Shown: one piece after another, positions 1 through 45,528 of the stretch
Position numbering within the stretch: the first letter of the stretch is position 1
Layout of the letters: the number at the start of each line of letters is the position of its first letter
Assembly: GCA_937919825.1 (NCBI GenBank)
Contig: CALFPA010000054.1
Location: 1 to 45,528, forward strand
DNA: 45,528 bases
From: an uncultured Spartobacteria bacterium
Lineage (GTDB): Bacteria; Verrucomicrobiota; Verrucomicrobiia; Chthoniobacterales; Terrimicrobiaceae
Direction of reading: 5' to 3'
The notes under the pieces: model-generated
The model's input: only the letters and a program-made list of their open reading frames with translations
Databases searched by the model: none
Told to the model about the DNA's origin: nothing
Made by a program: the position numbers and the translations under genes

Positions 1-588
1 GTAGTAGCGGACGAGCTGGAAGCTTTTGTCCGGGATATGCTGGGTGATGCGGGCGGCTTCGATCCATTCCTCGACCTCTTTCCAAACCGGATCGCCCTCG
101 AGCAGCGTGCCGGTGACTTGATGGAAATCGATGCCCGCGCGCTTGAAGGCGTTGGCGATTTCGGGAACCGGGCAGGCGGAGCACCACGCGAGCCAGTCTC
201 CGGTCATCTTCGTGCGGTCGCCGAGGTTGTTGAAGGCGGCGTAATCAATGGCCTCGCCGGGTTGGAGGTTCATGATCACCACCGGCACCTTGGCGCGTTG
301 CATCACGGGAAGGACGGTGGAGGACAGCGCGTAGGTCGTGACATGGAGGAAAACGATGTCCACCTCCGAGCGGCGGAAGTAACTCCCGGCCTCGACGGCG
401 CGCTCGGGCGAGTCCACCAGGCCGGCATTGCAGATTTCGACACCATCCTTGGCGAGTTTGCCGGCGACTTGGGTGAGATAACCTTCGAGGCGTTCCTTGA
501 GTCCGGCGAATTGCGGCCAGTAGGTATCGAGGCCGATGCCGAAAAGGCCGACGCGCAAGGGGTGCTTGGGTGCTTGGTTCGTTTTCAT
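1..588 (-). CDS. L-fucose/L-arabinose isomerase family protein (partial, 3' end outside window)
   Basis: The first 196 codons of a cytosolic sugar isomerase are visible; the C-terminal part, with most of the active site, lies beyond the window edge. The start region contains LRVGLFGIGLDTYWPQF, followed by a Rossmann-like stretch with FLHVTTYALSSTVLPV and a VVIMNLQP segment, a pattern I recognise from proteins annotated as L-fucose/L-arabinose isomerases. Such enzymes interconvert aldose and ketose forms of L-fucose or L-arabinose as the first catabolic step. The ATG at 588 overlaps the TGA of the upstream LamG gene (ATGA), so the two are probably translationally coupled. There is no signal peptide, as expected for a catabolic enzyme working on imported sugar. 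The exact substrate cannot be told from this fragment. Confidence 0.8.
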   Translation of the reverse strand, partial: MKTNQAPKHPLRVGLFGIGLDTYWPQFAGLKERLEGYLTQVAGKLAKDGVEICNAGLVDSPERAVEAGSYFRRSEVDIVFLHVTTYALSSTVLPVMQRAKVPVVIMNLQPGEAIDYAAFNNLGDRTKMTGDWLAWCSACPVPEIANAFKRAGIDFHQVTGTLLEGDPVWKEVEEWIEAARITQHIPDKSFQLVRYY

Positions 589-3500
589 TTGGGCTGTTGG
601 AGTTTTTTGAGGATCCAGGTCGTGTTGGGTTTTCCGTCGAGGGGGAGGTTGTAGGTGACGGTGTAGGTTTTTGACTCCGGGTCGAAGGATGTTTCCCAGA
701 AGTCATTTCCGTGGACGCTTTGATCGAGCGGTTGAGTTTCAGGGGAGAGGCGGGTTGCGAGGGAGGGGGCGAATTTGGCCATGAGCGGCAGGTATTCGCT
801 CAAAATCTGCTCTCCGGAAGTGACCTGCCCGATCTCCCAGCCTTTTGCCGAGTCGAGGCCTTCGAAGCGGACTGGCACGGCCCCGGCTCCGCCTTGGATT
901 TCGAGGCGAATCATGCTGGCTCCGGGGTCGGCCTTCACGACGATTGGGAAGTTGCGCAGGACGCTGGCGCCTTGCGCTTCGACTTGGAGGTCGTTGGCGA
1001 TGGCCAGCCGGTGGAAGGTTTTCCAGGAGCCCGGGTTTTCGGCGATGTGCTTTCGGAACGCCTCATTAGGGCCGTAGTAGTCGTCCACTTCGGCAGGGAT
1101 GACATCGATTTCGATATCCATCTCCACCGAGTCGCCTGCTTGGTATTTTTCGATTCCCGCAGGGGGAACGAGGACGGCATCGACATGGCATCGACCCTCG
1201 GCGCCAATTTCGCCCACGGGCAGCGAGAGGGTGGGGGAGTCGTAGGTCTTTCCACCGAAGTTCGCGCGATAGGAACGAACAACGAAGCCCCGGCTGCCGC
1301 TGGGCTGGCCTTCGAGTTTCGAGCCGGGAAAGCCCAGCCACCAAGGTTTGGGACCGGTGAGGACAAAGTGGTCCAGAGCGAGTTCAGTGGCCTTCAATCC
1401 CTTCGGGGCGTCGAGTTCCTTAATCAACCCATCCCGGTTTCCAATCGCGATTTTCGGGCAAAAAACTTTGCCCTGCCCGAGTCGGAAGAGCCACGAGTCC
1501 TTAGTGGGGAGTTCCGTGCGGAAGTCGTAGCGCAGGCGAATAAAAGTCTTGGCGTGGTCGTCGGTGCGCGGCGTGGAGACCTCGGCCTTGAGTTCGACCT
1601 CGCCGTTCGCTCCGTAGCTGCCTTGGTAAACCGTCTCCGGCAGGCAGGGGCCGTGCGAGAGATACGAGGTTTTCGTGCGGGCGAGCATGAGTTTTGTCCC
1701 CTTGGGACCATTGACCGAGAGCCAATCGCCACCCCATCCGGCATCGGACCATTGCCATTTTTTGCCATCCTTGCCTTGTCGAGTGAGGAGCGAGCGGACA
1801 TCGGTGATGGCACTGGCACTGGCGGAGAATTCGGGGTTGAAGCAGATCGTTTCGCCGTAGGAGCCGATGGCGAGCTGATCCCAGCGTCCGTTCGTGGTAT
1901 CGCCCCAGCCGACCAGTGAGAGTTGGCTGTTGCTGGCGGAGGGCAGGGATCCGTAGAAGCCATAGACGACTCGCAGGAGATACGTGGTTTTGCCGGGTGC
2001 GGCGGGCAGGAGGGTGTAGGCGCGCAGGTAATCGGGAAGGACGGTGTGGTGCCAGTTTTTAGAAAGTTGCACCGGGATTCCCGTGGGCGTGCCGTCGAGT
2101 TCACACAGCATCGGAACGAGTCCGGTGATGCTCGCCGTGCCGAGCATTTCCAGCATGAAAGGGACATTTCGCTCCGGCCCTTGGTTGTCGATTTCCACGA
2201 GGAATTCGTCGTAGTTTCTGGCGTCCCCCTCGCCACGGACAAATGGGCGGGTGAGGCGAGTCGTAGCCGGAACCTTGAAGCTGTAGGCGGCCTTGGCCAC
2301 AGTGCAGTCGTAGCGTGGTTCGAAGGCCGTTGGCACGGTTTGGTTGCCACTGGCTGAGACTTTGATCGAAACCCCCTCGTCCGGCTTGGAAGATCCGGGT
2401 AGATCGCAATTCAAGGTCAAGTTCTCACTGCGGGGATATGTCCAATCGCCCGAAATCTTTCGCTCCGCAGACTTTTCCAAGCCGCCGGCTTTGAAACGAA
2501 GGGCCAGCTCGGCGTCCTTCCACACGGGGTGGGTAATCACGGGAGGCTCGTCGAAGTTTGCCTGGTAAACCAATCCATCCTGCGAAGGAAGCGTGTCGGG
2601 GTTTTTAAAAATCGCGGCGATTTCCTGCTCGGAGAGGGCGCGATTCCACACGCGCACATCGTCGAAAGCGGCTTCCATGAGAAAGCCTCCATCGGGCCGC
2701 TGGCCTAGGCGCAGCAACCCGGTGCCAGGCGTGCGCTGGAGGTTGATGGCCTTTTCCCCGAGGGGACGGCCATTCGCATAGATGCGCATGGTCGAGCCGT
2801 CGTAGGTGAGTGCGCAGTGGTGCCATTGGCCCTTCACATCGAGATCCGGGGCGCTTGCGCTAACGCGATGGATATTGTTTGTGCCAGCGCTGTAAATGCT
2901 CATGGCGGCATCGACTTTTCCCCAACGGCCCAGCAAAAGACCAAAGTAGCCGTCTTTGTTTTCGTTCCAGTTTTTTGCAAAAATCGCCCCGGTTTTCCGA
3001 GAGCGTTCGTCGCGCAGGAACCAGCACTCCGCCGTGAAAGCGGGCGAGTCTAGGCCCAGGGCGTCTGGGATTTCCAATGGTTTGGTGCGAACTGATTGGG
3101 AGGAACCCTTGCGTCCGGGAGCCAAGCCGTCGCCGTAATTAAAATCCGGTCGGAGATCGAGGGTGAAGTTCAGGCTTTGCGGCCAGGCGACGACAGCCAG
3201 CGAGCCGTAGGCTGGGAGAATATTCCCCTCCGCATCCTCGAAACGCACTTCCCTCAGTTCGTAATGCTGGGCGAGGCGGGCGGATTCCCATAGCCAGACA
3301 TCCGCAAACGGCGTGGCCCTGTTTGTATCCCAACCTGCACGGCAGGAGGCCATCTTGTAGGCGCGGCCGCCGACTTTGACCTCCGCCTCCAATTCTCCCT
3401 CTGGCAAATTCTTCAAGCGCTCCAAAGCCATCCCGCCGGCTTGCAGATAGCCGGCTTTATCCTCCAGCAACCCGAAGCGGACGCTGCGTGGACTCGCGAT

Positions 3501-3686
3501 GTTCCACTGGAATCCATAATAACCAGACTCGATGGAAAGCAGGGCGGGATCGACCGAGCCGGGTTCACGCAGCCAAGTTCCCTCCCAATAACCGTAAGTG
3601 TAGTCGAGCGGCGAGGGCGCAGGCTGGGCGGAAGTGAATGACGATGTGGCGAGGAGGGCGGCGAGAAGAAGCGGGAGTCGGGTCAT
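585..3686 (-). CDS. Large secreted protein with LamG/concanavalin-like domain, function unknown
   Basis: A 1033-residue protein with a clear signal peptide (MTRLPLLLAALLATSSFTSA, then QPAPSP). Residues about 195-360 form a LamG/jellyroll domain: AECWF near the start, GQWHHCALTYDGSTMRIYANG in the middle and FDDVRVWNRALSEQEIAAIF at the end. Most of the remaining 670 residues look like beta-rich modules that I cannot assign to a named family; no glycosidase catalytic signature is evident. It probably acts in the periplasm or at the cell surface, binding or processing glycan. Its stop overlaps the start of the isomerase gene by ATGA, tying it to deoxy-sugar or pentose catabolism. It starts 46 bases after the stop of the prepilin-like gene. 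The ATG at 3686 is chosen because it directly precedes the signal peptide. Confidence 0.8.
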   Translation of the reverse strand: MTRLPLLLAALLATSSFTSAQPAPSPLDYTYGYWEGTWLREPGSVDPALLSIESGYYGFQWNIASPRSVRFGLLEDKAGYLQAGGMALERLKNLPEGELEAEVKVGGRAYKMASCRAGWDTNRATPFADVWLWESARLAQHYELREVRFEDAEGNILPAYGSLAVVAWPQSLNFTLDLRPDFNYGDGLAPGRKGSSQSVRTKPLEIPDALGLDSPAFTAECWFLRDERSRKTGAIFAKNWNENKDGYFGLLLGRWGKVDAAMSIYSAGTNNIHRVSASAPDLDVKGQWHHCALTYDGSTMRIYANGRPLGEKAINLQRTPGTGLLRLGQRPDGGFLMEAAFDDVRVWNRALSEQEIAAIFKNPDTLPSQDGLVYQANFDEPPVITHPVWKDAELALRFKAGGLEKSAERKISGDWTYPRSENLTLNCDLPGSSKPDEGVSIKVSASGNQTVPTAFEPRYDCTVAKAAYSFKVPATTRLTRPFVRGEGDARNYDEFLVEIDNQGPERNVPFMLEMLGTASITGLVPMLCELDGTPTGIPVQLSKNWHHTVLPDYLRAYTLLPAAPGKTTYLLRVVYGFYGSLPSASNSQLSLVGWGDTTNGRWDQLAIGSYGETICFNPEFSASASAITDVRSLLTRQGKDGKKWQWSDAGWGGDWLSVNGPKGTKLMLARTKTSYLSHGPCLPETVYQGSYGANGEVELKAEVSTPRTDDHAKTFIRLRYDFRTELPTKDSWLFRLGQGKVFCPKIAIGNRDGLIKELDAPKGLKATELALDHFVLTGPKPWWLGFPGSKLEGQPSGSRGFVVRSYRANFGGKTYDSPTLSLPVGEIGAEGRCHVDAVLVPPAGIEKYQAGDSVEMDIEIDVIPAEVDDYYGPNEAFRKHIAENPGSWKTFHRLAIANDLQVEAQGASVLRNFPIVVKADPGASMIRLEIQGGAGAVPVRFEGLDSAKGWEIGQVTSGEQILSEYLPLMAKFAPSLATRLSPETQPLDQSVHGNDFWETSFDPESKTYTVTYNLPLDGKPNTTWILKKLQQPK

Positions 3687-3732
3687 GTGCGAGTTAGCTA
3701 TTTGTGAGTGTATGTTTCTTTAAGTTCGTGCC

Positions 3733-6273
3733 CTACTGACCTAACGGGATTTGTTGGGTGTAGAGTTTTTTGACTTTGTATTCGGCGGGGGTGGCCTCGG
3801 TGGCGGGAGTGGTGATTTCCACTTCTACTAATGTTTTCGTGAGGGCCTCGCCTTCGATGTTTTGTTGGGTGTCCAAGGCTTGGGCATAGGCATAGATGGT
3901 GAAGAAGTTACTGCAGGTGCTTGCTCCTGGAAAAAAGGGCGAAAGGCGGTTTTCATTTAATTTGATAAATCTCGAATCAGCAGAATTGAATCGAGTTACA
4001 GTATGAAAAGTTGTTGTTGAGTTAGATGTTATTACTATGTCAGCTATATCTCTTATTTCGACGACTTCAGATGGGAGCACAAAAGAATCAGTGGGATACT
4101 TTTTGTTTTTTCGTATAGTATTTGTAGAGTTATTTGTTGATCCCCAAAAAGAAACCGGAGACCATTTTATATTTTCAATATTATTAGCTAGAAGTTCAGA
4201 CCAACTAAAACTGCTTGAAACGCCTCCGTTTATCCTTGCTGCGTTTAGTAAATCAGCACCAAGCGAATAATTTGTGCTGTATGCATAAGCTATAGAGCTT
4301 CCGGGGGTTCCGCCTAGATCATACGGGTTTTTGAAAATAGGGGTATTAGATGAATTAGCAGGTATAGCATCAAATGAATTTAACAATGAGGAAAGACCAA
4401 TTGTTCGATTTGAAGTGAAATTACCACTTGAAGTTATAAACTTTCTATTGATATTAATTGGGGGAGCGAGGTTAAGACTCAGGTTTGATGATGTGGTATT
4501 TGTTCCAAATGAAATCAAATCAAGTAAAGCTCGATCTGGAATGAGGGTTTGAGATGTAAAGTTCCCCCCACCGTCATTAGAACTCACTTCATTCTTGGGC
4601 TGCAACTGGATGCGCAATCTTCGCCAAGGGTAATTGGTTGGCACTTTTCCAATATCGGCCGGGGAAGTAAATGTATTATTCCCATTTGCAGAATCTAAAA
4701 AGGCGAAGGTAGAATTTGTGCTCAATGTTCTAGCTCCAGGAGTCATATATGGGTAAGGCCATTCAAATATATGGTTTGGGACACCATATGCATGCTGATA
4801 AAAATATAACCAGATATTACCTTGATGTCCGTTTAAATAAGGATCTCCGGAGATTGTGTTGTTTCTTGTCCATGTTGTCTGAGAATTATTCCAATTCGAC
4901 CATTGCCCAGTCAAGCCGTAGCCCTTTTCAACAGTTCCTACTTGGGTGCCTGTTGGATCAGTTGGGGTTCCCCAAGTGCTGTTGCCAAAGCTGGTCCAAG
5001 ACCATGTTGAGTTGGAGTCAAAAGAAATCCAAGGTTTTGTTGTATAATTACCTGCACTTGTCATTGATCTCACATGTGGGCAGATGCGAGAGTAGCTTTT
5101 TAGTGGGGCTGGAACTGGCTCCGGATCGGCCCAATCGGGGTTAATTATAGAAGAGTTATTCGATGTAAATGGAAAAGAAAAGCCTGATAAATTTGTAGTC
5201 GATGGAGTTATAATAAAGTCACCAATATCTCTACCGCCCACAACCCAATCTCTTGTAGATGAGTTATTATTGTAATCTGCTAGCAGGCGTAAGTTTTTAA
5301 TACTTGCAGTTACATTACCAATTTGGTTAATTGTAATATTGCTCGATATGGGATAGGAGAAGCCAATGGAAATTTCTCCAACGCGACCTGTTTTTCCAAG
5401 TGTTCCTATGTGGTATTTAAAAGCTTCGCTATAAAGCCAACTCAATGCGCCATTAGCAGCATTACGATTTCTACGGGCTGTTCCAATTGTCCAGCTGGCG
5501 GGAGGAGTATTATTATTTCGCCAATCATTCGGATCTTCCCACCCTATATTCTGCGTATAAGTAGCATTCGGATTTGTAAAAAAATAGTTAAATGGACCAC
5601 TCGTTCCGTTTGCTCCCCACGCACCTCCCAAGGTGGCGTTACTTGTAGTTCCATTGGAAGAATAATTAACAACAAAATTTACATTGTCTAAAGTGGCTAA
5701 AAGCCTCGCTTTTTGATTAGGGTCTAGTCCGAGAACTAAGTATTCATTTATTGGGCATTCCACACAAATCTGGAGTATGATTCTTGCCCGCATAGATGTG
5801 CCTACTTTCTCAATAGCGAGCCTAGCATTCATTCCAACTTCATTAATTTGTGTATATGGAGCGTAGCCTAAATATTCCATCGGAATACCATTGGAATCCA
5901 AGTTATCCGAACCGATTAAATTGCCGCTGAAAGCCATGCTCTTGTTGGGATTCATGGTATCTCTAGATCTATATTGCAACATATTGGCGGCAATTTGCTT
6001 GAGTCCAGTTAGCGAGTATTTATCAGCAAATGTTTGCCCGTAGATGTTTTTAAAATGTATGCTGGAAAGGGCATCTACGATTTTATTTACGCCAGTGGAG
6101 TTTAACGGGATTTCTGCGGTATCGTTTATAAATAGGCGCCGTGCACCCCAAGGGGTGTATTTCATGTGAAAATCACGCGGGGGGGGGCGGTAAAAAAAGC
6201 CGGGGGGTATGTGGTGCTGTTTATTGAAAAGCCAAGGGAGTAAACCTGCTCGGGACGGAATATGTGGGTCCAA
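3733..6273 (-). CDS. C-terminal part of frameshifted prepilin-like giant protein (Verru_Chthon-type)
   Basis: This reading frame encodes about 820 residues that continue the protein begun at 6998. Its apparent start is a TTG at 6273 inside the upstream fragment, and its first ~30 codons only re-read that fragment in another frame; the true sequence begins near YTPWGARRLFINDTAEIP. The two frames meet at a run of nine C on the coding strand (6179-6187), so a one-base slip would rejoin them into one protein of about 1,100 residues. The protein is very rich in Asn, Ser and Thr and in N-x-S/T triplets. The DNA from about 3950 to 6140 is strikingly AT-rich compared with both flanks. Similar long prepilin-like proteins occur in Verrucomicrobiota (Verru_Chthon cassette protein A); that match is from memory of family features and is only moderately sure. 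The C-terminus ends in KKLYTQQIPLGQ. Confidence 0.6.
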   Translation of the reverse strand: MDPHIPSRAGLLPWLFNKQHHIPPGFFYRPPPRDFHMKYTPWGARRLFINDTAEIPLNSTGVNKIVDALSSIHFKNIYGQTFADKYSLTGLKQIAANMLQYRSRDTMNPNKSMAFSGNLIGSDNLDSNGIPMEYLGYAPYTQINEVGMNARLAIEKVGTSMRARIILQICVECPINEYLVLGLDPNQKARLLATLDNVNFVVNYSSNGTTSNATLGGAWGANGTSGPFNYFFTNPNATYTQNIGWEDPNDWRNNNTPPASWTIGTARRNRNAANGALSWLYSEAFKYHIGTLGKTGRVGEISIGFSYPISSNITINQIGNVTASIKNLRLLADYNNNSSTRDWVVGGRDIGDFIITPSTTNLSGFSFPFTSNNSSIINPDWADPEPVPAPLKSYSRICPHVRSMTSAGNYTTKPWISFDSNSTWSWTSFGNSTWGTPTDPTGTQVGTVEKGYGLTGQWSNWNNSQTTWTRNNTISGDPYLNGHQGNIWLYFYQHAYGVPNHIFEWPYPYMTPGARTLSTNSTFAFLDSANGNNTFTSPADIGKVPTNYPWRRLRIQLQPKNEVSSNDGGGNFTSQTLIPDRALLDLISFGTNTTSSNLSLNLAPPININRKFITSSGNFTSNRTIGLSSLLNSFDAIPANSSNTPIFKNPYDLGGTPGSSIAYAYSTNYSLGADLLNAARINGGVSSSFSWSELLANNIENIKWSPVSFWGSTNNSTNTIRKNKKYPTDSFVLPSEVVEIRDIADIVITSNSTTTFHTVTRFNSADSRFIKLNENRLSPFFPGASTCSNFFTIYAYAQALDTQQNIEGEALTKTLVEVEITTPATEATPAEYKVKKLYTQQIPLGQ

Positions 6274-6998
6274 GACCTGATGTCGCTTGTTGAGTTGGAA
6301 GCGCCCCCGTCAAAAAGGGTAGTTATTGCATTCTCTGTCGCTGCACCGATTCCACTCAAGACAGTAAGTGAAAGCGGGCGCGAATCTGCTGCATTAATGG
6401 TGCTGCGGTTGCCAGTGGAGGCGTTCAAATTGATTTTTGTGCCATCGTCGTCGACATAATAAGCCACCCGCCCAACCACGGTTCCATTTACTGTGATTTC
6501 TTCCAAGGGCAGGTCTATACGCTGGCTGGCGTTTCCTGTGATCGTCCATGCGTTGTCAGCGCCGTTCCCAGATAGCGTTGCGTTGAGGGTGGGGTTGTTG
6601 AGGTAATTTAGATTGGCAGTTCCATTTGTGGTGGCATTGCCGCCGCCAGTAAACAAATTGACTGTGCGGTTCGAGGTGATGTTGCCGTTTTGAAATACAA
6701 ACTGCCGGATGGCGCCGGGTTGGCTGGTAATGACCGTGGTGGTCGTGGTGCCGGTGCCGTTGACAGTGAAGCCTTGCTGGATTTTTGCCATGGCCTGCTG
6801 GGTGGCCATTTCGGCGAGGCCGGAGGCGGCGTTTTGACGGGAGAAATTCTTGGCGGCGATCTGCTCCACGCGGGCAGTGGAAAGGAAGGAGACAGTAATA
6901 GTGGCAAGCAATGCGGTAATCAGCAGGACAAGAATCAGTGCGCTGCCGGAGTTGGCTTGGCTGTTTTTAAAAAACCCCTTTATGTATCTAAAACCCAT
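6162..6998 (-). CDS. N-terminal part of frameshifted prepilin-like giant protein (PilX/pseudopilin-type N-terminus)
   Basis: The 278-residue fragment starts with a short basic leader followed by SGSALILVLLITALLATITV, one hydrophobic helix typical of PilX/GspK-like minor pilins. Next comes QIAAKNFSRQNAASGLAEMA, resembling the helical stalk of such proteins, and then an Asn/Thr-rich region with VGRVAYYVDDDGTKINLNAS, a motif I associate with large verrucomicrobial prepilin-like proteins. Translation in this frame runs into TGA at 6162-6164 just after the C9 tract at 6179-6187, whereas the other frame continues for about 800 residues. The ATG follows immediately on the TAA of the GH78-like gene (TAAATG), so the two share a transcript. 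The role is probably surface or secretion related. Whether the break is a sequencing error, a phase-variable switch or a true mutation cannot be decided here. Confidence 0.65.
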   Translation of the reverse strand: MGFRYIKGFFKNSQANSGSALILVLLITALLATITVSFLSTARVEQIAAKNFSRQNAASGLAEMATQQAMAKIQQGFTVNGTGTTTTTVITSQPGAIRQFVFQNGNITSNRTVNLFTGGGNATTNGTANLNYLNNPTLNATLSGNGADNAWTITGNASQRIDLPLEEITVNGTVVGRVAYYVDDDGTKINLNASTGNRSTINAADSRPLSLTVLSGIGAATENAITTLFDGGASNSTSDIRSWTHIFRPEQVYSLGFSINSTTYPPAFFTAPPRVIFT

Positions 6999-9506
6999 TT
7001 AGTTTAGCGCTTCCGAGTAAGCTTGGTATGCGGTGGATTCGTTGAGCAGTTGTGCCCTCTGCGCTCCCATGGTCGAGGTTTTCAGCGGCGAGTGCTTCTC
7101 AGGACTCTTGATGTGGATCAAGTTGACGCTCGGCGTTTGGGCAAATGTGAGGGTTCCTGCGAAATCTCCGGGCGCCAGATCGAGCAGCAGTCGCGTTCCT
7201 GCAGGGGTGCCCCGGAGTCGCTTTCCATTGAGGAGGATTTCTTCCTGACCGGGTGCGGCGGGCAAGGAAAGCCTGGCGGCCGTATCGGAGGGGATGGTGC
7301 CTTGGAAATGGAGTTCGCCCTCCGCTTGGTGCCAGGAGATCGGCACCGGGCCGAATTCCGTGACCACCACGCCTTCGGCTTCGTGGAGGTCGCCGAGGTG
7401 AGGTTCGATGAGGATTTGCCTGTCCGTTGCTGTCCCCACGCGGCGAATGCCGAGGACATGGGAACTCAAAAAACAGCCGGGGAACATGCCGTAGCTATGG
7501 GCCTTCGAATGCCCGTCCTCCACTTCCGAAAACTCCCACGAGCATTGCCAGGGATGGGCGGCCATGGCCTGCCAACCTTGGCGGAACATCGCCAGCACCC
7601 GCTCGTCGAGGTCCCGGCGGTCGAGTGCGTAGAGTTGTTTAATCACGAAGTAGTAAACCATGATCGAGCCGGTGATTTTCTCCGGCAGGAGCCTGAGAAT
7701 CGCGTCGATCACCCGCTCGCGGCGCTCGGGTGGCACGAGGCCCCGGTCCAACGCGAAAATATTCGAATGCAGGGTCGGTTCGTAGAAGTCGCCCTGCTTG
7801 GTGAGGTCGATCGATTGACGGAACATCTGGTCGCCAGGGAGGATTTCGAGATCTCCAACGCCGGAAAAATACGAGCCCGATTTCTCGTCCCACAAAATGC
7901 GGTTGATGATCGCCGCCAAATCCTCTGCCTCCTTGGCGAAGCGGGCGGCTTCGGCGTTTTCCCCGATGGCGGAGGCGAGGCAGGCGCTGTCCGCAAGGGC
8001 TCGTTGGACGAAGGCGTTGATCGTGGTCGTTTGGCCGGTGGCGTAGCTGAGAGGGTTGTCCCAAACCACCCAATCGCGGCAGGAAATGAGGCCCCGGTCG
8101 CCTCGGAGATTTAGGAAAAAATCCATCTGCGCGACGACGGCGGGCCACAGTTCTTTGAGGAGCGCCGTATCCCCGGTGGCTTCGTAGTAAAGCCGAAGAC
8201 CCTCCACCCAAGCGCAGCAGCGGTCCTCCATTTTCGCGTGGAGATCGTAGCGGTCCGAGCAAGTGTGGGCTTTGACCCAGCCCGCAGGTTGGAGTGTCAG
8301 TGCCGTGCGGCGGAGCAGTGCCCCGAGCAGGCGGGCATCGCTGAAAACCGGCTTTCCATCTGGCCCGGGAGGCCCCGCCATCGCCGTCTGGGTGATGTCG
8401 AAAAGTGGCGGAGTCGTATCCATCCACTCGACCCGCTCGCGATCGGCGCAATCCACATACGCCTCCTCGCTCAAAATCTCACAGGAGCGGGCGCACATTT
8501 CCCAAAGTCGGTTCAAAAACGCATCGTCGCAATGGAATTTTCCAATTCGGGAAAAGGGATACACGCGCTCGATCAACTTCACCTCGTCGATGACCGCGCG
8601 GCCGTGCCTGACGGTGATCTCGAATTCGGTGACGCCTTTGGAGTCGATCGGGAAATAGGTCTGCCGCCCCTCTCTCGCGATATAGGTGGAGTTGTAGGGA
8701 GCGATCTCCAGCTCCGTGCCGGCCTCCGCCGTGAAGGAAATAGCGGGATACGCCTGCACAATTCGGCCTGCCTGAAAGCGCACGCTCTGGCCGGCCGTGA
8801 GAGTTGCGGGCAGGTCGGTGCTGGATTGGACCGGCACCGGGGTTTCGCGAAGGAGCGGAATGCGTCGGGCGGTGAGCGGCCCCCAGGCTTGGCCATCAAT
8901 GCTGGTGGCCGATTCCCATTCACGCTCGTCGTAGTTTGCCGAGGTCCAGTCTCCATCGACGATGCGGGCATCGACGCGGGAGTCGAGGACCTCTGCCCAG
9001 GTGGACTCCACTTTTTGCCAAGGATTTTTTCGCGTGTATTTCCAGGAGGCGTCGGTTTTCAGAACTTCGCCGGCGTCGCAAGCGAGCACCGCCGCGAGCC
9101 CCGGGGCATGGCGCATGATTTTTCCGGTGGAGAGATTCCCCAGGACTAAAACGGCCAGAGCGTTTGTGCCCTCGCGCAAGTGTGGCGCGATTTCCAAGAC
9201 ATCGTATTCCGGCCCGTTAGGCTGGAAGCGGCCGGGGCCGCGATCGACATAGCGTCCGTTCACCCAAAGGATGTAGCGGGCATCGGCGAAAATCGACAGC
9301 GAGGCGCGATCCGGCACCTTCTCGAGCGGGAAAGTTTTTCGAAATGTGACCGCCACCGGCTCGTCATCCGTTTCCGGTCCAGCCCAGATCATCGAGGATT
9401 GCAACCTCGCGCCGACGGCGTCGGCTGCGGTGCCACGAAAACTGATCAAGTCAGGCTGCGGCGGGAGCAATGGGTTGCTCGATGGGTCGGGTGATTCCCT
9501 TCGCAT
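6999..9506 (-). CDS. GH78-like alpha-L-rhamnosidase family protein
   Basis: An 835-residue enzyme with the GH78 layout: an N-terminal beta-sandwich with FRKTFPLEKV, ADARYILWVNGRYVDRGPGR and an EIAPHLREGTNALAV stretch; a six-hairpin (alpha/alpha)6 domain starting near LNRLWEMCARSCEI; and a C-terminal beta-sandwich (EGVVVTEFGPVPISW). The GH78 active-site loop, usually CPQRDERxxWxGD, appears as CADRERVEWMDTTPP, so the acidic positions are partly kept but the final GD is changed. GH78 enzymes release terminal L-rhamnose. No signal peptide is visible at the annotated N-terminus, so the location is uncertain. The ATG at 9506 overlaps the TAA of the EF-hand gene by one base (TAATG). The last ~45 residues after TLTFAQTP look like a non-domain tail. 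GH78-type fold is fairly sure; rhamnose specificity is inferred. Confidence 0.75.
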   Translation of the reverse strand: MRRESPDPSSNPLLPPQPDLISFRGTAADAVGARLQSSMIWAGPETDDEPVAVTFRKTFPLEKVPDRASLSIFADARYILWVNGRYVDRGPGRFQPNGPEYDVLEIAPHLREGTNALAVLVLGNLSTGKIMRHAPGLAAVLACDAGEVLKTDASWKYTRKNPWQKVESTWAEVLDSRVDARIVDGDWTSANYDEREWESATSIDGQAWGPLTARRIPLLRETPVPVQSSTDLPATLTAGQSVRFQAGRIVQAYPAISFTAEAGTELEIAPYNSTYIAREGRQTYFPIDSKGVTEFEITVRHGRAVIDEVKLIERVYPFSRIGKFHCDDAFLNRLWEMCARSCEILSEEAYVDCADRERVEWMDTTPPLFDITQTAMAGPPGPDGKPVFSDARLLGALLRRTALTLQPAGWVKAHTCSDRYDLHAKMEDRCCAWVEGLRLYYEATGDTALLKELWPAVVAQMDFFLNLRGDRGLISCRDWVVWDNPLSYATGQTTTINAFVQRALADSACLASAIGENAEAARFAKEAEDLAAIINRILWDEKSGSYFSGVGDLEILPGDQMFRQSIDLTKQGDFYEPTLHSNIFALDRGLVPPERRERVIDAILRLLPEKITGSIMVYYFVIKQLYALDRRDLDERVLAMFRQGWQAMAAHPWQCSWEFSEVEDGHSKAHSYGMFPGCFLSSHVLGIRRVGTATDRQILIEPHLGDLHEAEGVVVTEFGPVPISWHQAEGELHFQGTIPSDTAARLSLPAAPGQEEILLNGKRLRGTPAGTRLLLDLAPGDFAGTLTFAQTPSVNLIHIKSPEKHSPLKTSTMGAQRAQLLNESTAYQAYSEALN

Positions 9507-10081
9507 TATGTCTCTTCCACGAAAATCACGCCGTCTTTGTTTTTGTCCGTATCCCTGAAACCCTCGAAATAGCGCAGCTTGTATTCCTCACGATCGAGTT
9601 TGGCGTCCTTGTTTTTGTCGTGGGCGACGATGGCGCCCCAAGGGAACTCGGAGCGTTCGAGCAAGCCATCCTTGTTTTTGTCGCAGCGCTCGAAATTCTT
9701 CCAGTGGGCTGCTTCATACTCCTCGCGAGTCATGACGCCATCTCCGTTCACATCGACTTCATTGAATATCTGTATTTTTTGAGCCGGGGTGTTTGGCGGC
9801 GGAGTCCTTTTTTGTGCTGGCTGGGCCTGCGGCTTTTCCGCAGGGACAGCGGCTACGGTTGGCTTCGGTTCGGGCGTTGCCGCAGGCGGGGCTTTTTTTG
9901 AAAACAAAAGGTAGGAACCGAGGAGCAGCAGGGCGGCCACGACAGCCATGGCAATCAAAAGCCCGGTGCTGATGGAACCAGAGACAGCCAAGTTGGTTTG
10001 ACGGGTGGGTTTGTTTTGTGGGGTGGTTTTCATGTTCGGGTTGGTGGGTTGGATTTTCATGCAGCCACATCGGCGAGCCAC
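9506..10081 (-). CDS. EF-hand-repeat membrane-anchored protein
   Basis: A 191-residue protein with one transmembrane helix (TGLLIAMAVVAALLLLGSYL, near residues 38-58), a Pro/Ala-rich linker (PPAATPEPKPTVAAVPAEKP), and then four Asp-rich calcium-loop-like repeats between about residues 105 and 190: DVNGDGVMTREEYE, DKNKDGLLERSEF, DKNKDAKLDREEY and DKNKDGVIFVEE. The repeats match EF-hand consensus positions (D-x-D/N-x-D-G) and probably bind calcium on the outer face of the membrane. The first possible codon is GTG at 10081; ATG codons at 10060 and 10033 are alternatives, and no good ribosome-binding site separates them. It overlaps the GH78-like gene by one base, so it belongs to the sugar operon. 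Its job there is unknown; calcium-dependent anchoring or sensing is only a guess. Confidence 0.75.
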   Translation of the reverse strand: MARRCGCMKIQPTNPNMKTTPQNKPTRQTNLAVSGSISTGLLIAMAVVAALLLLGSYLLFSKKAPPAATPEPKPTVAAVPAEKPQAQPAQKRTPPPNTPAQKIQIFNEVDVNGDGVMTREEYEAAHWKNFERCDKNKDGLLERSEFPWGAIVAHDKNKDAKLDREEYKLRYFEGFRDTDKNKDGVIFVEET

Positions 10082-10148
10082 GCGGGGCGGGGGAGGGGGT
10101 CGTGAAATGGGAATAGCAAAAAATTCAGCAAGCCGGGGATTTTAAAGC

Positions 10149-10259
10149 TTAGGGGAGTTCTTTACAGCCTGGCCAGATGGCCAATTTTCGAAGCGACTGC
10201 CGAATCTCAACCTTGCTGTTCTGAGCGTCCCAGTCTTTTGGTGTGAGGGTGGCTTTCAT
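10149..10259 (-). other. Possible 36-codon ORF overlapping the GH36-like stop codon
   Basis: An ATG at 10259 overlaps the TGA of the GH36-like gene in an ATGA arrangement and opens a 36-codon frame beginning MKATLTPKDWDAQN and ending GCKELP before TAA at 10149-10151. The overlap is the same kind seen between real genes elsewhere in this operon, which is the only support. The peptide has no motif I recognise and could be the remnant of a larger gene or chance. The remaining bases up to the EF-hand gene (10082-10148) show nothing. Confidence 0.25.
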
Positions 10260-12328
10260 TTGCGCTCTAAGACGATGACTTGGAATGGCTCGAGTTGAAA
10301 AGTGTGGGCTTTTCCTGCCGTGAGCGTCACGGCGGGTTGATCCGCTTCATCCGCCCATGGGCTTTTCATGGTGAAGGACTCGATTTTTTGATGCGGCGGC
10401 ACCTCAAAGGCCGTGATCGGTTCGATATCGATCGACTGGGGTTTGTCGGAGGGATTGCGCAGCATGAGGGTGGCTTTTTGAGGATTCCACGCCGCCACGC
10501 CATAAACTTGTCCTTTGCCTGGATCGCCGCCCACCCAATGAGCATCGACCAAGACATCTTCGTTCGCGCGCGCCCACTTGGCGCCTTCGGCTACGATGTC
10601 CCAAAGCTCATCGGTCATGAGTGGTTTACCGGTGTCCGGATTCGTCGGACCGATGTAGAGTTCCTGCAGGTTCACCCCGAGGCCAAAGTAGGATCGCACT
10701 TCATTTTTCCACTCTTGGAGGGTGGCGGTATCGAATCCTTCATGGTGCACATACGGTGCAAGCACGGGCCCCATCACCATCACCGAGGAAACTGGGAAAA
10801 GCGGGCTTTGGAAGACGACCTTCATGTAAGTAGTCCAGTCGCGATAATTGATCGCTTGCTCGCGCACAGGTCCGACGCCTTTCATTTCGATGTCGCCACC
10901 GCCACGCCAAATCGAATCCGAGTTCATGAGGAAAAACGGACTGGGCCACGCGCCGCAAGTGGTGTTGATGAAGACATCCGGCTTTTCCTTGCGCATGTCC
11001 TCGATTAATTTCACCAGCGCCTCGCGTTCGGATTCATTTGCTGGGTTCTCATTAAAACCATCGAATTTGAACATGGTGACACCTTGATTGCGCAGGAAAT
11101 CAAAGCACACCTCCCGAAACCGTGTGAGGTAGGGCGGATCGGACAAGCTGAAAGCCAAGTCTTTAATCGCATAGGGCAAATTGTTTTGCCTTGCCGTTGC
11201 AAATCGGACATGTCGGCCACCCCACCCGCCTTGGGGGGACATCCAGACCCCCAATTTGGCGCCATGCTTTTCTGCGACCTCTTTCATGACTCTCCACTCG
11301 TTTGGGTTACGCTTGGGGTCGAACTGCCAGACATCCGTGGCCGTGCCGGACACATTGTCCCACGGATCGTCGAACATAAATAACTCCACGGGCAGACCGC
11401 GCTTGACGCTCAATTCGTTGTGGAATCTCTGGATTCGCTCAATGGCCTCGGCCTCATCTGCTTTCTTCGTGCGTTCGGTATGCAGGATGTCATACCACGC
11501 ATTGTAGTGCAGGACCTGATGGTAGGAATGCGAGCGCTCTCGCTCCAGATAGTAGTTGAAGGCCCGGCGGCGCTGGTCTTGCGGATAAATGCCGATGGCG
11601 GCGCGTTGGTGCACCGTCTCGCCCTGCTTGACCGCCAGGTTGGCGCGGTCCCAGTAAAAGGTCAGCTTTTCCCCAGAGATGAGAGGCCGGGCGGTGGGAT
11701 GGTGAAATCCGAAGAAAAAGCGCTCGTTCGCCACCGGACTCCCGGCCGGGGTGCCGAGTTGCTTCAGGTTCTTGGCGGTCGCATCCAGCATGACCAAGCG
11801 GTTCAAGCTCAAATCCCTGCGCAACGGAGTGATCGTGACATCGAACAGAATGTAGTTGGAACCGTCCCGAAGAATGGGCTTCCACACCACGCGATACGAA
11901 TCGTCGGGGGCGGTATAGGTCAGGGCAAATGACTTGGCTGCATCATGATCGCCCAGTCGGGGCGAGGTCGTGTCTGCGGAGATGGTTTCTTCCGGAATTT
12001 GCGGATCCAGTTTCAAAGCCGAGGCGTTTATCGGCTTGCCGTCCACGACCAATGAGAATGGTTCACCAATAACAACCGTGGTCCCGGCTTCGCTTGGGAT
12101 GTCGAAGCGTGCGTTCGTGACGCGGCCCTCCGCGACATCAAACTGAAAGGAGACGAGGTCATTTTGGAGTGTATAGGTATTTCCTTTGACGATCGCTTTT
12201 GCGCTGCCAGGAGGGCGCTGATCTGGGTAATCGAATGTGATGGGTTCCTTGGGCTTTCCTGCGAGTGGAGCAGGTAAAAAGCTCACGACCAATGCGAAAT
12301 ATCCAACGAGTGGCAAGTAGGTTTTCAT
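10256..12328 (-). CDS. Secreted GH36-like (clan GH-D type) glycoside hydrolase
   Basis: A 690-residue protein with a signal peptide (ending around PAPLAGKPK). It resembles alpha-galactosidase-like TIM-barrel enzymes: an N-terminal beta-supersandwich up to about residue 280, then a barrel with VELFMFDDPWDN (D near 320), LGVWMSPQGGWGG, and VTMFKFDGFNEN, where the Asp near residue 423 sits at the position of the GH36/GH27 nucleophile (K-x-D). A later DSIWRGGGDIE stretch may carry the acid/base residue. A C-terminal beta-sandwich ends in FQVIVLERK. Enzymes of this clan cleave alpha-galactosides and related alpha-linked sugars; specificity here is uncertain, and many relatives are uncharacterised. 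It lies 17 bases after the esterase gene and shares its transcript. The ATG at 12328 is chosen because the signal peptide follows immediately. Confidence 0.7.
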   Translation of the reverse strand: MKTYLPLVGYFALVVSFLPAPLAGKPKEPITFDYPDQRPPGSAKAIVKGNTYTLQNDLVSFQFDVAEGRVTNARFDIPSEAGTTVVIGEPFSLVVDGKPINASALKLDPQIPEETISADTTSPRLGDHDAAKSFALTYTAPDDSYRVVWKPILRDGSNYILFDVTITPLRRDLSLNRLVMLDATAKNLKQLGTPAGSPVANERFFFGFHHPTARPLISGEKLTFYWDRANLAVKQGETVHQRAAIGIYPQDQRRRAFNYYLERERSHSYHQVLHYNAWYDILHTERTKKADEAEAIERIQRFHNELSVKRGLPVELFMFDDPWDNVSGTATDVWQFDPKRNPNEWRVMKEVAEKHGAKLGVWMSPQGGWGGRHVRFATARQNNLPYAIKDLAFSLSDPPYLTRFREVCFDFLRNQGVTMFKFDGFNENPANESEREALVKLIEDMRKEKPDVFINTTCGAWPSPFFLMNSDSIWRGGGDIEMKGVGPVREQAINYRDWTTYMKVVFQSPLFPVSSVMVMGPVLAPYVHHEGFDTATLQEWKNEVRSYFGLGVNLQELYIGPTNPDTGKPLMTDELWDIVAEGAKWARANEDVLVDAHWVGGDPGKGQVYGVAAWNPQKATLMLRNPSDKPQSIDIEPITAFEVPPHQKIESFTMKSPWADEADQPAVTLTAGKAHTFQLEPFQVIVLERK

Positions 12329-12345
12329 GTTATTGTTTTTTATTT

Positions 12346-13317
12346 TTATGGAGTTTCTTTCGTTTTCAAATATCCCAAGCTGACAAAAAAATCGTCCATG
12401 TCTTGGTGGGTGGCTTTGAAGCCTGTTGGAGAAAAGTTGAAGGCGTGGTCGGCCTTTTCGTAGATTTTCAAATCACAGCGCCCGCCGTGCTTTTCCATTT
12501 CGGCCTTGAACTGATGTGCCGTTGCCACAGGGATATACTTGTCGAGATCGCCGACTAAAAATAATGCCGGTGGCGGGTTGGGGCCGATATTGTGCATCGG
12601 GGAAAAGGCTTCCCAGTAAGCCTTGACCTGGTCGTGAGCAAAGCCCCCGGGTCCGTTGTCGATCACTGGAACAATGAGCGCCAGGGCCGAGGGTTTGCAG
12701 TTGACTTGGAGGTCGTCAGCCGGGTCGTCGAATCCCTTGCTAAAAGCCGTGGCGGCAGCAAGATGTCCGCCAGCAGAAATGCCCCCTGCGGCGATCCTGC
12801 TTGCATCAATTCCCAACGCGGCGGCGTTTTTATACACATAGCGCATGGCGCTCTTGGCATCCGCCAAGCACTGAACAGGGGTCACACCATGCTTTTGGAT
12901 GGTGCGGTATTCGGGCGTCACCACGATCATGCCGCGCTCCGCAAGGAATGGCGCGGTGATGCGAAATTGCGTGATATCTCCAGCATGCCAGCCACCGCCG
13001 AAGAAGAGCACGATGGCAGGGAGTTTCTTTCCATCTGACTTCCAGTCAGGCGGGTAGTGGATTTTCATCTCCAGTTCCGCATCGCCTAATTCTTTGTATG
13101 TGAGGGTTTTAATTCCTTCTTGCACGGTGTTTGTATTCCCTGAATGCGCTTTAGCCGCTGCCGCCGAGATGGTCTTCAGCGGCGCCGACTTGCTGCCGTC
13201 ACTCGCATCGCTGCCTGTCACGGAAACATGATACTCAGCCCCAATTCCCTGTGTTGCGCAGACTGCAAGCAACGCGCAGGCGAAGGCATGGGTTCGATGA
13301 TTTTTATAGAGTCTCAT
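12346..13317 (-). CDS. Secreted alpha/beta-hydrolase (esterase), with beta-helix-like N-terminal segment
   Basis: An alpha/beta-hydrolase of the acetylesterase/lipase type, probably removing acetyl or other acyl groups from the glycan in the periplasm. Seen directly: an oxyanion-type loop FFGGGWHAG, the nucleophile elbow GISAGG (Ser near residue 181), an Asp in VGDLDKYIP (near 257) and a His in ADHAFN (near 291). The frame is open to an ATG at 13344, but the ATG at 13317 gives a clean signal peptide (MRLYKNHRTHAFACALLAVC) and is preferred, giving 323 residues. Directly after the signal peptide comes EYHVSVTGSDASDGSKSAPL and KTISAAA, which resembles the start of a right-handed beta-helix protein rather than an esterase. 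The gene starts 55 bases after the sulfatase stop and ends 17 bases before the GH36-like gene. Confidence 0.8.
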   Translation of the reverse strand: MRLYKNHRTHAFACALLAVCATQGIGAEYHVSVTGSDASDGSKSAPLKTISAAAAKAHSGNTNTVQEGIKTLTYKELGDAELEMKIHYPPDWKSDGKKLPAIVLFFGGGWHAGDITQFRITAPFLAERGMIVVTPEYRTIQKHGVTPVQCLADAKSAMRYVYKNAAALGIDASRIAAGGISAGGHLAAATAFSKGFDDPADDLQVNCKPSALALIVPVIDNGPGGFAHDQVKAYWEAFSPMHNIGPNPPPALFLVGDLDKYIPVATAHQFKAEMEKHGGRCDLKIYEKADHAFNFSPTGFKATHQDMDDFFVSLGYLKTKETP

Positions 13318-13371
13318 ATTATTCTTATCCGTAGATTTTTTCATTGAATCAATAAGTGGAATAAGTAAAAG

Positions 13372-14661
13372 TCAGTTTTGAGATAGCGGGGCCGGGTTCC
13401 ACCATGCATCCAGTATTTTTCTGAATTCGGTGGTCTTCTCCGGATTCCGCGTGGCGAGGTTGTTTCTCTCCATCGGGTCGTCTTTGATGTGGAAGAGTTC
13501 GACTTTTTCCTTTGGCTCAGGCATTTGCCATCCCTTGATCTCCAGCAACGGACTCGGCTTATGCCACACGGTTAGTTTCCAATCCTTGGAAACAAGAGAC
13601 CGCGCGCGCAGAGCGGCAACTGGGTCATTCACATCGAGCATATCGAGGGTAAAGCTCTCCAAAAACAGGTTCTTCCTTTTCGCAACCGCATCATGATTAA
13701 GCAGATCAATGCCCTCCATGTTGTCCGGAATGTTGATGCCGCAGGCCGCGAGAATCGTTGGTGCGAGATCAAGATTGCTGGCTAAATTTTCCTTATCAAT
13801 CTGCGCCTGAACATGATTTGGCCACTTGATCATGATCGGAGTGCGGACAGCCAACTCATAGGGCGAGGCTTTGACGGAACCTTTGCCCAGACTGCCCCAT
13901 CCGTTGTCGCAGATGTAAAGAATGATTGTGTTATTACTCAGACCTTTTTCGTCGAGGTGGTCGAGCAACTGACCGCAGGTTTCATCAAACCATTCGCACA
14001 TGGCGTAATATTTGGACTGCCCCCCCGCACCCATCGCGACGTATTTTTCTTCAAGGCGTTGTGGTGGCGTATGCGGCGTGTGCGGCAGAAAGGGGGCATA
14101 CCAGACCATGAACGGCTTGGACTGATCCTGCGCCTTTTGGATGAAGTCATAGATCGGTTGCATGGTTTCACGACCGATGCTGAGCGAATAAGGCGATCCA
14201 TGCCGAAGCGTCTCGCCCATGCTGTCGGTAAAGCCGGACATCTTCGGATCTGCGAACCAGTATTTGCCGGTCTGCAGCGTTAGATATCCCTTTTCCGCCA
14301 ACAACTTCGGAACCTGTGGAAGAGTGCGAAAATAGTCAATCCAAGGCTGACGGCTTGTTCCGGCAACGGGATCGTTGCCCGTGGTGCGGTGCTGGTGCGG
14401 ATACATCCCGGTCAAAATCGAGGCGAGTGATGGGCAGCAAACCGCCGTCGTCACATACCCTCGTTCAAACACTAAGCTCTGCGAGGCAAGGCGATCGATC
14501 CGCGGGGTGTCGATCATCGCATGTCCCATAAAACTGTAGTCCGCGTAGCCCTGATCGTCACTCAGGATCATGACCACATTGGGAGGGGGGGATTGTTCGG
14601 CGAAACAGGTGGAGACACTGCCAACAACAACAACCAGTAGAGTCTGAATTCTTTTTTTCAT
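13372..14661 (-). CDS. Secreted sulfatase with atypical C-C-P-S-L activation motif
   Basis: A 429-residue S1-type (alkaline-phosphatase superfamily) sulfatase with signal peptide MKKRIQTLLVVVVGSVSTCF. Metal-binding motifs are present: ILSDDQGYADY near the N-terminus and YICDNGWGSLGKGS in the middle, with the QTGKYW motif in place of the common GKWH. The activation motif reads VCCPSLASILTG; Cys75 is the predicted formylglycine precursor (C75-C76-P-S-L79), so Leu stands where the standard C-x-P-S-R motif has Arg. Otherwise length and order are normal. The enzyme is predicted to remove sulfate esters from an extracellular or periplasmic glycan. It sits between the GH106-like and esterase genes, 17 bases downstream of the former, with a purine-rich AGAGAGAAG stretch before the ATG. 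Confidence 0.85.
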   Translation of the reverse strand: MKKRIQTLLVVVVGSVSTCFAEQSPPPNVVMILSDDQGYADYSFMGHAMIDTPRIDRLASQSLVFERGYVTTAVCCPSLASILTGMYPHQHRTTGNDPVAGTSRQPWIDYFRTLPQVPKLLAEKGYLTLQTGKYWFADPKMSGFTDSMGETLRHGSPYSLSIGRETMQPIYDFIQKAQDQSKPFMVWYAPFLPHTPHTPPQRLEEKYVAMGAGGQSKYYAMCEWFDETCGQLLDHLDEKGLSNNTIILYICDNGWGSLGKGSVKASPYELAVRTPIMIKWPNHVQAQIDKENLASNLDLAPTILAACGINIPDNMEGIDLLNHDAVAKRKNLFLESFTLDMLDVNDPVAALRARSLVSKDWKLTVWHKPSPLLEIKGWQMPEPKEKVELFHIKDDPMERNNLATRNPEKTTEFRKILDAWWNPAPLSQN

Positions 14662-14678
14662 AGGCTTCTCTCTGGTTG

Positions 14679-17600
14679 TTATTTTTTCAATTCGACGTTC
14701 ACCGAATGGATTGGCGTGAGGGCAACCGGCCCGAGAAGACCGGAGGGCTTCCGCTCGCCGTGTTTGTTGGCGAGCGTGTTCGTGACGCGGATTTTCATTT
14801 CGTTAGAACCGGCCCTCAGGGCGGATGTGATGTCTAATTTATAGGGTGGCCAGAGGAGTGTGGTGAATGTCTGCCCGTTGATTTCCACTTGAGCCACATC
14901 ATGCACGGTTCCGAGGTCGAGAATCCACGAGCGATTCGATGCCAGCGCGTCGGGCGCAATCTCCACGATTCGCGTGTAGGTCGCGGTGCCGGAATAATCA
15001 GCCCGCAAGTCGGTCCATGAGCCCAGTTGTGCAAGTTCGTGTTTTTCGGGTTGATCCGCAAAGGACAGTTGCCAATCCGTATCCAAACGGAGGGGTGGGG
15101 GAAGCGGAGGAAGAATGACATCCGCATTGAAGAGCTGATTTTGAAAGGTGCCTTTCAGCGCGAATGTTCCGGTTTTGCCAGAAACAACGCGGGCAATCAG
15201 AGCTCCACCGCCCGATGCTTCCACTGAGGTCACCTCCAGAGGGGATTCAATCAAATGCGGAGTGTTCGCAACCGCCGGACTGGCATCCCGGAAAACGACC
15301 ACTTTCAATTGGTGTGGAGTCAAGGTCAAAGGCAGCACGGTTTCGTGTTGGCTGCTGGTGAACACCGGGGCGATCCTGCGGTTGCCGTTCTCCGGATCCC
15401 AAATCTCGGGGACCCGCGTGTCTTTTAATGAGGCCGAAAGATCTGCGGTTTCTTGGCCCTCGTTCATCAGGATATAGAGTGTGGCGTTCTTTCGGAGGCG
15501 TTTAAGAACGCGGATTTTCGCATTCTCATTGGCAAGCGTAATCGTCCGGGCCTTTGCTTGGTCGAGGAGAGGAATGAGTTCCGCTGTGTTTTTGGCAAAC
15601 GCGGTCCATCCCGTTCCGCAGGAGTGAGGCTTTGCCCCCGGGGCGCTGCCGAAAAGCGACTGGAGCAATGTCCGGAGTTCTGGATCCCGGCCGTTGAGTT
15701 CTTCTTCAGGCATCAACTGGGTGGCGATCACAACCCCGCCATTTTTTACCATTTGTTCGAGCGTTCTCAGGGCTTCAAGACTGAGTGTGTGCGCGCGCGG
15801 CAGAATGACGACCCGGTAGAGTTGTTCACCGACCTGAATGCCACCATCCACCGGCTTGGCTTTGCAAGTCATGATGGGATTGTCGTTGAGTGAAGTCTCA
15901 TCCAGCAGATCGAATGAGACCTGCGTGTCTTCCAGTTGATGATAGACCTCGTCAAAGGCCGGGTTCATCAGGCGGCCGTCGAGATTCATTTCGTCGGCGT
16001 AAAGCGTGCTTACCGGATTGAGCAGCGCCACCTCCGCAACGGCCTTCCCAAGATTGGCTTCCTGCAGGCGTCCGTTCCAAAGGTTGATTTCTTTCTGCGC
16101 AAACCACCAGGGGTTGGAGGGATCAAACGGCGGAGCATAACCGACCGCATCGGGGTTGGTCCAATAGGCATGATAGGAAGCCCGGTTACAACCACGCACC
16201 ATGAGGTATCCGTTCACATAGCGGACGATATCGGGCGTCACGCCCCAGCCATAACCGCCGAACACCTCGTAGAGAACATGCTGGTTTCCCATCTGATGGG
16301 CCGAGCTGGTCGCCCAGCGGGAGATCAGAGTCCGCTTGCCAGGAAGAATCTGGCCATAGATGGCGTCCACTCCAGGAGCACTCGACCACTGGTTCATCTG
16401 AAGGGCGTTGCCAGCGCCGAACGCACCGTAGGGGGGCGAACTGTCGCATATGGGATTGGTCATGAAGTCGAGGCCGTTGCGCTTGCACCATTCCCCCTGA
16501 AGGCGGGCAAAGGGATCGGCCCAGCCCTCGATCACTTGCTGAAAATAGTGCGAGCGAAGTTGGCGTCCCTCGCGACCAAGATCGCTGACGACGGCTGAAA
16601 GGATCGGCGCGAGTTTCTTCCCGGAGGCAGTGATCTTGTTGGCAAAAGCTTCACTCCAAACCAGGAACCCTCCGCCTGCAACGCTGTGGGGTTCATCACT
16701 CCAGAAGCCTTTGAAAGGCGAGCCGATGGCCCAGGGATAGCGGCGGACGATTTCTCCGTAAGTGATTTGAAGATGCCGATTGATGCTGTCCGGATTGAAT
16801 AGATCCGGATAGTTGAAGGGTATTTTTTCGTCATGCCGCTTCATGAAATAGTCAATGGCCCACTCGCCGGCAGCGGCCTGCCAGGGCGTTCCGGATTGAA
16901 ACTGCGTGGTGAGATCCAAGATGCCTTCGCCCTGGAGTTTTCCATTGATGAGAGGCACTGCGGCCACGGAAAACACCTCTTCAATGGAAGCGGAGGGGCC
17001 CCAAAAACGCCACTGTGCGTCGTTTTCACAAAGATCTTCAAAGAGCACGTCGTCCCCGTGAGAGAGAACCCGGAAGTTGTCATAATGCCCCCGGCACGGA
17101 TGCGGCAGATTGAACCCGATTGTTCCTTTGGTGAATGTGTCATCAATCGTCACATCCACCGACTTCCCGTTGATAAAGGTTTCGAACCGGTTGCCGAGGA
17201 TTCGGGTTTCGATATGATACGGCTTTTCTTCCAATGCAAACGGGAGACGCACAGTCGGGAGCAACTTGATGGCCTTGCCGTCTTTAAGAATGCTTTTTTT
17301 GAGTGCGGGAACACCCATTCCCAAATCGCTATTATCGGTTAAAGACCATGAGTATCCGCTGAGAGTTTTCTTCTCGCCGCGAAAGATCCACTCCGTATTG
17401 ATATAGGAACCGGGAACCAGCGCGTTGCCGGACCAGCTCTTCGGAGTGAGATCCAGGGAGAATTTGTAATCTATCCAGTTTTGCCCCAAATTCCCGATGA
17501 ACGGTCCCGTGGAACGCGCGGTCATCTCACCGGCATGGTGGTTGATCACCGAAGGAAGGCTGTGAAAACCGGGGAACGACTGTCGGAGATCGATCATCCT

Positions 17601-18098
17601 ACCGCCGCTAACTGGCTCCTGGACATGCAGGAGCTTGAGTGCGCGCAGGTCCGGGCGGGGCTCCAATGTCAGCTCGTCATTGATTTTACCGCCCGGAACC
17701 ACCAGGGTGGCCCCGTGCCCAGTCGGAATATGTTGGTCATTGGTGAGCCAGATCGACATTCCCAACGCTTCCGCTTGCCGGAGAACCACCTCGAAGAGTG
17801 TGTAGAATTCCTCCGTGTAGTATTTCGGTGTGGATCCGAGGGGGAACATCATGATGCCGCGAAATCCCGCCGCATGCATTTGAGTCATCTGATCTCGGAT
17901 CACCTCCGGCGTCATGGGCGTTTGATGCCAGAACCACAGAATTCCGGGCATGCTGGCGGCGGGAGGCATGGAAAATTCCTCCGGATTCAGCGGTCGATCC
18001 GCAAGCGACTCGCTCCGTGCCGGGGAGGAAAGCAGAAGCGCCGACAGAAGGGCAGCCCATTTCAAGGTGATATAGTTCTTAAAGTGTCTTCTAATCAT
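14679..18098 (-). CDS. Secreted GH106-like alpha-L-rhamnosidase family protein
   Basis: A 1139-residue secreted enzyme with a signal peptide ending near LLLSSPARSES. The beginning of the catalytic domain, PGILWFWHQTPMTPEVIRDQ followed by MHAAGFRGIMMFP, is characteristic of GH106 and its relatives. Around residues 270-360 is an inserted beta-sandwich like the DUF1080/3-keto-disaccharide hydrolase fold (FETFINGKSVDVTIDD, GHYDNFRVLS). A catalytic barrel follows with YRVVILPRAHTLS and a Rossmann-like A4/beta-galactosidase-trimerisation-type segment. The last ~130 residues form a GH2-type galactose-binding sandwich (YSGTATYTRIVEIAPDAL, NEMKIRVTNTLANKHGER). GH106 enzymes cleave alpha-L-rhamnosides; the assignment here is to the wider family. 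It lies downstream of the GH95-like gene with a gene remnant in between. Confidence 0.75.
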   Translation of the reverse strand: MIRRHFKNYITLKWAALLSALLLSSPARSESLADRPLNPEEFSMPPAASMPGILWFWHQTPMTPEVIRDQMTQMHAAGFRGIMMFPLGSTPKYYTEEFYTLFEVVLRQAEALGMSIWLTNDQHIPTGHGATLVVPGGKINDELTLEPRPDLRALKLLHVQEPVSGGRMIDLRQSFPGFHSLPSVINHHAGEMTARSTGPFIGNLGQNWIDYKFSLDLTPKSWSGNALVPGSYINTEWIFRGEKKTLSGYSWSLTDNSDLGMGVPALKKSILKDGKAIKLLPTVRLPFALEEKPYHIETRILGNRFETFINGKSVDVTIDDTFTKGTIGFNLPHPCRGHYDNFRVLSHGDDVLFEDLCENDAQWRFWGPSASIEEVFSVAAVPLINGKLQGEGILDLTTQFQSGTPWQAAAGEWAIDYFMKRHDEKIPFNYPDLFNPDSINRHLQITYGEIVRRYPWAIGSPFKGFWSDEPHSVAGGGFLVWSEAFANKITASGKKLAPILSAVVSDLGREGRQLRSHYFQQVIEGWADPFARLQGEWCKRNGLDFMTNPICDSSPPYGAFGAGNALQMNQWSSAPGVDAIYGQILPGKRTLISRWATSSAHQMGNQHVLYEVFGGYGWGVTPDIVRYVNGYLMVRGCNRASYHAYWTNPDAVGYAPPFDPSNPWWFAQKEINLWNGRLQEANLGKAVAEVALLNPVSTLYADEMNLDGRLMNPAFDEVYHQLEDTQVSFDLLDETSLNDNPIMTCKAKPVDGGIQVGEQLYRVVILPRAHTLSLEALRTLEQMVKNGGVVIATQLMPEEELNGRDPELRTLLQSLFGSAPGAKPHSCGTGWTAFAKNTAELIPLLDQAKARTITLANENAKIRVLKRLRKNATLYILMNEGQETADLSASLKDTRVPEIWDPENGNRRIAPVFTSSQHETVLPLTLTPHQLKVVVFRDASPAVANTPHLIESPLEVTSVEASGGGALIARVVSGKTGTFALKGTFQNQLFNADVILPPLPPPLRLDTDWQLSFADQPEKHELAQLGSWTDLRADYSGTATYTRIVEIAPDALASNRSWILDLGTVHDVAQVEINGQTFTTLLWPPYKLDITSALRAGSNEMKIRVTNTLANKHGERKPSGLLGPVALTPIHSVNVELKK

Positions 18099-18114
18099 TG
18101 CGCTTCGGTTGTTG

Positions 18115-18264
18115 TTAATTTCTTAGGGTCAAGAATCGCCCCCCCCACCCCGGCACGGCAACCCAGAAGGGCGTATCCTCCTGCTGCGCAGCACCCTGAG
18201 GCATGGGATAAATGCCGTCCCAGATCCAATGCTCCGGAGAAACGGCTGCGGCTTCTTCACTTGC
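18115..18264 (-). pseudogene. Open 3' gene remnant between GH95-like and GH106-like genes
   Basis: After the GH95-like stop (18274-18276) and a second in-frame TGA (18265-18267), the same frame opens again for 49 codons and ends at TAA 18115-18117, 16 bases before the GH106-like start. The peptide includes SPEHWIWDGIYPMPQG and TPFWVAVPGWGGRFLTLRN, Trp-rich and protein-like, but lacks a start codon near its beginning. A run of eight G on the coding strand falls inside it. I do not recognise the family; it looks like the C-terminus of a lost gene. Confidence 0.35.
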
Positions 18265-18273
18265 TCAACGAGT

Positions 18274-21105
18274 TTATTTTTTCATTTCGGCTGGTTCTGG
18301 TGCCATGGCGTTAACAACATCCTTCGTGCGCGATGTCGGAGTGACTTTTAAATCCACCACTTTTCCATTTTCCACCCGCCCTTCGACGCTTGTTTGGTAG
18401 GGAGCGTGGAGTTTGAAGGAGGCGTTCCACTCCTTCGGCCATGCGGGAAGAAGGATGATTTTCTTCCCGTCTGTTTGCATGAGCATGTATTGCAATGTGC
18501 TAACGATGACGGAAGCATGGCACTGGTCAGGAAACCAGTCAAAGTTCGGGCCCCAAAAGGCCGGGAACCGGCTATCCGGGCGCTTCGCTTTCTCAGTCGG
18601 CCCTCCCATGAGGTTTTCCGTGGTGACATTCTGAAGGAGAAATGACTTGGCATCGGCGGTTTGCCCGAGCAATGCGGCCTGGATGGCATCCTGCTGCCAA
18701 CCTCCTGTGCGCTTGTTCTCGCGGCGCTTGTAGGTTTCCAGGCCGATCTCCAAATCCGGCTTCCCGACGCCATAGATGGGGTAGGGGAAAATGGCATACA
18801 ATTCCGGGTGTTCCGCGTTTTTTTTGTCGGAAAAAACATGGGCCGGCTTGATCCATTTCTTGCCAGACTCCTCGGCAATAGGAATTTCCTTCATCTCCCC
18901 GAGCACGCGTGTCCAGCGCTTGCGCTGCTCGCTCGTCGTCAAGGACTCGGGCAATGCCAGCAGTCCCGCCAAAACAACACGCATTCCCGCGACAACGGTG
19001 GTGGGATCCTCGGCGTTATGCCAAGTCTCAAGCGCCTGGGAAGGGGAGATGTGCAGTTTTCCGTCCTTGTCGCGTTTGTAGTGCTGCTCATAAAAAGTCA
19101 CCACCTGATCCGCAATGGGCAGAAGCGTTTCGCCAACAAAAGCTTGATCCTGCGTATGCTGGTAATACGCCAAAAGCATGGTGGAAAGTTCCAGTCCGCA
19201 ATCCCAGTTATACTTCATGTAGCCGGTGGTCGGATAAAAACCCGGATTATCCTTGCCAAAACACGTATCCCGATTGAGTCCCCAAATCTCAGCTGTCTCG
19301 GAAAAGTGCACGCCGTCGTGCCCAAAATATCGGCGCGCGCGTTCCTTCAACAGCGGCAGCATGTTGCTATACAACGCGAACAGGGGAGCCATCTGCTCGT
19401 AATCCCCGGAAGCCAACATCGGCCAATAAATCAAGCGCGTGTTCTGGAACCAGTAGGGTCCGCCCCACCGCATGTAGTCGGGACCGGCATACTGGCCATC
19501 AGGAAATTTCCAGAACGCATCCACACCATCGACGGTAAACAAGGAGCCATTAAATTTGATGGGGTAAGCGCCACGGCCGGCACAGGCCTGAACCCAGCGC
19601 TGGAGCGTGTAGGCTTGGCTCACTTCAAAAGCTTCGTTCAAATTACTTTTGACAGTGGCGGATTTTTCACCGGCAACCCGCGCGCCATTCAGATAAACTT
19701 CCATCCTGTCTTGATCGGCATCCACGGCCACGGCGACATGGCTCCACTCACCAGATTTCAAACAATTTTGAATCGTAAACCGCTTGTCTCCAATAATCAG
19801 GCGCAATCCGTTGCCAGGGAAGGTGTCGAGCAGAAATCCCGCATCGTTTCCTGGGATCGTTTTGTCAAGAATCCTCCCGGGCACGCTGATATCTCCCGGC
19901 TTGATCCAAGCCTCCATGGTGATGGCAGGGCGATCCGTCCAGCCGGCTGAGTCATCGATTTCGGAGTAAAGTTGCTCGGCTGAACTGAAAAGAATGTCCT
20001 CGGCTTTCAATCCGGTGATCTGTGTCTTATTACCGGCCAAAGACTGGATTTCAGGCTCGCTCAGTGCACGATTGAGAATGCTGACCCTCCCGACTTCACC
20101 CGGAAATTTTTCGTTATTCCCTTTGGTGGCGCCGATTTTGAAATTCAGATCGTTCGATGGAACCAAGCTGGCAATTTCCGTTTTAACGGGTTCAGCGGAC
20201 TGTGTGACATCGATCCAACTTCTCTGCCAGAAGCTCTGCCACCATTTCACATGGGCCTCCCAAGCCTCGCTTTTCGGTGCTGCACCCACTGTTTTTCTTT
20301 GTTCCTCGAGTTGGAGTAGCCACTCATCTGCTGTTTTGGTTTGAGCGGTCAAGGGATGGATTTGTATTTCGATCTGCTCCATGGGAGTCGTGGTCGCGAG
20401 CGTTTTATCGTCTTTTGACTTCAACCCTTTGCCGGAAATCACGCCGCCGAAGGTGCGATGGATCAGCGGATCAGGAAATTGATCCACGACATCGCCCATG
20501 TGCTGGTTTTTCATGTTATCTTTGAAAATGCTGTGAACATTTCGCTGATACCACCGCACCGTCTGTCCATCCGCTGGCAGGATGATGTCTTTTTGGGATC
20601 CCCCTCGGAGGTATTTGCCCTCGGCGCGCCAACTTTCCAGGGCGATTTCGGCCGTGCAGGGCGGGGAACTTTGGATATCCAAATGAACCACAGGGCGATT
20701 CGCATCAATCCAAAAGCGAATCGAGCGTTTCATCTCGCCGACGGACGCGTTGATCGTGATGCTGCCGGTCTTTAAATCCAGTTCCTGACGGAAGGCTGCG
20801 CCATCTTGGAAAAGCGGCTTGTCGAGGCGCACTCGAAACCTCCCGAGTTTCAGCAATTCCGGATCTGGACCGCCGCCGCTCCATGCGTCGGTTTTCGAGA
20901 GATAGAAAATCAAATCGCCAGTCGGTTCCACCCACACATTGGCCCCGATGTCGCCATTTCCGATCGGCATCGATCCATTGTAATCCTTGCTGGGCGAGTC
21001 CCATACGACATTGTATTTTTCCGGGAGACCGCCGGCATCCGCCAGCAGTGTGGCCGCGGGATGAATGCAGGTGAGGAGTAAAAATGTTGTTAACTTATGA
21101 ATCAT
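18274..21105 (-). CDS. Secreted GH95-like (DUF5703-type) glycoside hydrolase with inserted LamG domain
   Basis: A 943-residue secreted enzyme with a signal peptide ending near ATLLADAGG. The N-terminal domain (VVWDSPSKDYNGSMPIGNGD and IGANVW, residues about 30-200) is typical of the GH95-like/DUF5703 group. The (alpha/alpha)6 catalytic part contains SQAYTLQRWVQACAGRG, YPIKFNGSLFTVDG, MRWGGPYWFQNTRLIYWPML, and later WDCGLELSTMLLAYY. Between these, residues about 318-480 hold a LamG-type domain whose C-terminal motif (VGRVSILNRALSEPEIQ, ~337-352) comes before its N-terminal motifs (ITMEAWIKPGD, ~392; GEWSHVAVAVD, ~452). Function is probably removal of alpha-linked deoxy-sugars such as L-fucose or of galactose; this subgroup is poorly characterised. 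The start is 6 bases after the GH2 stop, so the two are co-transcribed. Confidence 0.75.
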   Translation of the reverse strand: MIHKLTTFLLLTCIHPAATLLADAGGLPEKYNVVWDSPSKDYNGSMPIGNGDIGANVWVEPTGDLIFYLSKTDAWSGGGPDPELLKLGRFRVRLDKPLFQDGAAFRQELDLKTGSITINASVGEMKRSIRFWIDANRPVVHLDIQSSPPCTAEIALESWRAEGKYLRGGSQKDIILPADGQTVRWYQRNVHSIFKDNMKNQHMGDVVDQFPDPLIHRTFGGVISGKGLKSKDDKTLATTTPMEQIEIQIHPLTAQTKTADEWLLQLEEQRKTVGAAPKSEAWEAHVKWWQSFWQRSWIDVTQSAEPVKTEIASLVPSNDLNFKIGATKGNNEKFPGEVGRVSILNRALSEPEIQSLAGNKTQITGLKAEDILFSSAEQLYSEIDDSAGWTDRPAITMEAWIKPGDISVPGRILDKTIPGNDAGFLLDTFPGNGLRLIIGDKRFTIQNCLKSGEWSHVAVAVDADQDRMEVYLNGARVAGEKSATVKSNLNEAFEVSQAYTLQRWVQACAGRGAYPIKFNGSLFTVDGVDAFWKFPDGQYAGPDYMRWGGPYWFQNTRLIYWPMLASGDYEQMAPLFALYSNMLPLLKERARRYFGHDGVHFSETAEIWGLNRDTCFGKDNPGFYPTTGYMKYNWDCGLELSTMLLAYYQHTQDQAFVGETLLPIADQVVTFYEQHYKRDKDGKLHISPSQALETWHNAEDPTTVVAGMRVVLAGLLALPESLTTSEQRKRWTRVLGEMKEIPIAEESGKKWIKPAHVFSDKKNAEHPELYAIFPYPIYGVGKPDLEIGLETYKRRENKRTGGWQQDAIQAALLGQTADAKSFLLQNVTTENLMGGPTEKAKRPDSRFPAFWGPNFDWFPDQCHASVIVSTLQYMLMQTDGKKIILLPAWPKEWNASFKLHAPYQTSVEGRVENGKVVDLKVTPTSRTKDVVNAMAPEPAEMKK

Positions 21106-21111
21106 ATTGTA

Positions 21112-24100
21112 TTAAGGTAGTTTGTTTTCCTGCTTCAACCACGCGACGAAGTCTCGCACCTGCTGCCGCAGGGGGGCCTCATCCGCAACGCTTCCTTTTG
21201 CGGTCAAGGGGTCGTAAAAGACTCCAACCACATAGTCGCCGGACTTTGTTTTAAGTTCCTCAGTAAGCTTTTGTGCCGCAGCGAGGAAGTCGGTGATGCG
21301 GTCTGTATTATCCGTCCGGTCGGGGACATCCTCGCTGGTGAGAATCTCAAAGACGATCTTTCCCGTTTGATCCACGCCATCGAACACAAGGGGAGCGGAT
21401 TGCTGTGAAACAGATTCTCCGGAAGAGGCTTTGCCGTCGCGGGAGGAGCGGATGCCTTCAACTCTTGGTATCCTGCCGTCCAGAACAAAGGTAACTCCTT
21501 GGCGTTTGGCCTCATCGACAACGATGCGGCGGGCATCGTTCTCGGACCATGTCGGAGGCTTCTTGCTCCGGGAAGCGACCACCGAGTCCGCATGTTGGCC
21601 AAGTCCGTGCTTGAAGACTGGAGCCACGGTGAGTAGGCCACTTCCGCCGTTGGATGAGGAGGCTGTCGCTGTTTTTCCTGAAACCAAATTCTCAACCTGT
21701 GGAACCTTTGCGATTTTTGACAAGTGGTGGCGGCTGTTTTTTTTATTCCTTTCCCTACGAGCCTTGTCACGATTCGTGGCCGCTTCAGCCAGTCGCGTGT
21801 CTTCGGGGGAGAGCGTCGCGATCGTTGCCGTGGCGGGTTTCACCCCTTCGGCGGATATGTTCACTCGCATGGCGCCTGGCTTCTTTGTTGATTTTAGGAT
21901 GACCAGCGCGCGACCATAACATGTTTCGACCTGGTTTCCCTTGAAAGGCGAGTGGTTGCTGGCGCTTCCGTTATCAATGCCGACCAATCTGCCGGCGCCT
22001 TCGACAGTGACGCGAATCGTCCGGTCCGAGTCTCGACAGGTCACGCCATTTTTATCCACCAAGCGGACTTCCAGAAAGCTCAGATCCGTGCCGTCCGCTG
22101 CGATTTCAGAGCGGTCAGCGACCACTTCGAGCCCCACCGGCTCGCCTGAGGTTCGCACGATGTCCGTGCACACGATCTGGCCATTAGATCGGCCCACTGC
22201 TTTCAACTCGCCGGCTTCATATTTCACAAGCCACTCCGCATGAAGTGTCTCGCTGCGGTTTATTTTTTTTACCCCAAGGGAGCGGTTGTTCACAAACAAT
22301 TCCACTTCCTCGCAGTTGCTGTAGACCCAAACAGGAATCGGCGCGAGAAAGTATTGAGAGAAGTTCCAGCTTTGCGGAATGATATGAATGGAAGGCTCAT
22401 CCGTCCAATCCGCTTGGTAGATATAGTAGGAGTCCTTGGGAAATCCGGCCAGATCGATGATGCCAAACATGCCATTGCGCACAGGCCAGTGAAAAGGGAA
22501 ACACTCGCCAAGATAATCAAACCCGGTCCAAGCAAATTGACCTGCGACCCAGGGTGATTTTCGCAGCGTCATGAGGGTGTGATCCGTGCGATCATTTCCC
22601 CAGAATCTTCCGTATCCTGTGCATTCGTTGTTATTCTTGATGTTCTGGAAGGCCATTGTGAGGGCTTTATCTTTCACGATCTCATATGAATAACTATCCC
22701 GCGTTGCGAAGTTGGTTGCATTCTCCGAGCCAATGAGGGGCTTTTTGCCTTTGTATTTTTCGAAGGTTATCAGTGCGTAATTTTGGCCATAGACATCCAG
22801 CGCTGCCGTGATGCCATTTTTCTCGCAGGCCTGCGGAGAATTGCAGGCTGCCGTGACCGCACGGCTGGGGTCGTGTTGTTTACAAATCTCGACCAGGCGC
22901 TTGGCGATCACGCCGCCCTGGCCGGGAAAGTCTTCCTTGTGCTGTTCATTGACCTCATTGCCGACGCTCCAGAGGATCACGCAGGGATGATTGCGGTCGC
23001 GGCGGATCATGCTGGTCAAATCCCGCTCATGCCACTCCTTGAAATACTTATGGTAGTCATTGCCGAGTTTTTTCTGTTCCCAGACATCGAAGGCCTCATC
23101 CATGACCATGAAGCCCATGCGGTCGCACATCGCGTAGAATTCCGGCTCGCGCGGATTGTGGCTCGTGCGGATGGCGTTGCAGCCCATCTCGCGCAGGATT
23201 TCGAGTTGACGCCGCAGCGCGGCCTCGGAAACCGCCGTGCCAAGCGCGCCGAAGTCATGGTGCATGCAAACGCCCTTGATATCAACGCGTTCTCCATTCA
23301 GCAAAAATCCCCGGTCGGTCGTGAATTCGCAAGTCCGGATGCCCAGTGGCGTCGTGTATTGATCCAGAGTCTTGCCGCCTGCCTGGACTGTGGACACCAC
23401 TTGATACAGATCAGGAGAATCAGGCGACCAGAGGAGGGGATCGGCGACGAGGAACTGCTGGTCAAATTCCTGCATCCCAGCTGCCGCAATGCGTTGTGAG
23501 GATTCCGCCTTGGCCACCTCGTTGCCTTTTTGGTCGAGAATCACAGAAGTGAGCTTCACCTCCGCGGCCTCGGCGGATGTGTTTTCCACCTCCGTGCGCA
23601 GGCGGACGGTGGCCTTTTCCTTGGTAACCTCCGGCGTCGTCACCGCCGTGCCCCAATGCGCGACATGGATCGGGTTCATTTTCACGAGCCAGACATGGCG
23701 ATAGATGCCGGCCCCGGGATACCAGCGGCTGCCACTCGGCTCGACATTCGCACGGACGGCGATGTGGTTATTCTCGCTGCCGTATTTCAAGTAGGGCGTG
23801 AGGTCGTAGCGGAACCCCACGTAGCCATTCGGGCGCTTACCCAGCAGGTGGCCATTGATCCAGACTTGGCTGTCCATATAGACTCCATCGAAATCCAAGG
23901 CGATTTTCTTGCCCTTGTCCGACTCGGGGAGAGTGAACGATTTGCGATACCAACCGATGCCGCCGGGAAGGTAGCCGACAGACGAGCCTCCGGGCATCTT
24001 GGGATCGTAGGGCTGCTCAATGCTCCAATCGTGCGGCACATCCAGTTTCCGCCACTTCGAGTCATCAAAGACAGGGTTCTCCGCCCCCGCCGCCTCACCG

Positions 24101-24321
24101 AGATGAAATGCCCAAGCGTCCGAAAGCGGTGTCCTTGTGCGGGTCTCGGCCGCCACCGGTAACTGCAGCAGAAGCACCCCACAAGCCGCTGCAAGGAATG
24201 CTCGCCGGAGGTTGGCCGACGGCCCGAAATCGCAATCCCAGCGACGGCGCCACGACAGCACGCAGCGCGTGAAACTTGTCACTTGTCTGAGGTGGGGCGT
24301 GGGCAAGGAAGAGGGGTTCAT
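21112..24321 (-). CDS. Secreted GH2 glycosidase (beta-galactosidase-like) with extra C-terminal domain
   Basis: About 1069 residues. The GH2 order is complete: sugar-binding domain (PLSDAWAFHLGEA, DVPHDWSIEQPYD, GWYRKSFTLPES, VWINGHLLGKRPNGY), immunoglobulin-like domain, and TIM barrel with ILWSVGNEVNEQ (acid/base Glu near residue 455) and LIGSENATNF (nucleophile Glu near 533), followed by DUF4982 and Ig-like segments. From about residue 900 there is a separate domain (SENDARRIVVDEAKRQGVTF ... DYVVGVFYDP ... QVRDFVAWLKQENKLP) that standard GH2 enzymes lack. The frame reaches a GTG at 24333, but the ATG at 24321 is more likely; the hydrophobic signal (LRRAFLAAACGVLLLQLPVA) lies unusually far, about 40 residues, from it. 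Likely activity is release of beta-linked galactose or a related sugar. First gene of the minus-strand operon. Confidence 0.8.
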   Translation of the reverse strand: MNPSSLPTPHLRQVTSFTRCVLSWRRRWDCDFGPSANLRRAFLAAACGVLLLQLPVAAETRTRTPLSDAWAFHLGEAAGAENPVFDDSKWRKLDVPHDWSIEQPYDPKMPGGSSVGYLPGGIGWYRKSFTLPESDKGKKIALDFDGVYMDSQVWINGHLLGKRPNGYVGFRYDLTPYLKYGSENNHIAVRANVEPSGSRWYPGAGIYRHVWLVKMNPIHVAHWGTAVTTPEVTKEKATVRLRTEVENTSAEAAEVKLTSVILDQKGNEVAKAESSQRIAAAGMQEFDQQFLVADPLLWSPDSPDLYQVVSTVQAGGKTLDQYTTPLGIRTCEFTTDRGFLLNGERVDIKGVCMHHDFGALGTAVSEAALRRQLEILREMGCNAIRTSHNPREPEFYAMCDRMGFMVMDEAFDVWEQKKLGNDYHKYFKEWHERDLTSMIRRDRNHPCVILWSVGNEVNEQHKEDFPGQGGVIAKRLVEICKQHDPSRAVTAACNSPQACEKNGITAALDVYGQNYALITFEKYKGKKPLIGSENATNFATRDSYSYEIVKDKALTMAFQNIKNNNECTGYGRFWGNDRTDHTLMTLRKSPWVAGQFAWTGFDYLGECFPFHWPVRNGMFGIIDLAGFPKDSYYIYQADWTDEPSIHIIPQSWNFSQYFLAPIPVWVYSNCEEVELFVNNRSLGVKKINRSETLHAEWLVKYEAGELKAVGRSNGQIVCTDIVRTSGEPVGLEVVADRSEIAADGTDLSFLEVRLVDKNGVTCRDSDRTIRVTVEGAGRLVGIDNGSASNHSPFKGNQVETCYGRALVILKSTKKPGAMRVNISAEGVKPATATIATLSPEDTRLAEAATNRDKARRERNKKNSRHHLSKIAKVPQVENLVSGKTATASSSNGGSGLLTVAPVFKHGLGQHADSVVASRSKKPPTWSENDARRIVVDEAKRQGVTFVLDGRIPRVEGIRSSRDGKASSGESVSQQSAPLVFDGVDQTGKIVFEILTSEDVPDRTDNTDRITDFLAAAQKLTEELKTKSGDYVVGVFYDPLTAKGSVADEAPLRQQVRDFVAWLKQENKLP

Positions 24322-24573
24322 ACTTCCGGCCACGATCGTTCATTTGCGACTAATGTGAATGGACAGAATGATAAAATGGATCAGCAAAGTGATATTCGCC
24401 CCGGAAAAAAGTGGACAGACGGAATTGTCCGCTTGCGTCGTGCCCGAGGGGGGATCAGCAGAACGCCGCCGAGGATGATCAATGCTGGGTTCGAGGGGTG
24501 CCACCCAGAGAATAAGCGGGACTGACTTCTCTTCTTTTTATAAAAAACCTTTATATCAAAATACACGCCCCGG

Positions 24574-24977
24574 GTGTCGCCGGATTGCTTGGACAGCGTG
24601 CTGCAACATGCGGCGCAAAGCGTGGGCGAGCTGTTGAAATACACAAAGCTGGACGGGAACCACACGGAGCCGACGAATCGCAAGGCCTTTGATCTGCAAG
24701 TGCGGGGAATTTGTTTTACTGGTCGCGAGAGGCGCCAAGCAGCACCGCCGAGGTCGATCTAGTGGCCGTCCGTGCTGGGAACATCCACCCGGTGGAGGTC
24801 AAGGCCGGGAAGGCGGGATCGCTGCGCAGCCTGCATCTTTTTTTGAAAACCTACCCGCAATGTGCGGAGGGGCTGGTTCTCTCCACGCGGCCACCAGCGA
24901 GGCTCCCGGAGCAACGCCTGCGCCTCCTTCCGCTTTATTTTGCGGGCGGGTTGGAACGCCGGGATTTTGAAATGTAG
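24574..24977 (+). pseudogene. Degraded DUF4143-type ATPase gene (C-terminal nuclease-like remnant)
   Basis: Two plus-strand pieces in different frames match the C-terminal half of prokaryotic AAA ATPases with a DUF4143 domain. The first (24574-24700) reads DSVLQHAAQSVGELLKYTKL and NRKAFDLQ; the second (from about 24705 to TAG 24975-24977) reads FYWSREAPSSTAEVDLVAV and HPVEVKAGKAGSLRSLHLFL, which carries the D...E-x-K signature of the PD-(D/E)XK fold. In intact relatives about 80-100 residues separate these pieces, so there is an internal deletion or frameshift near 24705, and the N-terminal ATPase half is absent. These proteins are frequent solitary, mobile-like genes of unclear role. The bases between the GH2 start and this remnant (24322-24573) hold nothing I can name. 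Confidence 0.65.
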
Positions 24978-24993
24978 GGCGTCTTTTTGCCCG

Positions 24994-25917
24994 TTACTCT
25001 TTCCGTGCGGTCTTGCCGCTGCTTTTTGTTTTTTTGCCAGTGCCATTTTGCCGCCAGGCCAGCGGCGAAATACCGAGCTTCCGCTTGAAGAGCGTGGAGA
25101 AATGGTAGGCGCAATTGAAGCCCGTCATCGCGGCGATTTCCTTCACGGAATATGAGGTGCCGCTCAGAAGCGTCTTGGCTTTTTCCAACCGAAGCTGCAG
25201 CTGGTATTGATGGGGCGAGAAGCCTGTGTGCTGCTTGAAGGCGTGCCGCAACAGGGAGTAGCTGACCCGGAGTTCCTGGGCCATCTTTGGCCAATCGATC
25301 GCCTCGAAGAGCCGCTCGACCACAAGCAGGCGCGCTTTTTGCACAACCGCCTCGTCCACGGTCCCGCTGATGGTTTGCCCCAGCGCCAACGCCTGCAGGT
25401 GCGCGAGCATGGTGAAGGCGAAGCCGGCGAGAATCTGCCGATAGCCGATCGACTCAAGCCGCAAGGTCACGAAAATCTGCGAAAACAATTTTTCCAGCTC
25501 CCCGTTCAGCCCTGGAGAGAACATCGGGGACTTCGGCGAAAAAATATTTTGGCTCAACAGCCGGCGGGCGGTATCCCCGTCGAAACCGATCCAGTATTCA
25601 TCCCAGCCAGTCTCGCGATCCGGCAAGTATCGGTGCCAGACGCCCGGAAAAAGAAGAAACGCGTCGCCTGCGCTGACTGGCACAGTGCCGGTTTCTTCGG
25701 ATTCAAATGTGCCCCGGCCGCGTGTGATGTAGACCAACTGGAACTCCTGCAGAATCCGGCCCTTCTTCCAATGGAAGGTGTATTCATGGGGGTGCTTCCC
25801 GGGCGGGTAGGGGCATTTGGCGGGAATCCAGGAGTATCCCGCTGTGGGCACAACAAGACCCCAGATTTTATCGGCGTCGCTGGCTGGAAGGTAGCGGTAG
25901 AAGGTTTGGGCCTCCAT
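24994..25917 (-). CDS. AraC family transcriptional regulator
   Basis: A 307-residue AraC/XylS-type regulator. The N-terminal half is a cupin-like effector domain (FQLVYITRGRGTFES, GDAFLLFPGVWHRYLPD, WDEYWIGFDGD). The C-terminal ~100 residues contain two helix-turn-helix units: MAQELRVSYSLLRHAFKQHT with GFSPHQYQLQLRLEKA, and SVKEIAAMTGFNCAYHFSTL with FKRKLGISPLAWRQ, the family hallmark. A basic tail (GKKTKSSGKTARKE) follows. Regulators of this kind bind a sugar and activate carbohydrate genes nearby. It precedes the long minus-strand glycosidase operon in the same orientation, separated by the degraded ATPase gene, and is divergent from the surface repeat protein gene, with 216 bases between the two starts. 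Control of one or both neighbours is inferred from position only. Confidence 0.9.
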   Translation of the reverse strand: MEAQTFYRYLPASDADKIWGLVVPTAGYSWIPAKCPYPPGKHPHEYTFHWKKGRILQEFQLVYITRGRGTFESEETGTVPVSAGDAFLLFPGVWHRYLPDRETGWDEYWIGFDGDTARRLLSQNIFSPKSPMFSPGLNGELEKLFSQIFVTLRLESIGYRQILAGFAFTMLAHLQALALGQTISGTVDEAVVQKARLLVVERLFEAIDWPKMAQELRVSYSLLRHAFKQHTGFSPHQYQLQLRLEKAKTLLSGTSYSVKEIAAMTGFNCAYHFSTLFKRKLGISPLAWRQNGTGKKTKSSGKTARKE

Positions 25918-26133
25918 GGGAGAGGGGAATAGAAATGTTTCTATTTTTTGGTGGACTGCCTGCTGGAGAGGGTTCGGGTTTCCATGAAAGAGGGCACGGT
26001 CAACAATAGAGGCGCAATAGCCGCACCGCCACCGGGAAATCAGCCTTCGCCATTTAGCGTATCACAAAAGCCATTTCATCGATTTCCCGAATGTCGCTCA
26101 TGGGCGATAGGTGAATCTGTCGCCACCTCCATC

Positions 26134-28383
26134 ATGACACGTTCCCTCATCTCCCCGGCCGCACGGCTTGTAATTGTCGTCGTTGTTCTGTTGCTCCCCG
26201 AACTCCAAGCGCAAACGACCTATTACTGGGACAGCAACGACTCCAGTGCCGGTTTTGGCACGGCGCAGGGCACATGGGCTTCGCCAACCACGAACAACTC
26301 CACCCAAGGCTGGAGCACCTCCTCGGCGGGCACCAACGCCATGTCCGGCACGACAAACACCACCACTTCCGATGCGTTGAATTTCGGCACCTCCTCGGAC
26401 GGACTTGCGGCGGGCACGATCACCGTCTCGGGCACAGTGGGTGCCAATTCGCTCACCTTCGGCTCGGCCTCGGGGGCAATCGTGCTCTCCGGCGGCACCA
26501 TCTCCCTCGGCGGCACAACACCGACGATCACTGTCAGCAATGCTTCCGATACGATTTCCTCGGCAATCACTGGCTCGGCAGGCCTCACCAAGAGCGGCTC
26601 TGGCACGCTGATTCTCTCGGGCTCGAACACCTACTCCGGCAATACGACGATCAGCGTTGGCACACTCAAGGCAGGGAGCACGACGGCGCTGAGCAGCAGC
26701 AGCGCGATGAGCGTCGCGGCTGGGGCCACTTTGGATTTGGGGGGATTCAACAATACCATCAGCAGCCTCTCCACAGCCACCGGCACGATCACGGATAGTT
26801 CGAGTGCCGGAAATGGGGGAACTTTGAGAATCCTGAGCGCGATGCCCGCTGCCACCACCGCACAGCTGTTCACCGGCAGCATGGGAATCCAGCTTTTTGG
26901 AGGAAACACATTTACCTCTATTCTCTCGAATACATCGAATACCTATTCAGGCGGCACAGTGTTTGGAAATGGGGCAGGCACCACCTTCACACGACTTTTT
27001 GCGAGTGGCACGATTGGCTCGGGTTCCCCTGGAGCGCTCACAAGCGGCATCTACGGAACGGGCGCGATCACTGTGGGTGCATCCACTACGGATCGAGTGC
27101 AATTTTACATCTTCGCTGCCGCAACCATAAACAACAACCTTGTGATCAATAGTGAGCAAGGCAATGGAGTGAACGAGTTAGGTGCGTTCCGTCTCGAAAG
27201 CTCGGGCAATACGATTGCGGGGGCAATCAATGCCAACCTGGCGGATTTAACAATCAACGCCATGAACGGCGGAGGGCGCACGCTAACGATCACTGGAGCC
27301 ATTTCCGGCAGCTACGGGCTCAATGTCATGACCGCAAGTTCCGGAGGCTTGGAGGTCACCCTCAACAACGCCGGAGTCACCAACAGCTATGCTGGGAACA
27401 CAACCATCAGCACGGCCAACTCCACATTGACTCTCGGTCGGGCAGACCAAATCGCCAACGGTGCGGGCAAGGGCAACCTCATCATCAACTCCGGCACCTT
27501 CAAAATGGGCGGCTACAATGAAACCATCAACGGACTCTCTGGCAACGGCACCATCGACGGGGTGAGCGGCACGCCGACTTTGACGATTGGCGATAATGAC
27601 ACCACCTCCACCTTCTCCGGCGTGATCAAAAACACCTCCGGCTCGCTGGCTTTGACGAAGATCGGCTCGGGCACGCTCACTCTCTCAGGCAACAATACCT
27701 ACTCCGGCAATACGACCATCAATGGCGGAACGCTCGCCATCGGCAATAACATGACGATCGGTGCCCTAGCCGGCGCTGGCGGCAACCTTTCACTCGGAGC
27801 AGGATTCACCCTCACTACCAACGCCTCCACAAGCACCACATTGTCCAGCATCGTGCAAGGCACCGGCAACTTGGCAAAATCCGGCTCCGGCACACTCACG
27901 CTTTCCGGCAACAACACCTATTCGGGCGATACTACCATCAATGCCGGAACGCTCGAAATCACCAGCACCGGTCTGCTCGGCGGCGGCACCTACTCGGGGA
28001 ATATCACCAACAGCGGCACCTTCCTCTTCGGCTCGAACAGCAACCAAACCATCTCGGGCAGAATCAGCGGATCTGGAGCCATCACCAAAAACGGCACCAG
28101 CAGGCTGTCTGCCAATATGACAGGTGGCACCATGGGCCAAATCACCGTCAATGGTGGAACATTGCGTTTGAACAATACCGCAACTCTAAATAACGCCAAC
28201 ATACTTATACTTAACAGTCTGACCACGATCAACAACGGTTCGACCCTGGAATTCGACGCTAGTAGCACGGAAGGTCGCGTTAGGATCGCTGGCGGCGTCA
28301 CCTTTGGCGCCAGCGGAAACAATACATTGGCTTATAATACCTTCAGTGGCACTGGCGGCTCAATGCTTATCCAAGGTTCATAA
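26134..28383 (+). CDS. Autotransporter-type beta-strand repeat protein, N-terminal part (ends at in-frame TAA)
   Basis: A secreted surface protein built from autotransporter-associated beta-strand repeats. The frame is open from a TTG at 25948, but the ATG at 26134 is preferred since it directly starts a signal peptide (MTRSLISPAARLVIVVVVLL, cleavage after LQAQ). The mature part begins TTYYWDSNDSSAGFGTAQG, the common opening of such proteins. Gly/Ser/Thr/Asn-rich beta-helix sequence follows, with three well-kept copies of the repeat GSGTLxLSGxNTYSGxTTI near 26584, 27650 and 27870. The frame ends at TAA 28381-28383, but the same frame continues without shift to 29763 with more repeats and a sorting signal, so this is a truncated product of a gene that once encoded about 1,210 residues. 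Without the C-terminus the product would probably be released rather than anchored. Confidence 0.75.
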   Translation: MTRSLISPAARLVIVVVVLLLPELQAQTTYYWDSNDSSAGFGTAQGTWASPTTNNSTQGWSTSSAGTNAMSGTTNTTTSDALNFGTSSDGLAAGTITVSGTVGANSLTFGSASGAIVLSGGTISLGGTTPTITVSNASDTISSAITGSAGLTKSGSGTLILSGSNTYSGNTTISVGTLKAGSTTALSSSSAMSVAAGATLDLGGFNNTISSLSTATGTITDSSSAGNGGTLRILSAMPAATTAQLFTGSMGIQLFGGNTFTSILSNTSNTYSGGTVFGNGAGTTFTRLFASGTIGSGSPGALTSGIYGTGAITVGASTTDRVQFYIFAAATINNNLVINSEQGNGVNELGAFRLESSGNTIAGAINANLADLTINAMNGGGRTLTITGAISGSYGLNVMTASSGGLEVTLNNAGVTNSYAGNTTISTANSTLTLGRADQIANGAGKGNLIINSGTFKMGGYNETINGLSGNGTIDGVSGTPTLTIGDNDTTSTFSGVIKNTSGSLALTKIGSGTLTLSGNNTYSGNTTINGGTLAIGNNMTIGALAGAGGNLSLGAGFTLTTNASTSTTLSSIVQGTGNLAKSGSGTLTLSGNNTYSGDTTINAGTLEITSTGLLGGGTYSGNITNSGTFLFGSNSNQTISGRISGSGAITKNGTSRLSANMTGGTMGQITVNGGTLRLNNTATLNNANILILNSLTTINNGSTLEFDASSTEGRVRIAGGVTFGASGNNTLAYNTFSGTGGSMLIQGS

Positions 28384-29165
28384 ACTTTCACTACCCTCGG
28401 AGGCACGACTAATTATATCACCACCAATGCAGGTGCCTACTTTAACTGTCAAGGTGTAGCGGGTCGATATGCCATCTTCGATGTGGCCGACGGCACGGAT
28501 GCCACCGACTTGGCGGTGAGCATGGCAGTGGTAGATAGCGGTATCAGAAAAAGCGGAGCCGGCGTGCTGACCCTGAGCGCCAGCAACACTAACATCAATG
28601 CCCTCGACATCACCAATGGCACACTGGAGTTGGCCGGGGCGGGGCTCTTAAACAGCGGCGCTTTCTCCGTCGACATCACCAACAACGGCACATTGCACTA
28701 TAACGGCTCCAACGCCCAAACCCTCTCTGGCAATATCAGTGGCACGGGCGCTCTAACCAAATCCAACACCAGCACTCTCACGCTCACAGGATCTAACTCT
28801 TACTCCGGTGCGACGACGCTCAACACCGGCACGATCGTCATCGGCCACGCCAATGCCGCTGGTAGCGGGACGATCACCCAGACCGATGCCACCTCGCTTC
28901 TGAAATTCGACACCACCGGCACAATCACAAATGTCATGTCGGTCTACAATGTCCTCGCCACCCAAAGTGCGACCTTGAGCGGTGCGATCACAGTGAACAA
29001 TGCCACTTGGGACATCGAAACCGGCGACACACTCACCGTCTCCGGCGCGGTCTCCGGCAGCGGCGGCGTGACCAAAAACGGCGGCGGCACATTGATCCTC
29101 TCCGGCTCGAATTCCTACAACGGATCGACAGTCATCAACGCCGGCACACTGAACGCCGCCAATGC
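26584..29165 (+). repeat. Five dispersed autotransporter-type repeats within the surface protein gene
   Basis: Five copies of a roughly 32-residue unit, consensus LTKxGSGTLTLSGxNTYSG followed by xTTINxGTLxxxN, lie near 26584-26680, 27650-27745, 27870-27960, 28751-28850 and 29066-29160. They are protein-level repeats with diverged DNA and correspond to rungs of a beta-helix. Three lie before and two after the in-frame stop, supporting a single ancestral gene. Confidence 0.75.
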
Positions 29166-29763
29166 CAACGCCCTCGGATCCAATAACACCATCCAAGTCA
29201 ACGGCGGCACGCTGCTCGTGAGTGCCGACGACGCCATCAACGGAATGAACATCACCCTCAACGGCACCAGCACGACCGTGGCTGGTCTGGCTTTTAGCGG
29301 AAACTACAGCGGATTGGTGGATAACTTAACCTTGAGCAATAACTCGATCATCGACCTGGGAGAGGGAAGTGTATCCATCATGTTCGATACCATTGTCATG
29401 AGCACCTACATGCTCGACATCTACAACTGGACCGGGACGACGCTGTGGGGTGGGGGAACCGGCAACGACACGGACAAAGTTTATTTCGGCCCGGACCTCA
29501 GCGACGCCGCGCTGGCGAAAATCAGGTTCCACAGCGGTGCGGTGGGCGTTGGCGACAGCTTCCTCGGCAGCGGCTACGACCTAGGTCTTCAGGCAACGAG
29601 CTGGGATCCGGGACTAAGCGGCTACCACATCATCCCCGTTCCCGAACCCGAAACCTGGGCCACCGGCCTCCTGCTCGTGCTAGGCAGCGGTGTCTGGCGC
29701 TGGCGGAAGAGAAGCAGGTTCAGCACACAAAGGATGGTGGGCGCTGCGCCGTCAGCGCCTTAA
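28384..29763 (+). pseudogene. Autotransporter-type beta-strand repeat protein, C-terminal part with PEP-CTERM-like signal
   Basis: This is the continuation, in the same frame, of the gene starting at 26134 after the TAA at 28381-28383. It begins TFTTLGGTTNYITTNAG and holds two further repeats (STLTLTGSNSYSGATTL near 28755 and GTLILSGSNSYNGSTVI near 29070). The C-terminus is a PEP-CTERM-type sorting signal: VPEPETW, a hydrophobic helix ATGLLLVLGSGVW, then the basic cluster RWRKRSR. A further 15 residues follow the basic cluster, which is longer than usual. A GTG at 28483 could in principle initiate translation, but without a signal peptide the product would not be exported, so independent function is unlikely unless the stop is suppressed or is a sequence error. 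Confidence 0.65.
29740..29759. other. Short perfect hairpin at the 3' end of the surface protein gene
   Basis: GGCGCTG at 29740-29746 pairs with CAGCGCC at 29753-29759 around a six-base loop. No T-run follows on the plus strand, so it is not a classical terminator. It overlaps the codons of the unusual C-terminal extension after the PEP-CTERM signal. The rest of the gap up to clpX (29764-29975) shows no gene. Confidence 0.4.
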
Positions 29764-29975
29764 GAGGGTAGGGCGTCCTCGCCGCCGGTTGCCGAAGACC
29801 AAACCCATTTCTTCACAAATCAAATGATGATGCACCCCAGCAATCAGACGGCGGCCAAACGATCCTGCCTTTGGTTTTCAATTCACGGGGATTTGCCATG
29901 CGCTCCGAAACAGCAGGGGAGCGCCAATTACTACAATGGGCTTTCTCCGTGCCTTGGTGAGAGACCGCTGAAGGC

Positions 29976-31244
29976 TTAGGCGGCGTCTTTTTCCTGCTTG
30001 CGGCGGAGGATGGGGGATTTTTTGCCTTCAACGACGGCTCGGTTGAGGGTGACCTCGGAGATGTCATCGCGGCTGGGGCAGTCGAACATCACATCGAGCA
30101 TAATTCGCTCGATCATGGAGCGGAGGGCGCGGGCACCGGTGCCTTTGCGGATCGCCTCGGAGGCGAGGGCGCGGAGGGCGTCTTTGGTGATGTTGAGATT
30201 CACGCCGTCCATGCCGAGGAGCTTGGTGTATTGCTTCACCATGGCGTTTTTCGGCTCGGTGAGGACCTGGACGAGTTGTTCCTCGGTGAGTTCGTCGAGC
30301 GAGGCAACGACCGGGAGGCGGCCGATGAATTCGGGGATGAGGCCGAAGGAGATCAAATCCTCGGGTTCGACTTTTTTAAGGATGTTGGAACGGGAGGTTT
30401 CGGAATCCGCACCGATCGCGGGGGCATGAAAACCCATGGTGCGACCGCCGAGGCGGCGTTGGATGATTTTTTCGAGGCCGACAAAGGCTCCGCCGCAGAT
30501 GAAGAGAATTTTCTCGGTGTTGACCTGGATGTATTCCTGTTGGGGGTGTTTGCGGCCGCCTTGGGGTGGGACATTGCAGACGGCGGCTTCGAGGATTTTG
30601 AGGAGGGCCTGCTGGACGCCCTCGCCGGAGACATCGCGGGTGATGCTGACATTGTCGGTCTTGCGGCCGATTTTATCGATTTCGTCGATGTAGATGATTC
30701 CCATCTCGCAGCGCTTGACATCGAAGTCGGCGTTTTGGAGGAGGCGGAGGATGATGGTTTCGACATCCTCGCCAACATAGCCGGCCTCGGTGATGGAGGT
30801 GGCGTCGGCGATGGCGAAGGGGACATCGAGGACATTGGCGAGGGTGCGGGCGAGGAGGGTCTTGCCGGAACCGGTCGGACCGAGGAGAAGGATGTTGCTC
30901 TTCTCGATCTCCACCTCGTCGAGCGCCTCAAGATGGGCGACTCCGGTGAAGGGCTGGGTGAGGCGTTTGTAGTGGTTGTGAACCGCGACAGAGAGAACTT
31001 TCTTGGCGGTGTCCTGCCCGATCACATGCTGGTCGAGGAGTTTTTTGATCTCGGCCGGCTTGGGAACGCGGAAGGTGGGCTTTGTTTTTTTGGTCTCTTC
31101 TTTGAATTCCTTCTCGATGATGCCGCGGCAGATCGTGATGCAACTATCGCAAATGTAGACACCGGGGCCCGCGATGAGCTTGCGGACTTCGGCTTGGCTC
31201 TTTCCGCAGAAGGAGCACATCGTGAGATTGTTTGCGCGGGCCAT
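29976..31244 (-). CDS. clpX: ATP-dependent Clp protease ATP-binding subunit ClpX
   Basis: A 422-residue AAA+ unfoldase that recognises tagged or damaged proteins and threads them into the ClpP peptidase in the cytosol. The N-terminal zinc-binding domain has Cys10, Cys13, Cys32 and Cys35. The AAA+ core has Walker A GPTGSGKT at 122-129 and Walker B IIYIDEID at 183-190, and the expected GYVG pore loop at 155-158. The ClpP-docking loop, usually IGF, reads MGF ([10 protein letters not shown]). The C-terminal domain ends with a Lys/Arg-rich tail. Length is normal for the family. It follows clpP with a 21-base gap in the order tig-clpP-clpX, a very common arrangement that indicates co-transcription. 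Confidence 0.97.
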
Positions 31245-31265
31245 GAAAGAGAAGTGAGGAGATGA

Positions 31266-31889
31266 TTACTCGGCGGCTTTTTCAGCGGCCTTGACGGCGT
31301 CGGGAAGGTCTTTGCGGGACTTCACCACCTCGTCCACGAGCCCGTAGGCCTTGGCTTCGTCGGCGGTCATGTAGTTGTCGCGGTCGGCGTCTTTTTCGAC
31401 GGTTTCAACGGTTTGGCCGGTGTGGTGGGAGATGAGGCGGTTGAGGCGTTTCTTGAGTTTGAACATGAACTCGACCTGGCGCTCGACATCGCTGGCTTGG
31501 CCGCGGGCGCCGCCGGAGACTTGGTGGATCATGATGTCGGAGTTCGGCAGGGCGTAGCGTTTGCCCTTGGTGCCGGCGCAGAGGAGAACGGCTCCCATGC
31601 TGGCGGCGAGGCCCATGCAGTAGGTGTTCACATCGCAAGTGACGAACTGCATGGTGTCGTAAATGGCGAGGCCGGCTGTGACCGATCCGCCGGGGGAGTT
31701 GATGTAAATGTTGATGTCTTTTTTGGCGTCTTCCATTTGGAGGAAGAGCAACTGGGCGATGACCAGGTTCGCGACATTGTCATCAATCGGCGTGCCGATG
31801 AAGATGATGCGATCCTTGAGGAGGCGGGAGTAGATATCGTAGCTGCGTTCTCCGCGGCCTGTTTGTTCGACGACGATTGGGACTAGCAT
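31266..31889 (-). CDS. clpP: ATP-dependent Clp protease proteolytic subunit ClpP
   Basis: A 207-residue serine peptidase that forms the tetradecameric chamber working with ClpX. The full catalytic triad is present at the same numbers as in the E. coli enzyme: Ser97 in [14 protein letters not shown], His122 in [10 protein letters not shown] and Asp171 in [12 protein letters not shown]. The substrate-binding [17 protein letters not shown] segment is intact, and the N-terminus lacks a long propeptide. It lies 10 bases after tig and 21 before clpX. Nothing unusual was seen. Confidence 0.97.
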
Positions 31890-31899
31890 GGTGGAAAAA

Positions 31900-33243
31900 T
31901 CAGTTGGTGGCTTGTTGTTGGGCTTCCGCAGGGGCTGAAAGCTCGGTCACGGTAGCATTCGAAAGCACATAATCAAGGGCCTTGGAAATACGGATTTGTT
32001 CCCGTAGACGGTTGATTCCGCCTTTGCGGGAGAGGTCTTTTGCAAGCTTCTTGACGGGAATTTGGTTGCGTTCCGCCGTCTCGAAAAGGGCCTGATAAAG
32101 TTCGCTCTCGCTCTCTTCGAGTTTTTCCTGCTCGGCGATGCGGAGGAGGACGAAGTTGGCGCGGACGCGCTCGCGGGCGCTCTCGCCAGCGGTTTCGATG
32201 ATTTGGTCCGTGTGGGACTTGATCTCGTCGTCGCTCATGCCACGGGCTTGGGACTCGGAGACGATGTCTTTGAGAATCGAGCTGGTCTCGACGGCGACAG
32301 CCTGCTCGGGGAGTTCGCAAGTGAAAAGGCTGAGGAGTTTTTTCACGGCGGCGTTGCGCTTGGCGACATCGAACTGGTAGTCGGCGGATTCCTGCTGGCG
32401 CTCGCGGATTTTTTGTTTGAGCGATTCGAGGGTTGCGCCGGGTTCGATCTTCGCGGCGAGGGCGTCATCGAGGGGCGCCATTTTGCGGGTGTTGATGCCG
32501 TGAAGGGTCACGGTGTAGTCCACCTTTTTGCCTTGGATTTCGGGAACGGGAAAAGTCTCCGGGACCTCGAGGGTGAAGCTGCGCTCTTCCTCAAGTTTCA
32601 TGCCCTCGATGGCCTTGGCGAAACCTGGGATCAGCGTTCCTTCGCTCATCAAAACCCAGCCATTGCGGCGGCCGCAAAGCTGGGCTGGGGCCTTGGGAAC
32701 GACTTCCGAGAGGAGTTGGCCATCGACCTTGCCCTCGTAAGTCACCACAGCGAAATCCTCCATCGCCAACGCGCGGTCGGTGACAGGTTCGAAGGTCGAG
32801 TGGGGATCGCGGAGATACTCGAGGAGTTGATCGACATCGGCCTCGGTGACGGGGCGTTTGTAGGCCTCGAGCGCGAGGTTTTTGTATTCGGGAAGATCGA
32901 AATCCGGCATGCGCACCACGGTGGCGCGGATTTTCATGGATTTGTCGGCGGCGATGCTCGACTCGGAGATTTTCTCGATGGCATTGAGGCGGAGGTTTTT
33001 TTCCTTCGTGGCCTCAACGACGGCTTCATAGGAGAGGGATTCGGAGACCTCGGATTCGATCTCGCGGCCGTAGCGAGACTCGATCATCGCCATGGGGGCT
33101 TTGCCGGGGCGGTAGCCAGGGATGCGGGCTTGTTTTTGGTAGGCCTTCGCGACTTTGTTCCATTCTGTTGTCACGCGATCGGAGGGCAGGTCGATCTCGA
33201 GGTTGACGATGCAATTGGGCTGATTATCCAGAGCTACATTCAT
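31900..33243 (-). CDS. tig: Trigger factor (ribosome-associated chaperone, peptidyl-prolyl isomerase)
   Basis: A 447-residue chaperone that binds the ribosomal exit tunnel and nascent chains. The N-terminal ribosome-binding domain shows the signature [20 protein letters not shown], a variant of GFRxGKxP with Tyr for Phe. The middle FKBP-like PPIase domain spans about residues 160-245 ([35 protein letters not shown]). The C-terminal helical arm ends in a Gln/Ala-rich tail ([12 protein letters not shown]). First gene of the tig-clpP-clpX operon; the ATG at 33243 starts [20 protein letters not shown]. Length is usual for the family. Confidence 0.95.
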
Positions 33244-33334
33244 GATGAGCCCGCCAGAAAAGCAGAATCATTCCGGAGCGGCAACCCGCCACTAAGAAAA
33301 TTTCGCGGACGCGAGGGCGGTCGCCTTACGGAGA

Positions 33335-33985
33335 CTAGGTTTCCGCTACGCCGTAGAATTTCTCACCGAGGTGGATTTTTTCGCGGCCGTTCGCGGTGCG
33401 CCATTTGTTCGAGTCGCGCAGGGAGTAGATGCAGCCGCAGTATTCCTGCTGGTAGAAATGCTCGCGTTTGGAGATTTCGAGCATGCGCTGGGCGCCGCCG
33501 CCCTTGCGCCAGTTGAAGGTCCAGTAGGCGAGATCGGGGTATTTCGCCGCCGCGCGCTCGCCGCAGCCGTTGATCTGCTCCATGTCCTTCCAGCGGGAAA
33601 TGCCAAGGCAGCTGGTGATGACGGGGAAGCCATTCTCATGGGCGTGGAGCGCGGTGCGCTCGAAGCGCATGTCAAAACACATCGTGCAGCGTTTGCCCTT
33701 CTCCGGCTCCCATTCCAGGCCCTTCGCGCGCGCGAACCAGTTGTCGGTATCATAGTCGGCATCGATGAACGGAATGCCTTCCTTCTCGGCGAAGCGGATG
33801 TTCTCGGATTTTCGCAACTCGTATTCCTCGCGAGGGTGGATGTTCGGGTTGTAAAAATAGATCGTGTAGTCGATGCCCGAGGCCGACATCGCCTCCATGA
33901 CCTCGCCGGAGCAAGGCGCGCAGCAGGAGTGGAGGAGCACTTTCTTGTGTCCACCAGGCGGCGTGAGGATGGGGCGGTCTGTCAT
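33335..33985 (-). CDS. queH: Epoxyqueuosine reductase QueH
   Basis: A 216-residue protein of the QueH (DUF208) family, the non-cobalamin enzyme that reduces epoxyqueuosine to queuosine in tRNA, the last step of queuosine synthesis. Conserved cysteine motifs are all visible: [13 protein letters not shown] at the N-terminus, [16 protein letters not shown] in the middle and [13 protein letters not shown] near the end; these bind an iron-sulfur cluster and a second metal. [16 protein letters not shown] and [11 protein letters not shown] are further family motifs. The gene is 91 bases upstream of tig on the same strand and may be transcribed with it. Confidence 0.93.
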
Positions 33986-34013
33986 TGTTGGGTGTAACTA
34001 AAACTCAGAAGAA

Positions 34014-34046
34014 TTAACCACAGAGGACACAGAGAGCACGGAGAGG
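34014..34046. repeat. CACAGAG-type intergenic repeat element
   Basis: The queH-gpmA gap holds TTAACCACAGAGGACACAG followed by AGAGCACGGAGAGG, a low-complexity element of the form CCACAGAGGACACAGAG that recurs between genes in many unrelated bacterial genomes. Only one copy is seen in this window, so its repeat status rests on prior knowledge. Confidence 0.5.
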
Positions 34047-34091
34047 AAGGATTTTCATCCAATGAGAGTCCGCTCTCGGGCTATCCGGGCC

Positions 34092-34838
34092 TTACTTCGC
34101 CTTGCCTTGGTTGGCGACGGCGTTCATGGCAGCGGCGATGGCTTCCTGGTCGCCGAGGTAGTAGCTCTTGATGGGCTTGAGATTTTCGTCGAGTTCGTAA
34201 ACGAGCGGGATGCCGGTGGGGATATTGAGTTTCAAGACCTGCTCCTCGGTGAGGTTGTCGAGATGTTTGACGAGGGCGCGAAGGGTGTTGCCATGCGCGG
34301 CGATGATGACGCGTTGGCCGGTCTTCACCGTCGGCGCGATTTTTTCATGCCAGAGCGGAAGGAAGCGATCGACGGTGTCTTTGAGACACTCGGTGAGCGG
34401 GAGTTTTTCCTCGGGGATTCCGGCATAACGGGGATCGTGGCCGGGCCAGCGCGCGTCGGATTTTTCCAAAGCTGGTGGCGGGATGTCGTAGCTCCGGCGC
34501 CAGACGAGGACTTGGTCGTCGCCGAATTTCGCGGCGGTCTCGCCTTTGTTGAGGCCTTGGAGCGCGCCGTAGTGGCGTTCGTTCAGGCGCCAGTCTTTTT
34601 CCATGGGAATCCAAAGCTGGTCGAGTTCGGTGAGGACGCCCCAGAGGGTGTTGAGCGCGCGCTTGAGGACCGAGACATAGGCGATGTCGAACGCGAAGCC
34701 TTCCTTCTTGAGGAGTTCGCCGGCGGCCTTGGCCTCGGCGCGGCCTTTGTCGCTGAGCTCGACATCGTGCCAGCCGGTGAAGCGATTTTCTTTGTTCCAG
34801 GTGCTTTCGCCGTGGCGGATGAGAACGAGTTTGTGCAT
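34092..34838 (-). CDS. gpmA: 2,3-bisphosphoglycerate-dependent phosphoglycerate mutase
   Basis: A 248-residue glycolytic enzyme interconverting 3- and 2-phosphoglycerate. The frame is open further upstream to 34916, but the ATG at 34838 gives the family's standard start [18 protein letters not shown], with the phosphorylated histidine His9 in RHG. Other signatures are present: [35 protein letters not shown], and [16 protein letters not shown] with the second catalytic His. It is a single gene facing away from the GT87-like gene; the 147 bases between the two starts hold no clear promoter I can assign. Confidence 0.95.
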
Positions 34839-34985
34839 GGGTGTTTTGAGATTGAGCGGGGAGCCTAGTGGGATTCCGAGCGTCATGACAAGAATCGGGA
34901 GATTCGGTGCTTTCAAGAAACTCCCGCGCCGCGTTCAATCCGGCGCATGAATTTTTCGAGCTGATGGACGCGTTGGATAGAACTG

Positions 34986-36167
34986 TTGCGCGGTGTGTCC
35001 GAGGCTCGGGCGCTGAGGTTGGCGCTGTTTGTCTGGGTGGTATATGCCGTGATCATCGCAGGGATTGTGGCGGTGCAGCCCGATCGGCGCACGGTCACTC
35101 CCGAGTATCGCGAGGCTTCGGAAAAGTGGTGGGCCTCCCAACCTGATATTTACACAGAGAGAAACGGTTTTCTCTATCTGCCGCAGGCTGCGATTCTTTA
35201 CACGCCTTTTGCTTTGTTGCCGAAGCCAATCGGGGAGCCGTTGTGGCGTCTTGTCATGCTTGCCACCTTGGCGGCGGCTCTTTGGATGGGAGCTAAAAAG
35301 CTCGGAGGGCAAAAATGCGGTCAGTTTTTTTTGATCGCCACGATACTCGTTTTGCCGTCGAGCTTCGCTAGCGCAAGAAATGGACAGGTGAATATGTTGC
35401 TGGCCGCCACCTATCTCTTAGCCGGTTTCAGTATCGCGGCTCGTCATTGGTGGAAAGCGGCGTTGTTTTTTACCATTGCGCTCGCGCTGAAACCGATTTC
35501 CTTGGCGCCAATACTCCTTGCTGCGGTGGCGTTCCCTCATTTGATCCTGCCATTGGCTGTCGGCACGGTGTTGCTCGTGGGCCTGACTTTTGCTCACAGC
35601 GACCCGAGTTATGTCATCCAGCAATATAAGGATTTTTGGGAGTGCTGCGTTTCGAATGGAGGTCGTCCAACGGGACATTCTTGGTGCGACATAGCTGGAA
35701 TGTTTCGAACCTTTGGGTGGCAACCAAGTCATGAGCTGATGTGGGTGACTCGAGCCGTTGCTGCGTTGCTGGCGCTGGGGCTTGCGCTGCGGGCGGCCCG
35801 AAGGCCTGATCCAATCCGGGCCTCATTGAGCGTGATGCTCGTTGGTGGAATCTATCTGATGCTTTTCAACCCACGCACGGAGACAAATTCCTATGTGATC
35901 TTGGCGGCCTTTATTGCCCTGGCGGGGGCCTATGAATTCGTCACCAATCGCTCATCCTTTCGGACTTGGGCGTTTGTGGGACTGGCGATTGTTTTAGGAA
36001 GTGAAAATTATGGGTGGCCGATTTTCCCATTAACAAATTTGTGGCTGAAGGCTCTATGCACCACGTGTCTTTTGGTTTGGTTGGTTCCTTCCATTGTGAG
36101 GGCCCGGAAACCCCAGCCGTTTTTGCCGCCACTAGATGCCGGTTCCGAAAAGCCTGGCATGGCATAG
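34986..36167 (+). CDS. GT87-like multipass membrane glycosyltransferase (DUF2029)
   Basis: About 390 residues with some ten hydrophobic helices, of the GT-C superfamily GT87/DUF2029 type, which use polyprenyl-phosphate sugar donors on the outer face of the cytoplasmic membrane. Family-like features: FLYLPQAAILYTPFALLP in the first periplasmic loop, SFASARNGQVNMLLAATYLL, and KPISLAPILLAAV. No ATG is available before the first helix; the start must be TTG at 34986 or GTG at 34995, and the latter leaves a shorter leader. It is alone on the plus strand, convergent with the MFS gene (2 bases between the ends) and divergent from gpmA. Acceptor and sugar are unknown. Confidence 0.7.
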   Translation: MRGVSEARALRLALFVWVVYAVIIAGIVAVQPDRRTVTPEYREASEKWWASQPDIYTERNGFLYLPQAAILYTPFALLPKPIGEPLWRLVMLATLAAALWMGAKKLGGQKCGQFFLIATILVLPSSFASARNGQVNMLLAATYLLAGFSIAARHWWKAALFFTIALALKPISLAPILLAAVAFPHLILPLAVGTVLLVGLTFAHSDPSYVIQQYKDFWECCVSNGGRPTGHSWCDIAGMFRTFGWQPSHELMWVTRAVAALLALGLALRAARRPDPIRASLSVMLVGGIYLMLFNPRTETNSYVILAAFIALAGAYEFVTNRSSFRTWAFVGLAIVLGSENYGWPIFPLTNLWLKALCTTCLLVWLVPSIVRARKPQPFLPPLDAGSEKPGMA

Positions 36168-36169
36168 AG

Positions 36170-37516
36170 CTAACGGGAGCGGGGTCGCTTTTTCAAAAGC
36201 TCGGCGGCTTGTGAAGCCATGATTCGCAGGAGCGAGCGGAGGGCGGCGGGGAGCGAGGTGTGGCGGTTGCGGTTGGGTTCGCGGATCGTGTAGAGGAGAA
36301 GCATGCCGAGGAGGGTGGCGGCGGCTTTGAGGAAAAAGCCGAAATGATAGACCGCGATTCCGAGGCCGCGCTGGACGAGGAATTCCTCGAGGAGCGCACC
36401 GGCGAGGATCGGGGCCACTCCCATCGCGGTGGAGGTGATCCCGAGATAAATGCTGATCGCGGCCATGCTGCTTTTTTTTGGAACCAGATTGAGTAGGAGG
36501 TTGAAGGAGCTCAGGAAGAAGGCGACCGAGAAGAATCCACCCCACAGGAACATCGGGTAAAGGAGCCAGGAATTTCCGGGAGTCAGCACCGCCCACATGA
36601 CATTCGAGGATTCCCAGACGAGCATTCCGAAAACGAGCACTGGGATGTTCCCGGCGCGGTCGGCCACGCGGCCCCAAAATATCCAACCCGCGACGGCGCT
36701 GACTGTGGAAAGGGCTGTGAGCAACGCGAAGACATCGGGGCCAAGGCCCAATTCCTCGAAACAAAATACCGGGCCGAACGGGCTGCTGAAGCCCATCCAA
36801 AAATTCGTCCACGCCGAGAAGAGGATGAAAACCGGGAGGCCAGGGGATTGGAGGCATTCCCGGATGGCTGCGCCGAAGCCGGGGGATTCGATGGCGGCGG
36901 TGGGGCGTGGGGCGTGAATGGTGTGGAGGGTCAACAAGCCGAAGAAGCGCGAGGTGGCCGCGAAACCGAGAATCAAAACAAATGGCCAGATCGAGTTCGG
37001 GAGGAGTTTAAAAACAAGCATCACGAACCCGAGAAAAATCAGTGTGCCGACTGCGATAACCGAGTTGCGCCGGCCCAGATAGCCGCCGCGCAACCTGCCG
37101 GGAATCCAATCGCAAATCCATGCGATCCAACCCACCGAACTGAACGCTCCGCTCAGGCTCACAAGGGTGAAGAACACGGTGAAAATCACGGCCACGAGCG
37201 TGCCGCCGGTTTGCGGAAGGAAGGGAAGCGAGGCGACCAGTCCAAACCAGAACAGCAGATTGATCCAAGCCATCACGAGCGTGAGGCGCTTCGGGGAGGC
37301 GCGGCCGGTGAGAAGAGGTAGCGCCAGCGTTTGCGCGGCGTTTGCCAGAAACGGGAGCGAGACGAGAAACCCGTAAACTGCTTTTTCCAAACCGAACCAC
37401 TGCGTGAGCAGCGCGGAGAGCACGAATGCACCCGGCATGGCAACAACGCTGTAGGGGGTGGTAAAAATTCCTTCCGCAATTCCCCTGCGGAGATTTTGCC
37501 GCGTGCTGATCCTCAC
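36170..37516 (-). CDS. MFS transporter
   Basis: About 448 residues with twelve predicted membrane helices of the major facilitator type. Recognisable parts are GIFTTPYSVVAMPGAFVLSA near the start, LTGRASPKRLTLVMAWINLL between helices 2 and 4, and a second half with WIFWGRVADRAGNIPVLVFG, the position of the second MFS A-like loop. The frame is open to a TTG at 37597, but the GTG at 37516 falls just after the upstream gene's stop (37536) and avoids a 62-base overlap, so it is preferred; GAGGA lies immediately before it. The C-terminus is basic (LLKKRPRSR). As last gene of the second sugar locus it is probably a sugar or oligosaccharide carrier; substrate unknown. Confidence 0.8.
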   Translation of the reverse strand: MRISTRQNLRRGIAEGIFTTPYSVVAMPGAFVLSALLTQWFGLEKAVYGFLVSLPFLANAAQTLALPLLTGRASPKRLTLVMAWINLLFWFGLVASLPFLPQTGGTLVAVIFTVFFTLVSLSGAFSSVGWIAWICDWIPGRLRGGYLGRRNSVIAVGTLIFLGFVMLVFKLLPNSIWPFVLILGFAATSRFFGLLTLHTIHAPRPTAAIESPGFGAAIRECLQSPGLPVFILFSAWTNFWMGFSSPFGPVFCFEELGLGPDVFALLTALSTVSAVAGWIFWGRVADRAGNIPVLVFGMLVWESSNVMWAVLTPGNSWLLYPMFLWGGFFSVAFFLSSFNLLLNLVPKKSSMAAISIYLGITSTAMGVAPILAGALLEEFLVQRGLGIAVYHFGFFLKAAATLLGMLLLYTIREPNRNRHTSLPAALRSLLRIMASQAAELLKKRPRSR

Positions 37517-37535
37517 TCCTCGATTTCCGGAAAGC

Positions 37536-39317
37536 TCAATCGACCTCCTCAAACTCGATCGTGGTAAATTTTCCCATGTGGATGACGGCCGTTTCAAGCA
37601 TTCCGTTTTTCACGGTTTCTATCTTGGATTTCATTTTCACTCGGCGGAGGTCCGCGCCGTTTTTACGGCTGATATCCTTTGTAACAATGGTGGCGCGGTA
37701 ACGGGTGCCGTCGGGGAAACCTTCTCCCCGAAAATCGCGCCTTGAGTGCGCGTTGTTGTAGATTTTGCCGGTTTGAATGGTGGATGGAATCGCGACTTTG
37801 ACCCACGCCTTGCCGTTGGCTCCCTCAGAATAGATGAGAATAGTGAATTTGCGTTTCGTCCGGTTCCAAGAGGAGATTTTAAATTGTTCCTTTCCGGTCC
37901 AACCGATGCCCTCGACCTTGATGTCGTTGCCCCGCTCGCCGGCGATGGCGTGGCGGATCACTTCGTGGGTGGATCCCCCGATTTGGGAATACCATTTCCA
38001 GATGTAGTAATGGAGATGGTTCGGGTCGCGTGGATTCGCGTAGTCGCGGGCATTAAAAGGTTCGGGCGCCTTGAGGAGTTCGATGGCGCCGTCTTTTTCG
38101 ACGATGTCGAGTTTGGTGGCGAGGATGGCGGATTCGCCGTCGGAGGCTTCGAGGACTTTGCGTGGGTTGATCGAGGCTACGAGGCCATCGTGGTCGCGGC
38201 GTTTGGTGAGCCCCATCGACCACCCGCTGGCATTGTCGGACCACGGAAGGTTGATGGTGTTGAGACCTCGTTCGAGGCAACGCCCGAGGATGGTGACGGT
38301 CTTATCGTAGGCGTCGAGTTCGTTGATTAGGCGGTCGCCGTTGACATCCGCAGCGTTTCCGGAGCTGTCCCAAACGATCCAAGATTCGGAGGACAGCACG
38401 CCTTTGTCGGCGTGGCCGTGTTTGGCGAGTTTCGCGCGGACGAGATCGTAATGATCCCAGACTGCTTTGATGATTTTTCCGTCCATCATGCCGTAGCCGT
38501 TGAGGTGGTCGGAGACATTGAGGTTGAGCGAATCAACGAGGGGCATGAGTTCGGCATTCGAGGCGAGGCGTTCGTAGAAATCCTCGAGGGCGACGGCTCC
38601 TACGCCTTTGAGCCCATCCAGTTTGGGGCACGCTTCGCAGGGCGAGGTTCCGCCAGGGGAAATCAGGACGGGCTGGGCCGGATGTTCGTTGTAGATGGAC
38701 CGGATCGCCTTGGCTCCGGGGATGAACATTTCGGAGATGAGGAAGTCGATGTTGCCGTCTTCCATCATGCTCTTGAGGTTCGCCTCGTGGTGGAGTTGGT
38801 AGGATCCGACGCGGCCTTTGAAATGTCTGGCCATACGGGTGACAAATTTTTTGTATTCGCCGTGTTTAGGTTTCCATGGCCCCGCTTTTCCGCTCTGTGA
38901 GGCCCAGTCCGGGCAATGCCAGAAGACGAGTTCGACTTGCAGGCCGCGCTTCACGCATTGATCCACAGCGCGGTCGATGGATTGCAGGTAGGAAGACATG
39001 TGCCGGTCGTAGTCGGTATTTTCCGGCGCAGGTTCGGCTTGGGCCCAGCTCACCCAAAACTGGGCATAACTGCTATCGCGCGCGATAACGGGGCGTCGGG
39101 CGTCGTAGGCGTCGCTGCCGGCAAGGCCGAACGGTTGCCAGCGCACTCCAACTAGCATGTGGTCGTTCGTCCATTCGTATCGGGCAGGTTTCCGCAGAGG
39201 CTCCCCGATTTGCGCGGGCTGCGTCTCGCCGGGCTCTAGAACCTGCTTGGGAGCGCAGGAGGCGAGCAATAGCAAAAGGGCGAGTGCCGGGGACCCCCAG
39301 TAGAGAAAACCTTTCAT
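37536..39317 (-). CDS. Lipoprotein with GH-A clan (GH39/GH5-like) glycosidase fold
   Basis: A 593-residue lipoprotein. The frame runs to 39356, but the ATG at 39317 gives a clean type II signal (MKGFLYWGSPALALLLLLAS, lipobox LLASC) and starts 7 bases after the symporter stop. The mature protein looks like a TIM-barrel glycosidase of clan GH-A: FWVSWAQAEPAPENTDYDRH, LVFWHCPDWASQSG, YQLHHEANL with Glu near residue 178 where the acid/base is expected, and VLSSESWIVWD with Glu near 311 as candidate nucleophile. The acid/base is in HHEAN rather than the usual N-E. An EF-hand-like loop DVNGDRLINELD follows at about 322. A C-terminal beta domain (FTILIYSEGANGKAWVKVAI) completes it. Function as a glycosidase at the outer membrane or periplasm is likely; specificity is unknown. 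Confidence 0.65.
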   Translation of the reverse strand: MKGFLYWGSPALALLLLLASCAPKQVLEPGETQPAQIGEPLRKPARYEWTNDHMLVGVRWQPFGLAGSDAYDARRPVIARDSSYAQFWVSWAQAEPAPENTDYDRHMSSYLQSIDRAVDQCVKRGLQVELVFWHCPDWASQSGKAGPWKPKHGEYKKFVTRMARHFKGRVGSYQLHHEANLKSMMEDGNIDFLISEMFIPGAKAIRSIYNEHPAQPVLISPGGTSPCEACPKLDGLKGVGAVALEDFYERLASNAELMPLVDSLNLNVSDHLNGYGMMDGKIIKAVWDHYDLVRAKLAKHGHADKGVLSSESWIVWDSSGNAADVNGDRLINELDAYDKTVTILGRCLERGLNTINLPWSDNASGWSMGLTKRRDHDGLVASINPRKVLEASDGESAILATKLDIVEKDGAIELLKAPEPFNARDYANPRDPNHLHYYIWKWYSQIGGSTHEVIRHAIAGERGNDIKVEGIGWTGKEQFKISSWNRTKRKFTILIYSEGANGKAWVKVAIPSTIQTGKIYNNAHSRRDFRGEGFPDGTRYRATIVTKDISRKNGADLRRVKMKSKIETVKNGMLETAVIHMGKFTTIEFEEVD

Positions 39318-39324
39318 GGCGGGC

Positions 39325-41145
39325 TCAGGGATGTTTGCCGTAGGCTTTGAGCTCATGCTCGTAGTCCTGCTTGAAGCGCAGGAGGGTCCACACCAGCGTG
39401 ATGACGGATAAGGCGAGACACGCCAAGCCGAGCCAGGTTTTGCCGATGATGAGTTCCCCGATGCCGTAGATCAGGGCCATGACCATGACCATGCCGATAA
39501 CCCACGAGACCATCGTGCGGCCGAAGCTTTCCACGGGGTCGTAGGGTTGGCCGAGTTCGCGGATCACGGGCTTCCAACCCATCGGGAAAGGCCGTGCCAT
39601 GAGGAGGAATTTTTTTAATCCCTCCATCGGTTCCGGCGGCGTGAGCATGGTGACGATGAAAACGGCGACGGTGACGGTGACGAGCGCGAAGAGCATCCGC
39701 GCTCCGGTGAGCGAGGCGGCGGTGGAAAAGACCACGCCGTCCGGAAGGTTGAGCAGCGCTGCCATGGGGGCATCGAAGATTTTAAAGACCAGCATTCCGA
39801 AAAGAACGAACCAACCGACCAAGAAGCCAGCCATGGCGCCGTAGCGGTTGAGGCGCCACCAGAACCATTGGGCAAAGGCGATGATGATGCCGCCGGCCCC
39901 GAGAACATAGGCGAGGGAGAGGAGTTGGAGGATCGAGTCGGCTTTGAGCGAGATGTAGGCCCCGGCTGCGGCGATGAGCACGGTGGCGAATCGACCCATC
40001 ACGACATAAGTGCCCTCGGAGGCGTCCTTGTTGATGAAGCGGCGGAATACATCGTTCATCAAATAGGACGAGCCCCAGTTGAACAGCGTAGTGATCGTGG
40101 AAATGAAGGCCGCCAGTAGCGCGGCGACCAGAATGCCACGAAGACCAATGGGCAGAATCATCATCACCATTTTCGGATAGGCGCTGCCTTGCTCGGCATC
40201 GGGGATGTGGGGAATCAGGATCAACGAGCAGAGGGCCACGACGATCCATGGCCAGGGCATGAGCGCGTAGTAGCAGACGGTGTGGAGGAGTTGGGCGCCG
40301 CTCGCGTGGTTGGAGTTTTTACAAGCGAGGAGGCGCTGGGCGTTGTAGCCGCCGCCAATCGCGATGCTGATTCCGAGCAACACGAAGGTCACGAGGTCCC
40401 AGATCGGCAGTTGGCCGGGCTCGGAGCCGATGGCCGGAATGAGATCGAGGTTGTTGCCCGACCAATGGCTGAGGGCGTGGAGTTTCTCCACCATGACGGC
40501 CGGGCCGCCCACGGCGATAACGGACATCACCGCGAGGAGAACGGTGCCAAAGACAGCAAAAATGAGCTGGAAAAAGTCGGCGTAGACCACACCGGAGAGC
40601 CCGCCGAAGGTCGAAACAATGATGGCCAAAATGACCACACCGATCGTGACATAGATTCGCATCTCTGGAGGAAACCCGAGCGCCTCGCGCGAGATGGTTT
40701 CCATCGCCTTGATGACCCAACCGCAAGTCAGCGGGCACATCACGAGCGCGCCGAATGCGCCGCCAAAGCCCCGCAGGAAGCTGGCAAATCCTCCCCCGAA
40801 GCGGGCCTCGACCAGCTCGACATCGGTGAGGAACGCCATGCGGCGCCAGCGGCGGCCGAAATAAACCGCCGTGAGAACCGCCCCGGTGAAGGGCAGGCAA
40901 AATTGCCACACGAAATGGATGCCGTGCTCGCGGATCAGCGCGGTGACCCAGATCGGCGTGTCCGCCGCGAAGCTCGTGGCCGTGAGCGAGGCGCCCGCCG
41001 CGAACCACGGGAGCGAGCGACCCGAAACGAAGAACGACTCCATGTTCTTTCCGCCGGATTTGGTGAAATAGACCGAGATTCCGACGCTGGCCAACAGCAT
41101 GAGGACGATGGCCGTGTAATCGAGCCAGTGAAGGGTATAATCCAT
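39325..41145 (-). CDS. Sodium:solute symporter family (SSS) transporter
   Basis: A 606-residue cytoplasmic-membrane protein with about 13-14 hydrophobic helices, of the SSS/SLC5-like family that couples sodium to uptake of sugars and other solutes. The N-terminal pattern is typical: MDYTLHWLDYTAIVLMLLAS, then FFVSGRSLPWFAAGASLTAT and SFAADTP, the conserved region around helix 2. WRRMAFLTDVELVEARFG and GFGGAFGALVMCPLTCGWVI follow, and AAFISTITTLFNWGSSYLMN contains the Ser/Thr positions expected for the second sodium site. The gene lies between the GH95 fucosidase (with a hairpin in the 67-base gap) and the lipoprotein glycosidase, so the likely substrate is a mono- or oligosaccharide released by them. 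Confidence 0.9.
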   Translation of the reverse strand: MDYTLHWLDYTAIVLMLLASVGISVYFTKSGGKNMESFFVSGRSLPWFAAGASLTATSFAADTPIWVTALIREHGIHFVWQFCLPFTGAVLTAVYFGRRWRRMAFLTDVELVEARFGGGFASFLRGFGGAFGALVMCPLTCGWVIKAMETISREALGFPPEMRIYVTIGVVILAIIVSTFGGLSGVVYADFFQLIFAVFGTVLLAVMSVIAVGGPAVMVEKLHALSHWSGNNLDLIPAIGSEPGQLPIWDLVTFVLLGISIAIGGGYNAQRLLACKNSNHASGAQLLHTVCYYALMPWPWIVVALCSLILIPHIPDAEQGSAYPKMVMMILPIGLRGILVAALLAAFISTITTLFNWGSSYLMNDVFRRFINKDASEGTYVVMGRFATVLIAAAGAYISLKADSILQLLSLAYVLGAGGIIIAFAQWFWWRLNRYGAMAGFLVGWFVLFGMLVFKIFDAPMAALLNLPDGVVFSTAASLTGARMLFALVTVTVAVFIVTMLTPPEPMEGLKKFLLMARPFPMGWKPVIRELGQPYDPVESFGRTMVSWVIGMVMVMALIYGIGELIIGKTWLGLACLALSVITLVWTLLRFKQDYEHELKAYGKHP

Positions 41146-41180
41146 AAGGTGCAGGGGTGGGGTGTTGAGTCCGAGGAGCT

Positions 41181-41200
41181 AAGCCCCGTTGCCGGGGCTT
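41181..41200. terminator. Perfect 8-bp hairpin between GH95 and symporter genes
   Basis: AAGCCCCG (41181-41188) and CGGGGCTT (41193-41200) form a perfect stem with a TTGC loop. On the minus strand, in the direction of transcription, no T-run follows, so a full intrinsic terminator is unlikely; a partial terminator or an mRNA processing and stability element that sets different levels for the two genes is more plausible. Confidence 0.45.
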
Positions 41201-41212
41201 GGCAATTCGGTT

Positions 41213-43591
41213 TTAGATCGATGCCGCGAAGCCGGATTCGTGAAAAACGCCTTCGAGTTTGTGGACCGCACCCTCGGCCGTTTCGACGGTCTCGGTCGGG
41301 AGTTCCAGGCTTTTGCCCCGATCGTTGCCAAAGAGGACTCGGCGTTTTTCCCCGGTGAAACGGGCGCGCCACCAGCCTTCGGTGCGATCCCATTCGAGGT
41401 CGAGAACTCCACCGCCGCGCAGGCGCATTCCTTTGAGGCTGCCGTGACGCCAACTCCAAGGAAGCGCCGGGAGCAAGCGGAGCGTGCCGGGTGTCGAAAG
41501 CGCGAGCATTTCGTAAACGGCCGAGGTGATGCCGTTATTGGCCTCGGTCTGGACGAGAGGGCGCGGGCCCTTGCGGTAGTCCATCGTGATGCCCATGTCG
41601 CGAAGGTCGTTGTGGGCGGTGAAGAGGTTCACGCCGACGACGGAGCGGCAGAGGAGTTGCAGGGATTGCAGGGCGCGGCCGGGCTTGCCAAGGCGCGAGT
41701 AAATGTGCGCCATGTGCGAGAGCGACCAACCGGTTTGGTCCACCAAGCCGACGACAAGGCGTTTCTCCACCGCAACGCGGCAGGCCTCGAAAAGCTCGGT
41801 GTTGTCGGGAGTGATCTCGAAGCCGGGGAAGAGCGGGTAGAGGTGTGAGAGGTGGCGGTGGTGGTAGTTGTCCTTCTGGCGGGGGTCCACCCATTCGGCG
41901 ATCGCGCCGTCCTCGTTGATGCGGTAGGGCGGGAGCTTTTGGAGCATGCCCTGCCAGCGCTTGGTGTCCTCGCTGTCGCCGCCTTCGACGAGGCGCACGG
42001 CTTCGATGAGGTTGCCTAGCAATTCGCGCACGAGGGCGAAATCCATCGTGGCGTCCACGCAGATGCGGGCCGGGTGGCCTTTCGCGGTGACATGGCCAAG
42101 CGGGTGGTTCTCCGGCGAGTTGCCGGGGTAGCTGTGGAGGAGACCATCTTTGCCTTCCAAGAGAAAATCTTCGTAGAACCAAGCGACCTCGCGCATGAAC
42201 GGGATGGCGCGCTTGGCAAGGAATTCGCGGTCGCCGGTGTGGAGCCAGTAATCAAAATAAACCTGCGCGAGCCAGGCGCCGCTGCCGGTCCAGAACTGCA
42301 CATGCGCCTGGAGATTCTTTTTCAAGCCGCACTCGGGCGACATGTAGAGCGGGGGCAGGATGCCACGGCAGGCGAACATGTTTTTCGCGTTCGTGCGGAA
42401 GTCGTCCATGCGCTCTTCGAGTAAATCGAAAACGCCCTCGACGCATTCGGGCAACCCGCCCGGCAAAGCTGGCCAAATAGCCATCTGGAGGTTTTCGTTG
42501 AAGAAAAAAGTGCACCACCACGGCGGGAGGTAGTTGCCATTCCAAATGCCTTGGAGGTTCGGCGGCAGGGTGCCTTTGTTCGCGGAGGAAATGAGAAGGT
42601 AGCGGCCGAAATTCGCCAGGCGCGCGAGCAGCGCGTCGGGCACATCGCCGCGGTAGGCTTTCATCAAAAGCTCGTCGTTCGAGAGTTCTGAGCATTCCAC
42701 ATCGAGGTCGAGCACGCAGCGGCCGTAGCGCTCACTGTGAATCGCCTCGTGGCGGGCTTGCAGGTCGGTGCGGGCGACGAGTTCGGCGAGTCTTTCGGTC
42801 TCGGCTTTCAACTGCTCGGGGGTCGGAGAGATGAGCATGTTGGCGACGATGCGGCAGCCGGGCTTGGGAGTGACGCGAACGGTGTGGCCGCCGATGCGTG
42901 AACTTTCCAAATCCCCCCAGTGGGCGACCACGGTGCAGGACACTTCATCGGGACCATCGAAGCGCGAAGCGAGCCAATTGGGGCCGAAGGTCGTCGTCTG
43001 GCGGATGTTCAAAGGCTGTTGGCGGTCGGTGTGGTCGATGGCCTCGGCGAGGTCTTGGGGGGTGAACCACAGCATCATCTCGGCGGGCGCCCCGCCTTCC
43101 TCGCAGGGGTTGAGGACAAAGCAGGCATCGGCGGAGGAGACAAACGCGGTGCGCTGAAAGTGATGGTTGTCGAGTTGCCAATCCACGCCGGCGACGCCTT
43201 TGGAAAAATCGAGCCAGCGGCGGTAGTTGCGGAACGCTCCGGGAATCTCGCGGCGGATATTTAGGACAGGGCCGGGGATGTAGTGCGCGCTGTCGGCGAT
43301 GTAGCCGAGTTCGCGCCAAGCTTGGCGGTAGACATCATTCGCGGTGGCGAAATCGCCGGCCTCGAGCAGGCGGCGGACCTCGGCGAGAAGGTGGGAGCTT
43401 TCGGGGAGTTGTGGCGAGCTGGCTCCGCCAAAGTAGCGCTCGTGGTTGAAAAGAATCCGCTCGTGGGCGAGTCCCCCGAATTGCATCGCGCCGAGGGTTC
43501 CGTTGCCGAGTGGTGAGGCGTCCCGCCAGTCGAATGCCGCGCTCTCCATCCACGAGGAGTGGATGCCTTTATATGCCTTTCTTGGAGTCAT
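41213..43591 (-). CDS. GH95 alpha-L-fucosidase family protein (no signal peptide)
   Basis: A 792-residue GH95-type enzyme, family members of which hydrolyse alpha-1,2-linked L-fucose or L-galactose. The N-terminal domain has FDWRDASPLGNGTLGAMQFG and ERILFNHERYFGG. The (alpha/alpha)6 domain has LPPNLQGIWNGNYLPPWW, FFNENLQMAIWPALPGG with the paired Asn (N365, N367), GAIAEWVDP with Glu566 as candidate general acid, and YHHRHLSHLYPLFPGF. C-terminal TEANNGITSAVYEML and LRLLPALPWSW are also typical. The NENLQMAIW segment differs from the more common NINLQMNYW. There is no signal peptide at MTPRKAYKGIHSSWMESAAF, unlike most enzymes in the first locus, so it may act in the cytosol on imported oligosaccharides. 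It begins 24 bases after the sulfatase stop. Confidence 0.88.
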   Translation of the reverse strand: MTPRKAYKGIHSSWMESAAFDWRDASPLGNGTLGAMQFGGLAHERILFNHERYFGGASSPQLPESSHLLAEVRRLLEAGDFATANDVYRQAWRELGYIADSAHYIPGPVLNIRREIPGAFRNYRRWLDFSKGVAGVDWQLDNHHFQRTAFVSSADACFVLNPCEEGGAPAEMMLWFTPQDLAEAIDHTDRQQPLNIRQTTTFGPNWLASRFDGPDEVSCTVVAHWGDLESSRIGGHTVRVTPKPGCRIVANMLISPTPEQLKAETERLAELVARTDLQARHEAIHSERYGRCVLDLDVECSELSNDELLMKAYRGDVPDALLARLANFGRYLLISSANKGTLPPNLQGIWNGNYLPPWWCTFFFNENLQMAIWPALPGGLPECVEGVFDLLEERMDDFRTNAKNMFACRGILPPLYMSPECGLKKNLQAHVQFWTGSGAWLAQVYFDYWLHTGDREFLAKRAIPFMREVAWFYEDFLLEGKDGLLHSYPGNSPENHPLGHVTAKGHPARICVDATMDFALVRELLGNLIEAVRLVEGGDSEDTKRWQGMLQKLPPYRINEDGAIAEWVDPRQKDNYHHRHLSHLYPLFPGFEITPDNTELFEACRVAVEKRLVVGLVDQTGWSLSHMAHIYSRLGKPGRALQSLQLLCRSVVGVNLFTAHNDLRDMGITMDYRKGPRPLVQTEANNGITSAVYEMLALSTPGTLRLLPALPWSWRHGSLKGMRLRGGGVLDLEWDRTEGWWRARFTGEKRRVLFGNDRGKSLELPTETVETAEGAVHKLEGVFHESGFAASI

Positions 43592-43615
43592 GTTTGATTT
43601 TGGAAAAGTGGGGTT

Positions 43616-45412
43616 CTACTTCATGGTTCCGGGAATGACCCGGCAAAAATACGCGCCCTGCGGCTTGCCCGAGGCGCGCTGGCCGTCGATGACGGGTTCG
43701 AGAAAAAGCTCGCCGGCGGGGAGCTCGACTTCCATGCGAATGCACTCGGTGTCGGCGGGGATTTCAGCAGTGATCGTTTTGCCGGCGAGGTCCAGGCGGG
43801 CCACGCCATTCGCGAACGCCTTCGGCTCGGGAGATTCAGCAGGACGCTGGCGGAGTTCGAGGGTGTAGATGCCGGGAGTTTTTACATCGACCAGCCAGCC
43901 TCCAATGGCGCCATCGGTGCCCATGTTTTTTTTGCCTTCCTGCCAGCCGAGCAAATTCTCCTGCTCCCATGTGCCACCCGAGAGTTTTTCCTGGGTGGCG
44001 CGGCTGGGTTGCCAATCCATGCAGGTGAGATCGACTGGGCCGAGGCCGGGCAAGCCGACAATGAAAGGTTGGATCGACATCGCCTCGGCGCGCACGGAAT
44101 TCCACCAATCCAGATGTGCCTGGCGGAGCCGGTTGGTGATTTCGGGGTTTGCTGCGGCGATGTTGTTTTTTTGGCCGGGGTCGGCTTCCAGATCATAAAG
44201 TTCCTCGCCGTTGACGAGGCTGTAACGCTGGTCGCGGACGGAGGCGTTCAGGAAGGGGAGTTTTTTTTCAGGTGTTCCTGAAGCCCAGCGTGCCACATGG
44301 GTGGGCACCACGCGGTCGGACCAATCGGCGGGCTGTTTGCCTGTGAGCAGGATTGGTAGGAGCGAGCGGCCATCGGATTCAGGGAATTTGGAGAGATCGA
44401 GCGAACACGCTTGCGCGAGGGTGGGGAGGATATCGTAGAGCGAGCCGAGGGTGTTGACTTTTTGGTCTGCGGGGAAATGCCCTGGCCACGAGAAAACGGC
44501 TGGAATCCTGACGCCGCCTTGGTATGCGGAGCCTTTCGTGGCGCGCAGGCCGCCATTGAAATCCCCGGGCCGGGGCGAACCTCCGAGTGCGGAGCCGTTG
44601 TCCCCGAGGAAAATGACGATCGTCTCGCGGTCGAGGCCGTCTTTGGCGAGTTCGGCGAGCATTTTTCCGAGTTCGGAGTCGAGGTTCGTGATCATGCCGT
44701 AGAATTTGGCGAGGTTTTTCGGCAGGCCCGCGTCGAGGTAGGGCTTGGCCCATTCTTTGCCAATCTGGAGCGGCACATGCGGGGCGTTGAGCGGGAGGTA
44801 GCAGAACCAGGGTTTTTTCTCGGCACGGATCCACTTGAGCGCCTCATCGACGAAAATATCGGTCATATAGCCCTTGTAGGGTTTCCACTGGCCGTTCTCC
44901 TGGAGGTGGGGGTCGAACATGGTGTTTCCCCAAAAATCGGGGGTCTGGCCCGTGGCTCCTCCGCCCACGAGCAGGGTGTGCTGGAATCCGCGGTCGATCG
45001 GGTGGAAGGGGCGGGGATCGCCGAGGTGCCATTTTCCAAAAATCGCTGTGCGGTAGCCGGACTTCGCAAACGCATCGGCCATTGTCGGGACTCCCGCGCG
45101 CAGGATATTTCGTCCCTCGATGGTGTGGGTGACGCTTGAACGAAATTCGTGCCGGCCGGTCAGCAATGCCGCCCGCGAGGGCGAGCAGGTCGGGCTGGCG
45201 AGAAAATCCGTGAATCGAACGCCCGAGGCCGCCAGAGCGTCGAGGTGAGGGGTTTTCAGGATGGGGTTCCCTTGGAAACCTGCATCGCCGAAGCCTTGGT
45301 CGTCGGTCATGACGAGCAGCACATTTGGGCGGGAGGGCTCGGGATTTTCAGCCGCAAACGCGAAGCCTGCAACAGCAATCAATGCGAAAACGGGGGTCAG
45401 TAGTTTTTTCAT
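43616..45412 (-). CDS. Secreted S1-family sulfatase
   Basis: A 598-residue sulfatase with signal peptide MKKLLTPVFALIAVAGFAFA. The canonical activation motif is present, SPTCSPSRAALLTGRHE, with Cys76 as the formylglycine precursor. Metal ligands and active-site motifs are in order: LLVMTDDQGFGDAG, AIFGKWHLGDPRPF, and IVIFLGDNGSALGG. About 150 residues after the usual sulfatase core (from SIQPFIVGLPGLGPVDL) form an extra beta-rich domain with GIYTLELRQRPAE. The frame extends to a TTG at 45424, but the ATG at 45412 is used because the signal peptide follows directly; it lies 8 bases after the stop of the Thr-Pro-tailed gene. Predicted to desulfate a glycan outside the cytoplasm. Unlike the sulfatase at 13372-14661, all activation residues are standard. 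Confidence 0.92.
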   Translation of the reverse strand: MKKLLTPVFALIAVAGFAFAAENPEPSRPNVLLVMTDDQGFGDAGFQGNPILKTPHLDALAASGVRFTDFLASPTCSPSRAALLTGRHEFRSSVTHTIEGRNILRAGVPTMADAFAKSGYRTAIFGKWHLGDPRPFHPIDRGFQHTLLVGGGATGQTPDFWGNTMFDPHLQENGQWKPYKGYMTDIFVDEALKWIRAEKKPWFCYLPLNAPHVPLQIGKEWAKPYLDAGLPKNLAKFYGMITNLDSELGKMLAELAKDGLDRETIVIFLGDNGSALGGSPRPGDFNGGLRATKGSAYQGGVRIPAVFSWPGHFPADQKVNTLGSLYDILPTLAQACSLDLSKFPESDGRSLLPILLTGKQPADWSDRVVPTHVARWASGTPEKKLPFLNASVRDQRYSLVNGEELYDLEADPGQKNNIAAANPEITNRLRQAHLDWWNSVRAEAMSIQPFIVGLPGLGPVDLTCMDWQPSRATQEKLSGGTWEQENLLGWQEGKKNMGTDGAIGGWLVDVKTPGIYTLELRQRPAESPEPKAFANGVARLDLAGKTITAEIPADTECIRMEVELPAGELFLEPVIDGQRASGKPQGAYFCRVIPGTMK

Positions 45413-45420
45413 AGGAGGGA

Positions 45421-45528
45421 TCAAGGCTGGGCCGGAGCGGGAGGGTTTGGAGGCGTGGGCGTGGGCGTGGGCGTGGGCGTGGGCGTGGGCGTGGGCGTGG
45501 GCGTTGGCGTGGGCGTGGGCGTGGGCGT
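45421..45528 (-). CDS. C-terminal end of a protein with Thr-Pro repeat tail (partial)
   Basis: The last 35 codons of a gene that enters from the right edge. Read on the minus strand in one frame they give thirteen Thr-Pro pairs followed by PNPPAPAQP and TGA at 45421-45423. The hexamer repeat keeps this frame throughout, and the stop sits 8 bases before the sulfatase ATG, as expected for an operon neighbour. Thr-Pro tails usually act as extended linkers at the cell surface. The function cannot be told, as the body of the gene is outside the window. Confidence 0.5.
   Translation of the reverse strand, partial: TPTPTPTPTPTPTPTPTPTPTPTPTPPNPPAPAQP
45452..45528 (+). repeat. Hexanucleotide tandem repeat GGGCGT (about 12.5 units, continues past window)
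   Basis: Near-perfect tandem copies of GGGCGT run to the window edge, with one substitution at 45505 (GGG to TGG) that is silent on the minus strand (Pro CCC to CCA). The unit is six bases, so gain or loss of copies would lengthen or shorten the encoded Thr-Pro tail without shifting frame. Confidence 0.9.

Follow-up and report, generated by a model that had tools for sequence, protein, structure and literature searches.

The locus and its two reading frames

The window analysed here is the whole of a 45,528-nucleotide contig (C54) from an uncultured Spartobacteria bacterium. On its minus strand, frame A (6162-6998) opens with ATG and encodes 278 amino acids, and frame B (3733-6273) is listed from a TTG codon as 846 amino acids. 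The two frames overlap over 6162-6273, and passing from A to B requires a shift of minus one. Three homopolymers are found on this strand within about 36 bases: C9 at 6179-6187, T7 at 6192-6198 and C6 at 6202-6207. The original prediction that two overlapping frames exchange at the C9 tract, with the T7 and C6 runs nearby, is confirmed by these coordinates and by the alignments presented below. The same prediction called the gene giant, which is too strong, since the joined protein of about 1080 amino acids has an ordinary length for its family (roughly 700-1740 amino acids).

Frame B is a real coding sequence, as its 814 codons contain no stop where the two alternative frames on the same strand contain 54 and 69, and as it has significant homologues. 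It is entered near the C9 tract and not at the listed TTG; the portion downstream of the tract (3733-6178, minus strand) ends with the conserved tail EYKVKKLYTQQIPLGQ. Across the window, the single C9/G9 run observed compares with 1.05 expected, which is chance level, and the probability of a run of this type in a gene of such size and dinucleotide make-up is about 0.03. The C9 tract is nevertheless the sole run of at least 8 bases in the 3263-bp gene, and the frame exchange falls there. If indels could occur anywhere, the exchange would lie inside C9 in 9 of 3263 cases (about 0.3%); its coincidence with the tract is not due to chance.

Family assignment

The N-terminus of frame A is prepilin-like (SG/SALILVLLITALLATITVSFLS). 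Positions 1-80 of the TIGR02600 profile (Verru_Chthon_A) match frame A with an E-value of 5.9e-18 and 64.2 bits, for a curated cut-off of 332.3 bits that is likewise out of reach of three intact homologues (60-66 bits). Throughout the N-terminal half and these homologues, the match covers profile positions 1-80/108 with E-values of 1e-16 to 1e-18. The GspK profile NF037980 also matches the N-terminus (E-values of 1e-5 and 2.8e-6), with 25 bits against a curated cut-off of 130. The portion of frame A preceding the tract (6188-6998, minus strand) would accordingly belong to a large pseudopilin that can be termed GspK/Verru_Chthon_A-like, far under the curated cut-offs of both models. Frame B matched no Pfam or NCBIfam model. 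No cassette partner, B (TIGR02598) or C (TIGR02599), was detected on the contig, and one weak C-like TIGR02599 match was found on contig C118 of the same genome, beside pilin-like genes. The absence of partner B is uncertain since the TIGR02598 search gave no match anywhere. The structure predicted for the intact homologue of genome G003 reached a mean pLDDT of 31.7, too poor for a fold search or for a verdict on a GspK core, and a literature search on the Verru_Chthon cassette and on large prepilins of Verrucomicrobia returned nothing useful.

Homologues and gene neighbourhood

When frame B was searched against 97 related genomes, the homologues recovered were confined to the same genus. In the closest relative found, the Lake Pavin verrucomicrobial metagenome-assembled genome G003, the homologue consists of one uninterrupted frame of 1028 amino acids whose first part is 60% identical to frame A and whose remainder is 34% identical to frame B over 846 positions. 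Single-frame homologues are also carried by G011 (Terrimicrobiaceae), by G009 and G005 (both Spartobacteria) and by the genome under study itself, where a second copy of 980 amino acids, its start cut off, resides on contig C57. The search for full-length homologues proposed with the original prediction has therefore been carried out, and the five near-full-length homologues each consist of a single frame; none is encoded as the two separate genes that the prediction had named as its possible refutation. The gene order is shared as well: an alpha-L-rhamnosidase-like gene lies directly upstream (6999-9506, minus strand) and a LamG-domain secreted protein is encoded directly downstream (585-3686, minus strand), and G003 presents the same operon slot of rhamnosidase, pilin-like gene and LamG protein. 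By homology, frames A and B are read as the two halves of one gene. Additional sequences from the same species were sought in viral contigs, using the flank of the tract, with no match, and in genome contigs, which returned just the known relatives and one fragment.

The relatives differ in the C-terminal part of the pseudopilin gene, which has been exchanged for a new C-terminal part accompanied by a redoxin gene. In G003 (L036:10970-11690) and on contig C57 (L038:2943-3683), a redoxin gene comes next after the pseudopilin gene, and beyond it lies a displaced copy of the last ~45 bases of the pseudopilin gene; in G003 this copy stands directly before the LamG gene. The two redoxin genes are 89% identical. 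Compared with the tail of the window's gene, the displaced tails are identical over 26 bases and the tails inside the G003 and C57 genes show four differences. The corresponding locus of the window (3686-3780) carries neither redoxin gene nor displaced tail.

Two further observations were made elsewhere in the window. A second large surface-type gene, with PATR repeats and a PEP-CTERM-like end (25933-29760, plus strand), is cut by an in-frame TAA at 28381-28383; its homologue on contig C4 of G003 is open over 1890 codons. At the contig end (~45450-45528, minus strand), a short repeat, AHAHAHANAHAH, occurs upstream of a sulfatase gene and is probably the reason why the contig stops.

Position of the frame change

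The conserved Thr-Ala pair directly preceding the C9 tract is read in frame A, the same bases giving Tyr-Arg in frame B, and the conserved DFHxKYTPWGARR segment directly following the tract is read in frame B (G011, TAPLSDFHLKYTPWGARRL; window, PPPRDFHMKYTPWGARRL). On the strength of these residues, the frame change is assigned to the interior of C9. The T7 and C6 runs were ruled out as sites of the change because the conserved Thr-Ala, which lies between each of them and C9, is still in frame A. The tract was also rejected as a recombination junction: third-position GC content (GC3) declines gradually, with no sharp drop, and G011 has the same local arrangement in a single frame. None of the five homologues possesses a run of at least 8 bases in the gene or of at least 6 bases at the position of the tract, where their DNA is composed of mixed codons.

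This placement bears on the possibility that the locus consists of two genes, in which frame B would restart by translational coupling at the ATG overlapping the frame-A stop and yield a protein of about 810 residues. The TGA (6162-6164) does share bases with this ATG, the two overlapping at 6162-6165 as ATGA (ACATGAAA). The arrangement is nonetheless highly improbable: the homologues are all fused in one frame, the restart product would be devoid of an export N-terminus, no Shine-Dalgarno sequence was seen, and the DFH codons conserved with G011 sit in frame B upstream of that ATG.

In principle, one message could yield both short and full-length products, either through programmed minus-one frameshifting by the ribosome or through transcriptional slippage at the C tract. 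The direction of the A to B passage is the appropriate one, the run supplies C CCC CCC slippery codons and the frame-B half is preserved. Against such recoding, which we regard as very unlikely, the frame exchange occurs in no homologue, the downstream RNA structure is unremarkable (z -0.57) and no Shine-Dalgarno-like stimulator was seen by eye upstream of the tract.

Age of the break and base composition

Of 132 positions at which the other five members do not vary, the C-terminal half of the window's gene retains 107, about the same fraction as the N-terminal half (46 of 58). A similar leave-one-out measure gives 132 of 215 for the intact G011 gene, placing the C-terminal half of the window's gene within the spread of intact members. 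As conserved positions are kept and the 814 codons of frame B are free of stops, decay has not begun, and by this measure the break is either very recent or an artefact.

The base composition of the gene (3733-6998, minus strand) is uneven, with a GC3 of 0.61 in the N-terminal half and 0.35 in the C-terminal half. Most homologues display a mid-gene dip followed by a recovery to about 0.5-0.7; in the window's copy GC3 remains low to near the end. The low value of the C-terminal half may point to another origin or to weaker selection.

Homopolymer runs in the family and in the genome

The original prediction had offered two explanations for the frame exchange, a sequencing error or a phase switch. 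According to the second, C9 would be a species-specific contingency locus where slipped-strand mispairing toggles the full-length pseudopilin, the assembly having captured the off state. Several features speak for it. The protein is of a surface type, and C9 has one mark of phase-variable genes, a change of frame at a repeat tract inside the coding sequence, with the exchange falling exactly in this poly-C of nine. The clustering of C6, T7 and C9 is also unusual, three runs of at least 6 bases starting within 25 nucleotides in only about 0.5% of Markov simulations. In meningococcus, homopolymers of at least 8 bases are mostly variable (PMC5084427), and in Akkermansia, a member of the same phylum, phase variation has been proposed for genes with runs longer than 8 bp (PMC3048395); on the basis of these tract lengths, C9 could slip.

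The family and the genome speak against an evolved switch. Of 288 genomes of the phylum, 156 contain matches to the Verru_Chthon_A model, and nearly all of these matches mark the beginning of a frame ~700-1700 amino acids long. Among the matches listed, 15 frames are shorter than 600 amino acids, that of the window included; 12 of the others were inspected and none changes frame at a run of 7 bases or longer; they comprise frames truncated at contig ends, genes the size of GspK, further short genes and an in-frame stop. Runs are infrequent in the long homologues, a C8 and a G9 being examples, and lie in frame. Neither conservation of the tract in orthologues nor its recurrence in the family, a further mark of phase-variable genes, was found.

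In the organism's own genome, 41 runs were inspected: 8 C/G runs of at least 9 bases, 19 C/G runs of exactly 8 and 14 A/T runs of exactly 9. By this inspection, only the C9 of the window splits a gene. C/G runs of 9-10 bases lie in frame within genes for Maf, an FAD oxidoreductase, an EamA transporter and FlgK (L030, L031, L033 and L034), and a C11 run lies at the end of a LytTR response regulator gene. The in-frame runs in such housekeeping genes indicate that C-runs are not generally miscounted in this assembly, and that they are no speciality of surface proteins. The 8 C/G tracts of at least 9 bases are few for a whole genome, and the 41 runs include no set of surface genes broken at homopolymers.

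Nothing in the analysis indicates useful slippage at C9, and an evolved on/off switch is not supported. What stands of the earlier pair of explanations is a single gene, intact in its homologues, that is split by a length change of C9 through error or slippage; the phase switch does not, since the tract occurs in no homologue, the 12 short frames of the family that were inspected are unbroken at homopolymers and the 41 runs of the genome reveal no set of broken surface genes. We consider species-specific phase variation unlikely. Slightly less credence still is given to the broader proposition of a free-living verrucomicrobium using a poly-C switch for a GspK-like surface pseudopilin at a locus whose relatives swap the C-terminal part.

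Origin and consequences of the break

The locus is most probably one GspK-like pseudopilin gene affected by a single, isolated and very recent slippage in C9, in the form of a consensus error or of a loss of function, and not by an evolved switch. A consensus error at the homopolymer and a real, recent loss-of-function slippage in the sampled population have about equal shares in this explanation. The observations underlying it are the homology of both halves, the single-frame homologues, the placement of the change in C9 and the tract's absence elsewhere. One slip within C9, whether in the living cell or while the consensus was being built, would put the two halves out of frame. As assembled, the gene would direct ribosomes to make a membrane-anchored stub of 278 residues, comprising the prepilin part followed by some stray residues, with little or none of the remaining ~810 residues being produced. 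Such a loss may be tolerable given the second intact copy on contig C57. With pilin-like genes present on contig C118, it is plausible that the intact protein could be exported.

In genomes assembled from environmental DNA, a gene broken at a homopolymer is readily taken for a phase switch. Here, comparative evidence allowed the break to be placed exactly and showed that it is isolated, in an uncultured freshwater-type verrucomicrobium whose relatives give no sign of an evolved on/off switch. If reads showed mixtures of tract lengths, the locus would represent a large pseudopilin switched by slipped-strand mispairing in a bacterium that is not host-associated.

Comparison with known systems

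The locus resembles the poly-C/poly-G phase-variable surface genes of Neisseria and Campylobacter, and those proposed in Akkermansia, in its surface-type protein and in the C9 at the frame exchange. It differs from them by a tract that is not conserved and by the lack of a genome-wide set of such genes. The tract length given here comes from a single assembly. With GspK, the minor pseudopilin of type II secretion (NF037980), the protein shares a prepilin-like N-terminal segment and a match over the next ~150 residues; it is about three times longer, stays at 25 bits where 130 are called for, and its gene does not adjoin other gsp genes within the window. Compared with Verru_Chthon_A (TIGR02600), this family reaches 51-66 bits where the cut-off is 332, the match lies mainly in the N-terminus and the gene stands without an adjacent B or C cassette partner, whereas the ~80-100 N-terminal residues matching profile positions 1-80, the similar overall length (~1000-1700 amino acids in relatives) and the phylum Verrucomicrobiota are common to both.
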